A DNA stretch of 53,597 nt from Calditrichota bacterium (GTDB lineage: Bacteria > Calditrichota > Calditrichia > Calditrichales > Calditrichaceae): NCBI GenBank assembly GCA_024278755.1, contig JAJRSO010000058.1, positions 1-53,597 on the forward strand, in the 5' to 3' direction. The notes below the pieces were generated by a model that did no database searches, was not told the DNA's origin, and saw nothing but the letters and a program-made list of their open reading frames with translations. Below are positions 1 through 53,597 of the stretch, in pieces (position 1 is the first letter of the stretch; each line of letters starts with the position of its first letter). The translations under genes and the position numbers were made by a program.

Positions 1-186
1 CCCTGGGAAACCATTCATTCGACGGTTAACAGTTTTTTAGTTTTGCTAATGTATCTGTCGTTTAATCTTTTGTCTGGTCAGGGATATGAGATTTCCATTC
101 TGATAAATAATTTATTTTTTTTATCGGCAACTGCAGTGGTTGCTGTCAGTATTAGCCATGTACGCTATAAACTGGTGAACCAGTAG
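1..186 (+). CDS. C-terminal end of a 6-TM sensor domain (5' partial)
   Basis: The frame is open from the window edge to a TAG at 184-186 and encodes about 61 residues with two hydrophobic helices. The end of the segment (ILINNLFFLS, then a polar helix) resembles residues about 178-190 of the neighbouring kinase (ILINNNFFFLSG), so this is probably the same type of multi-TM input domain. The downstream PP2C phosphatase is in the same reading frame, and the residues after the stop (FFLREELQDAR) read like the normal continuation of the linker helix. I infer one ancestral membrane-anchored phosphatase, now interrupted by the TAG. The upstream part lies outside the window. Confidence 0.6.
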   Translation, partial: PWETIHSTVNSFLVLLMYLSFNLLSGQGYEISILINNLFFLSATAVVAVSISHVRYKLVNQ

Positions 187-204
187 TTCTTTTTAAGGGA
201 AGAA

Positions 205-1002
205 TTGCAGGATGCCCGGGATGCGCTATGGAGCGAAATGGAGCTTGCAAAACGAATACAGACGGCCTTGTTACCGGGAAAAGAAAATATAAAGGGGTAC
301 CATATTGCGGCTATAATGGATCCGGCAAAAGAAGTAGGGGGGGATTACTACGATATTATCGAAGCATCGGATGATGATAAATGGGTAACCATTGGTGATG
401 TTTCCGGACATGGGGTGGATTCCGGCCTGATAATGATGATGGCTCAAACAAGTATTTTATCGATTATTCAGAATAACAGATACAGTAAACCCTCTTCCGT
501 GCTCGGTTCGGTAAATTCCATTATTCGCGAAAATATCTCTCGTATGGGTTCTGATCATTATATGTCGTTAATGGCTATTCGTCTGAATGGCTCTACAATG
601 ACTTTTGCCGGGAAACATCAGGATATCATCGTTTACCGTTCTTCTTCCAATAAAACGGAAATTATTCCTTCTACCGGTACCTGGCTGGGCATTGCGGATA
701 ATATCGGTAAGTTTTTAAAAGATGCCAGCATTCGGCTTTACGATGGTGATATTGTATTGTTGTTTACCGATGGAATTACGGAAGCGAATAATAATTCTGG
801 TGCAATGTTTGGCCAGGAACGATTACAGCAAGCCTTGCATTTATATGCAGATCTCCCGGTGGGCAAGCTATTAGATAACATTATGCGTGATGTAAAAGCA
901 TTTAATCATGAACAAGTGGATGATATGACTTTAGTGGCAATAAAAAAAGTATCGCCATTTGAGCTGCAATCACAACAAAAATTTTGGAGCCAGGTTAAAT
1001 GA
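205..1002 (+). CDS. SpoIIE/RsbU-type PP2C serine phosphatase
   Basis: The 265-residue protein begins with a short coiled linker ending in AKRIQTALLP, the signature before RsbU/SpoIIE catalytic domains. Metal-binding motifs are visible: VGGDYYD (44-50), GDVSGHG (64-70), LLFTDGITEA (about 188) and DDMTLV (about 241). Such enzymes dephosphorylate anti-anti-sigma (STAS) proteins in partner-switching stress or signalling pathways. The TTG start at 205 has an AAGGGA-like ribosome site just upstream, so the domain could be translated alone. It shares its frame with the upstream membrane segment, separated only by a TAG. It overlaps the kinase gene by four bases (ATGA), indicating one operon. No anti-sigma partner is in view. 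Confidence 0.88.
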   Translation: MQDARDALWSEMELAKRIQTALLPGKENIKGYHIAAIMDPAKEVGGDYYDIIEASDDDKWVTIGDVSGHGVDSGLIMMMAQTSILSIIQNNRYSKPSSVLGSVNSIIRENISRMGSDHYMSLMAIRLNGSTMTFAGKHQDIIVYRSSSNKTEIIPSTGTWLGIADNIGKFLKDASIRLYDGDIVLLFTDGITEANNNSGAMFGQERLQQALHLYADLPVGKLLDNIMRDVKAFNHEQVDDMTLVAIKKVSPFELQSQQKFWSQVK

Positions 1003-2939
1003 AAATTGTCTCACAGGCAGAGATCTCTGGCATTAAATTTAATTTATTTACGCTTTCATTTGACCGCGAAACAGAGACGCTGTTTTTAAATCGCTATTTT
1101 AATAAGTCTCTAATTCAGGTACGGATAGCGCTTATTATTGCTGTCTTTTTTTACGGCGTGTTCGGAGGGCTGGATGTCGTTTTGGCGCCAGCCTATAAAA
1201 CAAGTTTTTGGTTTATACGCTATGCCATTGTTGTCCCGTATTTTGCGCTACTGATTCCGTTTAGTTATTCAAAACATTTTAAAAAGTATATGCAATTTTC
1301 TATCTCTTCCAGTGTTTTACTCGCCGGGATGGGCATTATTTGGATGATTGTGATAGGTCCTAGATCCATACAAAACTTATATTATGCCGGCCTTATCTTA
1401 GTATTTTTTTATGGATATACTTTTTTTAAATTAAGGTTTGTTTGGGCAACATTTGTTTGCTGGGCCATTGTGGTTGTGTATGAGGTCGCTGCTATTTGGG
1501 TTAAACCAACCCCTTTTTCCATTTTAATAAACAATAATTTTTTCTTTCTTTCCGGTAATATAATGGGCATGGTTATCAGCTATGCGATGGAATACTATGC
1601 CAGGAGAGACTTTGTTTCGGAGCGTTTACTCGAAGAAGAAAAGAAAAATGTAGACGAAGCGAATGCTGATCTGGAGAAAAATGTAAAGGAACGAACCTCC
1701 GAACTCGTTAAAGTAAATAAGAGTTTAAGACAGGAAATATCCGAGAGAAAACGGGCGCAGGATCTTTTACTTGAATCCGAACAAAAATACCGGACACTTT
1801 TCGAAGAATCGAAGGATGTAATCTTTATCAGTTCGGCAGACGGCCGAATTTTGGATATCAATAATGCCGGTGTAGAATTATTAGGATATGCATCAAAAGA
1901 AGAATTGTTTTCCATAGATATCGAAAAAGACCTGTATTATCAGGTAGGTACGAGGAAAGAATTTAAACAACTACTCGAAAGAGAAGGGTATGTTAAAGAT
2001 TACGAAATTACGCTTAAAAGGAAAGACGGACAAAAAGTTGTTGTCCACGAAACATCCAGTATAATTTATGACAAAAACGGCAAAATTATTGCCTATCACG
2101 GTATTCTCAGAGATGTAACCGAAAAATTGCGGTTACAAAGTCAGCTCCTCCAGGTTCAAAAAATGGATTCCATCGGTTTGCTGGCAGGAGGCGTTGCACA
2201 CGATTTTAATAATATTTTAACTGCAATTAACGGATACGCAGAGCTACTTCTGTTAAAAATGAAAAAAACGGATCCCTTTTATAAAACGGTTCAGCATATC
2301 CGTAAGGGCGGCGAACGCGCAAGCAATCTGACCGGGCAATTATTGGCATTTAGCCGTAAACAGGTGTACCAGCTAAAAGTAGTTGATGTAAACGCCTTAA
2401 TACAAAATCTTGATAAAATGATACACCGATTAATCGATGAAGATATCAAAATAGAAAAACAATTGTCTGCCGATCTGCATAGTATTAAAGCCGACCCCAG
2501 TCAATTTGAACAGGTAATTCTAAATTTAATTATAAATGCCCGCGATGCCATTAACCAAAGAACGACCAGAGCGAAAGAAAAGAAGATAGTTCTTAAAACG
2601 AAAAATGTATATCTGGATAAGGAATTTGTAAAAACGCATGTGGGTAGTTACGAAGGCGCATTTATCCTGCTGTCTGTAACCGATTCGGGAATCGGTATGG
2701 ATGAAACTACCATAGAAAAGGTTTTTGAACCGTTTTTTACCACGAAGGAAACGGGAAAAGGCACGGGCCTCGGTTTATCCACCGTTTATGGAATTATTAA
2801 GCAGAATAGGGGAAGTATTTACATCACATCGCAACTCCAGAAAGGCGCTACGTTTGATATCTATTGGCCATCGGAAGGAGCGCATATTGAAGAAAATAAG
2901 ACGGAAAAAGAGATTACGGAATTAAGGGGGGGCAGATAA
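999..2939 (+). CDS. membrane PAS sensor histidine kinase (kinase part of a hybrid)
   Basis: The 646 residues comprise about six hydrophobic helices (about 40-210), a coiled coil (about 215-260), a PAS domain (about 262-380), a HisKA dimerisation helix with phospho-acceptor GVAHDFNN (about 400), and an HATPase domain (N box INARDAI, G1 DSGIGM, G2 GTGLGLSTVYG). The chain ends in a Gly-rich linker (RGGR) before TAA at 2937-2939. The next codons, in the same frame, encode TILYVEDDYEVR, the canonical first strand of a hybrid-kinase receiver, so the TAA splits a hybrid kinase. Homologues commonly read GxETIL here, so a GAA-to-TAA change is the simplest origin. Translational coupling to the phosphatase suggests a shared pathway. 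Confidence 0.9.
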   Translation: MKIVSQAEISGIKFNLFTLSFDRETETLFLNRYFNKSLIQVRIALIIAVFFYGVFGGLDVVLAPAYKTSFWFIRYAIVVPYFALLIPFSYSKHFKKYMQFSISSSVLLAGMGIIWMIVIGPRSIQNLYYAGLILVFFYGYTFFKLRFVWATFVCWAIVVVYEVAAIWVKPTPFSILINNNFFFLSGNIMGMVISYAMEYYARRDFVSERLLEEEKKNVDEANADLEKNVKERTSELVKVNKSLRQEISERKRAQDLLLESEQKYRTLFEESKDVIFISSADGRILDINNAGVELLGYASKEELFSIDIEKDLYYQVGTRKEFKQLLEREGYVKDYEITLKRKDGQKVVVHETSSIIYDKNGKIIAYHGILRDVTEKLRLQSQLLQVQKMDSIGLLAGGVAHDFNNILTAINGYAELLLLKMKKTDPFYKTVQHIRKGGERASNLTGQLLAFSRKQVYQLKVVDVNALIQNLDKMIHRLIDEDIKIEKQLSADLHSIKADPSQFEQVILNLIINARDAINQRTTRAKEKKIVLKTKNVYLDKEFVKTHVGSYEGAFILLSVTDSGIGMDETTIEKVFEPFFTTKETGKGTGLGLSTVYGIIKQNRGSIYITSQLQKGATFDIYWPSEGAHIEENKTEKEITELRGGR

Positions 2940-2951
2940 ACCATCCTTTAT

Positions 2952-3299
2952 GTGGAAGATGATTACGAAGTGCGCGAATTTACAACGGAGGCATTACAGT
3001 CGTTGGGCTATTCCATAATTGAAGCACAAAACGGCAAAGAAGCGCTCTCTATTTTAAGTAATCGTACAAACAACGTTAAATTAATACTAACGGATCTTGT
3101 AATGCCGGAAATGGGCGGCAAGGAACTGGCGGAAATTATTAGTAAGGTAGACCCGAGTTTAAAGATTCTGTTTACATCGGGTTATTCGGATAATCATGTA
3201 GTACAGAAAGGGATTTTAGAAAAGAATGTAAACTTTGTTCAAAAGCCATATACCTTTCAGAGCATCTCTCAAAAAATCAGAACAATTCTTGATAATTAA
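2952..3299 (+). CDS. receiver domain severed from the hybrid kinase
   Basis: This is a CheY-like receiver with the acidic pair EDD (2-4), phospho-acceptor Asp in LILTDLVMP (D48), and the conserved Lys in VQKPY (K98). It is in frame with the kinase, and the intervening codons 2940-2951 (TILY) belong to receiver strand 1. Any start downstream of the TAA therefore cuts into the fold; GTG at 2952 is the first possible start and has no convincing Shine-Dalgarno. Either the receiver is made only by stop-codon readthrough, or it is a recently orphaned fragment. Domain identity is certain; expression as an independent protein is doubtful. Confidence 0.7.
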   Translation: MEDDYEVREFTTEALQSLGYSIIEAQNGKEALSILSNRTNNVKLILTDLVMPEMGGKELAEIISKVDPSLKILFTSGYSDNHVVQKGILEKNVNFVQKPYTFQSISQKIRTILDN

Positions 3300-3670
3300 A
3301 AAAGAGAGTTTGTACTTATTGCTAAATATGCGTACTACATTGTTTTATGCGGATAAGTTTTTTATAAAACGTTGCTGTGCATTTACATTGAATACATTCG
3401 CGTTAACTCGTGTCTTGGCGTTTTTTCTTTTTTCTGTTCTTTTCTAACCCACCGATTCGGTATAGAGATTAAATCCATTAGCTGTCTCTAAATAAAACCG
3501 CCCTAAAATAAATAACCCCCGCTAATCAGGTTGTTGTCGTTTCTTTTTTAGCCATGGATAAACACTGATTGCTCCCCTTCAGTATTTATTATATCGTTTG
3601 TGTAAATTTATTCGCGGCTAAATTTTTTTTTGCAACAGCCCGTAATGGCAGGGGTTGTTAAAAAATTTAT
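3300..3670. other. intergenic region, convergent, no feature recognised
   Basis: This AT-rich spacer lies between the receiver fragment and the converging octaheme cytochrome gene. A hairpin with arms near 3633-3660 (AACAGCCC pairing with GGGGTTGTT) sits just after the cytochrome stop but lacks a U-tract on either strand. I see no credible ORF. Confidence 0.4.
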
Positions 3671-5035
3671 TTAATCACGGTATTTTTTATACATCTGATC
3701 CCCGTCAAAGCCTAGCGCTTTCCAGTTGATGCGTTTGTTCTTACCTCGTCCGTGACAGTTTGTACAGGTCAGCGCATCTTCTTTTGGAGAAACCATATGG
3801 TCAATGCCCCAGTACATTTCGGTTTCTACCCAACCATATTCTCCGCTGTAATCCAAACCGGCAATTTTCATTCCTTCGGCTGCGGCTTTGTTCCAGTCGA
3901 AATCTTTCCAGTAGCCGCCCCAAAGATGCGGAACAATCAGATAGTTGTGCTTGGCGTCGTATATCTGTTTTCCGCGCATAACTTTATAGGGATACAATTT
4001 GGAATCCTTATCGCTTCGTTTACCCAGCGGTTTATTCAGAGATAGAACTTTTTTAGGATCAAACGTATCACCTTTGAGATATCGGGTAGAAGTGCCATTA
4101 TACCAATGGTATTCCGGTTTCACATTTTTCCCCCAGCGGAAAGAGCCTTTTTTCTTCATATAAGTTGGCATGCCGTTTTCATCTTTTTGCGCTTTAATAT
4201 CCTGCCCGGCCGTGGACCAGTCCCAGTACAGTTTGGTGGGATGTCCTTTGGCAAAAACAGGGATATGGCAGGTTTGGCAGGCAATTCTTTTGGTGTGTTT
4301 GTTTAAGATTTTTGATTCGTGGATTGCTTCATCATCGTGACAGCTTGTACATTCGACACGATTTTCTTTATCGGTTACGATGGCCATCGATTCGCCTGAA
4401 ATCTGATGAGCCTCTGTGGTATGGCAGTCGATACAGGTCAAATCATTACCCATATGGACATCGTATTCGGGTGAGGGGTTTATCAAACCGGCATCCAAAT
4501 CACCGTGTTTTACATTTTCGCCGCCCCCGCCATAGAAATGACATGTGCCGCAGTTTTGGTTTGTGGGTAGCCCCACACTACGTGCGGCAGCGGTTAAATC
4601 TACATCTTTAGCCGGCATTCCGGCGCCTTTGGGATTTTTCTTGTACTGGCCGGATAAATCATGACAAACCAGGCAATCGACGTTCTCTTCCTTGGTAAAA
4701 TCAAAAGAGGCGTCTTTCCAGCCGTATCCGGCATGGCAGCTTGTGCAACGCGGCCAGTTTGACTCTACACTAATACAGTAGTTGTTAAATACATTTTTTT
4801 TCCCGGCAGAAAACGTACCTTTATGACCGGGAATGCCTTTAACCTCTTTGGTCCATTTCCAGTGAATCGTCTGCATCATTTCTTTAGCAGCGTCTTCATG
4901 ACAATCGAGACAGGTTTGTGTCACTTCCTCGGGTGTAAAAAGTGAATCTTCTATCAATTCGGCATGATCTTCTCCGGCAAAAGACAGGTTAAAAAGAAAC
5001 AGGATAATGAAAAATGAAAGAGCTGATTGTTTCAC
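3671..5035 (-). CDS. octaheme c-type cytochrome, tetrathionate reductase (Otr) family
   Basis: The 454-residue secreted protein has a Sec signal peptide (hydrophobic residues 5-20, LSFAG cleavage region) and eight CXXCH motifs: CLDCH, CTSCH, CLVCH, CGTCH, CIDCH, CTSCH, CQTCH and CTNCH. Length and heme count match the octaheme Otr family, whose characterised Shewanella member reduces tetrathionate and nitrogen oxyanions in vitro. The physiological substrate here cannot be read from sequence. The GTG start is supported by a strong GGAGG about 8 bases upstream. The gene is monocistronic, with no membrane quinol donor adjacent. The Hmc-like complex or the conduit cytochromes elsewhere in the window could supply electrons (inference). 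Confidence 0.85.
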   Translation of the reverse strand: MKQSALSFFIILFLFNLSFAGEDHAELIEDSLFTPEEVTQTCLDCHEDAAKEMMQTIHWKWTKEVKGIPGHKGTFSAGKKNVFNNYCISVESNWPRCTSCHAGYGWKDASFDFTKEENVDCLVCHDLSGQYKKNPKGAGMPAKDVDLTAAARSVGLPTNQNCGTCHFYGGGGENVKHGDLDAGLINPSPEYDVHMGNDLTCIDCHTTEAHQISGESMAIVTDKENRVECTSCHDDEAIHESKILNKHTKRIACQTCHIPVFAKGHPTKLYWDWSTAGQDIKAQKDENGMPTYMKKKGSFRWGKNVKPEYHWYNGTSTRYLKGDTFDPKKVLSLNKPLGKRSDKDSKLYPYKVMRGKQIYDAKHNYLIVPHLWGGYWKDFDWNKAAAEGMKIAGLDYSGEYGWVETEMYWGIDHMVSPKEDALTCTNCHGRGKNKRINWKALGFDGDQMYKKYRD

Positions 5036-5433
5036 AGCAGGAACCTCCTTTTTAAAATGTATTGTAAATGGTAACCCAAATAATATTCGGCATATTTATT
5101 ACAACTTTGAATAAAGTTTCACTTATCAGACGATAAACGCCTCTAATATAAATATATTCACTATAAATGTCATTAGAAAAAACAAAAGTTTTCACTTTAT
5201 TCATTTATCTGTGTATTTTGCAGATATATACTTTAAAAATTTAGAGTTTATATGCATCTTGTCAAAAAAAATGAAGTTTCTTAATGCGTATCATCAATTT
5301 CCGCTGAATTAACAACCTTTGTTATGCCGTTGATTGTACCCTGTAAATCCGGAATTGAAGAAAAAATTAAAATATCTTTACATCGCTTTAAACGAATCGT
5401 ATGTTTTTGATGTAAACCTGCAAAGGCGTTACC
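5036..5433. promoter_or_regulatory. divergent promoter region
   Basis: This 398-base AT-rich spacer separates the divergent octaheme cytochrome and SDR genes and must carry both promoters. I could not assign a convincing -35/-10 pair or an FNR-type inverted repeat. The SDR start is preceded by AAAGG. Confidence 0.35.
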
Positions 5434-6969
5434 ATGAAAAAACGTCCTTCAAAGTTACCCATTATCGTTTTAAGCGGGGCGTCCGGTTTTATCGGCAGCT
5501 GCCTGCTTAAAGCGCTTAAAGAGGATTATTATTTTTATGCGCTTGCCCGCCGTTCACAGAAAGCAGCCGGAATTTCGGTACACCAGAATATCTCTTGGAT
5601 TCGTGTCGATATTGTAAAAAAGCCGGAAATTGATAAAATATTTTCCGAAATTGTTTCAAAAGGTGGCGCCGACTATTTTATCCACCTGGCGGGATTTTAT
5701 GATTTTAAGAATAAACCAAATCCGGAATATACACGGACAAATGTTTGGGGAACCCGTAATATTCTGGAAGCGGCGGTAAATTTAAAATTAAAACGATTTA
5801 TTTTTGCAAGCTCTCTTGCCATAATAAAATTTCCCGCATCCAATCGTTTGATTAATGAACAGAGCATACCCGATGCAAAATATCCGTATGCGTTGAGCAA
5901 GCAGGCCGGGGAAAAACTGGTAAGAGAATTTTCGCAATATTTTCCCTGTACAATAATTCGTCTGGCGGCAATTTTTAGCGATTGGTGTGAGTATTTACCT
6001 TTATATTGGTTATTAACCGTGTGGCTGTCGAGTCGATGGGACAGCCGTTTGCTTGCCGGGGAAGGAGCCTCCTCCATTCCCTATCTGCATATCAACGATT
6101 TGGTTTCTTTTTTTACCTGTGTCATAAACCGGTCTGATTCGTTACCTGTTTATCATGTTTTAAATGCCAGTCCCCGGACAAGTGCTTCTCAATACACCCT
6201 TTTTAAAGCGGCGCATCAATACAGTTATTTCCATCCGGTTGAACCTGTATATATTCCCAAATGGTTTGCCGCTTTGGGAATTGTCTTGCGAAATATTTTT
6301 GGGTATATAACCGGAAAACAACCGTTTGAGCGGTTGTGGATGATAAAATATGTGGATAAGCAGCTCCTTGTGGATTCTATTGAAACCGAAAAAATGATTC
6401 GCTGGAAACCAACCAACCGCCTGAGTATTACGCGACGTCTGCTTTTTTTAATTGCAAAAATGAAAAGCAATCCATTTGAATGGCATTATAAAAACAAGAA
6501 ACGTCTTACAGCAGCTCCCACCGAAAGCCAGTATTTAAAAATATACGAAACAATGATTAAATTGAAGGAAGAAATCATTCGGGAAATTCTTGAACAGCTG
6601 AACTCAAAAGAAAATAGCTCAATGTTTGCCAACTATCAAAAAATGGATGCCGATTACCGCAGCCATTGTGTGGAATATATTTTTAAAATGCTGGAGACAG
6701 ACATCCGGACGGGAGAGCGTTCCTATATTATGGATTATGGAGAACACCTGGCAGAGCACCGCTATTTTGAGAAATTTCCTGTGGAAGAAGTGATGAACGC
6801 CATCCGCCTTACTACGAAAATCATTGTAAAAACGTTGGTAAATCAGCCGGAATTGAAAGATATGAAGGGAAGAATAAACGATGAAATCGCTATCACGCTA
6901 CAGATGGTAATTGACGAAATTGAAGATACTTATTTGCGTCTCTCCTATTCAAAAGAAATAAAAAACTGA
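5434..6969 (+). CDS. SDR epimerase/dehydrogenase fused to an RsbRD-N-like domain
   Basis: Of 511 residues, the first about 330 are an extended SDR: dinucleotide-binding GASGFIG (15-21), a serine stretch FASSLA (about 128) and catalytic YPYALSK (about 150), as in NAD-dependent epimerases and 3-beta-HSD-like enzymes. After a linker rich in charged residues, about 380-505 form an all-helical domain (HCVEYIFKMLETDIRTGER, HLAEHRYFEKFP) resembling the N-terminal sensor domain of RsbRD/RsbT co-antagonists. This combination ties a redox enzyme to a stress-sensor fold; I infer a regulatory or NAD(H)-sensing role. An AAAGG ribosome site supports the start. The fold of the second domain is a visual assignment and less secure than the SDR. 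Confidence 0.72.
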   Translation: MKKRPSKLPIIVLSGASGFIGSCLLKALKEDYYFYALARRSQKAAGISVHQNISWIRVDIVKKPEIDKIFSEIVSKGGADYFIHLAGFYDFKNKPNPEYTRTNVWGTRNILEAAVNLKLKRFIFASSLAIIKFPASNRLINEQSIPDAKYPYALSKQAGEKLVREFSQYFPCTIIRLAAIFSDWCEYLPLYWLLTVWLSSRWDSRLLAGEGASSIPYLHINDLVSFFTCVINRSDSLPVYHVLNASPRTSASQYTLFKAAHQYSYFHPVEPVYIPKWFAALGIVLRNIFGYITGKQPFERLWMIKYVDKQLLVDSIETEKMIRWKPTNRLSITRRLLFLIAKMKSNPFEWHYKNKKRLTAAPTESQYLKIYETMIKLKEEIIREILEQLNSKENSSMFANYQKMDADYRSHCVEYIFKMLETDIRTGERSYIMDYGEHLAEHRYFEKFPVEEVMNAIRLTTKIIVKTLVNQPELKDMKGRINDEIAITLQMVIDEIEDTYLRLSYSKEIKN

Positions 6970-7071
6970 AGGAACGGAGTTTTGCTTTAAAATCGGCCTA
7001 TGTCCTGTCCCAACAAAAACAATCGATTTTTCGTCGCTTAAATGCCAGGGAGAGTTTTTTTAGAGCGAACT

Positions 7072-7100
7072 AAAAAGCCCCGGGGAACCTTCCGGGACTT
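7072..7100 (-). terminator. rho-independent terminator of the Hmc/regulator operon
   Basis: On the minus strand an eight-pair stem (AGTCCCGG with CCGGGGCT, one G-T wobble, 8-base loop) is followed by TTTTT. It lies about 35 bases after the stop of the last receiver-GcvH gene and fits the end of the minus-strand operon. Confidence 0.75.
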
Positions 7101-7135
7101 CATATGCGTACTTGTCCACCGCTATAGATGACGGT

Positions 7136-8305
7136 TTAACGTTTAAAAAAATCATTAACGATGGTATTAATATCGTTTTTCTTTAATACTTCAAGCTCTC
7201 CCAAATAAACATGCCCGTCCGCCGGAATACGGTTTTCATCTGTCGTAGAAGAAACCGATTTTTTAATATACGCGGATAAACGGTTAATGTCGTCGTTAAA
7301 AAGATTCACGGCGCTTTGTCCGATTTTTAAGGCAGACAATTCTTCGTCAAGAGCAGAAGCGTCAATTTGACAAACCCAGTTGTTTTCATAGGGCGTTCTT
7401 TCCAGCTCTTGCAAATTATCAGCCAGTTGCTTGTTTATTTGATGCACCCTACCGCTTATCGGCGCATTAAATGGGATTGAAGTGTCGTTCTGTTTTATGG
7501 TAAAGAGCGCCTGGCCTTGTTTGACTCCCACACCCAAATCCGGCATTTCGATGGAGCTGATTTTTCCAATAATTTTATTGGCAAAATCGTCAATGCCAAC
7601 AGCAACCATGCCGTCGTCATTAATAGCCGCCCAACAATGTCCCTGCGAAATAAACACACCGCCCGGGATTGAAAAATCAATGGAGTCTTGCACGCCGATG
7701 GATTCCATATTCGTTATATGTACTTTTGCCTTTAACTGCTTTTTAATTCTATCCTGCCGTTTGATAAGGAATTTATTTACCATGGCAATAAGCTCGTCTT
7801 CGGTAAATGGTTTTTCTACATAATCCATAGCGCCGAATTTCATAGTTTCCACGGCGGTATCTACGGAAGCGTATCCGGTAATAATAATAACGTCGATATC
7901 GGGACGCAGATGCTTTACGGATTTACAAACATCTACTCCGCTCATGGCCGGCATTTTTAAATCGGTAAACACAAAATCATAATTATGTTTCTGAACCAGC
8001 CCCAGCGCTTCCTGTCCGGTTTCTACCGTGTCTACCGAGTAGCCTGCGATAACCAGGATTTTTCGGAAGCTGCTTAAAATAATCTCCTCATCATCAACGG
8101 TCAAAATTTTTGCTTTTGGATTTTTGACCTCTACTCGTTTAAGGGTCTTGGATTCGTGGCTAAAATCAAGTTTAAGGTTTTCTGCCAACGCTTCCTCACG
8201 CTCTTTACGCTGTTTTTTTTCAGCCGTTGTTTTGATTATCCGGCGGATGATAAAATCCGCAAGGATAAAAACAATCAAAGCAAGAATTGCCAAAAGTATA
8301 CCCAT
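7136..8305 (-). CDS. membrane-anchored receiver with GcvH-like domain (paralogue 1)
   Basis: The 389 residues contain an N-terminal TM helix (3-24), a basic/acidic linker, a receiver (about 66-185; DDEE, phospho-Asp in FVFTDLKMP, ITGYASVDTA, KPF) and a GcvH-like beta-barrel (about 205-330; GVKQGQALF, FNAPISGRV). The lipoylated lysine expected about ten residues before the AP-x-SG turn is replaced by Asp, so the domain is probably not lipoylated. There is no DNA-binding or enzymatic output domain. It closely resembles the product of 14054-15211, which caps the other end of the same operon. I infer a phosphorylation-controlled membrane adaptor acting on the Hmc-like complex rather than a transcription factor. 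Confidence 0.8.
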   Translation of the reverse strand: MGILLAILALIVFILADFIIRRIIKTTAEKKQRKEREEALAENLKLDFSHESKTLKRVEVKNPKAKILTVDDEEIILSSFRKILVIAGYSVDTVETGQEALGLVQKHNYDFVFTDLKMPAMSGVDVCKSVKHLRPDIDVIIITGYASVDTAVETMKFGAMDYVEKPFTEDELIAMVNKFLIKRQDRIKKQLKAKVHITNMESIGVQDSIDFSIPGGVFISQGHCWAAINDDGMVAVGIDDFANKIIGKISSIEMPDLGVGVKQGQALFTIKQNDTSIPFNAPISGRVHQINKQLADNLQELERTPYENNWVCQIDASALDEELSALKIGQSAVNLFNDDINRLSAYIKKSVSSTTDENRIPADGHVYLGELEVLKKNDINTIVNDFFKR

Positions 8306-8341
8306 TTCCCTCTCCTTTAGTAATAAAAATACGATTCGCTT

Positions 8342-9151
8342 TTATAAATTCTCCGAACTGCATGGAATCAAATACTTTAACTCGAATTCCAGATTTGCCG
8401 GTACAATGGTGTAAAACCAGCCGTTAAAATAAGGGTCTTTTTCTATCAGTGTTATATCGGCCAGAATTTGTTCATTCACTTTTAATATTCGTCCGCTCAG
8501 TGGAGCCAATAAGCTATGCGTCAATTCATCATCTGTTTCTATCTGAAAACAGCTGTTCCCCTGAACAATTTCATTGTCGGCGGAAAGCAGATCGATGTGT
8601 TTAATAGTGGATTGAATGGTTCGTAAAAACAAATCGGTAAGCCCGATTTTTACCGAACCATCGGCTTCTAAAAAAGCCCAGCCGCCGTAGCCCAGTCGCC
8701 GGTATTTTGCCGGACAGGGAATATAAAGAAGCGTTTCGGTGTCATTTTTGAGCATTGCCGCCTTTTGGCGATCGCGGATAGTGCTGTACTGCAGAGCCCG
8801 CGAAACAGAACTGAGTAGTTCTTCTAAGGTAAACGGCTTGGGCAGAAAATCTACCGCGCCCGTATATAATGCTTTTACCGCATTCTCGACGGTAGAGAAA
8901 CCGGTGGTGATGATTACCGGAACGGAAATCTCTTTTTCCCGCAGGTACTCCAACAGCCCAAAACCATCCATTCCCGGCATCATAATATCGCTAATAATCA
9001 GTTGGTATGTTTTATTGGATAATTTTTCGAGCCCGCTTTCTGTGTCAATAGCGGTGTCTACCTGCCAGTTTTCTAATGAGCACAGTTTTACGATAGAATC
9101 CAGGATAACCTGTTCATCGTCAATTGCCAGAATATGTACAACGTCTTTCAT
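8342..9151 (-). CDS. soluble receiver with GcvH-like domain
   Basis: The 269 residues form a receiver (about 6-125; DDEQ, phospho-Asp in IISDIMMPGMDG, TTGFSTVENA, KPF) followed by a GcvH-like barrel (about 145-260; GYGGWAFLEADGSVKIGL, LLAPLSGRI). The lipoyl-lysine position is acidic, as in the two membrane-anchored paralogues. It starts 9 bases after the histidine kinase stop, so kinase and receiver are almost certainly a cognate pair. It ends about 37 bases before paralogue 1. The receiver has the GYS/GFST-VENAV signature typical of NtrC-like receivers, but no AAA+ or helix-turn-helix output follows. Confidence 0.82.
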   Translation of the reverse strand: MKDVVHILAIDDEQVILDSIVKLCSLENWQVDTAIDTESGLEKLSNKTYQLIISDIMMPGMDGFGLLEYLREKEISVPVIITTGFSTVENAVKALYTGAVDFLPKPFTLEELLSSVSRALQYSTIRDRQKAAMLKNDTETLLYIPCPAKYRRLGYGGWAFLEADGSVKIGLTDLFLRTIQSTIKHIDLLSADNEIVQGNSCFQIETDDELTHSLLAPLSGRILKVNEQILADITLIEKDPYFNGWFYTIVPANLEFELKYLIPCSSENL

Positions 9152-9160
9152 ACTTTTTCC

Positions 9161-11035
9161 TTATTCGGTATCGCTGTCGTCAACAGGAAGGTGGATAGTA
9201 AAAACAGTACCGACATTGATTTCGCTTTCCACATGAATCGATCCGCCGTGATTATCAATAATGCCCCATATAACGGAAAGGCCCAAACCAGTACCCTTTT
9301 GCCCTTTAGTCGTAAAAAAGGGCTCGAAGATCTTATTTAAATTTTCAGGCGGAATGCCACATCCGGTGTCGGCGGTTTTGATTTCAATGTACTCTTTTGC
9401 GCCCTCTTCCTCTTTAATCTTCCAATGTTGCCATTCTCCGCCCTTTGTTACACAGCCTTCAATCCGCCCTTTGCCGGGAATTTCGATAAAATAAACCGGA
9501 GCGCCGCACTGAGGGCATCTCTTTCTGGAATCGATTAAAGATGTTTGGCACTTGGGGCAGGAGAGCTCAATCTCGGCTTTGTCATCAATCAGAATGCCAT
9601 ATTTGTGACGGTTTTTACCGTAAATCGGATCCAGATGGATAAAGCCTTCACTGCCACCGGATTTGGCCCGGAGTTTAATAGAAGCCATGCCCCTGATTTT
9701 TACATCCGGATCCATCAAATTGTGTCCTTTTGGACATAAGGCCTGTTTTATCTGGGCGGTGCCGTATGGTTTTAGGCTGATTAGTTTTGTACTGATGCGA
9801 ATAGAGCCGCCTCCGGCGCACATGGCATGGCTGGCATTGACGATAAGATTGGTAAAAACCTGCTGCATCTGGTTAGCGTCAATAAGTACCTGAGGCAGAT
9901 CGGGCGCCAGTTCTTTTTCCAGGGTAACCTTACTGATATTCAATTGATGCTCAACAACAGAAGCAGCGCGTTCGATGATATTGCGAATATTGGCTTTATT
10001 CTTTTTTGGAACCGACTGCCTGGCAAAATCCAGTAACCCTTTCACTATTTCACGGCTGCGTTTTGTTTCGTGAACGATCACTTCCAGGTCGTTTTTTAAT
10101 TCCGGCTGGCTTTTGGCCCGTTTTAATAAAAAACTTGAATAGGTAAGAATGCCGGTAAGCGGATTGTTGATTTCGTGGGCAACGCCGGCCGCCAAACGTC
10201 CCAGGGAAGCCATCTTATCAGATTGAAATAATTGTTGGCGTGCTTCGGCCGTTTTACGGGTCATATTATCAAAAGAACGGGCCAGAGCGCCTAATTCATC
10301 GTTATTTAGATGGCCAATGGTATAATTAAGATTACCGGAAGCGACTTCTCTGGTGGCTTGCACTAATTTTTTAACCGGTTTATCCACCCACAGATGCACC
10401 ACAATCCAGAGTACAAAACCCAACAGTCCAATGGCAAACAGGGCAAAAACAACCATAGAAATTTTAGCGTTTTGCAGTTCGTCATCCATGGTTTTAAGAC
10501 AAACGGTTAAATCCAGTACACCCAGCACTTTTTGTTCCCGCGGATGCACATGACAACTACTGTTCCAACAGGACGGTTCATTGTAAATAGGATTGATTAC
10601 ACCAAAGGTACGTGCCGAATCGGGATGCAGCCTGAATATTCGGGTACGGTCTTTCATATCCAGTTTTTCAAGGGGAACCCCGGTCGCATGACAGTTGTAA
10701 CAGGCTTCTGCCTTTTTATCCAGCATTTCACCGATTTTAGAGGAATCGGAGGCGTAATTAATTTCGCCTTCTTTATTCAGAATACGTACTTCCTGAATGC
10801 ACTGCTGTTTGCCGATTGTTTTAATTATTGCGCTGATGTCACTGCGATTATTAGCCAGCATGGCCGAGCGTACGCTGCTTTTAATGGTTTCGCTTTGCTG
10901 GCTGGCATGACGTTTTATTTCGCTTACAAGAGTGCGTTCTAAAAAGCGGACATTAAAAAAAGCAAAAGCGCCGATAATAATGATTATTGCAACGGTGGCG
11001 CTAAAAATAATTTTGAAACTTATTTTATTAATCAT
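9161..11035 (-). CDS. diheme sensor histidine kinase with zinc ribbon inside the ATPase domain
   Basis: I start at ATG 11035 (MINKISFK); the frame extends to a GTG at 11092, but the first TM helix follows the ATG directly. The periplasmic sensor region carries CYNCH and, about 55 residues later, CWNSSCH (CX4CH), both plausible c-heme sites, so the sensor probably binds two hemes and reads redox state or a small ligand. A second TM, HAMP and HisKA (GVAHEINNPLTGI) follow. The HATPase domain has its N box (LIVNASHAM), then an insert of roughly 125 residues containing CPKGH, CPKC and CPQC, before G1 (DTGCGIP) and G2 (GTGLGLSVIWG). The insert looks like a zinc ribbon within the catalytic domain. 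It is co-transcribed with two receivers and the Hmc-like complex. Confidence 0.85.
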   Translation of the reverse strand: MINKISFKIIFSATVAIIIIIGAFAFFNVRFLERTLVSEIKRHASQQSETIKSSVRSAMLANNRSDISAIIKTIGKQQCIQEVRILNKEGEINYASDSSKIGEMLDKKAEACYNCHATGVPLEKLDMKDRTRIFRLHPDSARTFGVINPIYNEPSCWNSSCHVHPREQKVLGVLDLTVCLKTMDDELQNAKISMVVFALFAIGLLGFVLWIVVHLWVDKPVKKLVQATREVASGNLNYTIGHLNNDELGALARSFDNMTRKTAEARQQLFQSDKMASLGRLAAGVAHEINNPLTGILTYSSFLLKRAKSQPELKNDLEVIVHETKRSREIVKGLLDFARQSVPKKNKANIRNIIERAASVVEHQLNISKVTLEKELAPDLPQVLIDANQMQQVFTNLIVNASHAMCAGGGSIRISTKLISLKPYGTAQIKQALCPKGHNLMDPDVKIRGMASIKLRAKSGGSEGFIHLDPIYGKNRHKYGILIDDKAEIELSCPKCQTSLIDSRKRCPQCGAPVYFIEIPGKGRIEGCVTKGGEWQHWKIKEEEGAKEYIEIKTADTGCGIPPENLNKIFEPFFTTKGQKGTGLGLSVIWGIIDNHGGSIHVESEINVGTVFTIHLPVDDSDTE

Positions 11036-11110
11036 TTTAATACCTAATGTTATCCAAAACACATTTTGGTTTTTAGGATAAAAAACAAACACAGTTTTTT
11101 TTCGAAAACG

Positions 11111-11144
11111 GATCCCGGCAGACAGGCTTCTGCCAGCCGGGACC
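11111..11144 (-). terminator. hairpin between Hmc-like genes and the kinase
   Basis: A strong imperfect hairpin has outer arms CCCGGC/GCCGGG and inner arms GCAGA/TCTGC, followed on the minus strand by GGATCCGTTTTC. The U-tract is short, so it may attenuate rather than stop transcription into the regulatory genes, or it may stabilise the upstream mRNA. Confidence 0.45.
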
Positions 11145-11177
11145 TGTAAAAGCTTTCAACTAATAAATAAACGAAAT

Positions 11178-11312
11178 TTAAAACCGTTTTTTCTTTTCTG
11201 TCGGGGGCGATATATACCGCACTAATAATATTAATAATACCAGAAAGATCATCAAAAGTAAATATTCCAAACCTTTTGTTTCGAAAATGTTTACATAATA
11301 AAACGAGTCCAT
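11178..11312 (-). CDS. 44-residue single-TM Hmc-complex peptide
   Basis: This short gene encodes 44 residues: an amphipathic start containing NIFETKGLEYLL, then one TM helix (about 17-33), then a basic tail ending KKKRF. The E/ATKG-EYL motif followed by a TM helix recurs in small HmcD-like subunits and in the N-terminal anchors of GcvH-like proteins near NrfD genes (recalled family pattern). GAAAGGA sits 7 bases before the ATG. It lies 35 bases after the nrfD stop, so it belongs to the complex. I propose a small structural subunit of the membrane module. Confidence 0.7.
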   Translation of the reverse strand: MDSFYYVNIFETKGLEYLLLMIFLVLLILLVRYISPPTEKKKRF

Positions 11313-11347
11313 TTTATATCCTTTCCATAATTTTGAATAGATCTTTT

Positions 11348-12547
11348 TTAATGAGACGATTTAAAAACCGGCATACGTGTAACAATCCAGCGGAAGACCC
11401 ATATCTCAGCAAAAATAACCATGAGTGTTACTACAAACTCCTGCCAGGATGGAATATAATGCACGACCGCATTCCAATTATAAGCAATGATCGATGTGTT
11501 TAAACGGTTCAGCATAATCCCGATCAGGGATAAAATAGCCGCAATCCGGATAATGCTTAGGCTTCTGTTACGAACACCAAAGGCGTACATAAAACCCGGG
11601 ATCAGAACAAATCCAATCACTTCAGTCAGATACCAGAGTCCCCACCCGTCCGTAATTAGCGTCCAGTGCTGACCGTGAATGAAAATAAGGGCTTTAAAAA
11701 AATAGTAGACAAACATAGTGATGGCCGCTCCTTTTCCCAATCCGAGCATTATGTCATCAAAAGAATGGTGACTTTTGGGATCAATGAGATCTTTAAACAC
11801 GCGGTGACTGATGGTGCCCTCAAAAATAATCATGGATAGCCCGGCATAAATACTGGAAACAAAAAACAGAATGGGAATAAATTCGGAGTACCACAAGGGG
11901 TGGATTTTTGGTTTAGCCATCAGGAACAGGGCGCCAAGGCCGGACTGATGGAGAGTGGACAGGGAAATACCTAAGATAACAGCGCCAAGGGTTAAGCTTT
12001 TAACAAATTTTTCGGTCTTTTTCCAATTCAGCCATTCGGCAATGACCGGAGAAAATTCTACAAATTCTGCCGTCATATAAATTAAAAAATGCCAGGCAAC
12101 CAGAAATAATACCGAACTTAGCCCAAAGGAATTTCCGATAATCGGGTTGATAATATGCCAGGGGCGCCCCAAATCCAGCACCAGTGCTCCGGCGTAAAAC
12201 ATATAGGCTAGTAACCCGTTTAGAACAGTAACACGGACGATGGAGTGGTATTTGTCGACCCGCATAATATAAACGACAAAAGTAATAACATAGGCTCCTC
12301 CGGCGAAGGCTACGCCTGTTACCACATCAAATCCAATCCAAAAACCCCAGGGAAATTCCTGTGATAAATTGGTTACAGAGCCAAGACCGTATACAAACCG
12401 GAAGTATAAAATAACCAGTCCCAGAAGAATAATCGGTATGGAAATTATATTGAACGGGGTTAACCATTTCCCGCGGGGCTTCATTTCTTGTATGATAAAC
12501 TTGATGAATCGTTTCGATTCATCCCGTACCGTTACTTCATTATTCAT
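11348..12547 (-). CDS. NrfD/HmcC-family integral membrane quinone-interacting subunit
   Basis: About 399 residues with roughly ten hydrophobic helices, including FPWGFWIGFDVVTGVAFAGG and LDLGRPWHI, typical of NrfD/PsrC/HmcC polytopic subunits that exchange electrons with menaquinone. I prefer ATG 12547 (MNNEVTV), preceded by AAAGGA at ideal distance, over ATG 12565. It follows the ferredoxin gene and precedes the small membrane peptide. With the periplasmic pentaheme lipoprotein and the exported four-cluster ferredoxin this makes an Hmc/Qrc-like complex linking periplasmic cytochromes to the quinone pool. The direction of electron flow cannot be told from sequence. Confidence 0.88.
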   Translation of the reverse strand: MNNEVTVRDESKRFIKFIIQEMKPRGKWLTPFNIISIPIILLGLVILYFRFVYGLGSVTNLSQEFPWGFWIGFDVVTGVAFAGGAYVITFVVYIMRVDKYHSIVRVTVLNGLLAYMFYAGALVLDLGRPWHIINPIIGNSFGLSSVLFLVAWHFLIYMTAEFVEFSPVIAEWLNWKKTEKFVKSLTLGAVILGISLSTLHQSGLGALFLMAKPKIHPLWYSEFIPILFFVSSIYAGLSMIIFEGTISHRVFKDLIDPKSHHSFDDIMLGLGKGAAITMFVYYFFKALIFIHGQHWTLITDGWGLWYLTEVIGFVLIPGFMYAFGVRNRSLSIIRIAAILSLIGIMLNRLNTSIIAYNWNAVVHYIPSWQEFVVTLMVIFAEIWVFRWIVTRMPVFKSSH

Positions 12548-12577
12548 TTTTTTATCCTTTATCATTTTGTATTCAAC

Positions 12578-13429
12578 TTATTCAGAATCATCCGTTTCTT
12601 TATCCGTTAAATGACTGAACCCAAATAATAGTGCCGGCAGGCCGAACAATACTAAGGGGACAGAATACAAAAATTCTTTGGTGTATTCCGGATAAGGTGT
12701 GGTGCCAAGATCGGTCCGAAATCCGATTTGTTCGAACGGAACCGCCGAAAGATACAGATAGCCGGTTCCGCCGGCTTCATGTTCACCATAAATATGATGT
12801 ACGTAATCATCCGGATTGTTATAAATACGCTTTCTGGCGTCTTCAATCAGCTTTGTCCTGGTACCGAAAATAAGGGCGTCGGTAGGACAGGCTTCCACAC
12901 AGGCCGGACGTTCACCGTCCTGCAGCCTATCAAAGCACAGGGTGCATTTTTCTATTTTGGGATTCCATTCATCATATTCAAATTTAGGAATATCAAACGG
13001 GCAGGAAACCATACAAAAACGGCAGCCCATACATTTATCTCCCCGCCAGATGACAGGGCCTTCTTTTGTTTTTTTCATGGCTTCGGTGGGACAGGCTGCC
13101 GCACAGGCCGGCTGCATACAGTGCATGCACTGCTTTTTCACAAAAACGTCGCCTTTGTCTGTTTCGAAGCGGTTAATAACCATCCATTGTTCATCGCTTG
13201 TTGTCCGAACCTGCTCCAAAGCATTATCATTTTGTACATCGGGCACCAATAGATCGTGTGCTTCACCGCAGGCCATTTCGCATTCGCGGCATCCGATACA
13301 GCGGGTCGTATCAACCAGCACGCCAACAAATTCTTCTGGTTTTAACGGTTCTTTTGCAAATAACTTTTTGCCCGTTAAAGCCGTCGCCCCGACCGCGGCG
13401 GTTGTTTTTAAAAAATCGCGTCTATCCAT
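12578..13429 (-). CDS. Tat-exported four-cluster ferredoxin subunit (HmcB/DsrO-like)
   Basis: The 283-residue protein starts with a twin-arginine signal (DRRDFLKTTAAVGATAL) and carries four cysteine clusters: CIGCRECEMAC, CMHCMQPACAAACP, CMGCRFCMVSCP and CTLCFDRL...CVEACP, each fitting a [4Fe-4S] centre. A hydrophobic helix near the C-terminus (about 255-272) probably anchors it next to NrfD. Subunits of this type wire NrfD-bound quinone to a periplasmic cytochrome or catalytic subunit. There are 30 bases to the next gene and 35 to the previous, so it is one operon. No molybdopterin catalytic subunit accompanies it, so this looks like a pure electron-transfer complex. Confidence 0.9.
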   Translation of the reverse strand: MDRRDFLKTTAAVGATALTGKKLFAKEPLKPEEFVGVLVDTTRCIGCRECEMACGEAHDLLVPDVQNDNALEQVRTTSDEQWMVINRFETDKGDVFVKKQCMHCMQPACAAACPTEAMKKTKEGPVIWRGDKCMGCRFCMVSCPFDIPKFEYDEWNPKIEKCTLCFDRLQDGERPACVEACPTDALIFGTRTKLIEDARKRIYNNPDDYVHHIYGEHEAGGTGYLYLSAVPFEQIGFRTDLGTTPYPEYTKEFLYSVPLVLFGLPALLFGFSHLTDKETDDSE

Positions 13430-13464
13430 TGTAACTCCTATAAAATTTTAAAATAAAAGGCATT

Positions 13465-14007
13465 TTACTTTCCTGTTTTCTCATGACAGGAAGAACATTC
13501 TTCACTGGCCTCTTTTCCCGTATCCATATCATGACAGGACCAGCATTTATTATGAATGGCGACTTTCGCTGTTATTTTTTCTTTACCGATATGGGTGGGA
13601 TCGGAATGGTGGCATTTGGAGCAGTTGTAATCTTCCTTCATTAAAGCCGATGAGCCGGTATGGCAAACCTGGCAGTCAATTTGCGAATAATTAAAATAGT
13701 CTTCGTGCGGAGTATCTAATGCTTTTGCATTAATATTGTGATGGCAGTCCGAACATTCCAGTTCAAACTCCTCCACGTGCATTTGGTGCGGGAAGGCGAC
13801 ATCGCCCACTTTTGACGGAAAGACAATATCTTCGGGGGCGTGTGTAAATTCTGTAACAGACGCCGGTACTTTTTCCGGATGGGTTAAAAGTGAATCGAAA
13901 AGGGCTGTCGGCGCCAATTGCCGCTCTTCTTCTTCCATATCGGCACAGCTAACGATGGAGAAGGCAAACAGCGCTGTAACTCCAAAGAGAATGATTGATT
14001 TTAACAT
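13465..14007 (-). CDS. pentaheme cytochrome c lipoprotein of the Hmc-like complex
   Basis: The 180 residues begin with a lipoprotein signal (FSIVSC, Cys about 21) and contain five CXXCH motifs (CSDCH, CQVCH, CSKCH, CWSCH, CSSCH). A FPHQMHVEEF stretch before the first heme supplies a distal His, as in class III cytochromes. It sits first among the structural genes of the Hmc-like complex and is the likely periplasmic electron exchange partner. Canonical cytochrome c3 is tetraheme and Hmc's own cytochrome has 16 hemes, so this is a compact variant. Confidence 0.88.
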   Translation of the reverse strand: MLKSIILFGVTALFAFSIVSCADMEEEERQLAPTALFDSLLTHPEKVPASVTEFTHAPEDIVFPSKVGDVAFPHQMHVEEFELECSDCHHNINAKALDTPHEDYFNYSQIDCQVCHTGSSALMKEDYNCSKCHHSDPTHIGKEKITAKVAIHNKCWSCHDMDTGKEASEECSSCHEKTGK

Positions 14008-14053
14008 ATAAACCTCTTTACAATTTTTAAAATAATTTCGACGCTACTTGTAA

Positions 14054-15211
14054 TTATTTGTTCTGCAGAAATGTTTTGGAAAATTCAAACAGAATTTCTG
14101 TCTTGTCCGATTCGCTTAATTCAAAATCGGCATTGGCCGTCGTAGCTTTTTCTTCAAATTTTTTCAGTAATTCGTTGTAACGTTCCACTTCGCTTTGATA
14201 CCAGTCGATGGAAGCGGCGCCAATTTTTAATGTTTGCAATTCGCGAGCAATATCGGACGGTTCAATCGCGCAAATCCAGCTCAGCTCAAAGGGCTTCACA
14301 GAAAGCCATTCCGGATGGTCGGCGTGTTCCAGATTAACGGCGGTAATTTTTCCGCTTACGGGCGACGGGATTTCCAGGGTGTGCCCCCCGCCGTACTGAA
14401 TGGAAAATAAAATACCACCCTTTTCAATTTCCCGGTTTACTTCGGGAAGGAGAACGGCATCAATGTTATTAAATATTTTGCGTACCAAATCATCTAATCC
14501 AACACGAACGATACCGTTCAGTTCAATTCTTACCCAGGCATGCTGATCCGAAATAAAGGCGCCGGCAGGTACATTCAGTTCATATTGTGATTTGGACTCA
14601 CGGGTACCGGAAGTAACCAGACGTACCTTATGTTTCATCTGCTTTTCAATTCTATCCTGGCGCTTAATAAGAGCCGCGTTTACAAATTTAAGCAGTTCGT
14701 TTTCGGTAAACGGTTTTTGGACATAATCCATGGCGCCGTATTTCATTGTTTCCACAGCCGTATCCACAGAAGCATATCCTGTGATAATGATGACATCGAT
14801 ATCGGGACGCATATGCTTAACCGATTTGGTTACATCCACACCGTCCATTTCGGGCATTTTTAAATCCGTAAAAACAAAATCGTAATCGTTTTTACGAATA
14901 AGTCCCAGCGCTTCGGAGCCTTTTTCAACGGTATCAATACTGTATCCGTCGATTACCAGTATTTTTCGGAAGCTGTCCAGAATAATACTCTCATCGTCAA
15001 CGGCCAAAATTCTGGCCTTCGGATTTTCCACTTCGACCCGTTTTAAAGTTTTTGCTTCTTCACTTACGTCCAGTTTTAAGCCGATGTCCAGCGCTTTTTC
15101 TCTTTCACGGACAATTCTGGATTCCCTTATCTTTTTTAAGAGAGTTCTGAGAATCAGATCTACCAGAATAAAAGCAATGATAGTAGTAATAACAATACCG
15201 GTTACAACCAT
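14054..15211 (-). CDS. membrane-anchored receiver with GcvH-like domain (paralogue 2)
   Basis: The 385-residue protein has the same order as the 7136-8305 product: TM helix (4-25), linker, receiver (about 68-185; DDES, FVFTDLKMPEMDG, ITGYASVDTAV, KPF) and GcvH-like barrel (about 205-330; VPAGAFISDQHAWV, IPSPVSGKI). Long stretches of the receiver are nearly identical between the two, implying duplication. Again no lysine is at the lipoylation position (Gly-rich YGGGHTLE instead). It heads the operon, directly upstream of the pentaheme cytochrome. Two membrane adaptors plus one soluble adaptor per operon is unusual; division of labour is unknown. Confidence 0.8.
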   Translation of the reverse strand: MVVTGIVITTIIAFILVDLILRTLLKKIRESRIVREREKALDIGLKLDVSEEAKTLKRVEVENPKARILAVDDESIILDSFRKILVIDGYSIDTVEKGSEALGLIRKNDYDFVFTDLKMPEMDGVDVTKSVKHMRPDIDVIIITGYASVDTAVETMKYGAMDYVQKPFTENELLKFVNAALIKRQDRIEKQMKHKVRLVTSGTRESKSQYELNVPAGAFISDQHAWVRIELNGIVRVGLDDLVRKIFNNIDAVLLPEVNREIEKGGILFSIQYGGGHTLEIPSPVSGKITAVNLEHADHPEWLSVKPFELSWICAIEPSDIARELQTLKIGAASIDWYQSEVERYNELLKKFEEKATTANADFELSESDKTEILFEFSKTFLQNK

Positions 15212-15327
15212 TTAAAAGTTCCTCCTGCAAAAAGTATAAAATTTATAAAGACATTTAACCGCTATAATATATTGTCTGTTCAGGAACGTTTTAGCCCTGG
15301 ACGTTCTTCTATATTATAGTAATATAA

Positions 15328-15798
15328 CTAAAACTCGTATCCCATTTGATGCGTTACGATTTTAAATTCCCGCTCAATAATAAAACGATGCTCTTTTTCT
15401 TCTGAGGCCATATTTTCTAACAATTCTTTCATTTCGGGAATTTTGCAGTTTTTACTAATAAGTTCATACTGCTTTTGAGCGTGAAATTTTCGTTCTAAAG
15501 CGATTTGTAAAATTTGTTCAATCGTCCATTCCTCCGTGCATTTTTCTTCTATTTCACCAAATGCGACTTCCGCCTGATCAAATACTTTGTCGTTGGGGAC
15601 TTCCACACGAAGATCATAAATTTTATTTTGCAAAATTGAGGTTAGTAAATTCTGATGCTGTTTTTCTTCTTTAACAAGACAGTCCAAAAATTTACGCGTT
15701 GCCGGATCCTTTACCTTATCCCGGCCGTGTTCATACAATGTCTGAATACAGTTTTCTGCCCGAATAGCTGTTTTTAAAAAATCTTTTAGTGTATGCAT
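15328..15798 (-). CDS. ferritin-like/rubrerythrin-family diiron protein
   Basis: The 156 residues are entirely helical and hold two halves of a ferritin-like four-helix bundle: E..YE-type motifs (AENCIQTLYEHG, ALERKFHAQKQYE) and EExH motifs (KEEKQHQNLL, SEEKEHRFII). These supply the usual Glu/His ligands of a diiron site. There is no rubredoxin tail. Such proteins often reduce peroxide or protect iron-sulfur proteins in anaerobes. It is 116 bases upstream of, and codirectional with, the Hmc-like operon, so co-regulation is plausible but not shown. Confidence 0.8.
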   Translation of the reverse strand: MHTLKDFLKTAIRAENCIQTLYEHGRDKVKDPATRKFLDCLVKEEKQHQNLLTSILQNKIYDLRVEVPNDKVFDQAEVAFGEIEEKCTEEWTIEQILQIALERKFHAQKQYELISKNCKIPEMKELLENMASEEKEHRFIIEREFKIVTHQMGYEF

Positions 15799-16410
15799 AA
15801 TGTATCCCTTATCTGGAAGTTTGATAAAATATTCACTTATTAAAAGTAAAATATTTTAAAGCTACCATACTTAATTACTATTGTAAAGATTTATTATGCT
15901 TCTTAGCCGTCTTTTTTTTACGCAAATTGTATGCCCTAAAAAGCGGATGTTTTCTTTATAGACAAAGAATAAACTTTAAACAACGGGAAGTTAATAGAAC
16001 ATAAATAAACAACGGGTACTGTTTTGGGGAAAGAGAAGAGAGTCTTGGTATATCTATCATAAGAAGAAGTGAAAAGTAAAAGCGTTTTAATTAAAAAACC
16101 GGGCACGGCTAACAGGAAAGAGCGATATTTTTAATATAAAAAAACGATAAACGTTTATAAAAATTGTTTCAATTTGCGTTTCAATCGACAGATTATGAAA
16201 CAATATGTTCCGAAGTATGTGACCGGTGATAAATACGAATTTCCATGCTCTATCCCTGTAAAAACGAAACATATCGTTTCAATAAGTAAAAATTATAAAA
16301 ATCAGATACCCGAATCTTTGTGCGGAAATACACGTTTTTGGGAAAAAATTCTCATTGGCATATAGTTTGCCATAAGCCCTACATAAATAATCAACAAATC
16401 AGGATTCTAT
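15799..16410. promoter_or_regulatory. 612-base divergent intergenic region
   Basis: AT-rich spacer between the minus-strand ferritin/Hmc operon and the plus-strand conduit. It must hold both promoters. Small repeats of GTTTC/GAAAC occur (for example near 16266-16281), but I see no convincing known operator, riboswitch or ORF. Confidence 0.35.
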
Positions 16411-17832
16411 ATGCATAATTTAAAGTATTTAGGCGCTCTGCTGGTTTTTGGTCTCGCAGCCTGCACCCAGTTTCTGGAAAGTGATAATTCCGGAAAGAAT
16501 ATCTACAGCGGTGATGATGGCTGCGTTTACTGCCATACGAATGAAAGCCGTCTAAAAGTGCTGGCTCCGGCAGAAGCAGGCGGAGAAGGCGCAGGCGGTG
16601 GCTGAGGCGGCGCGGTCGCTCCGTTGGAGCCATGGCAAAAAGTATATATTAATCTCGGCAGAAAAACAGACGTTGCCCAGCTGGATTACCATATGGCCAA
16701 TATGAGCTGTGTTTCCTGCCACGGCGGGGACAAAACAAAACCGAACAGTATGGAAGAAGCGCATACGGGGTTGATAAAAGATCCTTCCGCCTATGATGAA
16801 AATGGAAAGAACTCTTGTTCAGCAGCGGGGTGTCATGAATCGACATCCGAAAGTTTTAAAAACAGTATGCACCGGCAGCTATGGGGCGAACGGCGTATGG
16901 TTGCCCTGCGTTCCGGCGTGGATCAATTTTCGCAATGTCCCCAGTCGACCCAGGACGGCTTTAACGGCGAATGCACCAACTGCCATGCAACTTGTGGAGA
17001 TTGCCATGTATCTATCCCGAACAGCGCCGGAAGAGGCTTGGTAAATTCGCATCGATTTATTCAGACGCCGGATCCGGCCAATAACTGTATGGCCTGTCAT
17101 GGTTCCCGGCTGGCGCATGATTTTCTGGGTGATTACGAAAATTATCCTCCAAGGCAAAAAGATGTTCATTCCGATTTTTATACCTGTACGGATTGTCATG
17201 GAAAGACGGAAATGCATGCTTCCGCTGCGGAAAACACAGACCGCTATCATTACGAGCATTTACCCTCCTGTGAAGAAGCGGGTTGTCACTCGGCGGGCGA
17301 TACTTTAAATACGGTAAATGCGTATCACCAAAAACATTTTAACGACCTTTCATGCTTCGTTTGCCATTCGCAGGAATATAACAACTGTACATCCTGCCAT
17401 GTAAAAGACGAATGGAAAACAGACCCCAATTACCAGAATAACAATCCGGTTGAAGATTTTAAAATCGGTTTAAATCCCATGAAAACGGACGCCGGCCGTC
17501 TACGGTTTAAATATGCCGCTCTGCGCCATGTTCCGGTCGATCCGAAAAGCTATGAAAACTGGGGCCCGGCTTCGGCGGTGCTACCCGGCTATGACGATTA
17601 TCCGACCTGGAAATACACCTCTTCGCATTCCATCCGAAAATATACGGTGCGTACCGATACATCCGGCGGAAAATTATGCTGGGAAAGTTGTCACACAAAA
17701 GAAGGGTTTGGAAATCCGGATAATAAAACATATTTCTTATTCCGTGATTCCGTGAGTGTCGAGTGGCCGGACGAGGTGAACGCCAATGAATCCGTTTTTG
17801 TCGATGATGCTTTACCTGACGGCTGGAAGTAG
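16411..17832 (+). CDS. 11-heme outer-membrane lipoprotein cytochrome with in-frame UGA (candidate selenoprotein)
   Basis: Two open segments, 16411-16605 and 16606-17832, share one frame and are separated only by TGA at 16603-16605. The first has a lipoprotein signal (GLAAC) and one heme motif (CVYCH). The second has ten more (CVSCH, CSAAGCH, CTNCH, CGDCH, CMACH, CTDCH, CEEAGCH, CFVCH, CTSCH, CWESCH) but no signal peptide and no credible ribosome site, so it only makes sense as a continuation. The UGA lies in a Gly-rich loop (GAGGG-UGA-GGAVAP), where Cys or Sec would fit. A hairpin follows at SECIS-like distance. Two CX4CH and one CX3CH motif are unusual. Role inferred: cell-surface terminal cytochrome of the conduit encoded downstream. 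If the UGA is a true stop, only a 64-residue fragment is made. Confidence 0.7.
16603..16630 (+). promoter_or_regulatory. UGA codon plus bacterial SECIS-like hairpin
   Basis: Twelve bases after the UGA comes a perfect five-pair stem, GCTCC (16618-16622) with GGAGC (16626-16630), closing a three-base loop GTT. The loop begins 17 bases after the UGA and its first base is G followed by U. Spacing and loop resemble the E. coli fdhF SECIS (loop about 18 bases after UGA, GU in the loop). This is suggestive but short hairpins are common in GC-rich stretches. Confidence 0.5.
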
Positions 17833-17925
17833 ACTCAAAAGAGGGGGGATAAATAAACAACAAAAGCAAGCTAAAAACGAGTACTTATTAACTAAATGTT
17901 CTATCAATCTATTTAAGGAGTTATT

Positions 17926-18846
17926 ATGAAGAAGTTATTTGCTTTAACACTTGTACTTTCCATGTTTTTTGTAATGGGCTGCAGCGATGAAACGACAAAA
18001 GTGGACGAATTTGATGTTTTAACCACCTATCTCGAAGGAACGAACGGAGACTATATCAATAATATGGGATCATGGATTTTGGGCGCCGGTGTTTTGAATG
18101 CCAATTTTGATTACAGCGCATACACGGTTCTGGATTTACGCAGCGCAACAGATTTTGCTGCAATGGCCATTCCGGGCGCTATCAATGTAACTTTAACAAA
18201 TATGTTTGATGCAGCGGAAGCCTCCACTAAGCCGATTTTGGTAACCTGTTATAGCGGCCAAACGGCTTCGTTTGCTCATACGCTACTGCGCCTTAAAGGG
18301 TACGAAGCATATGTAATGAAATTCGGTATGAGTTCTTACGATGCCAGTCTGGATAAATGGACCAGTAACTGCAGTGACCAATACGCTAATAATCTCGTCA
18401 AAACAGCCTCTCCCACCCTGCCAAGTTATGATTTCCCAAAATTGGATACGGGCAAAGACAAAGCCGAAGATATTTTAGACGAACGTATTGATGTGGCAAT
18501 TGCCGCCTGGGGAACGACTTTAATTGGCGCCGGTACCGTAATTGCTTCTCCGGATAATTACAATATTATTAATTACTGGTCACAAACCGAATATTTAGAC
18601 CATGGCCATATCAACGGCGCTTATCAGGTTACACCGGGCACATTAACAAAAGACGAAAATCTGTCGGTATTTGATCCGGCCGGCGGAAATGTTTTGTATT
18701 GCTATACAGGCCAAACGGCTGCCGCTACCTGTGCCTATCTGGATGTTGTCGGTTACGAAGTAAAAGACATCAAATTTGGTTTTAATAATATGCACTGGAC
18801 GGAGTTACCAGGACATAAATGGCCAAAACCGTATTCAACAAATTAA
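17926..18846 (+). CDS. tandem rhodanese-like lipoprotein
   Basis: The 306-residue protein has a lipobox (FVMGCSD, Cys19) and two rhodanese domains, each with a catalytic-loop cysteine: CYSGQTAS in the first (about residue 107) and CYTGQTAA in the second (about 265). Domain starts are marked by VLDLRSATDF and, less conserved, INYWSQTEYLDHGHINGA. Exported rhodanese lipoproteins accompany porin-cytochrome conduits in Geobacter (ext clusters, as I recall). Their function there is unresolved; sulfur transfer or structural support of the conduit are options. A strong AAGGAG precedes the start. A rho-independent terminator follows. Confidence 0.85.
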   Translation: MKKLFALTLVLSMFFVMGCSDETTKVDEFDVLTTYLEGTNGDYINNMGSWILGAGVLNANFDYSAYTVLDLRSATDFAAMAIPGAINVTLTNMFDAAEASTKPILVTCYSGQTASFAHTLLRLKGYEAYVMKFGMSSYDASLDKWTSNCSDQYANNLVKTASPTLPSYDFPKLDTGKDKAEDILDERIDVAIAAWGTTLIGAGTVIASPDNYNIINYWSQTEYLDHGHINGAYQVTPGTLTKDENLSVFDPAGGNVLYCYTGQTAAATCAYLDVVGYEVKDIKFGFNNMHWTELPGHKWPKPYSTN

Positions 18847-18866
18847 TTAACTAATTCGTATATTTA

Positions 18867-18903
18867 AAATCCGGAAGGGAAGAATTCTTCTCTTCCGGAT
18901 TTA
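18867..18903 (+). terminator. rho-independent terminator after rhodanese gene
   Basis: Long stem with arms AAATCCGGAAG and CTTCCGGATTT, further paired inside (GAAGAA/TTCTTC), followed by TTTATTTTT. It suggests differential expression of the lipoproteins and the downstream barrel/cytochrome genes. Confidence 0.8.
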
Positions 18904-18941
18904 ATTTTATTTTTGCTCCCTTTTGACTGTTGGGGTTTATA

Positions 18942-20141
18942 ATGAAGAAAATACTTTTATTACTATTTGCCACCGTTTCCGCCGTTTTTGCCGCCGAAAT
19001 TACCGGAAGTTTATCTACCGGGTTTTATACGGGCACACCCTTCTGGAATTCAGAGAATTATTCCGACGGAAATGTAATAGATACCGAAGACTCTTTTATG
19101 CGCACGGTCAATCAGTTACGTCTTAACGGGAAATTCGGGAACCGCTTCAGTGTTTATGTTAATGCTCTGCGTAGCGACGGATTTCAGAGTGATAATCATC
19201 TATCCGAAACAAAAATTTACCAGGTTTACGGGCGCTATATGTTTACGGGTGGCAATATAAAACTAGGGCGTTTTGTTCCTTTTAACCGTTGGATTTGGGG
19301 TTCGGTCGATGGCGCCGCGACATCTTATTCTTTTAGTAAGTTGGCCAAAATATCGGTACTTGCTGGTAAACATACACCCTATGGTTTGTTATATGATACC
19401 GGAAATTCCGTTACGGTTGTTTACTCCGATTTGGCCCTAAAGTTTGGGGCATATGGGACAAAAATCAAATTGTATAAGGATGATAATATTACCAAAGCCG
19501 GTATCGATTTTTATGGCCGTACAAGACATCTGCGCTATAACGGGAATTATGGTTTTGATATCACAAACAAGCGGTTATCCGACGGTGGTTTGGGAGTGTT
19601 ATATCTGGTTAACAGTAAACTGAATTTTAGTGGAAATTACCGTCTGTTCCGTACCATGCCCTGGAAACTCGGCGGAACAGATTTTCAAACTTACCTTGTG
19701 GAACGGTTTCTGGCAGGCGCTTCTTACAAATTCTTTTCTAAGTATACGCTAAACCTGCGCCAATTGTTAACCATGACATCCGATAAAAAAAATTATTTAT
19801 CGTATATCACGATTAATCATACCTATTTTACGCTGGGTTTAAGTTATTTCTCGGGAGACTTGGAGTTAAAGCGAATAGGCCTTGTAGCCGGACTCAGGTA
19901 TAAGCAAAAAAACTTTGCCGTATCCGGCGGATTGGCGCCGGTAAGCTATCAGCCTCGCTATTCCAATAAAAGTTTAACGAATTCGGCGTATTATTTTAAG
20001 GCCCGGTACCAGGTTTTAAAATGCCTGACGGTAAACGCAAATTTTAATTATTATATGTTCGATAAAAAGCAAGAACCACTTTTATTGCGGTCAAAGTTCA
20101 GGGGAGGACTGCAAATTAATTATTTTTTGGGAGCTGAATGA
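18942..20141 (+). CDS. outer-membrane beta-barrel of the cytochrome conduit
   Basis: About 399 residues with a signal peptide (hydrophobic core LLLLFATVSAVFA) followed by alternating polar/aromatic strands throughout (for example FSVYVNALRSDGF, GNIKLGRFVPFNRWIW, LNFSGNYRLFRTMPW) and a C-terminal strand ending in an aromatic/acidic tail. No heme motifs. I use ATG 18942 rather than TTG 18930 because the signal peptide starts there and GGGGT is suitably placed. It overlaps the dodecaheme gene (ATGATGA). By position it is the channel that lets periplasmic and surface cytochromes touch, like MtrB/PioB/Ext channels, though it is shorter than MtrB and I see no close similarity. Confidence 0.75.
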   Translation: MKKILLLLFATVSAVFAAEITGSLSTGFYTGTPFWNSENYSDGNVIDTEDSFMRTVNQLRLNGKFGNRFSVYVNALRSDGFQSDNHLSETKIYQVYGRYMFTGGNIKLGRFVPFNRWIWGSVDGAATSYSFSKLAKISVLAGKHTPYGLLYDTGNSVTVVYSDLALKFGAYGTKIKLYKDDNITKAGIDFYGRTRHLRYNGNYGFDITNKRLSDGGLGVLYLVNSKLNFSGNYRLFRTMPWKLGGTDFQTYLVERFLAGASYKFFSKYTLNLRQLLTMTSDKKNYLSYITINHTYFTLGLSYFSGDLELKRIGLVAGLRYKQKNFAVSGGLAPVSYQPRYSNKSLTNSAYYFKARYQVLKCLTVNANFNYYMFDKKQEPLLLRSKFRGGLQINYFLGAE

Positions 20142-21010
20142 TGAAAAAAATTATACCTGCAGCCCTTGTCCTGTTTACAATTGGACTGGTGATAGCTTCC
20201 GGAATTGAATGGAAATCGGATCTTATTTTTTCACATAAATATCATATTGAAGAGGCGGATGCCGAATGCAGCACCTGCCATGAAAAAGCGGAGACCAGCA
20301 CAAAAGGAACGGATGACCTGCTGCCGGAGATGGAAACATGTTATGGCTGTCATGATGAGGATGACACCGAATGTTCGCAATGTCATAAACAACCGGACGA
20401 CCCGTTACTCTTACCGAGGATAGAAAAATATGCGGTAAAGTTCAATCACAAAAAACATATTGATGAAGATGTTGCCTGTACCGTTTGCCATACAGGTATT
20501 TCTTCAAAAGTTCAGGTCGAATCTTCCATGCATTTGCCGAAGATGGATCTTTGTATGACATGCCATGAGACGCCCGCCTCCACCGCAGGGTGCTATTCTT
20601 GTCACCAGACTACAGATAATTTGAAACCGGTGGATCATGAAACCGGATGGACTAAAAATCACGGAATGGCGTCCGAATCGGAAAGTGAAAACTGTAAATC
20701 ATGCCATACCGAAAATGATTGTATCAGTTGTCACCAGGGAGAAAATCTACAAAACGAAAGCCATCCGCCCGAGTTTTTATTAACCCATGGTCTAAGTTAT
20801 ATGGTTCGTGAGTCGGATTGTGCCTCCTGCCACGAGTCACGGCAGTTTTGTATTGATTGCCATATGCATGCAAATACGACATACCCGGCGGATCACCAGG
20901 TGACCGGATGGGAAGCAGAGGGGCACGCAGAATCAGCCCGGATGGATTATGATCGCTGTGCTGTTTGTCATGAACCCGGCGCACCTTTATGTCTTCAGTG
21001 TCATAAGTAA
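20138..21010 (+). CDS. dodecaheme periplasmic cytochrome c
   Basis: The 290 residues contain twelve CXXCH motifs (CSTCH, CYGCH, CSQCH, CTVCH, CMTCH, CYSCH, CKSCH, CISCH, CASCH, CIDCH, CAVCH, CLQCH), about one heme per 22 residues, and a signal peptide (ALVLFTIGLVIASG). Extra histidines in FSHKYHIEE and FNHKKHID are likely distal ligands of class III-type hemes. It is translationally coupled to the barrel. The inferred position is the periplasmic face of the conduit, receiving electrons from the inner-membrane quinol oxidase encoded next. Confidence 0.9.
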   Translation: MMKKIIPAALVLFTIGLVIASGIEWKSDLIFSHKYHIEEADAECSTCHEKAETSTKGTDDLLPEMETCYGCHDEDDTECSQCHKQPDDPLLLPRIEKYAVKFNHKKHIDEDVACTVCHTGISSKVQVESSMHLPKMDLCMTCHETPASTAGCYSCHQTTDNLKPVDHETGWTKNHGMASESESENCKSCHTENDCISCHQGENLQNESHPPEFLLTHGLSYMVRESDCASCHESRQFCIDCHMHANTTYPADHQVTGWEAEGHAESARMDYDRCAVCHEPGAPLCLQCHK

Positions 21011-21031
21011 TTTAAGTAAAACATGGAAAAA

Positions 21032-21070
21032 CAGCCGGATGAAATTTTATTTTTTCCGGCTTTTTGTTTT
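21032..21070 (+). terminator. rho-independent terminator after dodecaheme cytochrome
   Basis: Stem AGCCGGA / TCCGGCT with an AT-rich loop followed by TTTTTGTTTTT. It separates the barrel/dodecaheme unit from the quinol oxidase gene. Confidence 0.75.
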
Positions 21071-21227
21071 TAAATATTCCGGTAAATATTGTAACTATCC
21101 GAAAAAAGTTTAAAATATTGCCGAAATTGAACATAAAATTTATTTAATAAACTATTTGTATAAAAAAAATAGTTTAAGAGTGTAATTTTCTTTGTAATCG
21201 GGTTCGGTTTTTTTGTAAATTTGTAAA

Positions 21228-21567
21228 TTGACTGTACGTCATCGAAAAAGTTTCGAATTTTTACCGTTAATAAAATTCAGGCCCGAAAGGTACTATTTTA
21301 TTTTTAACACTATTTGTGTTATGGATATTTTGGTTACAACGGGATTTAATCCCATCCAGAGGGGTTTTATTCCACGATCCTTGGTCGTGATGAAGATTCC
21401 AGTCATTCTCAGTGTCCCGTTGCACCGATAAATCGGTATTTTTAATTTGCGGCGGGATTGTTCATTAAAAAAATTTAACTCTCAAAGAGGCGAGTTGTTT
21501 TATAGAAAATCAGCTAAAATAAGTAAATCACACCTAAGATGATTTTTATAAATGGAAGGGTTCTATT
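21228..21567 (+). ncRNA. structured 5' leader candidate upstream of the multiheme quinol oxidase
   Basis: The roughly 500-base gap before the 21568 gene contains a cluster of potential helices: TCGAAA/TTTCGA near 21243, AACAC/GTGTT (21306-21320), a long-range pair AACGGGA (21338-21344) with TCCCGTT (21415-21421) enclosing ACGA/TCGT, then ACCGA/TCGGT (21424-21437) followed by ATTTTTAATTT. The last hairpin resembles an intrinsic terminator. It does not match the c-di-GMP (GEMM) consensus I know. It could be a regulatory leader, or simply promoter DNA with chance pairing. Confidence 0.35.
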
Positions 21568-23475
21568 TTGAAAAAAACCGTATTGTTTTTTGTGCTTTTT
21601 ATTTTTACCGTACTTTTATTCGGTCAGGAAAAGTATGAATGCTTGGATTGCCATCAGGAACATGGCTTAACCGAATCTGTAAACGATTCTACGGAAGTAT
21701 CGGTTTTTGTTGATACGGCCGCGCTTCAGCTTTCGGTTCATGCCGATGTTGAATGTACTGACTGCCATGTGGGGACAGAAAATCATCCCAATGAAAACAC
21801 TCTTCCCGAACCGGCATGTACCAGTTGTCATGAAGACGAAGGAGAAGAATATGATACGAGTATTCATGGCAAAGCATATCATCTTGGAGATAAAGCGGCG
21901 GCGAATTGTTGGGATTGTCATGGCGGGCATGGAATTACGCCCCATTCTGCCAGCCACCAGGATACCATGATTGCCACTTGTGGTAAGTGTCATTCGGATC
22001 CGGAAATAATGGCTAAATTTGGCAGAAGGAATATGGACCCGGTAGCGACGTTTAAACAGAGTATCCATGGTAAAATATTTATGGATGATCCGGCCGCACC
22101 GGTGGCAAATTGTATTGTTTGCCATGGAAGCCATGATATTAAAGGTGCCATAGATCCAACATCAAAATTGAATAAACTCAATATCCCTAAGACCTGCGGA
22201 ACCTGCCACGAAGACGAAGAAAAAGAATACTACCAGAGCATCCACTGGGCTTCCTTGCAGCGTGGGCACTATGAAGCGCCCGTATGCACAGACTGCCACG
22301 GTGAGCACAATATTCATCTGGCCGAAGGGGAAAATGCAGTAACAAATAGCCTGCTTCAGCCCACAAAGCTGTGCGCTAATTGCCATTCCTCAAAGACAAT
22401 GATGGAACGCTTCGGCCTTGATGCCAGACGTCTTGATTCTTATATGAAAAGTTATCATGGACTTGCCGTGTTAAAAGGCTCGCCGGAGGCGGCAACCTGC
22501 ACCTCGTGCCATGAAGTGCACGCCATTCGCAGCAGCAGAGATAGTTTGTCTTCGGTCTTTATTGCAAACCGCAAACAAACCTGCGGGAATTGTCATCAAA
22601 ATATTACGGAGGAATTCGCATCCATCGATGTCCATCCGTTGGATATGAAATCCCGAAATCCCATTGCCTATCTTTTTAAACGGATTTATTTCTGGCTGAT
22701 TCTTGTTGTTATCGGCGGTATGCTGGCCCATAATATTTTAATTCTGGTACATCATGTACGCGAAAAAAGAAAAAAAGAACTGGGACAGATTCGTGTGACA
22801 CGTTTCCAGACATTCGAGGTGTATCAGCATCTGGTGATGTTAACTAGTTTTCTTACCCTTGCGGTAACTGGGTTTGCCTTAAAATTTCCGGATGCCGGAT
22901 GGGTGCACTTACTGGTTTCTATGGGTATGACAGAGGCTATCCGTTCAACAATCCATCGGGTTGCGGCAATGGGTCTGGCAATTACCTCAGTTATTCAGCT
23001 ATTTTACTTTGTCTTTACGAAAAAGGGTCGGCATGATTTCTTGTCACTTCTTCCGAATGTTGACGATATAATACATGTATGGCAAAATATCCGCTATAAT
23101 TTAGGTTTGAGTAATGAAAAACCGCAATTCGGACGCTATGATTATGGCGAAAAAGCGGAATACCTGGCCCTTATCTGGGGCAACATGGTAATGGGCGCCA
23201 CCGGTTTTATTTTGTGGTTTCCTGAAACATTTATCGGCTTTTTACCTATATGGATGTTTGAGACATCTGAGGTGATTCATTATTTCGAAGCCTGGCTGGC
23301 CATTTTAGCCATCATCGTCTGGCATTGGTTCTTTGTCTTTGTACATCCCGATAATGCGCCGGTTAACTTAACCTTTTTGGATGGAAAGATTACCGAAGAA
23401 AATCTGAAACACCATCATCCGAAAGAATATGAGCGCTTAAAGGCGGAACAAGCTCAAAAGGAAGAAAAAGAATAA
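21568..23475 (+). CDS. 11-heme cytochrome c / cytochrome b561-like inner-membrane quinol oxidase
   Basis: The 635-residue protein has a signal peptide and eleven CXXCH motifs in its first about 345 residues (CLDCH, CTDCH, CTSCH, CWDCH, CGKCH, CIVCH, CGTCH, CTDCH, CANCH, CTSCH, CGNCH), many followed by GxH. The C-terminal part (about 367-610) has five or six TM helices with His pairs (YQHLVMLTSF, IHRVAAMG, VWHWFFVFVHP) typical of di-heme cytochrome b of FdnI/b561 type. Fusions like this (compare CbcL-type proteins) oxidise menaquinol and pass electrons to the periplasm. It is the natural electron source for the dodecaheme/barrel/surface cytochrome set upstream. A bidirectional terminator follows immediately. 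Confidence 0.88.
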   Translation: MKKTVLFFVLFIFTVLLFGQEKYECLDCHQEHGLTESVNDSTEVSVFVDTAALQLSVHADVECTDCHVGTENHPNENTLPEPACTSCHEDEGEEYDTSIHGKAYHLGDKAAANCWDCHGGHGITPHSASHQDTMIATCGKCHSDPEIMAKFGRRNMDPVATFKQSIHGKIFMDDPAAPVANCIVCHGSHDIKGAIDPTSKLNKLNIPKTCGTCHEDEEKEYYQSIHWASLQRGHYEAPVCTDCHGEHNIHLAEGENAVTNSLLQPTKLCANCHSSKTMMERFGLDARRLDSYMKSYHGLAVLKGSPEAATCTSCHEVHAIRSSRDSLSSVFIANRKQTCGNCHQNITEEFASIDVHPLDMKSRNPIAYLFKRIYFWLILVVIGGMLAHNILILVHHVREKRKKELGQIRVTRFQTFEVYQHLVMLTSFLTLAVTGFALKFPDAGWVHLLVSMGMTEAIRSTIHRVAAMGLAITSVIQLFYFVFTKKGRHDFLSLLPNVDDIIHVWQNIRYNLGLSNEKPQFGRYDYGEKAEYLALIWGNMVMGATGFILWFPETFIGFLPIWMFETSEVIHYFEAWLAILAIIVWHWFFVFVHPDNAPVNLTFLDGKITEENLKHHHPKEYERLKAEQAQKEEKE

Positions 23476-23510
23476 AAAAAAGCCCGGTTTATGCCGGGCT
23501 TTTTTTTGAA
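23474..23510. terminator. bidirectional rho-independent terminator
   Basis: Stem GCCCGG / CCGGGC (loop TTTATG) flanked by an A-run on the left and a T-run on the right, located between the converging quinol oxidase and transketolase genes; it can serve both strands. Confidence 0.9.
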
Positions 23511-23547
23511 TCCTTTTGACGACTTCGTTGTGACAAAGGAGAGAGCG

Positions 23548-24510
23548 TTAGTTTGAAAGCCCCACCAATTCCTTTGCTTTGCCGATAATATCCACGGCTC
23601 TTAAACCATAGCGATCCAGCAACTCATCCGGAGCACCCGATTCTGCATAATCATCCAGGCCGATAAACGCCATTTTAACCGGATGTGTTTCCGCGACAGT
23701 ACGGGCGATAATACTGGCCAACCCGCCGTCTAACAGGTGTTCTTCCACGGTCAATATAGCCGCCGTTTCTTTAGCGCAGGAGACGATGGTCGCTTTGTCG
23801 ACCGGTTTAATCGTATGAAAATCAACTACGCGCACCGAAACGCCTATCTTTTCGAGAGTATCCGCAGCTTTTAGGGCTTCCACGACCATCATGCCCATGG
23901 CGGCAATAGTCAGATCCGTACCGTCTCTTAATATTTGGGCTTTTCCAAGAGTCAGCGTATCGGAAGATTCGTAAATCTGCGCGGCTTTGGGGCGGCTGGT
24001 ACGGATATAAACCGGTCCGTTATGTTCCACAATTTGAGGCAGAAGCTGGCGAACGGCTTCTTCATCGGCAGGACAGACAACGGTGAATCCGGGAAGCGAA
24101 CAGGCCAGGGCTATATCTTCAATACCCATCTGCGAAGGGCCGTCTTCACCGATACAGATACCGGAATGGGAACCGCAGAGTTTAACATTGAGGTTGGGGT
24201 AAGCGATGGATTGACGCATCTGATCAAACCCCTTACTCATTAGAAAAGTGGCAAAACTACTGGCAAACGGAATTTTGCCGCTGCTGGCAAAACCGGCGGC
24301 CATAGAAACCATATTGGCTTCGGAGATCCCGACATTGAAAAAACGTTCGGGAATGGTCGCCTGAAATCTATTGGACATGGTGGATTTTGACAAATCGGCG
24401 TCCAGAACAACAATGTTTTTATTTTGCTTACCTATTTCGACCAGAGTTTCACCATAGGCCAAACGAGTTGCTTTTCCTAAAATATAATCATTTCTCATTT
24501 TTGCTCCCAC
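23548..24510 (-). CDS. transketolase, C-terminal (pyrimidine/TK_C) subunit
   Basis: The 320 residues match the C-terminal half of two-subunit transketolases: FFNVGISEANMVSMAAGFASSG includes the catalytic/ThDP-activating Glu, then GEDGPSQMGIED, and a C-terminal swivel domain (LTVEEHLLDGGLAS). The enzyme shuffles two-carbon units in the pentose phosphate pathway together with the N-terminal subunit at 24818-25657. The usual direct adjacency is broken by a 307-base gap containing a frameshifted small ORF. Confidence 0.93.
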   Translation of the reverse strand: MGAKMRNDYILGKATRLAYGETLVEIGKQNKNIVVLDADLSKSTMSNRFQATIPERFFNVGISEANMVSMAAGFASSGKIPFASSFATFLMSKGFDQMRQSIAYPNLNVKLCGSHSGICIGEDGPSQMGIEDIALACSLPGFTVVCPADEEAVRQLLPQIVEHNGPVYIRTSRPKAAQIYESSDTLTLGKAQILRDGTDLTIAAMGMMVVEALKAADTLEKIGVSVRVVDFHTIKPVDKATIVSCAKETAAILTVEEHLLDGGLASIIARTVAETHPVKMAFIGLDDYAESGAPDELLDRYGLRAVDIIGKAKELVGLSN

Positions 24511-24598
24511 GAGAGAATTTTTGTTTTACTATTATAGGGTGTTGTCATAAATACCACCCGTCCAGCCGCCAACAAGAAGAGAATGCACAGTATGTTTT

Positions 24599-24785
24599 TT
24601 AGAACCGTATAAAATCTTTGAAGTCCTCCGGTAGTTGCCCTTTGCCATAAAAACATTCTCCCAGATAGGTTATGGCTTTTAGTTTTCCGTCGACTGTTGC
24701 ATTTAACCAACAGTCCCTATCTTTTTTTTGCCCATTTCTTTGCCGTGCCGATGTATATTTGTTTTCGGTTTATTTTTTCATTCAT
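24599..24785 (-). pseudogene. small ORF of about 61 residues, frameshifted at an A8 tract
   Basis: Between the transketolase halves a frame starts at ATG 24785 (MNEKINRKQIYIGTAKKWAKK) and hits TAG just after a run of eight A (24722-24729). Skipping one A opens the adjacent frame for 40 protein-like codons (DRDCWLNATVDGKLKAI, YLGECFYGKGQLPEDF) ending at TAA 24599-24601. The continuous product would be about 61 residues, basic at the start and with two Cys. I do not recognise the family. Explanations: a single-base indel in a homopolymer (mutation or base-call error), or slippage-dependent expression. A shadow frame of 71 codons overlaps it and is not favoured. Confidence 0.45.
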
Positions 24786-24817
24786 TCTATTTATCCTGCA
24801 AAACATTCGGCTTTCTA

Positions 24818-25657
24818 TTAAACCAGCACAGCGCGCGCTTCCTGAAGCTCGGCCAATCCCTGCTTCAACTCCTCTTGCGTAGGAGCGACGCCATGGAACT
24901 TGTTATTGTTTTCCATAAAAGAGATGCCGGCGCCTTTGATGGTACGGGCGATGATAACCGTAGGCTTTCCTTTAAAAGCTTTTGCCAGCTGCAAAGCCGA
25001 ATGAACCGCTTCCATATCGTGACCGTTCACATCAATCACGTGCCAGTTATTGGCTTGCCATTTGTCCGCAATGGGGTCGAGATCCAAAATAACCCTGTTG
25101 GCGTCATCCAGCTGGTATCCGTTAAAATCAAGAATAACATTGACATTATCCAGTTTATGGTGTCCGGCATACATGGCCGATTCCCAAATTTGCCCCTCGT
25201 TGGATTCGCCGTCGCCGATAAGGACAAACATCTGATGGGATTCATGATTCAGCAGAGCGGCGTGCGCCATACCGATGGCCAGCGAAATACCCTGACCCAG
25301 CGAACCTGTGGAAGCCTCGAGCAGAGGCAGTTTCCGTTTGTCGGGATGCCCCTGAAGCGGGCTTCCGAATTTGCGTAACGTGGACAGAAGGGTTTTATCA
25401 ATATAGCCTGCCTCGGCCAGAGCGGCGTATAGAACCGGGGCGGCGTGCCCTTTGCTGAGAATAAAACGATCCCGTTCGGGCATGTCCGGATTTTGCGGGT
25501 CGTGTTTTAAAATACCGCCAAAATACAGAGCCGTTACGATTTCCACGGCCGAAAGTGAACCGCCCGGATGGCCGGATTTGGACTCGGCCAGCATTTTTAA
25601 AATTTCTTCACGAATACGAATGGCTGTTAATTTTAGTTCTTTAATCTGGTTTTTCAT
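24818..25657 (-). CDS. transketolase, N-terminal (ThDP-binding) subunit
   Basis: The 279 residues show the N-terminal transketolase signatures: AESKSGHPGGSLSAVEIV, RDRFILSKGHAAPVLYA, and the ThDP motif IGDGESNEGQIWE with the metal-binding Asn. Length fits the split form found in many anaerobes and archaea. It acts with the C-terminal subunit at 23548-24510. It is preceded by 8 bases to the MqnA/MqnD-family gene, so the three genes are likely co-transcribed. Confidence 0.93.
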   Translation of the reverse strand: MKNQIKELKLTAIRIREEILKMLAESKSGHPGGSLSAVEIVTALYFGGILKHDPQNPDMPERDRFILSKGHAAPVLYAALAEAGYIDKTLLSTLRKFGSPLQGHPDKRKLPLLEASTGSLGQGISLAIGMAHAALLNHESHQMFVLIGDGESNEGQIWESAMYAGHHKLDNVNVILDFNGYQLDDANRVILDLDPIADKWQANNWHVIDVNGHDMEAVHSALQLAKAFKGKPTVIIARTIKGAGISFMENNNKFHGVAPTQEELKQGLAELQEARAVLV

Positions 25658-25665
25658 AGTAATCC

Positions 25666-26496
25666 TTAATCCAAGAATTCCACGTCTACTTTATTTTTTA
25701 TAATGCCTTCTTTAACGCCACGCTCCAGTAAGGTACGGATTGCTTTGCGTCCCGTTTCGCCATAATCCAGCGTCCAGTGGTTGACATACATCCCAACAAA
25801 TTTATCCGCCAGTTTCGGATCCATATCTCCGGCAAATTTAAGAGCGTATTCCAGAGCCTGTTCGCGGTGGTCGATGGAATACTGAATACTGCGCTGAATA
25901 AAATCAGAAACGGTATGCATCAGTTTATCCCCCAGATCGCGGCGGATTACGTTTCCGCCCAGCGGAAGCGGCAGGCCGGTTTCTTTAAACCACCATTCGC
26001 CCATATCAATTATTTTGTACAACCCTTCCTGGGCATAGGTCAGTTGGCCCTCGTTAATAATCAGTCCGGCTTCATATTTTCCGGCTTTAATCTGTGGAAT
26101 GATCTGATCAAAAGGAACTACTTCATATTTTAAACTGGGATTGTAAATGCGCATGGAAAGTAACGCGGTGGTTAATTCTCCCGGAACGGCGATGGTTAAA
26201 CCGTTTAAGTCGTCTTCGGAGAACTCTTTTTCGGAAACGATCATCGGGCCGTATTTGTCGCCCATGCTGGAACCGGTGGGCATCAGGATATATTTATCTG
26301 CAAGTTGCGGATAGGCGTGGATGGATATGGCGGAGACATCGTAAGTACCCACCATCGCTTCTTTATTTAAGGTTTCGATATCTTTTAAAGTGTGGGAAAA
26401 GGTTAAATCGCCGGTATCGAAGATATTGTTTGCCAGTGCATAAAACATAAAAGCGTCGTCTGAATCGGGGCTATGGGCAATACTGATTTCTCTCAT
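25666..26496 (-). CDS. MqnA/MqnD-family protein (periplasmic-binding fold)
   Basis: The 276-residue soluble protein begins SIAHSPDSDDAFMFYALAN, matching the SPxxDDxF start of MqnD (1,4-dihydroxy-6-naphthoate synthase) and related MqnA/MqnD proteins, with GYE/AGLIINEGQLTY later as in the family. MqnD acts late in the futalosine menaquinone pathway, which would fit the quinone-based respiration here. The DSDDAF variant is not the classic CPNDTF, so a paralogue with another small-molecule substrate is possible. It is the first gene of a unit with the transketolase halves. Confidence 0.72.
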   Translation of the reverse strand: MREISIAHSPDSDDAFMFYALANNIFDTGDLTFSHTLKDIETLNKEAMVGTYDVSAISIHAYPQLADKYILMPTGSSMGDKYGPMIVSEKEFSEDDLNGLTIAVPGELTTALLSMRIYNPSLKYEVVPFDQIIPQIKAGKYEAGLIINEGQLTYAQEGLYKIIDMGEWWFKETGLPLPLGGNVIRRDLGDKLMHTVSDFIQRSIQYSIDHREQALEYALKFAGDMDPKLADKFVGMYVNHWTLDYGETGRKAIRTLLERGVKEGIIKNKVDVEFLD

Positions 26497-26716
26497 TTTT
26501 GTTCCTTTAAATTCGATTAATAAAAGTTATGAAGTTAAGATGTAAGCCCATCGTTTGCAAAACTTATTAACGCCGAAGCAACCTCTTCCGGTTTGAATAT
26601 ACCTATTATTGACCGGAGATTTATAATCGTAAACCCTACTTGGTAGTCCAGAAGCGTTAAATGAAACGGACTATGTCCCCCCTCCCGATGCCGAAGCAAT
26701 TGAAGTTAAATATCAA

Positions 26717-26762
26717 TTGACAGAAAATGAAAATATATCTATATTTCGTCAACTAACGAAAT
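26717..26762 (+). promoter_or_regulatory. sigma70-type promoter overlapped by an ArsR operator
   Basis: TTGACA (26717-26722) and TATATT (26740-26745) are separated by exactly 17 bases. Overlapping the -10 is a perfect inverted repeat ATTTCGT-N6-ACGAAAT (26743-26762), ending 9 bases before the arsR start. The position is ideal for autorepression by ArsR. Assignment is from sequence pattern only. Confidence 0.75.
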
Positions 26763-26771
26763 GAGAATTAT

Positions 26772-27125
26772 ATGAGAGAACTGGTAAAAACGTTTAAAGC
26801 CCTTTCCGATCCCAATCGGGTGCGTATTTTAAAAATGCTGGAAGTGCGGCCGCTCTGTGTTTGTGAAATAACGCAAGTATTAAATCTGGCAACTTCAACC
26901 GTCTCAAAGCATCTTTCTTTGTTACGCGATGCGGATTTGATTTCGGATCAGAAAGACGGTAAGTGGGTTTATTATAAACTCAACCAAACGGCTCCGCACG
27001 AGTACGGACAAACCATTCTTCCTGCCATTCAATCATGGCTAAATGAAGAAAAAAATGTGCAGGAAGATCGGTTAAGTGTTTTAGCGACCTGCCGGGAAGA
27101 GGCCTGTAAAATACAGGATAAATAA
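26772..27125 (+). CDS. arsR: ArsR-family metalloregulator
   Basis: The 117-residue winged-helix protein carries KALSDPNRVRILKML and the classic metal-sensing LCVCEI in the alpha-3 helix, where the two Cys bind As(III) in ArsR. Two further Cys lie near the C-terminus (CREEAC). The DNA-recognition helix is TSTVSKHLSLLRDADLI. It heads an arsenic gene island and is preceded by a promoter with an inverted repeat. As in the family, binding of arsenite or another thiophilic ion should release the operator. Confidence 0.92.
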   Translation: MRELVKTFKALSDPNRVRILKMLEVRPLCVCEITQVLNLATSTVSKHLSLLRDADLISDQKDGKWVYYKLNQTAPHEYGQTILPAIQSWLNEEKNVQEDRLSVLATCREEACKIQDK

Positions 27126-27176
27126 AATAACTCCTCAGGATTTTAAAATCCGGATGGTCTATTTAAAGGGATTAGG

Positions 27177-28478
27177 ATGAACTGGAAAGAAGAATACAAA
27201 CCGTTGCTATGGATTAGCGGATTTTTTGTACTGGCTTATTTTATACCCATAGAAAATACGCGCTTTGCCGAGTCGGTAATGGCCGCTCTGGATTTAACCC
27301 GTTGGTACGCCCGGGAGCATGTGCTGCTTTGCCTCGTGCCGGCTTTCTTTATCGCCGGGGTGATTGCCGTGTTTGTCAGTCAGGCGGCGGTTATAAAATA
27401 TTTCGGAGCCGGCGCTAAAAAATGGGTTTCTTATGCTGTCGCCTCCGTTTCCGGGACCGTTCTCGCCGTTTGTTCCTGTACCATTTTGCCGCTTTTTTCC
27501 AGTATTCATAAACGGGGCGCGGGCTTGGGTCCGGCCATCGCTTTTTTATACTCCGGTCCGGCCATTAATATTTTGGCCATTATTTTAACCGCGCGTATTC
27601 TGGGCTGGAAGCTGGGTCTGGCCCGGGTCGTCGGCGCGATGGTTTTCTCGGTGGTTATTGGTTTGCTGATGCATCTCATTTACCGCAAAGAAGAGGCAGA
27701 GAAAGCCGCGGCGCAGTTCTCCATGCCCAAACAAGAAGAGGAACGACCCCTTTGGCAGACCGCCGCTCATTTTTTCATTTTAGTGTTCATTCTGATTTTT
27801 GCAACCTTAGCCAAACCGGATTCTATGAAGGGCATTTGGGCTTTTTTATTTGAATGGAAATGGGTTTTAACGTCCGGATTCGGGCTGCTTTTAAGCTGGT
27901 CGCTTATTGCAATTATAAAAATAAAACCGCAGCATGTAATATTGGCAGCTGTCGCCATTTTTCTCAGTTATTTGCTGGCGCCGCAGATGGCGCTCATTCC
28001 CTTTTCGGTCGGGGTAATTGCGTTAAGTATTCTGCTCAGCACGGCCAATGATGAAGCGCAAATGTGGATGAGTGCGTCTTGGGGTTTTGCCAAACAGATT
28101 TTGCCGCTGCTCGGCGCTGGTGTGCTGATTGCCGGATTTCTACTGGGGATGCCCGGAGGGAAACAGGGTATTATTCCCGGAAACTGGATTTCGGATCTCG
28201 TCGGTGGAAATTCGCTGTTTGCTAATTTTTTTGCCTCTGTAAGCGGCGCTTTTATGTACTTTGCCACTTTAACCGAAGTACCCATTTTACAGGGTTTGGT
28301 TCACAGTGGCATGGGACAAGGCCCGGCGCTGGCGTTGCTGCTGGCCGGTCCGGCGTTATCACTGCCCAATATGCTGGTAATTCGCGGTGTGCTGGGCACA
28401 CAAAAAACAGTGGTGTATGTTTCTCTGGTAGTGGTTATGGCTACGATTAGCGGGTTACTATACGGGAGTTTATTTTAG
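27177..28478 (+). CDS. ArsP/DUF318-like permease
   Basis: A 433-residue integral membrane protein with about ten TM helices. It has the family motif CSCTILPLFSSIHKRG followed by GPAIAFLYSGPAIN, and a second repeat half with LTEVPILQGLV and GPALALLLAGPALSLPN. Members of this permease family include ArsP, which exports trivalent organoarsenicals; others are uncharacterised. It is downstream of arsR by 51 bases, almost certainly in the same transcript. Two half-size relatives occur at 37578-38515. Confidence 0.82.
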   Translation: MNWKEEYKPLLWISGFFVLAYFIPIENTRFAESVMAALDLTRWYAREHVLLCLVPAFFIAGVIAVFVSQAAVIKYFGAGAKKWVSYAVASVSGTVLAVCSCTILPLFSSIHKRGAGLGPAIAFLYSGPAINILAIILTARILGWKLGLARVVGAMVFSVVIGLLMHLIYRKEEAEKAAAQFSMPKQEEERPLWQTAAHFFILVFILIFATLAKPDSMKGIWAFLFEWKWVLTSGFGLLLSWSLIAIIKIKPQHVILAAVAIFLSYLLAPQMALIPFSVGVIALSILLSTANDEAQMWMSASWGFAKQILPLLGAGVLIAGFLLGMPGGKQGIIPGNWISDLVGGNSLFANFFASVSGAFMYFATLTEVPILQGLVHSGMGQGPALALLLAGPALSLPNMLVIRGVLGTQKTVVYVSLVVVMATISGLLYGSLF

Positions 28479-28484
28479 GAGGTT

Positions 28485-28595
28485 ACCACAGAGGACAACG
28501 AAAAAGTTACGAAGCCACACGAAGAAATAAAAGGATAAAAGCCATTAAAAAAGCTCAGTGTTTCTTCGTTACTGCTTGGTGAAACTTCATGGGAG
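28485..28595. repeat. CACGAAG inverted-repeat element, copy 1
   Basis: The segment opens with ACCACAGAGG and CACACGAAG and closes with TTTCTTCGTT...GGTGAAACTT, so its ends are complementary and it can fold. The centre (AAAGGATAAAAGCCATTAAAA) is almost identical in copy 2 (29063-29150). Together they bracket the GxxExxY gene. Confidence 0.7.
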
Positions 28596-28665
28596 AAATA
28601 TAATTAATACGTGCTAATTACAGATTTTATTTTTATAGTTTTCATTAAGGTGGAGGAATCTAATA

Positions 28666-29037
28666 ATGAACTTTGAAAAATTATCTGGTCAAATTATTGG
28701 TGCTGCAATTGAAGTCCATAAAATTCTTGGCCCTGGGTTACTTGAATCGGCCTATGAAGAATGTCTGGCTTATGAATTACGAGAAAAGAAAATCTCCTAC
28801 AAACGGCAAAAAGATATGCCAATTATTTATAAAGAAATGAATCTTGAGTACGGTTACAGAATTGACTTGCTGGTAGAGAATAGCATAATTGTAGAACTAA
28901 AATCAGTTGAAAAATTTACACCGGTGCACACGGCGCAGATTTTAACCTATATGCGGCTGGCAAAAATTAAAACAGGGTTGCTACTGAATTTTAACGTGAC
29001 CGTACTGAAAAATGGCTTAAAAAGATTTGTACTATAA
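28666..29037 (+). CDS. GxxExxY protein (PD-(D/E)XK-like fold)
   Basis: The 123 residues contain the family-defining GLLESAY (GxxExxY) and a nuclease-like core: RIDLLVENSIIVELKS, providing D...ExK, then a Gln-containing helix (HTAQILTYMRL). The family is widespread, often multicopy, and of unproven function; a PD-(D/E)XK nuclease relation is commonly proposed. It interrupts the arsenic genes and is flanked on both sides by copies of the same inverted repeat, which suggests it arrived with, or acts on, that repeat. An AGGTGGAGG-type ribosome site is upstream. Confidence 0.88.
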   Translation: MNFEKLSGQIIGAAIEVHKILGPGLLESAYEECLAYELREKKISYKRQKDMPIIYKEMNLEYGYRIDLLVENSIIVELKSVEKFTPVHTAQILTYMRLAKIKTGLLLNFNVTVLKNGLKRFVL

Positions 29038-29062
29038 ATCATTTTTTTTCGTGAATAAACTT

Positions 29063-29150
29063 TACACCGAGCGCCACGAAGGAGTCACGAAGCCACAGGA
29101 AGAGATTAAAGGATAAAAGCCATTAAAAAGGCTCCGTGTTTCTTCGTGAA
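29063..29150. repeat. CACGAAG inverted-repeat element, copy 2
   Basis: ACACCGAGCGCCACGAAGG and TCACGAAG at the left end are complementary to GTTTCTTCGTG at the right end. The core matches copy 1. It ends just before the arsC ribosome site. Confidence 0.75.
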
Positions 29151-29164
29151 AAGAGAGGATAATA

Positions 29165-29575
29165 ATGCGTATCTTAATTTTATGCACCGGGAATTCCTGT
29201 CGCAGCCAGATGGCGGAGGGGTTCCTCAAGTCGTTCAATCCAAATTTAAAAGTACACTCTGCCGGAACCGGACCTTCGGATAAAATCCATCCCAAGGCAG
29301 TGCAGGTGATGGCTGAAGAGGGGATTGACATCCGCAAAGGGTATCCTAAAAATGTAGATCGGTTTTTGGACACTCCTTTTGACTATGTGATTACGGTATG
29401 CGACAACGCCAAAGAAACCTGCCCGTTTTTTACGGGTAAAGTCGCGCATCGTTTGCATATCGGTTTTGACGATCCGGCAGATGCTGTTGGTACCGAGGAA
29501 GAAATTCTGGCAAATTTTCGTAGAGTCCGCAATGAAATTAAAAGGGATTTTAAAAAATTCTATCAAGCGCTTTAG
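29165..29575 (+). CDS. arsC: arsenate reductase, LMW-phosphatase (thioredoxin-coupled) type
   Basis: The 136-residue enzyme has the P-loop CTGNSCRS (8-15) and the second and third redox cysteine region CDNAKETCPFF (about 81-91), as in the Staphylococcus/Bacillus ArsC class. It reduces As(V) to As(III), with electrons from thioredoxin. ACR3 (33257) would then export arsenite. Thioredoxin-like proteins and CcdA at 36084-37478 might serve related thiol chemistry in the periplasm. The GAGAGG ribosome site is next to the ATG. Confidence 0.92.
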   Translation: MRILILCTGNSCRSQMAEGFLKSFNPNLKVHSAGTGPSDKIHPKAVQVMAEEGIDIRKGYPKNVDRFLDTPFDYVITVCDNAKETCPFFTGKVAHRLHIGFDDPADAVGTEEEILANFRRVRNEIKRDFKKFYQAL

Positions 29576-29587
29576 AGCCTATAAATA

Positions 29588-30147
29588 ATGCGTAAATTCT
29601 TAATCATCTTTTTAATCAGCCTTTGTCTGCCTCTGTGGGCGCAAACCAAACCGGATTGGAATGGTTATGTACAGGTGCGCTATAAAAACGCGTTTAGCAA
29701 TCAACATCTGTTTGAGGTACGTCGCGCTAAACTTTGGATGTACCGCCAGGCACCGTTTTCAAATCTGTTGTATTATAAGGTTCAGGGAAAATTTAATTTC
29801 AAAAATCATGGCAATTTTGTGTTACAGGACGTTTTTGCAGAATACCGTATTAAGAATGGCTGGATACGCCTCGGGCAGCAAAAACCCGATTTCAGCAAAG
29901 AACGCAGTCAGCCGGATCACCTGATTTCTGTAGCTAAACGTGCGCTCGTGGTGGACGCGCTCATTCCCGCTGCCGAAAGCGGTGCACGAGATATCGGGTT
30001 ACAAATTCACGGTAAAAGCGCAAACAAGTTTTGGAGTAGCTCATTAAGGGACAAAAGGCAAAACTGCTGATTGACTGGCGTGTGAAGCCTGAACATCACG
30101 GAAATAGCAATTCAATAATCATACAACATCAATTATTTTTTAACTAA
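29588..30147 (+). pseudogene. outer-membrane porin with internal deletion
   Basis: The frame opens with a signal peptide (IIFLISLCLPLWAQ) and porin strands (GYVQVRYKNAF, FEVRRAKLWMY, GWIRLGQQKPDFSKE) typical of phosphate-selective/OprP-like barrels, and stops at TGA 30068-30070. A different frame then encodes a typical barrel end (AKLLIDWRVKPEHH, IIIQHQLFFN) closing at TAA 30145-30147. The family is normally about 350-400 residues, so the middle (about half) is missing and the two ends are joined out of frame near 30040-30060. The product cannot form a barrel. Confidence 0.7.
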
Positions 30148-30182
30148 ATCATCATATTTAGAAATAATAATCGGAAGATACA

Positions 30183-30572
30183 GTGGAAGAGGTTTTAAAA
30201 AAATTAACCCTGGATTTTTTTGGGGCCGGATGTCACAAAATAACCCCAATAAAATTACTGAATATGGATAAAGCCGTTTTCGTGGACGTTCGTTCTCACG
30301 AAGAACGCGCAACTCTGGGCATCCACCTTAAACATCATAAAGGAATTCAATTCCTGCATATCCCGCTGGATGAATTGCCGGACCGTTACGAAGAAATCCC
30401 AAGAGGCGAAACGATCGGTATTTTTTGTCCGGCCAACGTGCGCTCGACTATTGCCATGGTTTACCTGATATATAAGGGGTACAAGCAAGTACAAATCATT
30501 GAAGGCGGATATGCGGCTTTGACCGATGAAATGAAGCCCGGCAAGGTACTAAAACTAATTCAGGAAAACTAA
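30183..30572 (+). CDS. single-domain rhodanese
   Basis: The 129-residue cytoplasmic protein starts at GTG (GGAAG upstream). It has the substrate loop CPANVRS (active Cys about residue 82) and the VFVDVRSHEER strand, both conserved in sulfurtransferases. It is 3 bases from the TauE/SafE gene, so the two are translationally linked. Known rhodanese-TauE pairs handle sulfane sulfur and export of sulfite or related anions. Within an arsenic island it may deal with thioarsenicals (inference). Confidence 0.85.
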   Translation: MEEVLKKLTLDFFGAGCHKITPIKLLNMDKAVFVDVRSHEERATLGIHLKHHKGIQFLHIPLDELPDRYEEIPRGETIGIFCPANVRSTIAMVYLIYKGYKQVQIIEGGYAALTDEMKPGKVLKLIQEN

Positions 30573-30575
30573 ACG

Positions 30576-31310
30576 ATGGAATATCTGCTATTTATTATTT
30601 CATTTATTGCCGCCTTTATTTTTTCATTGGGAGGTGTGGGAGCGGCAATTATTCTCATCCCCATACTAATATCTTTCGGGATTCCCATCAATATGGCGAA
30701 GCCTATCGGCCTGTTTTACAATACGGTTAGCTTAAGCGGGGCCAGTTACACCAATATAAAAAACAAACGGCTTGATTTTAAAATGGGCATTCCCATTATT
30801 ATCTTTTCATTTCTGTTTGCAATCCTGGGCGCCTTGTTATCAAAATTTATTTCAACAAAAATCGTATTAATATTGTTTATTGCCTTTCTGATTTTTTCTG
30901 GATTTATGTTCCTGTTTTTTAAAGGCAAACAGAAAGACACGTATCGTGAAGACGCGCCTATTCTTTCTCTGTCATTAATCGGTGCGCTTGCGGGACTCTT
31001 ATCCGGTCTGCTGGGTATTGGCGGCGGCGGAATAATTTCACCGCTTATGTTAATACTGGGTATTAATCCCAAAAAGATTGCGGCCATTACGGCTTTCGTG
31101 GTGCCATTTTCATCGTTTTCCGGATTTCTTACCTACTGGTCCATGGGGCATGTGGACTGGCGATTAATGTTGATCATTTCCGTAGCCGGAATAGCCGGCG
31201 CCAGCCTGGGAACCATGTTCATGCATAAAAAACTGAATCCGTCCAGCGTCAAAAAGATTTTGGCGGTTATTTTGTTAGTGATGGCTGTAAAGATGATTTT
31301 CAAACTATAA
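30576..31310 (+). CDS. TauE/SafE-family anion exporter (copy 1)
   Basis: A 244-residue protein with about eight TM helices. It has the family glycine motifs GGVGAAIILIPILI in the first repeat and GLLSGLLGIGGGGIISPLML in the second. Members export sulfite, sulfoacetate or other sulfur anions. It is downstream of the rhodanese and upstream of the FmdE gene; a second, diverged TauE lies after FmdE. Confidence 0.87.
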   Translation: MEYLLFIISFIAAFIFSLGGVGAAIILIPILISFGIPINMAKPIGLFYNTVSLSGASYTNIKNKRLDFKMGIPIIIFSFLFAILGALLSKFISTKIVLILFIAFLIFSGFMFLFFKGKQKDTYREDAPILSLSLIGALAGLLSGLLGIGGGGIISPLMLILGINPKKIAAITAFVVPFSSFSGFLTYWSMGHVDWRLMLIISVAGIAGASLGTMFMHKKLNPSSVKKILAVILLVMAVKMIFKL

Positions 31311-31338
31311 GTGCTAATATAAACCAAAGGAACCAAAA

Positions 31339-31938
31339 ATGATTAATCCAAACGAATGGCTGGAATTCGGCCAAAAATTTCACGGACATAAATGTCCGGC
31401 TATGCCCATGGGTCTGCGTGCGTGCGCGGCCGCTTTAAATGCTCTAAACACTCAGCGTACCGGGGATGGCGCCTTATTAGCGGTTCTCGATCTTGGTGAC
31501 GACCACTGCGCTACCTGTTTTGCCGACGGCATCCAGGTGATCACCGGCTGTACATTCGGCAAAGGCAATATTAAGAAAACCCATAAAGGTAAATGGGGTG
31601 TTACGTTAATCGACAAAAAAAATCAAAAAGCAGTGCGGGTTACCCCGACCGCCGAAGCGATGATGGCCAGTAAAGAAACGTCATTTTTTAAGGATTACCG
31701 TGAAAAAGGCGTTCCACCGACCCAGGTTCCGGATGATGTGGTTGAGCCGCTGGTTGTAAAGGTGATGTCCGCACCCGCCGAAAAAATAATGCAAATTTCA
31801 GAGGTAATGGATTGTGAACATCAGGATCCGGCGTATACGTTTTCCAGTTTCTCCTGCGAAGAGTGCGGCGAAATGGTGGTGGAAGGTTATGCACGGGTTA
31901 AAGGCCCTAAAAAAGTCTGTCAGGATTGCGCTAACTAA
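31339..31938 (+). CDS. FmdE-family protein with C-terminal zinc ribbon
   Basis: The 199 residues begin with the FmdE signature FHGHKCPAMPMGLRA and DDHCATCFADGIQVITGCTFG, and end with a TraR/DksA-like ribbon (CEECGEMVVEGY...CQDC). FmdE proteins occur near formylmethanofuran or molybdo/tungsto-enzymes in archaea but are widespread in bacteria with unknown roles. The conserved His/Cys suggest a metal site. Its placement between two TauE/SafE exporters and a rhodanese points to a sulfur- or metalloid-related role rather than C1 metabolism (inference). AAAGGAACC precedes the start. Confidence 0.85.
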   Translation: MINPNEWLEFGQKFHGHKCPAMPMGLRACAAALNALNTQRTGDGALLAVLDLGDDHCATCFADGIQVITGCTFGKGNIKKTHKGKWGVTLIDKKNQKAVRVTPTAEAMMASKETSFFKDYREKGVPPTQVPDDVVEPLVVKVMSAPAEKIMQISEVMDCEHQDPAYTFSSFSCEECGEMVVEGYARVKGPKKVCQDCAN

Positions 31939-31951
31939 GAAAGAGTGAATA

Positions 31952-32746
31952 ATGCTTAGCATTAGTCTGATTTTGTTTTTACTAATTAGCATTGTTTTAA
32001 GTGCGGTTGGCTTGGGGGGCGGGGCCTTTTATGTGCCGCTGCTCGCGGTTTTGGGATATGGTTTTCCCATCGCCTCGTCCACCAGCCTGTTCCTGATTAT
32101 GCTCACCGGACTGTCCGCTTTTACCCGCTTTCAAACGGCAAAGTTGGTAGATTGGCAACTGGCTTTGATGATGGACTTTTTTACAGATTTGGGCGCCTTT
32201 GCCGGTGGCTATACGGCCTTTCAGTTTGCGGCGAATTATCTTAAAACCGCTTTCGGTGTGGTTCTGATCCTGGCGGCTTATTTTATTTTTAAAATGCAGA
32301 AACAAAAGGCGGATGTAAATCGGTCTTTAAAAAGCGGATTTGGCTACTGGCAGCGTGATTTTGGAGTTGAACATTACAGCTTATTTTTGCCTGCCGTTTT
32401 CCCAATCACCTTTGCCATCGGTTACCTTTCCGGAGCCTTAGGCATTACCGGCGGCCTGCTGAAAATACCAATTATGGTTTTTTGGTTTAGTGTACCGCTT
32501 AAAATTGCAGTGGCCACCTCGTCACTGATGGTCGGTCTGACCGGCTTGTTGGGCTTTGGCGGCCATCTGCTTACCGGCCAGATCGACTGGAAGCTGGCCC
32601 TGGGTTTGGGTGTCATTGTGGTAATTGGCGGACAAATCGGAGCGCTCTTTTCCATTAAAACGGATCAGAAAAAACGGAAACAAATTTTGGCGCTGGTATT
32701 AATAATCACCGCAGGATGGATGATAATAAAAGGATTGATGGCATAA
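31952..32746 (+). CDS. TauE/SafE-family anion exporter (copy 2)
   Basis: A 264-residue membrane protein with about eight TM helices and the two family repeats (LSAVGLGGGAFYVPLLAVLG and YLSGALGITGGLLKIPIMVF). It differs substantially from copy 1, so it is not a recent duplicate. It is 13 bases from fmdE, in the same operon, and is followed by a repeat-filled gap. Confidence 0.87.
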   Translation: MLSISLILFLLISIVLSAVGLGGGAFYVPLLAVLGYGFPIASSTSLFLIMLTGLSAFTRFQTAKLVDWQLALMMDFFTDLGAFAGGYTAFQFAANYLKTAFGVVLILAAYFIFKMQKQKADVNRSLKSGFGYWQRDFGVEHYSLFLPAVFPITFAIGYLSGALGITGGLLKIPIMVFWFSVPLKIAVATSSLMVGLTGLLGFGGHLLTGQIDWKLALGLGVIVVIGGQIGALFSIKTDQKKRKQILALVLIITAGWMIIKGLMA

Positions 32747-33256
32747 ATTTACTTAGTTTGTTTTCGTAGTACGTTTTTTTCACGAAGAGCCACGAAGGGG
32801 AGCCTGAAGCTAAGCTAAAAAATTAAAGGACAAAATCTTTTAAAAAGACTTCGTGTCCCTTCGTGACTACTTAATGGAACTTTGTGAAAATGAAATTACA
32901 CTGAGTGCCATGAAGAATACACGAGGTCACACGAAGAAATTAAACGGTAAAAAATTATAAAAAAACCGTGGCTCTTCGTGACTACTTAGTGGAACTTTGT
33001 GAAAAATAATAGTGCACAGAGAACCACGAAATGACGGAAAGAAACCAATTGCAAAATTGATTCATATCCGCGAAAGCGGGTATCCAGGATAGTGTGATTT
33101 TATCATCGCTTGAGGTCATTTGGCAATTGGCAATGTTGGTAAATTTAATGTGTGATTATCCTCACCGGCATAGGGAACTGGATTCCCGCCTGCATCCGTC
33201 TGGCCAGGCGGGAATGACGGTTACACCTGTTTGGTCCTATTGGAGCAAATAATTAG
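32747..33256. repeat. repeat-filled intergenic gap (CACGAAG elements, copy 3, plus a second repeat type)
   Basis: Copies of the CACGAAG element occupy 32781-33010 as two tandem units. The second (about 32915-33005) is nearly identical to 34703-34795, including CCGTGGCTCTTCGTGACTAC and AGTGGAACTTTGTGAAAA. From about 33060 to 33230 a different repeat appears, with CGCGAAAGCGGGTATCCAGG and CTGGATTCCCGCC...GGCGGGAATGACGG, a form common as dispersed intergenic repeats. No ORF is credible. Confidence 0.75.
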
Positions 33257-34342
33257 ATGGAAAAATTAACAAGACGCTTGTCTTTTTTAGATCGTTACTT
33301 AACGTTGTGGATATTCCTGGCCATGTTCATCGGTATCGGTTCGGGCTATTTATTTCCGAAAATTGTCGATTTCTGGGGATTGTTTCAGGTGGGCACCACC
33401 AACATCCCCATCGCCATTGGCCTGATTTTAATGATGTATCCACCGCTGGCAAAAGTGCGCTACGAAGAGCTGGGTGAAGTCTTTCGCAACTGGAAAATAC
33501 TGACCTTATCCTTAGTGCAAAACTGGATTTTCGGCCCGGTTTTAATGTTTACCCTCGCTATTATTTTTTTGCAGAACTATCCGGCTTATATGTACGGCCT
33601 GATCATGATTGGCTTGGCGCGCTGCATTGCCATGGTCATCGTCTGGAATGAGCTGGCCAAAGGCGATACCGAGTATGCGGCCGGCCTGGTGGCTTTTAAT
33701 TCCATCTTTCAGGTCTTGTTTTTTTCGGTGTACGCCTATGTTTTCATTACCATCCTGCCCACCTGGTTCGGTTTGGAAGGATCAGCCGTGGCGGTAACTA
33801 TCGGGCAGATTGCGGCGAGTGTGCTCATTTACCTGGGAATTCCCTTCTTTGCCGGCATGCTCACCCGTTACAGCCTGATTAAAATAAAAAACAAAGAATG
33901 GTACCATAAAAAATTTATTCCCAAAATCAGTCCCATAACCCTGATCGCCCTGCTATTTACCATTGTGGTGATGTTTTCACTTAAAGGCGAATATATTGTG
34001 GCCCTGCCACTGGATGTTTTGCGTATCGCCCTGCCGTTATTGATTTATTTTGTGATTATGTTTCTGGTTTCGTTTTATATGGGCCGCAAGGTCGGCGCGG
34101 ATTATTCCAAGTCGGCCACCCTGTCTTTTACCGCAGCGAGCAACAATTTTGAACTGGCCATTGCCGTAGCCGTGGCCGTGTTCGGCATTAATTCCGGGGA
34201 GGCTTTTGCTGCGGTGATCGGTCCGCTGGTGGAAGTGCCGGTTCTAATCGGTCTGGTGAATGTGGCCCTGTGGTTTCAGAAAAAATATTTTAGGGGAGAA
34301 GTGGAAGAGGGAACGGTTAAAGCGCCGGATGTGTGTTTGTAA
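33257..34342 (+). CDS. acr3: ACR3-type arsenite efflux permease
   Basis: The 361-residue protein has ten TM helices and ACR3 hallmarks: [20 protein letters not shown] at the N-terminus, [14 protein letters not shown], and [19 protein letters not shown] with the conserved Cys essential in ACR3. The C-terminal half has [20 protein letters not shown]. It extrudes As(III) (and in some members Sb(III)) driven by proton motive force, completing the ArsC pathway. It is isolated by repeat-rich DNA on both sides, so it may have its own promoter. Some members are called ArsB in databases although unrelated to E. coli ArsB. Confidence 0.95.
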
Positions 34343-34816
34343 TTTACTATTAATTACACTTGTCCAAAATAGGATTATCAGGGCCAATAATATTGGCCAA
34401 ATATCTGACCCATCCCCTTTAATTCCTCTTCCCTAATGCATTAGGGAAGGGGTTAGGAGTTGGGTTAGGAAGTAAGCCTAAACTTGAAACAATGTTATAA
34501 ATATGTCCAGCTTAAAAAGAAATTTTATAATATTTCATTTATTTTAGACAGCAATGACTATTGATAAAAGAAAAACGGAATGGAAATATAGCACAAAGCC
34601 ACACGAAGGATTTTTAATTTAAAAGGCAATAAGAAAACTTTACGGCTCTTATTGCATCCTTTGTGGAACTTTGTGAAAATGAATATTACACCGAGTGCCA
34701 TGAATAATACACGAAGTCACACGAAGAAATTAAACGGTAAAAAAGTATAAAAAAACCGTGGCTCTTCGTGACTACTTAGTGGAACTTTGTGAAAATATAA
34801 TTAAAGGAATTCTAAT
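34343..34816. repeat. repeat-filled gap: two palindromes and CACGAAG element copy 4
   Basis: A perfect palindrome GGCCAATA-A-TATTGGCC lies at 34382-34398. A second, CTTCCCTAAT-GC-ATTAGGGAAG, lies at 34428-34449 with further CCCC/GGGG context; a degenerate relative is at about 38650-38682. Copy 4 of the CACGAAG element spans 34591-34797 in two units, the second nearly identical to one in 32915-33005. There is no ORF. Confidence 0.75.
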
Positions 34817-35713
34817 ATGAGCCATCATCACGAACATGCGGCACCGACATCGGGAGCGCGTCTGCTGATCACCTTAATTTTGAATTTAATCATCACCGTT
34901 GCCGAAATCATCGGCGGTATCCTTTCCGGCAGTTTGTCGCTAATTTCCGATGCCCTGCATAATTTTAGCGATGGTATTGCCGTGGTGATCAGTTACATTG
35001 CCATCCGCTTAAATCAACGGCCCAAAAGTGAACAGTACACCTTTGGTTTAAAACGCGCCGAGATCATCGCTGCTATTATTAACGCCGGCGTGCTGGTGGC
35101 CATCAGCCTCTATCTGTTTGTAGAAGCGTATTATCGCTTTATGTCGCCGGAGCCCATCGAAGCACAATTGATGGTTATTGTTGCCGTCATCGGACTGTTG
35201 GTTAATACGCTTGGAACTTTATTACTGCGGGCCGGGGCCAAAGACAATATGAACATTCGCTCGGCCTATCTGCACCTTTTAAGTGACGCGGTTTCCAGTG
35301 TGGGTGTTATCACTGGCGGTATTACCATTTACTATTGGAACGTCTTTTGGGTAGACCCGCTGCTGACGGTTTTAATTTCCATTTATATTTTAAGAGAGAG
35401 TTTTCATATTCTTAAAGAAGCCACCAATATCGTTTTGATGGCCAGTCCGGAGAACATTTCCACCGAGCAGGTAAATGAAAAACTCACTACCATTGAAGGA
35501 ATCAATAATATTCATCATGTGCATCTGTGGCAAATGGACGAGCACGATATTTATTTTGAAGCGCATGTGGATATTTCCGATCGGCTGGTCAGTGAGAGCG
35601 CCGGTTTACTCAAAGAGATAGAAGAAGCGCTGCACGAGGCCTTCGAGATCAATCTTGTTACCGTGCAGTTCGAGTGCGATTCCTGTGATGTAAAGGAATT
35701 GTTACATAAATAA
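34817..35713 (+). CDS. CDF-family metal cation exporter (ZnT/CzcD-like)
   Basis: The 298-residue protein has a His-rich start (SHHHEHA), six TM helices, and metal-site motifs HNFSDG (TM2) and HLLSDA (TM5), i.e. HxxxD in both, typical of Zn2+-transporting members. A cytoplasmic ferredoxin-like domain with HHVHLWQMDEHD follows. Substrate is most likely Zn2+ (possibly Co2+/Cd2+). Its presence in the island suggests general metal resistance. Confidence 0.9.
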   Translation: MSHHHEHAAPTSGARLLITLILNLIITVAEIIGGILSGSLSLISDALHNFSDGIAVVISYIAIRLNQRPKSEQYTFGLKRAEIIAAIINAGVLVAISLYLFVEAYYRFMSPEPIEAQLMVIVAVIGLLVNTLGTLLLRAGAKDNMNIRSAYLHLLSDAVSSVGVITGGITIYYWNVFWVDPLLTVLISIYILRESFHILKEATNIVLMASPENISTEQVNEKLTTIEGINNIHHVHLWQMDEHDIYFEAHVDISDRLVSESAGLLKEIEEALHEAFEINLVTVQFECDSCDVKELLHK

Positions 35714-36083
35714 AACAACGTCATCGCGAGTTCCGGTGTAACCGGACGAAGCAATCCGACGAGAAGGCTTCGAAAGAAAAATGAGTTTTGTGCATCTTTG
35801 TGCAATAAAAATTTTACACCGGGTTCCACGAAGGAGACACGAAGCTTAATGAAAAATCTAAATTAAACCTAAACAAAATATCTTCGTGGAGTTTCGTGAA
35901 ATCTCAGTGCCCTTCGTGCAAATAATTTCATCACAGAGTCCCACGAAGGAGACACGAAGAGTAATAAGAGTAATTTGAATTAAAATCTAAATAGAATACT
36001 TTCGTGGTCTTCGTGTAAAAAGTATTTTCAAAGAGAGAAAAGAGAAAAAATATAAGGGACACTATAACCAAAAAGGATGTTAA
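35714..36083. repeat. repeat-filled gap: REP-like element and CACGAAG element copy 5
   Basis: At 35719-35762 there is a short REP-like sequence (CGTCATCGCGAG...GACGAAGCAATCCG). From about 35815 to 36023 two CACGAAG units follow (CCACGAAGGAGACACGAAG in both, closed by TTCGTGG...TTCGTG). The intervening sequences differ from copies 1-4. No ORF. Confidence 0.7.
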
Positions 36084-36322
36084 ATGATTATTAAGGTACT
36101 TGGTGTAGCGGATGCAGCAAATGCAAATTATTAAAAAAGAAACTGGAAAATTTAAAATCCAGTCACAGCTTAGACTTTGAGTTGCAGGAAGTCACGCAGT
36201 TGGATGATATCATGTCCTATGGCGTTATGATGACGCCGGGACTGGTGATTAATGAAAAATTAAAAGCCGTGGGCAAGGTTCCCAACGAGCAGCAAATATT
36301 AACCTGGATCCAAGAGGCATAA
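36084..36322 (+). pseudogene. small redox-active disulfide protein (TM0996/MTH895-like), frameshifted
   Basis: ATG 36084 begins MIIKVLG, the invariant start of the small CxxC thioredoxin-fold family, but then runs to a stop at 36132. From about 36105 another frame reads SGCSKCKLLKKKLENLKSS and on to MMTPGLVINEKLKAVGKV and a normal C-terminus at TAA 36320-36322. The family sequence LG-S/T/P-GCxxC is restored if GT is removed from GGTGTAGC, so a 2-base (GT) duplication is the likely lesion. The remainder (about 77 residues) is intact, so the event is recent or an assembly error. It is followed directly by the thioredoxin lipoprotein (TAATG overlap). Confidence 0.8.
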
Positions 36323-36765
36323 TGAAGATGAAAATAATCTTAGTAAGTATTATTAGCCTTTCTTTCGTTTTTTATGCTTGTCAGGGGAAAGGTGCGGACG
36401 GTAAGATGCAACCGCAAGCGGATCAGCAAGTTATTCAGGAAGTGCAAAACCAAAAGGCTGATATGAAAACAACAGCGCTGGTAACCTTTGTAGAGCTGGG
36501 TTCGGTCAACTGCATCCCCTGCAAAAAAATGCAGCCGGTGATGCGGACCATCGAAGCCAAATACGTCGGCCAGGTGCAGGTCATTTTCTATGATGTTTGG
36601 AAAGCCGATCAGAAAAAATACGCCCAGCAATATGGCATCCGTTTGATTCCCACCCAGGTTTTTCTGGATAAAGAGGGTATTGAAATTTTTCGGCACGAAG
36701 GATTTTTCCCGGAAACCGAGATCGATCAATTTTTGCAGAAACAGGGCCTTACACCAAAACAGTAA
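36322..36765 (+). CDS. thioredoxin-like lipoprotein
   Basis: The 147-residue protein has a lipobox (VFYACQG) and a thioredoxin fold with active site VNCIPCKKMQP (CIPC, about residue 65) and the cis-Pro segment LIPTQVF. It faces the periplasm and would need electrons from a CcdA/DsbD-type membrane carrier, which is encoded 11 bases downstream. It overlaps the broken disulfide gene by one base. Role inferred: periplasmic thiol reductant, for cytochrome maturation or for metalloid/thiol chemistry. Confidence 0.9.
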   Translation: MKMKIILVSIISLSFVFYACQGKGADGKMQPQADQQVIQEVQNQKADMKTTALVTFVELGSVNCIPCKKMQPVMRTIEAKYVGQVQVIFYDVWKADQKKYAQQYGIRLIPTQVFLDKEGIEIFRHEGFFPETEIDQFLQKQGLTPKQ

Positions 36766-36776
36766 AGTTAGACAAA

Positions 36777-37478
36777 ATGCTCGATCAGCTCTTTACAAAT
36801 TTGACCATGGCTATGAGCGGTAGTTTTTCCATAGCGCTTGCAGCCGCTTTTGGCTGGGGCGTACTCAGTATTTTGCTCAGTCCCTGCCACCTTTCCAGCA
36901 TCCCTCTGGTTATCGGCTATATCAGCAGTCAGGGTCGAATCAAGGTAAAACGTTCCTTTTATCTCGCTCTGGCCTTTGCTATCGGCATTCTAATTACCAT
37001 TGCCGCTATTGGTCTGATTACCGCCAGCATGGGTCGGCTGATGGGTGATGTGGGCGTTTGGGGTAACTGGCTGGTGGCTGCCGTTTTCATTATCATCGGT
37101 TTGTATCTGATGGATGTTATCCGCTGGGACTGGAATGGCATAAATGTAGGCCGGAATCAGCGCGGCGGTGTTTGGGGCGCCTTTGTGCTGGGTTTGATAT
37201 TCGGCGTGGGCCTGGGGCCCTGTACTTTTGCCTTTCTGGCGCCGGTTCTGGGCGTGGTTTTTCAGACGGCAACGGAACACTGGTTCAATGCCCTGCTGCT
37301 GATTCTGGCATTCGGCCTTGGTCACATTACAGTGATTGTGCTGGCCGGCAGCCTGACCAATCTGGTACAGAAATACCTGAACTGGACGGACGAATCGAAG
37401 ACAACGCTGTACATCAAGCGAATGGCCGGGATACTGGTGGTTCTTGGTGGAGTCTATTTTATCTATACAACAATTTGA
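36777..37478 (+). CDS. ccdA: CcdA/DsbD-type membrane thiol-electron carrier
   Basis: The 233-residue polytopic protein has six TM helices with the paired functional cysteines in LSPCHLSSIPLV (TM1) and LGPCTFAFLAPVLG (TM4), as in CcdA. It transfers reducing equivalents from cytoplasmic thioredoxin to the periplasm, here most likely to the adjacent thioredoxin lipoprotein. It could also support c-type cytochrome assembly, which this organism needs heavily. Confidence 0.9.
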   Translation: MLDQLFTNLTMAMSGSFSIALAAAFGWGVLSILLSPCHLSSIPLVIGYISSQGRIKVKRSFYLALAFAIGILITIAAIGLITASMGRLMGDVGVWGNWLVAAVFIIIGLYLMDVIRWDWNGINVGRNQRGGVWGAFVLGLIFGVGLGPCTFAFLAPVLGVVFQTATEHWFNALLLILAFGLGHITVIVLAGSLTNLVQKYLNWTDESKTTLYIKRMAGILVVLGGVYFIYTTI

Positions 37479-37577
37479 TTAGAAAAAAAGCGCACACATT
37501 TGTATGCAAGAAATATGATAGCCTAATTCAACGATGAAGTCTCGATTTTATAAGCGAAAGTAAAGAAAGAGAAGTAG

Positions 37578-38000
37578 ATGAATTCAGAAAAGAAAAAATT
37601 TAAACCCGTTTTAAATAAAACCTGGAAAGCGTTTAAAATGGTTATTCCCATTATCCTTTCTGTTTTGCTGATTGTCGCTTTTATGCAGGCGCTTGTTCCG
37701 GTAGAATCGTATAAAAAGGTTTTTTCCGGCAACATCTTTTTCGATCCTCTGATCGCGGCTGTCCTGGGAAGCGTCTCGCTGGGAAATCCGATTGTCAGTT
37801 ACATTATCGGCGACGGATTGTTGCAAAGCGGGGTCAGTCTTGTGGCGGTAACCGCTTTCATCATATCGTGGGTGACGGTTGGCCTCATTCAGTTACCGGC
37901 AGAAACCTTCTATTTCGGCAAACGTTTTACCTTAATCAGAAACGCAACTTCATTTTTAGGCGCCATATTTATCGCCATAACAATCGGGTATATCTTATGA
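37578..38000 (+). CDS. half-size permease, subunit A
   Basis: The 140 residues contain about four TM helices and resemble the first repeat of DUF318/ArsP permeases: MVIPIILSVLLIVAFMQALV, LGSVSLGNPIVSYIIGDGLL. The usual CSC motif is absent (GSVSLGNP in its place). It overlaps subunit B by four bases (ATGA), so the two are made together and probably assemble as a heterodimer equal to one full permease. Substrate unknown. It lies between CcdA and small Cys proteins. Confidence 0.72.
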   Translation: MNSEKKKFKPVLNKTWKAFKMVIPIILSVLLIVAFMQALVPVESYKKVFSGNIFFDPLIAAVLGSVSLGNPIVSYIIGDGLLQSGVSLVAVTAFIISWVTVGLIQLPAETFYFGKRFTLIRNATSFLGAIFIAITIGYIL

Positions 38001-38515
38001 AATCGGGAAAAAAGAAATCTAAAAACAGAATTCCGCTCATTGTTTTAGTGCTAATCTCGGTTGGCTATGTCATGCTGTATTTTATCGATGGCGCTTTGTT
38101 TCACAAATCAATCGGGAAATTCAGCGCACTTTTAGTACAGATCGCTCCGTTCTTAGTAATCATTTTCTTTATCATGTTTTTAAATTTTTGGTTTTTAAAT
38201 CCGGAGCTCATTAAAAAATACCTTGGGAAACAATCCGGCTTTAAAGGCTATGGCCTGGCCATATTATCGGGAATCATTTCGGTCGGTTCGGTTTATGTGT
38301 GGTATCCCCTATTAAAAGATTTAAGAAATAGTGGTATGTCGGATAAACTGACGGCCATCTTCATTTATAACAGGGCCATTAAACTGCATTTACTTCCCTT
38401 GATGATACTCTATTTCGGTATAAAATTTACCGTGATATTAAGCATCGAAATGATTCTTTTTTCATTCATCATTGGTTTTATTGTGGAAAAATTCAGTTTA
38501 AGCAAAGTGCAGTAA
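37997..38515 (+). CDS. half-size permease, subunit B
   Basis: I start at ATG 37997 (MKSGKKKSKN), overlapping the stop of subunit A; the longer open frame upstream is a shadow. The 172 residues have about five TM helices. SGIISVGSVYVWYPLLKDLR followed by an amphipathic loop mirrors the second repeat of the DUF318 permeases. No Cys pair is present. Paired half-size members of this family near thioredoxin-fold proteins recur in anaerobes (recalled pattern), but transport specificity is unknown. Confidence 0.7.
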   Translation: MKSGKKKSKNRIPLIVLVLISVGYVMLYFIDGALFHKSIGKFSALLVQIAPFLVIIFFIMFLNFWFLNPELIKKYLGKQSGFKGYGLAILSGIISVGSVYVWYPLLKDLRNSGMSDKLTAIFIYNRAIKLHLLPLMILYFGIKFTVILSIEMILFSFIIGFIVEKFSLSKVQ

Positions 38516-38639
38516 AATAACAGGGAAAATACGCATTGTTCAAATTTGTGCGTAAAACAGATGTGCTGGTATTTTATAGTATCGAATTTCGAGGTTTTGG
38601 TTTTTGTTGTTAATTTTTTCAGATGTATCACTAACTAAC

Positions 38640-38690
38640 CCATCCATTAGTCCCTTACCTTATGCATAGGGGAAGGGGTTGGATTATAAG
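38640..38690. repeat. hairpin related to the 34428 palindrome
   Basis: CCCATCCATTAGTCCC...CTTATGCATAGGGGAAGGGG is an imperfect version of the palindrome near 34428-34455, also preceded by CCCATCC. It may act as a terminator-like hairpin after subunit B, but no U-tract follows. Confidence 0.5.
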
Positions 38691-38699
38691 AGGAATTAA

Positions 38700-38957
38700 A
38701 TGGCTATTTGCACCTGTAACCAGCCGCAGCCCTTTGAGATCATTGTAAAAAATGAAAAGAGAACCATTTTGGGTTTGGATGTGATTGTATTTATGACGAC
38801 GGTTCATAAACCGCAATCCGAAGAAGCGGCAAAAGAAAAACTGTGGGAATTTGCGTTGCAATATAACCAACTTAAAAAAGCTGAAGAAGTCGATTATAAA
38901 ATTTCATTATACGATTCATACTTAGATATGAAACATCTGTTTGAAAAATATATATAA
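38700..38957 (+). CDS. 85-residue protein of unknown function with CTC motif
   Basis: The protein begins MAICTCNQPQPFEI and is otherwise hydrophilic, with a mixed alpha/beta look and a C-terminal YLDMKHLFEKYI helix. There is no signal peptide. I do not recognise a family. The CxC at the N-terminus and the location between the half permeases and an ArsD-like protein suggest metal or thiol chemistry. A ribosome site AGAGGAA precedes the start. Confidence 0.6.
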   Translation: MAICTCNQPQPFEIIVKNEKRTILGLDVIVFMTTVHKPQSEEAAKEKLWEFALQYNQLKKAEEVDYKISLYDSYLDMKHLFEKYI

Positions 38958-38976
38958 TTTGTGAAAGGAATCCAGA

Positions 38977-39333
38977 ATGAAAATACATGTAATTTTAAAT
39001 GGAGAATTAAAGACCTGTTGTTCTGCTTATCCAACCGAACAGGTACAAACAATTTTAAGTAGCTGGGTTGAAGGAAGCGGCAAAGTGGAACCGATTGTAG
39101 TGGATATTAAAAAGGAAAAATGGCGGGAAGATGAGTTATTTACTCTTGCTTTTAAGTATTTTGGGGACAATGTTTTCCCTCTGGTTTATGTGGGCGATAA
39201 ACTGGCTGCCATCGGCAATCTGCCCGGCCGGGATGAATTATGGAAAATGGCAGTTTCTGGTTTTGATGATCCCATTACGGAAAAAGACATTTTAGACGCC
39301 GCGCGTAACCAGGGACTTGAAGTTACGAATTAA
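38977..39333 (+). CDS. thioredoxin-fold, ArsD-like protein with CC motif
   Basis: The 118 residues start with a beta strand (KIHVILNGE) and vicinal cysteines in LKTCCSAYPTEQ, then a later strand-turn VFPLVYVGDKLAAIG where ArsD and small thioredoxin-like proteins have a PLILVDG-type cis-Pro segment. ArsD is an arsenic metallochaperone with vicinal Cys pairs; here only one pair exists and the sequence is diverged, so I call it ArsD-like by fold and context only. No ArsA ATPase is present. Confidence 0.55.
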   Translation: MKIHVILNGELKTCCSAYPTEQVQTILSSWVEGSGKVEPIVVDIKKEKWREDELFTLAFKYFGDNVFPLVYVGDKLAAIGNLPGRDELWKMAVSGFDDPITEKDILDAARNQGLEVTN

Positions 39334-39380
39334 AAATATTACCCGAACCGCCGGTTCGGCATTTGAAAAGGAGTTAAACA

Positions 39381-39764
39381 ATGGATTTCGGAACCTATTT
39401 AAAATTATTCGATTATCAGGAACGGCTGGACATGAAGATAAATATTAAAACGCTGCTCAGTTTATATATAGAGGGGAAAGTGCAGCTTATTGATATCCGT
39501 TTCCCGGAAGAAGTTAAAGCCTGGAATCTGGGTTTTGCAAAGGACATCCCCCTCAATGAATTACCGGATCGTCTTGATGAAATAGACAAGGATAAACTCA
39601 TTGTAACCATGTGCCCGCACTACGATCGCGCTAGTATGGCCCGCCATTTTCTGACCCTGCAGGGCTACCAGTGTAAATATCTCGTGGAAGGCTCGCTTGG
39701 TTTGGTGGATTATTTACGCGGGAATAAAGCGCGGGATTTCACGAAGGCTATCGAGAATATTTAA
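39381..39764 (+). CDS. single-domain rhodanese (last gene of the island)
   Basis: The 127-residue protein carries VQLIDIRFPEE and the catalytic loop CPHYDRAS (active Cys about residue 77). It resembles the rhodanese at 30183 in length and in the motif PLDELPDR/PLNELPDR. A GGAG ribosome site is present. ATG 39381 is used; a second ATG 17 codons later (MKINIKT) would still include the whole domain. Confidence 0.82.
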   Translation: MDFGTYLKLFDYQERLDMKINIKTLLSLYIEGKVQLIDIRFPEEVKAWNLGFAKDIPLNELPDRLDEIDKDKLIVTMCPHYDRASMARHFLTLQGYQCKYLVEGSLGLVDYLRGNKARDFTKAIENI

Positions 39765-40327
39765 TCTAAGAATTTGGAAACCAGTCAAGTCCTAAATCTT
39801 GTGTAAATTACTTCCTAACCAAAACCTGGCGGGAAACCGGAATGGAGCGTAGCGAAATGAAGGTTACCCCGCCTGCGCCAATTGCGACCACCCTGACCGG
39901 GATGTATTTTTTATTAAACTCATATCCAAATATCTACGGCCAGTTTACCACTGCTCCGATTGTTCCATACACATCGCTCCAAATAAACGTAAACAGGATT
40001 CATCATTAGGAAATATCCGAATCACCCGGCTTCTTCTAAGAAACTCATGATTTAACCGTTCTATCATATTTGTCGAACGCATCCTCTTTCCGAGTCAAGC
40101 CAATCCGCAATTTTTGGCTTGACGCTTTCTAATTCTTTTTCGAACTTCTAAAGTAAAATTTAGGAAATACTAAAAAACAGACGCCAAAATTTAAAATAAA
40201 ACCCTCATCTACAAGGTGATTTTTATTGTTTGGCCTTTAGAAATTTAAGTTGTAACAAAAAAATTTTAATTTTAAAAGGCGTTCCAGTATATTCTATAAA
40301 CCATATTAACCAAACAAAGGGAATCAA
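39765..40327. other. island border: dispersed repeat and transposase remnant
   Basis: The left part (39800-39900) has a repeat with CCTGGCGGGAAACCGG and CCCCGCCTGCGCC. The centre holds an IS256-type transposase remnant (annotated separately), with a perfect nine-base inverted repeat GTCAAGCCA...TGGCTTGAC (40094-40102 / 40115-40123) beside it. The right part precedes the 40328 lipoprotein and must contain its promoter. Confidence 0.55.
39945..40095 (-). pseudogene. IS256-family transposase C-terminal fragment
   Basis: On the minus strand a short frame reads KRMRSTNMIERLNHEFLRR, then RVIRIFPNDESCLRLFGAM and a normal stop (TTA at 39945-39947). This matches the hallmark C-terminus of IS256/Mutator transposases (LRTTNxIERLNxExRRRTRVVxIFPN). 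Only about 48 residues remain, with stops upstream, so the element is long dead. It marks a former insertion next to the arsenic island. Confidence 0.85.
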
Positions 40328-41035
40328 ATGCGGACTATTTTATTTACCCTATCCATGCTATTATTCGTTAATTTAGCTTCCTGTCAGGAAAGCAAAAAAG
40401 AAAATCCACAGCCCACCCTGCCTAACGGAGAACATAAAGCCGTAATCAAAGAGGTATTGCAGGCGAATTCGTACACATATTTAAAAGTAGACGAAAACGG
40501 TCTGCAAAAATGGCTGGCTGTTATGAAACAGGAAATCAAACCTGGTGTTAGCATTTATTTTCGGCCCGATTTGGAAATGAAAAATTTTAGCAGTAAGGAA
40601 TTAAACCGTACTTTCGATTCTATTTTTTTCGTCTCATATGTAGGCGATAAGCCAATGATTAAAGGTCGCTCTCCTATGATGAATTTTTCCTCGGACCATA
40701 CAAAAACAGAGCAAACAAAAAACATTTCGGTTAAACAACCCGATGGCGGTGTTTCGGTTGCGCAGTTGTGGGCCAACCGCACTTCCTATAGCGGTAAAAC
40801 TATTTTAATCCGTGGTCAGGTTACCAAATATAATAAGAATATAATGGGTAAAAACTGGGTGCATGTGCAGGACGGTACAAAAGACGGCACAAAGTATGAC
40901 TTAACCATTACAACCGGCGATGTTGTTAAAAAGGGAGATGTGGTAACGTTTAAAGGCAAGGTTGTTTTAAATAAAGATTTTGGGGCAGGATATAAATACG
41001 ATCTTATTCTCGAAGAAGCCGTTTTACAAAAATAA
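40328..41035 (+). CDS. NrfJ/OB-fold-like lipoprotein
   Basis: The 235-residue protein has a lipobox (NLASCQE) and two similar beta-rich modules: residues about 35-110 (VLQANSYTYLKVDENGLQKW) and about 140-235 (IRGQVTKYNKNIMGKNWVHV, DVVTFKGKVVLNKDFG). The second looks like an OB-fold of the type found in small cytochrome-associated proteins. The first resembles NrfJ-type modules (YTYLxVxENGxxxW). I have no firm function; a periplasmic accessory of a respiratory system is a reasonable guess. It converges with the nos cluster. Confidence 0.6.
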   Translation: MRTILFTLSMLLFVNLASCQESKKENPQPTLPNGEHKAVIKEVLQANSYTYLKVDENGLQKWLAVMKQEIKPGVSIYFRPDLEMKNFSSKELNRTFDSIFFVSYVGDKPMIKGRSPMMNFSSDHTKTEQTKNISVKQPDGGVSVAQLWANRTSYSGKTILIRGQVTKYNKNIMGKNWVHVQDGTKDGTKYDLTITTGDVVKKGDVVTFKGKVVLNKDFGAGYKYDLILEEAVLQK

Positions 41036-41049
41036 ACAGAACCAAGAAT

Positions 41050-41101
41050 GGATACACTGTTAACAGAAGCCTGAACGCAGGTTTTTGTTAACAGTGCATC
41101 C
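41050..41101. terminator. long hairpin between converging genes
   Basis: An imperfect stem GGAT-A-CACTGTTAACA / TGTTAACAGTG-C-ATCC encloses an inner stem CCTG/CAGG. It lies 15 bases after the lipoprotein gene and 26 before the nosY stop. The T-runs are weak, but position suggests a bidirectional transcription stop. Confidence 0.55.
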
Positions 41102-41126
41102 TAAAAAAGCCGTTCTTCTTTTAGTA

Positions 41127-41909
41127 TTAAAAATCCTTTTTTCGTGTCTGAAATAACATGATAACTACAGGCAGAATTACCCATACCGATAACAGCGCAA
41201 ACGAAACCATCATTCCTAATGGAGTACCGAAGAACTTCTGAAACACTGCTCCCGTGTATCCTAAAAGTGCCGATATATCCAGCTTAAGCAAAATGAGAAT
41301 GCGGGATAAGTCAATTGGATTAAACAGTGTGGCTCCCAACGCCAGCTTATCGAGCGGATAGTCATCAAAAATTAGCAGACTCAACAAGAAAAGTCCGTCA
41401 TATACGACCGCTAAAAACAACCAGAGTAATATAGAAAACCCAAACCCTTTTATTTTATCATTAAAAAGAAGCGCAATGTTAAACGAAAGCGCAACAAAGA
41501 TAAAGGTAAGAAAAGCGCCAATAAAGAGAAGGGTTGTAAAATCCCAGATAGCGGAAGATGTAAAAATACCGTATAAAACGAAGGGAATGCCAATGCCAAA
41601 TACCAGACTCATACTAAGGGAAAAGCTCACCCCCAAATACTGTCCGGCAAAAATGGTACTGCGTTTAAGAGGTTGTGCCAGCAGAAGTTCCGTAAATTCG
41701 CGGGAACTGTAAAAATACATCACGCCAAAGATGGTACCGATAAGCGGGGTCAGTAAAATAATGACATTCATCAGAGTAATGACCGCTTTCGTAGTATTGC
41801 TGTTCAGAAAGAACAATACAAAGCCCAAAACCAAATAGAACAAAAAATAAACATAACTCCAGCGGCTGCGCATTAAATCCATAAAACTGTATTTTAAAAT
41901 TTTAAACAT
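41127..41909 (-). CDS. nosY: ABC-2 type permease of the nos cluster
   Basis: The 260 residues form six TM helices in the NosY/ABC-2 arrangement (FGVMYFYSSREFTELLLAQPL, DPIDLSRI-like loop LGATLFNPIDLSRI). It pairs with the ATPase NosF and the periplasmic NosD in a machine needed for maturation of the CuZ centre of N2O reductase. It overlaps nosF by 8 bases and is the last gene of the operon. Confidence 0.9.
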   Translation of the reverse strand: MFKILKYSFMDLMRSRWSYVYFLFYLVLGFVLFFLNSNTTKAVITLMNVIILLTPLIGTIFGVMYFYSSREFTELLLAQPLKRSTIFAGQYLGVSFSLSMSLVFGIGIPFVLYGIFTSSAIWDFTTLLFIGAFLTFIFVALSFNIALLFNDKIKGFGFSILLWLFLAVVYDGLFLLSLLIFDDYPLDKLALGATLFNPIDLSRILILLKLDISALLGYTGAVFQKFFGTPLGMMVSFALLSVWVILPVVIMLFQTRKKDF

Positions 41910-42609
41910 AAGTACCCTTTAACACAGCGGCAATAGCTTTTTCCAGGTTTATCTGCCCGGTTTTTTCTTTTAATTCATTAACCCGACCGTAAAAATAAAC
42001 GGTTCCGTCCAGTAAAAAAACCAACTTGTCGGCAATTTCTTCCACCAGGGTTATTATATGGGTGGTAATCAAAATTGTTTTACCTTTTGCCTTTTCTCCG
42101 GCAATGAGGTCTTTCAGTAAAATCAAGGCCACCGGGTCCAGGCCGGCCATCGGTTCATCCAAAATGATTAACGGCGTTTCGAACATAAAAGCCAATACAA
42201 GGTTTACTTTTTGTCGTGTCCCGCCCGAAAGCGCTGCGAGTTTTTTATCCAGAAAAGGCTTTAGTTTAAAGGTCTCGATCAGCCGCTTGTGATGCAAGGC
42301 CCCGGGACGGATGTCCTGAATCATCTGAATGAGTTCAATCACCTTTAAATTGCCGGGGAAATTAGCGATTTGAGGAACATAGGAGATTTGGCTGCGGTAG
42401 TCCCACTGCCCCAATATATTTTTTTCTTCAATAAAAATGGAGCCGCTTTGCGGTACGACAAGCCCCAGAATACTTTTCATTAAAGTTGTTTTCCCTGACC
42501 CATTCGGGCCCAGAATGGCGGTGATTTTACCCTTTTTAAAAGTAATATCCACCCCTTTAAGTACTTCTACCGGTCCATATTTTTTATGTAATGTTTTAAC
42601 TTTTATCAT
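41902..42609 (-). CDS. nosF: ABC transporter ATPase of the nos cluster
   Basis: The 235-residue ATPase has Walker A GPNGSGKTT, signature LSGGTRQKV and Walker B LIILDEP. It energises the NosDFY complex involved in supplying copper/sulfur to NosZ. The start overlaps the end of nosD by 14 bases, indicating tight translational coupling. Confidence 0.93.
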   Translation of the reverse strand: MIKVKTLHKKYGPVEVLKGVDITFKKGKITAILGPNGSGKTTLMKSILGLVVPQSGSIFIEEKNILGQWDYRSQISYVPQIANFPGNLKVIELIQMIQDIRPGALHHKRLIETFKLKPFLDKKLAALSGGTRQKVNLVLAFMFETPLIILDEPMAGLDPVALILLKDLIAGEKAKGKTILITTHIITLVEEIADKLVFLLDGTVYFYGRVNELKEKTGQINLEKAIAAVLKGTYV

Positions 42610-43849
42610 TGTTTTCCATCGGTTTCATTCGTGGCCGGTTATCTTTTAAATTATCCGGCGTCATAATTGGCGAGACCTTTTCCGAGAAATTAATAATATC
42701 AACAAAAAGGCTGCGCAGTAAAATAATGGTTTCCGGAGTCTGGTTTACAATGTACGAAAAGAGTTTGACCGGCCGGTAGGGAACGTCTCCGATATTGTCC
42801 TTGTTTAGATCATATCCGGTGTATTCGCTCCAATAGTTTCGGTCAAACAGATTCCCGTTCATTTTCCCTTTGTACGAAATATCAAGCGCATTGTGTAAAA
42901 AATTATTATTAATGATTTTATTGTTATAGCAGGCGCCGAGAAAACGGATGGCCCAACCGTTATTATCAAAGATATTGCCGGTAAAAATGATACGGTTTGC
43001 TCCGTCCGCATTTATTCCGATTGTATTTTTATAAAAGGTATTCCCGATAATTTCCGCATCATTGATTTCTTTTAGAAGTAAACCGTAGGAGGCGGAACCC
43101 CAGTTGAGGCCAAAATAATTATTAAGCATGTTTATTCTGGCAGAAAACATCACAGCCACGCCGGCGCCATTATTTTCAAAGCGGTTTTTTGTATAACGGT
43201 TATCATTTGAAAACATGAAATGCAAGCCGTAGCGAACATTATTTAAACTTATATTTCCTGTAATTTTGCTGTCGTTTACAAATTCAAAATAGATGCCGTC
43301 GCGCATTTGCTGGATATGATTTTCGCTAATTTGTAAATGCGTAGAATGCCAGCAATGAATACCGTTTCCGGAGCTTGCCTCTTTTACCGCCTCGCCGATA
43401 ACGGCATTTTTCCGAATAATTCCATATTTTGATTTTTCAATTAAAATTCCAAAGTGAACATTTCGGAGTGTATTGTTTTTGATAACAAAATGTTTGCTTT
43501 TATAGGTGTGAATGGCGGCAAAATCTTTAGTGTAGCTTTTTTTCACATTCTGTACGATAAATCCTTTAACAACAACACTGTCGCTCTGAATATCGATGAT
43601 ATGCCCATGAAACTGTCCATCAATGACAGCGCCTTTTTCGGCAAGTAAGGTTAGTGGCCTATCAATCACGAGACCGGCTTCTTTATAAAGACCCGCCAAA
43701 ACAAAAAGTGTGTCGCCGGCGTCAGCGCCGGAAACAGCCACGGAAATGGACGTGTACTCCCGGTTTGTACCAACGGTAATTTGACGGGCGGAGATTGTCT
43801 GAATTAAAAGGGCGGTTAGGACGATGCTAAAGAAACGTTGTTTTTTCAT
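42596..43849 (-). CDS. nosD: periplasmic copper-processing protein NosD
   Basis: The 417-residue protein has a signal peptide (FSIVLTALLIQTISA) and a parallel beta-helix built of repeats such as NTLRNVHFGILIEKS and RFENNGAGVAVMF, with GNLFDRNYWSEYTGYDLNKD near the C-terminus, a hallmark of NosD. It binds copper and works with NosF/NosY. It is immediately upstream of nosF and 53 bases from nosL. Confidence 0.93.
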   Translation of the reverse strand: MKKQRFFSIVLTALLIQTISARQITVGTNREYTSISVAVSGADAGDTLFVLAGLYKEAGLVIDRPLTLLAEKGAVIDGQFHGHIIDIQSDSVVVKGFIVQNVKKSYTKDFAAIHTYKSKHFVIKNNTLRNVHFGILIEKSKYGIIRKNAVIGEAVKEASSGNGIHCWHSTHLQISENHIQQMRDGIYFEFVNDSKITGNISLNNVRYGLHFMFSNDNRYTKNRFENNGAGVAVMFSARINMLNNYFGLNWGSASYGLLLKEINDAEIIGNTFYKNTIGINADGANRIIFTGNIFDNNGWAIRFLGACYNNKIINNNFLHNALDISYKGKMNGNLFDRNYWSEYTGYDLNKDNIGDVPYRPVKLFSYIVNQTPETIILLRSLFVDIINFSEKVSPIMTPDNLKDNRPRMKPMENNDKS

Positions 43850-43902
43850 AAGTTTTTATACAGAGAAGCGCTTATGCAAAGAAGCGCTTCTTTGATGTTA
43901 AA

Positions 43903-44325
43903 TTAAAATTGTTTAAGCAGTGTATTCCAGGTAAACAGCTGCCCGCCTTCGAGCTTCTGAACCTTTTTTGCCTCTTTATTCTCTTTAAAGCCGGAAAGGT
44001 TCGCACCCATGGGACTGGGGATGTTTTCGCTGATTAAATAGGTGGCCTGCAGGGCATCGGTAAACGTTCCGCTTTCGGCAAAATCCGTAATTAGAAAATG
44101 GGCGATTTTTGATGATTCATGGTTTTTTAAGTCGCGGATCATGCATTCAATGGCGTCGTATTTAAACGCTTTGCCTTTATCCGTTACGATTTCTGCCGCA
44201 TGCTGCCGGTCGACGATAGTCATCTGGCAGAAGGCGCAGGCATCCGAACCGTATTCGATGGGTTTTGGTTCTGCACTGCACGAAATGAGAAAAGCCATGC
44301 TTAGCAATAAAAAAAAGCGAGACAT
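43903..44325 (-). CDS. nosL: copper chaperone lipoprotein NosL
   Basis: The 140 residues have a lipobox (LISCSAE) and the NosL Cu(I)-binding region DACAFCQMTI, followed by KAFKYDAIECMI. NosL hands copper to apo-NosZ in the periplasm. It starts 3 bases from the stop of the membrane gene upstream. Confidence 0.92.
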   Translation of the reverse strand: MSRFFLLLSMAFLISCSAEPKPIEYGSDACAFCQMTIVDRQHAAEIVTDKGKAFKYDAIECMIRDLKNHESSKIAHFLITDFAESGTFTDALQATYLISENIPSPMGANLSGFKENKEAKKVQKLEGGQLFTWNTLLKQF

Positions 44326-44328
44326 CGG

Positions 44329-44916
44329 TTACTCCTTTTCTTTACCGGATTTAATAAAAGCCACAAAAGCGGATATCATGGAAAGGGTCATCATGTAAGC
44401 TCCGTAAGACGGGTATGAATGGACGGTAAAATTAAGCAGTTTCTTGGTGCCGATTACCGGTGGCTGGTAGGCCATAGGATTTCCGCTTTTATCAAGAAAC
44501 TTCAAAATGGCATTAGGATCCAAATTATGTCCGTATTCATACAGCCACTGGTAAAAATCATAAATTCCGGCAAGACCAAGAAGGGCCATTGCCACAACCC
44601 AGGTCAGGTATAGGGCACGTTTTCCTACAAATCCGAAAATAAAACCCAAAAGCGACATAACAAGAATAACGATGGGGAAGATTTTAAATTCCGGCATGTT
44701 TACCGGTAGATGCTGCATCCCGATATAATGATTTAAAAGGTCGATATTTTTGACATCATTGGGATTATTGCCATCCGATAACATATTGATGTGAATATTT
44801 AATCCCAGTGGTTCGGGGTATTGAGGGGCTTCCAAGGTGATGTTCCAAAGCGGCAATACAAAAAGGGATAATAAAAGCAGCGCACTGCCAAACATAAATA
44901 ATTTTGATGTTTTCAT
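44329..44916 (-). CDS. nos-cluster membrane protein of unknown function
   Basis: The 195 residues contain a TM or signal anchor at the start, a periplasmic loop with LNIHINMLSDG and DLLNHYIGMQHL, and three further TM helices. Proteins like this sit between nosZ and nosL/nosD in many clade II nos clusters (recalled pattern). HYIGMQHLPVNMPEF has several His/Met that could bind copper. I do not assign a function beyond cluster membership. Confidence 0.75.
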   Translation of the reverse strand: MKTSKLFMFGSALLLLSLFVLPLWNITLEAPQYPEPLGLNIHINMLSDGNNPNDVKNIDLLNHYIGMQHLPVNMPEFKIFPIVILVMSLLGFIFGFVGKRALYLTWVVAMALLGLAGIYDFYQWLYEYGHNLDPNAILKFLDKSGNPMAYQPPVIGTKKLLNFTVHSYPSYGAYMMTLSMISAFVAFIKSGKEKE

Positions 44917-44994
44917 AATTCAATCCTGAATGAAAGGCGGATATTCGGTTTTCATATCCGCCCACTATGTGTCATATTTTAATGAATGGCCGGT

Positions 44995-46959
44995 TTATTC
45001 GCCGTCCAAAGACCAGCTTAGTTTTACTTTGGAGTTGCGCGGCGAAACGCGGATATACCCCTGCATTTCCTGATGCAGCGCCGAACAGAAATCGGTGCAG
45101 TAAAAAGGCCATACACCGGGTTTCTTGGGTTCCCAAACCATTGTTTCGGTTTGACCCGGCATAATTAACAATTCGGAAGTTTTTGCGCCGATAACGCCGA
45201 GTCCGTGGGGAACATCATAATCCTGCTCCAGATTTGTTACATGAAAATAAACCCGGTCACCCACTTTGATTCCTTCAATATTATCTGGTGAAAAATGACT
45301 GCGAATCATGGTCATATAAATATGCACATTTTTTCCGTCGCGCACCACTTTGGTTTCCGCTTCGCTTGTTACGGAATAGGGATGTTTGTTCTCTTCCAGT
45401 TTAAAGAATTTTTTAGAGCGTTTAATGATTTTTTCCGCGGGAATTCCCGCCGCATAATGCGGTTCGCCAACGGTTGGGAAGTCTAACAATAATTCCATTT
45501 TATCGCCGGAAATATCAAATAATTGTGCCGACTGACAGACTTCGGGTCCGGTGGGTAAGTAACGGTCTTTGGTAATTTTATTCATGGCAATCATATATTT
45601 ACCAAATGGTTTGCCTGAGTTTCCACCGGGAATCATCAAGTGGCCCACAGAATAGTAAGTCGGTTTGCGGTCCAGTACTTCCCATGTGCCCAGTTTCCAC
45701 TTAACCACTTCGGAGGAGATAAAGAAGGTGGTGTAGGCATTGCCTCTGCCGTCAAATTCGGTATGCAAAGGGCCAAGACCCGGCTGCTGAACCGTCCCGG
45801 CGAGGGTAGCATCAAATTTAAGAATAGGAATTCCATACGCTTCGCCATCGAAATTTTTATCTTTGATGGCCTGCTGCATTTTAGTAAACGAATGGACGGT
45901 TAAAGAAGCGGATAATTTACCGGAGCCAACGATGTATTCACCGGTCGGGTCAACATCACATCCGTGCGGCGATTTTGGTGTGGGCATTAAATAAACCAGA
46001 CCCGGTAATTTTGATGCATCCAAAACGCGGACACTTGTTTCCATTTTGGAAGTAGCCGAATGGGTACTGTTTTCATAAATATTATGCGTATATTTTGCGG
46101 ACATCGTTTTAAACTTACCAGCCTTCACATATTCCTGCGCTTTTTTCCAGTTAATAGCCGCGATAAAATCTTTATCATTTTGTGAAGCGTTAACTTCCAG
46201 TAAAGTGTTTGCCTCTTCCGTATTATAGGTGGAGAAGAAAAACCAGCCATGTGATTTGCCACGTCCCGGATGGGAAAGATCATAATCGAAACCGGGCATC
46301 AGTATCTGAAAATCGATATTCATATGGCCCGTTTCAGGGTCGACTTTTAAGAATGAAAGCGCCGCCTTAAAATTACCTTTATACTCTTTTATGGACATAT
46401 CCCGTTGCGGAATGGGGATTGAAAAGCGTGTGCCCGCCACTACATATTCCGTATTTTCCGTAACAAAAGACGAGCTGTGGTTACCGGCGCTATTGGGAAT
46501 TTCTATAATTTCTTCCGTTTCAAACGTTTCCAGACTGATTCGGGCAATACGCGGTGTATTATTGGCATTGATGAAAACCCAACGACCGTCCAGTTCGCCT
46601 TTGGTTTGGGAAATGTCCGGGTGATGAGAATCATCCCAAGGAATAAAACCGTGCGATGTGGTTAGCATGGGTTTGGTCTCTTCATTAAAGCCCCAGGCTT
46701 TTTCGGCATCAACCGAAAACACAGGGATTACTTTAAAAAGACGGCCGGATGGGATGCCGTAAACGGCAAGCTGACCGCTAAAGCCACCGGAAACAAAGGC
46801 ATAATGCGAATCCCATTCACCGGGTGCAACAAAAACTTTTTCGGCTGCTGTTTTGTTTAAAGCTCCGCTATTACCGGAGCCTCCGCTTCCGCAGGCCGAA
46901 ATTAACAGGCCGGCGCTGATAATGAACGCTATGGCTATATGCTTTAAAAGAAACTTCAT
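44995..46959 (-). CDS. nosZ: nitrous oxide reductase, clade II-like (lipoprotein-type signal)
   Basis: The 654-residue enzyme reduces N2O to N2. The CuA site is intact near the C-terminus (YCTDFCSALHQEM), preceded by the cupredoxin domain, and the seven-bladed propeller retains CuZ His regions (DDSHHPD, HGCDVDPTGEY, HTEFDGRG). The signal is Sec-type with a lipobox (LLISACGS) instead of a twin-arginine motif, which is how clade II (atypical) NosZ differ from clade I. The cluster lacks NosR, also in line with clade II. Downstream genes supply copper maturation; a monoheme cytochrome upstream is the likely donor. Confidence 0.95.
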   Translation of the reverse strand: MKFLLKHIAIAFIISAGLLISACGSGGSGNSGALNKTAAEKVFVAPGEWDSHYAFVSGGFSGQLAVYGIPSGRLFKVIPVFSVDAEKAWGFNEETKPMLTTSHGFIPWDDSHHPDISQTKGELDGRWVFINANNTPRIARISLETFETEEIIEIPNSAGNHSSSFVTENTEYVVAGTRFSIPIPQRDMSIKEYKGNFKAALSFLKVDPETGHMNIDFQILMPGFDYDLSHPGRGKSHGWFFFSTYNTEEANTLLEVNASQNDKDFIAAINWKKAQEYVKAGKFKTMSAKYTHNIYENSTHSATSKMETSVRVLDASKLPGLVYLMPTPKSPHGCDVDPTGEYIVGSGKLSASLTVHSFTKMQQAIKDKNFDGEAYGIPILKFDATLAGTVQQPGLGPLHTEFDGRGNAYTTFFISSEVVKWKLGTWEVLDRKPTYYSVGHLMIPGGNSGKPFGKYMIAMNKITKDRYLPTGPEVCQSAQLFDISGDKMELLLDFPTVGEPHYAAGIPAEKIIKRSKKFFKLEENKHPYSVTSEAETKVVRDGKNVHIYMTMIRSHFSPDNIEGIKVGDRVYFHVTNLEQDYDVPHGLGVIGAKTSELLIMPGQTETMVWEPKKPGVWPFYCTDFCSALHQEMQGYIRVSPRNSKVKLSWSLDGE

Positions 46960-46994
46960 AGTTTCCCCCTTTTGAAATGATTTAATAAATATGA

Positions 46995-47541
46995 ACTATT
47001 GTTTAGGAAGAATGACCTTATCGACGAGATGTACAACTCCATTGGAGGCGTCTACGGTTGCTAATATTTTCGCATCGCCGATAAAAACATCGTCACCTTT
47101 TCGATGGATTGGCACATATTAGCCGCTGGCCATATAAATTTTACGCCCGTCTTTTAAAAGGCGGCCTTTATACGTACTGGGAGCGGCATGATTGATTAAA
47201 ATAGCGGCCAGTTTTGCTTTGTTCTCAGGTTTTAGCAGTTCTTCCACCGTTCCGGGCGGCAATGCTTCGAAGGCGGAATTGACAGGAGCAAATACGGTAA
47301 GCGGGCCGGCGTTGACTAAAACGTGTTCAATTTCTGCGGCCTGTACCGCTGCCACAAGCGTGGAGAGGTCGTTTGTTTTGACGGCAAGCTGTAAAATATT
47401 AAGAGCCGATTCTTCATCAACAACCGAGGCCTGGCCTTTTGGTGTGTTTTTACTCAGATCCTCACTTTGTGCACTTTGCTGGTTCCCTTGCTGACAGGCA
47501 AAAAGCAGTAAGGAAAGTAAAACTAAAACAGAATTTTTCAT
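46995..47541 (-). pseudogene. fasciclin-domain lipoprotein interrupted by TAA
   Basis: The first part (140 codons) has a lipobox (LLFACQQ) and most of a FAS1 domain (VKTNDLSTLVAAVQAAE, LTVFAPVNSAFEALPPG, ILINHAAPSTYKGR). It ends at TAA 47119-47121 right after KIYMASG. The same frame continues with YVPIHRKGDDVFIGDAKIL and ends VVHLVDKVILPKQ, the conserved FAS1 C-terminus, at TAG 46995-46997. A single codon (probably GAA) has become a stop. FAS1 lipoproteins are common beside nosZ in Bacteroidota-like clusters; their role is unknown. The truncated form lacks the last strands and is unlikely to fold fully. Confidence 0.82.
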
Positions 47542-47607
47542 TCAAGTCCCCCTTAAGTTAAATTAAACAACTGTTGTGTGTTTTATGGTTTAATTAGGCA
47601 TATCCCC

Positions 47608-48063
47608 TTAATGAAGTTTTTCTATGGCAGGAGGGTCGCAGAGGCGAATTTGTCCGTCGATAATTTGTTGAGCAACGCTATCTAAGGTCTCGTTTGTTAG
47701 GCTTTCTTTTATATCCACTTTAATGGTGCGCCAGTATTTATGCAGAGAGCAGGGATTGTCGTCGGAACAGCCCGGAAGGCCCAAAACACATTCTTCAAAA
47801 AGGTTCTCGCCATCCAGTACTTTTACCACATCAAAGACGGTTATTTTATCCGGACTATTGTTTAAACCGACCCCCCCCTTAGCCCCTTTTTGGGATTTAA
47901 TGAGCCCTGCCGCCGTTAAATCCTGTAAAATTTTCGTTAAAAAATGGAATGAGATATTTAACATCTCGGAAATTTCTTTAATAGAAACGAAAGGGCGATT
48001 CCGGTTGACGGCCAGATAAATGACCGCGCGGATACCATAGTCACAGGCCTTTGAAAATAGCAT
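47608..48063 (-). CDS. Rrf2-family Fe-S/NO-responsive regulator (NsrR-like)
   Basis: The 151-residue winged-helix protein matches Rrf2 (DYGIRAVIYLAVN, ISFHFLTKILQDLTAAGLI, KGAKGGVGL). It has three cluster cysteines in CVLGLPGCSDDNPC, the NsrR/IscR spacing type. NsrR senses NO through a [4Fe-4S] or [2Fe-2S] cluster, so it probably controls this nos cluster. It lies between the cytochrome and the fasciclin gene within the operon. A distinction between NsrR and IscR cannot be made from sequence alone. Confidence 0.88.
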   Translation of the reverse strand: MLFSKACDYGIRAVIYLAVNRNRPFVSIKEISEMLNISFHFLTKILQDLTAAGLIKSQKGAKGGVGLNNSPDKITVFDVVKVLDGENLFEECVLGLPGCSDDNPCSLHKYWRTIKVDIKESLTNETLDSVAQQIIDGQIRLCDPPAIEKLH

Positions 48064-48079
48064 ATATAAATCCTATAAA

Positions 48080-48592
48080 TTATTTTGCTGAGCTTCTGAA
48101 TAGAGGCACTTCCGGAATATTATTTTCCTTACCTTCTTTACCTACCGACCGGATATATTCAAGAATCTCTTTGGCCTGATCCGGTGTCAAATGCATATCG
48201 GTCATCGGAGAAAGATATTCTCCCAGCACTTTTCTGGCTTCCGGATGATCCTTTACCATGCCTGTGGGATTTAATATCATGTTTAAAATATATTCAGGAG
48301 TACGACGGAATGAAACGTAGCGTAATGCCGGACCAACCAATCGTTTGTCCAGTTTATGGCAGGGAGAACATTTTTGTACAAATAAATCCGCCCCTTTTTT
48401 TACTTTGGCAACATCAATTTCTCCTAATGTTAATTTCGCGGTTATGGGGCCGATACCGTTTTTAAGCTGAAAATCGGTCAGCCCGCTGTTATTTCCCCCG
48501 GCCTTAGCTCCTTTTTTTGCGGAATCATCGCTTCCGCAGGCTATAAATAAAAAAACGCTGAGTAGTAAAGTGCCATATATAAATTGTTTCAT
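48080..48592 (-). CDS. monoheme cytochrome c lipoprotein of the nos cluster
   Basis: The 170-residue protein has a lipobox (LFIACGS), one heme motif CSPCHKLDKRLVGPAL, and Met ligand candidates in YLSPMTDMHLTPDQ, giving a His/Met class I cytochrome. It heads the nos cluster and probably donates electrons to the CuA site of NosZ, in place of the NosC1/C2 seen in some clade II systems. A 20-base inverted repeat lies just upstream of the start. Confidence 0.88.
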   Translation of the reverse strand: MKQFIYGTLLLSVFLFIACGSDDSAKKGAKAGGNNSGLTDFQLKNGIGPITAKLTLGEIDVAKVKKGADLFVQKCSPCHKLDKRLVGPALRYVSFRRTPEYILNMILNPTGMVKDHPEARKVLGEYLSPMTDMHLTPDQAKEILEYIRSVGKEGKENNIPEVPLFRSSAK

Positions 48593-48905
48593 ATTTTCCC
48601 CACAAGATTAAATAAGATAAAATTGTCTTATATCTGAATATAGGCAAAAATATGAGGAATACAAACTTTTTTTATATTTAACGGAACCGTTGCCATTGGC
48701 AATTTCAATATATTGACAACGGGCTTTTAAATACAGGGAGAGTGGACAATAGCGGTCTTTTGTTCACCTGCTTTTTAACGAAAAAAAATAATCGGCCGGA
48801 TAAAAAGATAGTATAAAGGCGATGGAAATCGGCGGTACTTTTTTATATTGAATTACCCACATAAAACGACATAATGCCGACTAATTGTCTCGGAAGAAAA
48901 CTATT
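48593..48905 (-). promoter_or_regulatory. nos promoter region with inverted repeat ATAAGA-N8-TCTTAT
   Basis: A perfect six-base-arm inverted repeat at 48612-48631 lies 20 bases upstream of the cytochrome start and could be the operator of the Rrf2 regulator encoded next. The rest of the 313-base gap is AT-rich with no ORF. Confidence 0.5.
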
Positions 48906-49385
48906 TTATTGATCTGCAGACGGATTAAGTTTTAGTAACAGCCGATGAATTTCCTGTAAGGCTTCATTTTGAATAGTCGTATGCTCCAATAATGCTTTAA
49001 TCTCTTCTTCTGATTTTTTATTAATAGCATAATCGTTATGTGCTTCGAGGCGGTCCCGGATATCCTGACGGTTTTGGCTCATCATAATAATGGGCGCCGC
49101 ATAGGCTGCCTGGAGAGACAGAACCAAATTCATAAGAATAAATGGGTAGGGGTCCCAATGATAAATCCAGGCAATCACATTAATGATTATCCACAAGATT
49201 AAAATAAGGGATTGGATAATGATAAACTTCCAGGAGCCCATTCCCAAAGCCAGTTTATCTGCCGTTCTTTGGCCAAAAGTCGATTGTTCTTCTAAAATAT
49301 CATTCACATTTTTTACCGGAGGATGGGTGTGTTTAAAAGGCTGTGGGAAGTGAAAGGCTGCAATAGTATCTTTTGATTTGTTCAT
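48906..49385 (-). CDS. DUF1003 membrane protein
   Basis: The 159 residues fit DUF1003: GQRTADKLALGMGSWKFII, two TM helices (FIIIQSLILILWIIINVIA; FILMNLVLSLQAAYAAPII), the invariant PYPFILMNL and MSQNRQ motifs, and a charged C-terminal coil. Function is unknown. It is 33 bases downstream of the APC permease gene and probably co-transcribed with it. Confidence 0.9.
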   Translation of the reverse strand: MNKSKDTIAAFHFPQPFKHTHPPVKNVNDILEEQSTFGQRTADKLALGMGSWKFIIIQSLILILWIIINVIAWIYHWDPYPFILMNLVLSLQAAYAAPIIMMSQNRQDIRDRLEAHNDYAINKKSEEEIKALLEHTTIQNEALQEIHRLLLKLNPSADQ

Positions 49386-49418
49386 AGAAGTAGTCCTTTA
49401 TTAAAAATTACCGGGAAT

Positions 49419-50720
49419 TTAAATTTTTCTGGTTTTCAATTCGCGTTTTGAAAAAAGGCGATATATATATTCCAGAATAAAAGTTAAGATAATTACAAGG
49501 ATTAAGACAATCAGCGTGCCAGGCGTTTTTTGTGCCGTATAAATAATCAAAACAATCATTGATAATCCATCTCCTAAGATGGCAATCCATATAACCACCC
49601 TGTTTGCTTTTGTTGTTTTTGTTAAGCGCAGATGGGCAATATTTACGGAACCATATATGATTAGGAATACGGCGCTGCCAAGCATGGCGATACGGTCTAA
49701 TGGTAAAAGGTTTAAAAATACAATCACAAATCCACTTGTAATCAACAACCCCTCCCGGGCGTTATGGTAAACGTTGCGGTTAAAAAACTTAGGAAGTTCG
49801 CCGTCACGCGCTATCATATAACTGACATTGCTGCCGCCATACAGGGTAGCATTGATGGCTGAGGCCGTAGACAACAGAGCGGTAATGACGATGATTACAA
49901 AACCGATTTGTCCTAAAAAAGGTCTTGCGGCTTCTGCCAGGGCATAATCCCTGGCTAAAACAATATTTTTAACCGGCAGATGTCCGACTACATTCATTGA
50001 AACCGTAACATAAATCAGAATTACAATTAAAACACTAAAGTACAGGGCGCGGGGTAGTGTTTTCTGCGGATTCTTCATGTCCTCGACGGTATTTGTAATC
50101 AGGCCGAAACCTTCATAGGCAATAAAAATCAAGGCGGCTGCAAAAAGGATATTGGAGCCATGCGGCCAAAGAGCCGTTGCCAGCAACTCCGGTTTTACCG
50201 AAAAATATCCAATAAGGGCGAATAGCGCCAAAACCGTAATCTTGATTATTTCATTAACCGATTCAAAAGCGGCTACTGCCTTTGCCCCGATAAATTCTAC
50301 CATGGTAAATAGCAAAACAATCACGGTTCCCCAAATACTAATCCAAAAAGAAGAAGTTCCTTTTGGCATAAAGGTAAGAGCGTAACCCCCGAAGGCACGG
50401 GCATATAAAGATAATGCAAAAACGTAGCCTATCCATAAAAGGATGTTCAGGCCTCCGCTAAAAACGTTACTGCCGAATCCCTGCACTAAAAATTCTACCG
50501 GACCTCCGGCAGAAGGATAAGATCCCCCCAGCTTTGCATAGGAGTAAGTATTCAGCAGGGCCACCACTCCGGCTATAATAAAAGAAATATAAAGTGCGTT
50601 ACCGGCGATTTCGGAAGCGGCTCCTAAAATAGAAAAAATACCGGCCCCTACCATACCGCCTACGCCGATGGATATGGCGGCCCATAAGCCCATTGTTCTT
50701 TTTGGTTGTGTTGTTTCCAT
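49419..50720 (-). CDS. APC-superfamily amino acid permease
   Basis: The 433-residue protein has twelve TM helices and begins with the APC signature AISIGVGGMVGAGIFSILG. FIAYEGFGLITNTVEDMKNP is the conserved TM6 segment. It should import or exchange amino acids or polyamines; specificity is not evident. It forms a small unit with the DUF1003 gene. Confidence 0.9.
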   Translation of the reverse strand: METTQPKRTMGLWAAISIGVGGMVGAGIFSILGAASEIAGNALYISFIIAGVVALLNTYSYAKLGGSYPSAGGPVEFLVQGFGSNVFSGGLNILLWIGYVFALSLYARAFGGYALTFMPKGTSSFWISIWGTVIVLLFTMVEFIGAKAVAAFESVNEIIKITVLALFALIGYFSVKPELLATALWPHGSNILFAAALIFIAYEGFGLITNTVEDMKNPQKTLPRALYFSVLIVILIYVTVSMNVVGHLPVKNIVLARDYALAEAARPFLGQIGFVIIVITALLSTASAINATLYGGSNVSYMIARDGELPKFFNRNVYHNAREGLLITSGFVIVFLNLLPLDRIAMLGSAVFLIIYGSVNIAHLRLTKTTKANRVVIWIAILGDGLSMIVLIIYTAQKTPGTLIVLILVIILTFILEYIYRLFSKRELKTRKI

Positions 50721-50837
50721 TTTTAGTGTTTTCCTTTACAAATTTCAGAGTTCGTTTTCAAAACAGGTATTTTGCTATCTGCGCAGAATTTGAACAAATA
50801 CCTAAGTGCCGTATTTATTTCCGAATATAAAAGACCT

Positions 50838-51710
50838 TTATTGCAAGCGTCCGGAATGTAAAAGTTTTTCTAATTGCGGTAAGGCTTTTTCTGTCGCTAT
50901 TTCCCCGGCTTTAATAATTTCTTTAATATTTTTAATGGCCGCCCATGAATAATGACGAATTTTTGGTCTAATAATATGATCTGCTCCGGCAAGCCGTTCC
51001 TGTGTTAAATGATATGTGACAATATCTTCGGCCCGATATATGATCTGGATTCCTGTTTGCAGTTTTCCTGTATCTTCAACACAGTGGGTCACATCTACGG
51101 CCACAACATATTGTGCGCCACGTCCTTTTACTATCTGGACGGGAATGCTGTCGGACGACGCGCCGTCAATTAATAGTAAATCATCAATTTTTACCGGAGG
51201 GAACACTCCGGGAATGGCAGAGCTGGCCATCATAGCTTTCTTTAAACTACCCTTGCTTAAGACAATCTCTCTCCCGGAAATCAGATCGGTAGCGATGGTG
51301 GCAAAGGGAAGCGGAAGCTCTTCTATAGGTTTGTCCGGGAAAGGAGCGAAAATTTTTTGAACCAGGTCTTTATTGTAGATGGAGCGGGCTTTTAAGGTTT
51401 TTAAAAGCGAATAATACATTTTAAGATTATTAAGATATTGGTTGAATTGATACATGGATCCCGAATGTTCAGTAGAATTAAACACTTCTATATCCAGCTC
51501 TTTAAAAACCGGTTGTTCAATTAAATTAAAAATAAAATCTTCAACCGCTTTTGCGTTTCGGTATGTGGCGTATAGTCCGCCAATGAGTGCACCTATGCTG
51601 CAACCGGTTATCTGGTTGACAGGGAATTGTTCTTTTTCCAATACTTTTAGTACGCCAATATGCGATAGACCTCGTGCGCCACCGCCGCCTAGGGCGAGCC
51701 CTATTTTCAT
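50838..51710 (-). CDS. patatin-like phospholipase
   Basis: The protein (290 residues from ATG 51710, MKIGLAL) has the oxyanion-hole GGGGARG (9-15), nucleophile elbow GCSIGAL and catalytic Asp in LIDGASSD. AAGGAA is better spaced to this ATG than to the one at 51719. Bacterial members of this RssA-like subgroup are cytoplasmic lipid hydrolases; RssA-type proteins lack a signal, as here. It is divergent from the Cfa-type gene. Confidence 0.9.
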   Translation of the reverse strand: MKIGLALGGGGARGLSHIGVLKVLEKEQFPVNQITGCSIGALIGGLYATYRNAKAVEDFIFNLIEQPVFKELDIEVFNSTEHSGSMYQFNQYLNNLKMYYSLLKTLKARSIYNKDLVQKIFAPFPDKPIEELPLPFATIATDLISGREIVLSKGSLKKAMMASSAIPGVFPPVKIDDLLLIDGASSDSIPVQIVKGRGAQYVVAVDVTHCVEDTGKLQTGIQIIYRAEDIVTYHLTQERLAGADHIIRPKIRHYSWAAIKNIKEIIKAGEIATEKALPQLEKLLHSGRLQ

Positions 51711-51901
51711 ATGTATCATTTCCTTTTTATATGAGATATGAAATTCAGTTGAATGCTATTGAAGCAATGTAAGTAATTTGTTGTCAGAAAAAAACTTTCG
51801 TCTCTTTCAGAAATTATCTTGTGCAAATAAAGATTTAAGCTATATTAAAGATAGTTCGTTTGAGAAAAGTTTAGGTATCTGTGTTGAAAGGAGCGAAAGC
51901 A

Positions 51902-53032
51902 ATGAAAAAACACAATGCAGAAACAATAATCAGACAATTACTCGCCTTGGCAGATATCTCTGTAAACGGCGCACGTCCGTTTGACATTCAGGTTAAGAAT
52001 GACGCCCTCTATTCCCGTATTTTAAATGACCAGGCTCTTGGGGTCGGCGAAAGCTATATGGACGGCTGGTGGGAGATCGAGGCATTGGACCAGTTTATTG
52101 ATAAAATTTTACGGGCAAAATTAGATAAAATTATTCGGGGAAGCTGGAAAATTAAATGGCATATTCTGCGTTCTAAGCTGTTTAATCTGCAATCCGCTGC
52201 GCGGGCGTTTCAGGTAGGGCGGCAGCACTATGACAGGGGGAATGAACTCTATGAAGCTATGCTGGATAAACGGATGAACTATAGTTGTGCCTACTGGAAA
52301 AACGCTAAAACGCTGGATGATGCCCAGGAGGCGAAACTGGATTTAATCTGTAAAAAATTAAATCTAAACGAAGGAATGTCTGTTCTGGATATTGGTTGTG
52401 GGTTCGGTGGCTTTTCTAAATTCGCCGCTGAGAAATATAAAGTGCGCGTTACCGGGGTAAGCGTATCCAAAAACCAGGTGGAACTGGCCCGTCGAAGAAG
52501 TGCAAGCTTGGGGGTAAAAATAGAATTAATGGATTACCGTAAGATCGAGGGGAACTTTGACCGTATCTTGTCCATCGGTTTTATGGAACACGTAGGGTAC
52601 CGAAATTATCGGACTTATATGGAAACAGTAAACCGTTTATTAAAAAAGGATGGTATCGCACTGATTCATACCATTGGTCAGAATGAAAGCGCGACCACAT
52701 GCAATGCCTGGACAGATAAATATATTTTCCCGAACGGGCTCGTTCCCTCTCTGGAACAGCTTTCTAAAGCGATGGAGGGCCTGTTTGTGATAGAAGATAT
52801 TCATAATTTCGGGCCGGATTACGATCGTACTTTAATGGCCTGGTACCGGAATTTTGAAAATGCCTGGGAGGCGCTTAAAAAGAAATATGATGAACATTTT
52901 CGTCGTATGTGGCGTTACTACTTGCTTAGTTCTGCGGGTGGCTTTCGCTGTCGCAATAATCAGCTCTGGCAAATAGTGATGACCAAGCCCGGACAACCAC
53001 AGCCAGCGTGCCGGTTTGGGTGTGTATCATAG
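51902..53032 (+). CDS. cfa: cyclopropane-fatty-acyl-phospholipid synthase family methyltransferase
   Basis: The 376-residue enzyme has an N-terminal lipid-binding part with LGVGESYMDGWWE and a SAM-binding Rossmann fold (VLDIGCGFGGFSKFAAEKY). Downstream, FDRILSIGFMEHVGYRNY and the catalytic segment of Cfa (NGLVPSLEQL) are present. It methylenates double bonds of phospholipid acyl chains, altering membranes in stationary or stressed cells. I use ATG 51902, with AAGGAG eight bases upstream, over TTG 51881. Confidence 0.93.
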   Translation: MKKHNAETIIRQLLALADISVNGARPFDIQVKNDALYSRILNDQALGVGESYMDGWWEIEALDQFIDKILRAKLDKIIRGSWKIKWHILRSKLFNLQSAARAFQVGRQHYDRGNELYEAMLDKRMNYSCAYWKNAKTLDDAQEAKLDLICKKLNLNEGMSVLDIGCGFGGFSKFAAEKYKVRVTGVSVSKNQVELARRRSASLGVKIELMDYRKIEGNFDRILSIGFMEHVGYRNYRTYMETVNRLLKKDGIALIHTIGQNESATTCNAWTDKYIFPNGLVPSLEQLSKAMEGLFVIEDIHNFGPDYDRTLMAWYRNFENAWEALKKKYDEHFRRMWRYYLLSSAGGFRCRNNQLWQIVMTKPGQPQPACRFGCVS

Positions 53033-53215
53033 TTTAGATAAAATGCCGCGAATTTACACGGATTCGCGGGCAGAGGTATTGTTTTTTTTTCGGGTTAAAA
53101 ACACTCGCGTTCATTCCTGAGATTAGCGGCTTTTATAGTGGATGCATGTATTGACCAAAATCTTTCAATGCCTGCTTAAAACAGATATGATACAATCGAG
53201 CCCAAAATTAAATCG

Positions 53216-53277
53216 GTTGGCCGCCAGGATTCGAACCTATGACCCTCCCGATTGAAAATCGGGATGCTCTAAACCAG
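53216..53277 (-). tRNA. truncated/chimeric tRNA remnant (anticodon TTC, Glu-like)
   Basis: On the minus strand the sequence reads from mid D-arm (CTGGTTTAGAGC) through an anticodon stem-loop CCCGA-TTTTCAA-TCGGG (anticodon TTC), a T-arm with TTCGAAT, and an acceptor 3' strand CGGCCAA. The 5' acceptor strand and first part of the D-arm are missing. The T-stem 5' side (ATAGG) pairs poorly with its 3' side (CCTGG) but is identical to the next tRNA's T-arm, so the fragment looks chimeric. It is unlikely to be a functional tRNA. Confidence 0.65.
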
Positions 53278-53521
53278 TATTATTTTGAATCCACTTAAAC
53301 AGGTATTCCTTGTTTTTAAATCTCTTAAGTTTTTGTTCCAACCGAACTGCTTCTGCCCGGGTTATGAATTTCCGGAAAAAGATTAGTTCCCAAGGGCCCT
53401 TGTTTTTCGTAAAGGTATTTCGATTCTGATTATGCCTGGCAATCCTGTCCTGTAAATTGTTTGTTTGGCCAATATAAAGCAGATGGTGTTTTTTCGATTC
53501 TATGATATAAGTAAAGAACAT
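53237..53521 (-). CDS. GIY-YIG nuclease-domain protein (UPF0213-like), inserted at a tRNA
   Basis: The 94-residue protein has the full GIY-YIG core: FTYIIESKKHHLLYIGQTNN, RIARHNQNR, GPWELIFF and TRAEAVRLEQKLKRFKNKEY. Its last nine codons (HPDFQSGGS) are read from the anticodon arm of the adjoining tRNA remnant, so the gene and the tRNA overlap. Proteins of this type are frequent beside tRNA genes and behave like minimal mobile elements. A full tRNA end and a terminator lie immediately upstream. Confidence 0.88.
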   Translation of the reverse strand: MFFTYIIESKKHHLLYIGQTNNLQDRIARHNQNRNTFTKNKGPWELIFFRKFITRAEAVRLEQKLKRFKNKEYLFKWIQNNTGLEHPDFQSGGS

Positions 53522-53527
53522 ATTCTA

Positions 53528-53565
53528 ATAAAAAAAGCTCACAGAAATTCATCCGTGAGCTTTAA
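53528..53565 (-). terminator. rho-independent terminator after the tRNA at the window edge
   Basis: On the minus strand AAGCTCAC / GTGAGCTT forms an eight-pair stem followed by TTTTTTT. It ends the tRNA transcript that begins beyond the window, just before the GIY-YIG start. Confidence 0.8.
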
Positions 53566-53566
53566 T

Positions 53567-53597
53567 GTGGGCGATATAGGATTCGAACCTATGACCC
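53567..53597 (-). tRNA. 3' end of a tRNA gene (cut by the window edge)
   Basis: The minus strand shows the T-arm ATAGG-TTCGAAT-CCTAT (fully paired) and the acceptor 3' strand ATCGCCC plus discriminator A. The anticodon is outside the window. About 20 bases of its T-arm region are identical to the remnant at 53228-53247, forming a direct repeat around the GIY-YIG gene. Confidence 0.8.

Follow-up and report, generated by a model that had tools for sequence, protein, structure and literature searches.

The window (the whole stretch of DNA that was analysed, 53,597 nucleotides) contains a forward-strand gene cluster that begins with a multiheme cytochrome gene whose reading frame includes a single TGA codon. 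The features of this cluster are as follows.

16411 to 17832, forward strand: gene for an 11-heme c-type cytochrome, almost certainly a selenoprotein (frame with one TGA, heme motifs, lipoprotein signal, homologues)
16411 to 16464, forward strand: predicted lipoprotein signal peptide, with the lipobox Cys18 at its end (from the sequence)
16603 to 16605, forward strand: in-frame TGA, very probably selenocysteine (Sec), residue 65, in the context GGG-U-GGA (UGA/Cys exchange in relatives)
16618 to 16630, forward strand: predicted bSECIS hairpin of five pairs with the loop GTT (covariation; published rules; lost in Cys forms)
17926 to 18846, forward strand: tandem-rhodanese lipoprotein with two CYxGQT loops (PF00581; the loops)
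18930 to 20141, forward strand: probable outer-membrane beta-barrel, porin-like, with the likely start at 18942 (AlphaFold, Foldseek)
20138 to 21010, forward strand: multiheme cytochrome with 12 CXXCH motifs (PF14522, PF22113; motif count)
21568 to 23475, forward strand: cytochrome with 11 CXXCH motifs and a fused membrane domain of the cytochrome b561 type (PF01292; motif count)

The frame of the first cytochrome starts with the ATG at 16411, includes the TGA at 16603-16605 and then remains open until the TAG at 17830-17832, which corresponds to a product of 473 residues if the UGA encodes Sec. The codon of the lipobox Cys18 lies at 16462-16464, and this residue is kept in 99% of 81 aligned family members. 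Eleven heme motifs were counted, one before the TGA (CVYCH, residues 38-42) and ten after it; eight are of the CXXCH type, two are CX4CH (residues 136-142 and 287-293) and one is CX3CH (423-428). This number represents the family norm, being found in 67 of the 81 aligned members. Several CXXCH-type motifs and an export signal, which together define multiheme c-type cytochromes, are thus present in the form of the 11 motifs and the lipobox. The first-pass annotation had described a lipoprotein signal and first heme, a TGA at 16603 and ten later hemes; all of these can be read directly, and every coordinate checked agrees. The AlphaFold model of the cytochrome had an overall pLDDT of 85. A phmmer search of the PDB gave no relevant match, and a Foldseek search with the model gave no match.

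Among 60 relatives of the window genome, a first search produced 20 strong matches (E <= 3e-25) in 19 genomes. Eighteen of these have one in-frame TGA, located at the aligned position, and one of the eighteen (L013) has an additional TAA within the reported stretch. The other two are without a stop: L011 has a Cys (GG-C-GG), and L019 is a partial frame with the site outside it. In one of the genomes (G005), two UGA-containing copies of the cytochrome were observed (L008 and L020), which are 56% and 40% identical to that of the window. A scan of the GTDB representatives yielded more than 580 relatives; the best 80 matches were retained by name. It had been proposed to ask whether Cys or UGA occupies the site in homologues; among the best 80 of the more than 580 relatives, UGA was found in 38, Cys in 37 and neither in five. 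The alignment of UGA with Cys in homologues, by which bacterial selenoproteins are tested, is therefore observed here. The aligned motif is mostly G-x-G-U-G-G in the UGA forms, versus G-G-C-G-G in the Cys forms. The former were found in the Calditrichota, Neomarinimicrobiota (Fidelibacterota), Delongbacteria, Eisenbacteria, Gemmatimonadota and unnamed bacteria, and the latter in the Ignavibacteriota, Bacteroidota, Desulfobacterota, Chlorobiota and one MAG of the Actinomycetota.

In a family tree computed without the columns of the Sec loop, the Cys forms constitute one group of 36, together with L129, which is nested among the UGA forms. At least six changes of the state of the site are needed, versus about 27-30 with shuffled labels. 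Judging from these alignments, the UGA is kept under selection as Sec and is exchangeable with Cys. The five relatives that have neither residue (L125 from BMS3Bbin03, L096, L108, L134 and L143) show R, G, D, Y and D, respectively, at the site, the flanking Gly residues being kept in L125. Since both Sec and Cys are missing from these five of the 80 relatives, four of which have SelB above the cut-off, the residue is not indispensable and has been lost several times.

The distribution of the TGA bears on the simplest alternative, namely that it arose through faulty sequencing or assembly, or else through a recent nonsense mutation as the gene decays. The window genome is indeed a draft of 79 contigs. 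However, 38 of the 80 best relatives, spread over several phyla, share this TGA and retain the frame and the heme motifs on either side of it, and the codon possesses a covarying hairpin of its own, as described below. Because of the conservation of the TGA, this explanation is already refuted, and we attach a negligible probability to it.

The hairpin (GCTCC-GTT-GGAGC) begins 12 nt past the UGA, with 17 nt between the UGA and the loop; the five pairs, the GTT loop and both spacings claimed in the first-pass annotation were all found at 16618-16630. In the window sequence alone, this hairpin is weak evidence, since random synonymous codons provide five pairs at the same place in 4.2% of draws. 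In the comparison of UGA forms, however, a hairpin recurs 12-13 nt past the UGA, with five to six pairs and a loop that is mostly GTT. Covariation was assessed with 46 distinct UGA-form sequences and 500 shuffles: 84.1% of the stem cells were paired (66.4 in the shuffled sets), 40 stem cells were changed on both sides (10.8 shuffled) and the covariation score was 0.418 (0.126 shuffled), none of the 500 shuffles attaining any of these values. When the partner was shifted by one column the score was 0.14, and RNAalifold recovered the same stem minus its top pair. At least four of the five stem pairs are present in 38 of 47 UGA forms versus 2 of 37 Cys forms (Fisher 7e-13).

According to published rules, a bSECIS hairpin lies within 16-37 nt, has a G in the loop and a stem of at least four pairs, and has an MFE of -7.5 or lower (PMC13188914). 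The hairpin of the window conforms to every one of these (spacing of 17, loop GTT, five pairs, -12.3 kcal/mol over 48 nt), and the bacterial SECIS anticipated at the outset is thus upheld by the published rules as well as by the covarying stem. Hairpins that satisfy the rules (at -4 kcal/mol or better) were detected in 40 of 49 UGA forms, 30 of them with the 17-nt spacing, versus 4 of 37 Cys forms; in the other nine UGA forms the hairpin is weak or not recognisable. In some neomarinimicrobial members the encoded peptide is V-P-L-V or V-P-L-A, versus A-P-L-E elsewhere, and the pairing of the stem is kept; as these variants show at the level of the alignment, the protein sequence bends to the stem. 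An Rfam gathering scan of the window gave no match, such a scan being uninformative for bSECIS elements. Conservation of the TGA across phyla, its replacement elsewhere by Cys and the covarying hairpin together place the case far above chance.

The machinery for Sec insertion is encoded in the window genome (G000, 96% complete), in which SelA, SelB, tRNA-Sec and two SelD were identified; the search for selA, selB, selC and selD that had been suggested thus located all four. Three observations had been named in advance as grounds for rejection, i.e., unrelated residues in the homologues with no other UGA cases, a genome without selB or selC, and reads with TGT, TGC or GGA in place of the TGA, and none of them was made. 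The second selD (G000:C53:18790-19725, L169) has an in-frame TGA of its own and is probably a selenoprotein too; it resides on the same contig as the tRNA-Sec (C53:6603-6692). Of the 17 UGA-form genomes from the first search, 16 had SelB above the cut-off; the one that did not (G004) is 89% complete and has a tRNA-Sec. Among another 17 UGA-form genomes, SelB was above the cut-off in 16, the exception being a 1.9-Mb genome. Among the Cys-form genomes, SelB was found in 2 of 17, both from the Desulfobacterota, and in addition it was not found in G016, a Cys-form relative. The totals are 32 of 34 UGA-form versus 2 of 18 Cys-form genomes (Fisher 2e-9), in which the lineages are non-independent samples.

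These data also bear on a second alternative, a selenium-free recoding of the UGA of the sort seen in alternative codes, whereby the codon is read as Gly or Trp or is passed through near-cognate readthrough. The site is located within a Gly-rich stretch, and TGA is the rarer stop relative to TAA among the 43 open reading frames of the window (34 TAA, 5 TGA and 4 TAG). Nevertheless, TGA still terminates five of these frames, the residue exchanged for it is Cys rather than Gly or Trp, and the UGA tracks both SelB and the SECIS-like hairpin. Recoding of this kind is thus considered very improbable.

We regard it as equally improbable that two polypeptides are produced, i.e., that a short lipoprotein with heme 1 terminates at the UGA and a separate protein is started farther on, for example at the TTG at 16624. 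The mechanically called open reading frame does begin at this TTG. The Cys forms, however, are single uninterrupted proteins, and the hairpin would be unexplained if translation stopped at the UGA. Attachment of c-type hemes requires an export signal, and the downstream part of the protein is without one.

On the basis of these comparisons, the TGA of the window is almost certainly read as selenocysteine and the gene would be a true selenoprotein gene. The hairpin 12 nt past the UGA of codon 65 would recruit SelB with its Sec-tRNA(Sec) to decode this codon, and a single 473-residue c-type lipoprotein with 11 hemes would result. Replacement of Sec by Cys would have occurred mostly in lineages without SelB.

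In terms of genomic context, a homologue of the tandem-rhodanese lipoprotein was detected in at least 71 of the 80 loci (immediately following the cytochrome among those listed), a homologue of the 12-CXXCH cytochrome in 34 and a homologue of the b561-type fusion in 25, many of the 80 loci being interrupted by contig ends. The model of the presumed barrel consists of nearly all long strands (pLDDT 81), and its Foldseek matches were porins, ushers and other outer-membrane barrels. At the gene level, a barrel gene adjoins genes for exported multiheme cytochromes, the arrangement by which an electron conduit is recognised. Locus L115, a Cys form, retains the rhodanese, but its later genes encode an unrelated transporter; the conduit setting is therefore not universal, and the rhodanese can be regarded as the core partner.

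The lipobox and the adjoining predicted beta-barrel suggest that the cytochrome is located at the outer membrane; they point to the membrane rather than to one side of it, and the cytochrome may be oriented toward the surface, on the outer face. It probably belongs to an outer-membrane electron conduit, to judge from the gene order and the structural models. This conduit would comprise the Sec cytochrome, the tandem-rhodanese lipoprotein, the porin-like barrel and the two further multiheme cytochromes, and the cytochrome b-type protein would supply it with electrons drawn from the quinone pool. An Hmc-like complex, composed of an NrfD/HmcC-like membrane protein, an HmcB-like Fe-S protein and a 5-CXXCH cytochrome (11348-14007, reverse strand), is encoded divergently from the Sec cluster and could serve as its electron source.

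The nearest known system is extHIJKL-M of Geobacter, which comprises the rhodanese lipoprotein ExtH, the barrel ExtI, the Sec cytochrome ExtKL and the 12-heme ExtM. ExtKL (NF040886; GSU2937-2936 of Geobacter sulfurreducens) is a multiheme c-type cytochrome selenoprotein encoded together with the rhodanese lipoprotein ExtH and the outer-membrane barrel ExtI (PMC5877670, PMC6148476). Like the window protein, it is an exported multiheme cytochrome with one Sec and with a rhodanese lipoprotein and a barrel among its neighbours. In contrast, ExtKL has five hemes and carries its Sec near the C-terminus, in IPDG-U-PTPNR (contexts from L161, L164 and L165), whereas the window cytochrome has it in the GGG-U-GGA Gly loop that follows heme 1. 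No match to NF040886 (cut-off 250 bits) was obtained with the window protein, which also lacks the IPDG-U-PTPNR context. Since the Sec sites differ and no cut-off is reached, the window family resembles the ExtKL selenoproteins without being a member of them.

ExtM (NF040943), a cytochrome with 12 hemes encoded in the ext operon for selenite/tellurite reduction, shows remote homology to the window family over hemes 2-8 (hhalign 98.5%, E 2.9e-15), and weak HMM matches to its model were obtained from 37 of the 81 family members. For the window protein itself there was no match, and every score obtained from relatives fell far short of the full-length cut-off of 800 bits (for example, 23-38 bits). 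Moreover, the aligned ExtM (L148) is without Sec, and the alignment begins past the Gly-Sec loop. The rhodanese and the barrel of the window are the same kinds of neighbours as ExtH (NF040901) and ExtI (NF040900); they gave no match to these models at E <= 1, whereas the reference cluster L166 does match.

The 2026 table of prokaryotic selenoproteins includes the octaheme family TIGR04315 and the MtrB/PioB-like GSU2204 family NF041027 (PMC13188914), which are likewise exported selenoproteins tied to multiheme electron transfer. Both stand apart from the window family: a weak match to TIGR04315 came from one of its 81 members, and NF041027 is not among the matches listed for it. The window family reaches no NCBIfam cut-off and is absent from the 2026 table under any recognised name (PMC13188914). 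A description of its Sec cytochrome was not found in open-access main texts, and an earlier mention is possible; the genome paper of Caldithrix abyssi does not mention selenium. The selenoprotein family is thus apparently unlisted so far.

Given that Sec is inserted, two roles can be envisaged for it. The residue may act as a reactive selenol on the flexible Gly loop after heme 1, exchanging sulfur or selenium with the rhodanese, such that polysulfide, thiosulfate, selenite or tellurite-like acceptors would be reduced. We favour such chalcogen chemistry tentatively, at somewhat below an even chance. Alternatively, the selenol may be the distal ligand of, or face, a heme that has no His partner, thereby creating an unusual redox or catalytic heme. 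For the 11 hemes, eight invariant free His residues and a ninth that is always just before heme 2 were found; two hemes are therefore left without an invariant distal His, and Sec could sit at one of them. The loop, however, is flanked by Gly and has a mean pLDDT of 57 (residues 61-70), which is poor for a rigid ligand, and five members have neither Sec nor Cys. The constant pairing with a tandem rhodanese points instead to sulfur or selenium transfer. A selenol that ligates or faces an open heme is thus rather unlikely, and such a site is of a type not recorded in the literature searched. As a joint proposal, given somewhat less than even odds, the cytochromes may constitute a widespread, unrecognised selenoprotein family, in which the loop selenol either forms a catalytic or docking site with the rhodanese or ligates or faces the open heme; under the catalytic or docking reading, the respiratory conduit that includes the 11-heme outer-membrane cytochrome may reduce S, Se or Te species outside the cytoplasm.

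The 38 UGA and 37 Cys forms among the best 80 of more than 580 relatives would add a large, apparently unlisted family to the bacterial selenoproteins; the UGA forms of this family are expected to be split or truncated by standard gene callers. This would also be the second time, after ExtKL, that a cluster of rhodanese, barrel and cytochrome genes includes a selenoprotein cytochrome; as its Sec site is unrelated to that of ExtKL, this suggests that selenium chemistry recurs in such conduits. The Sec provides a concrete residue with which to probe how these conduits reduce chalcogen or metal acceptors.

Several other features of the window are encoded on the reverse strand. Three response regulators (7136-8305, 8342-9151 and 14054-15211), each carrying a lipoyl-like domain of the glycine-cleavage H-protein type, surround a histidine kinase at 9161-11092. 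A further cytochrome, with eight CXXCH motifs and a PF11783 (Cytochrome_cB) domain, is located at 3671-5035.
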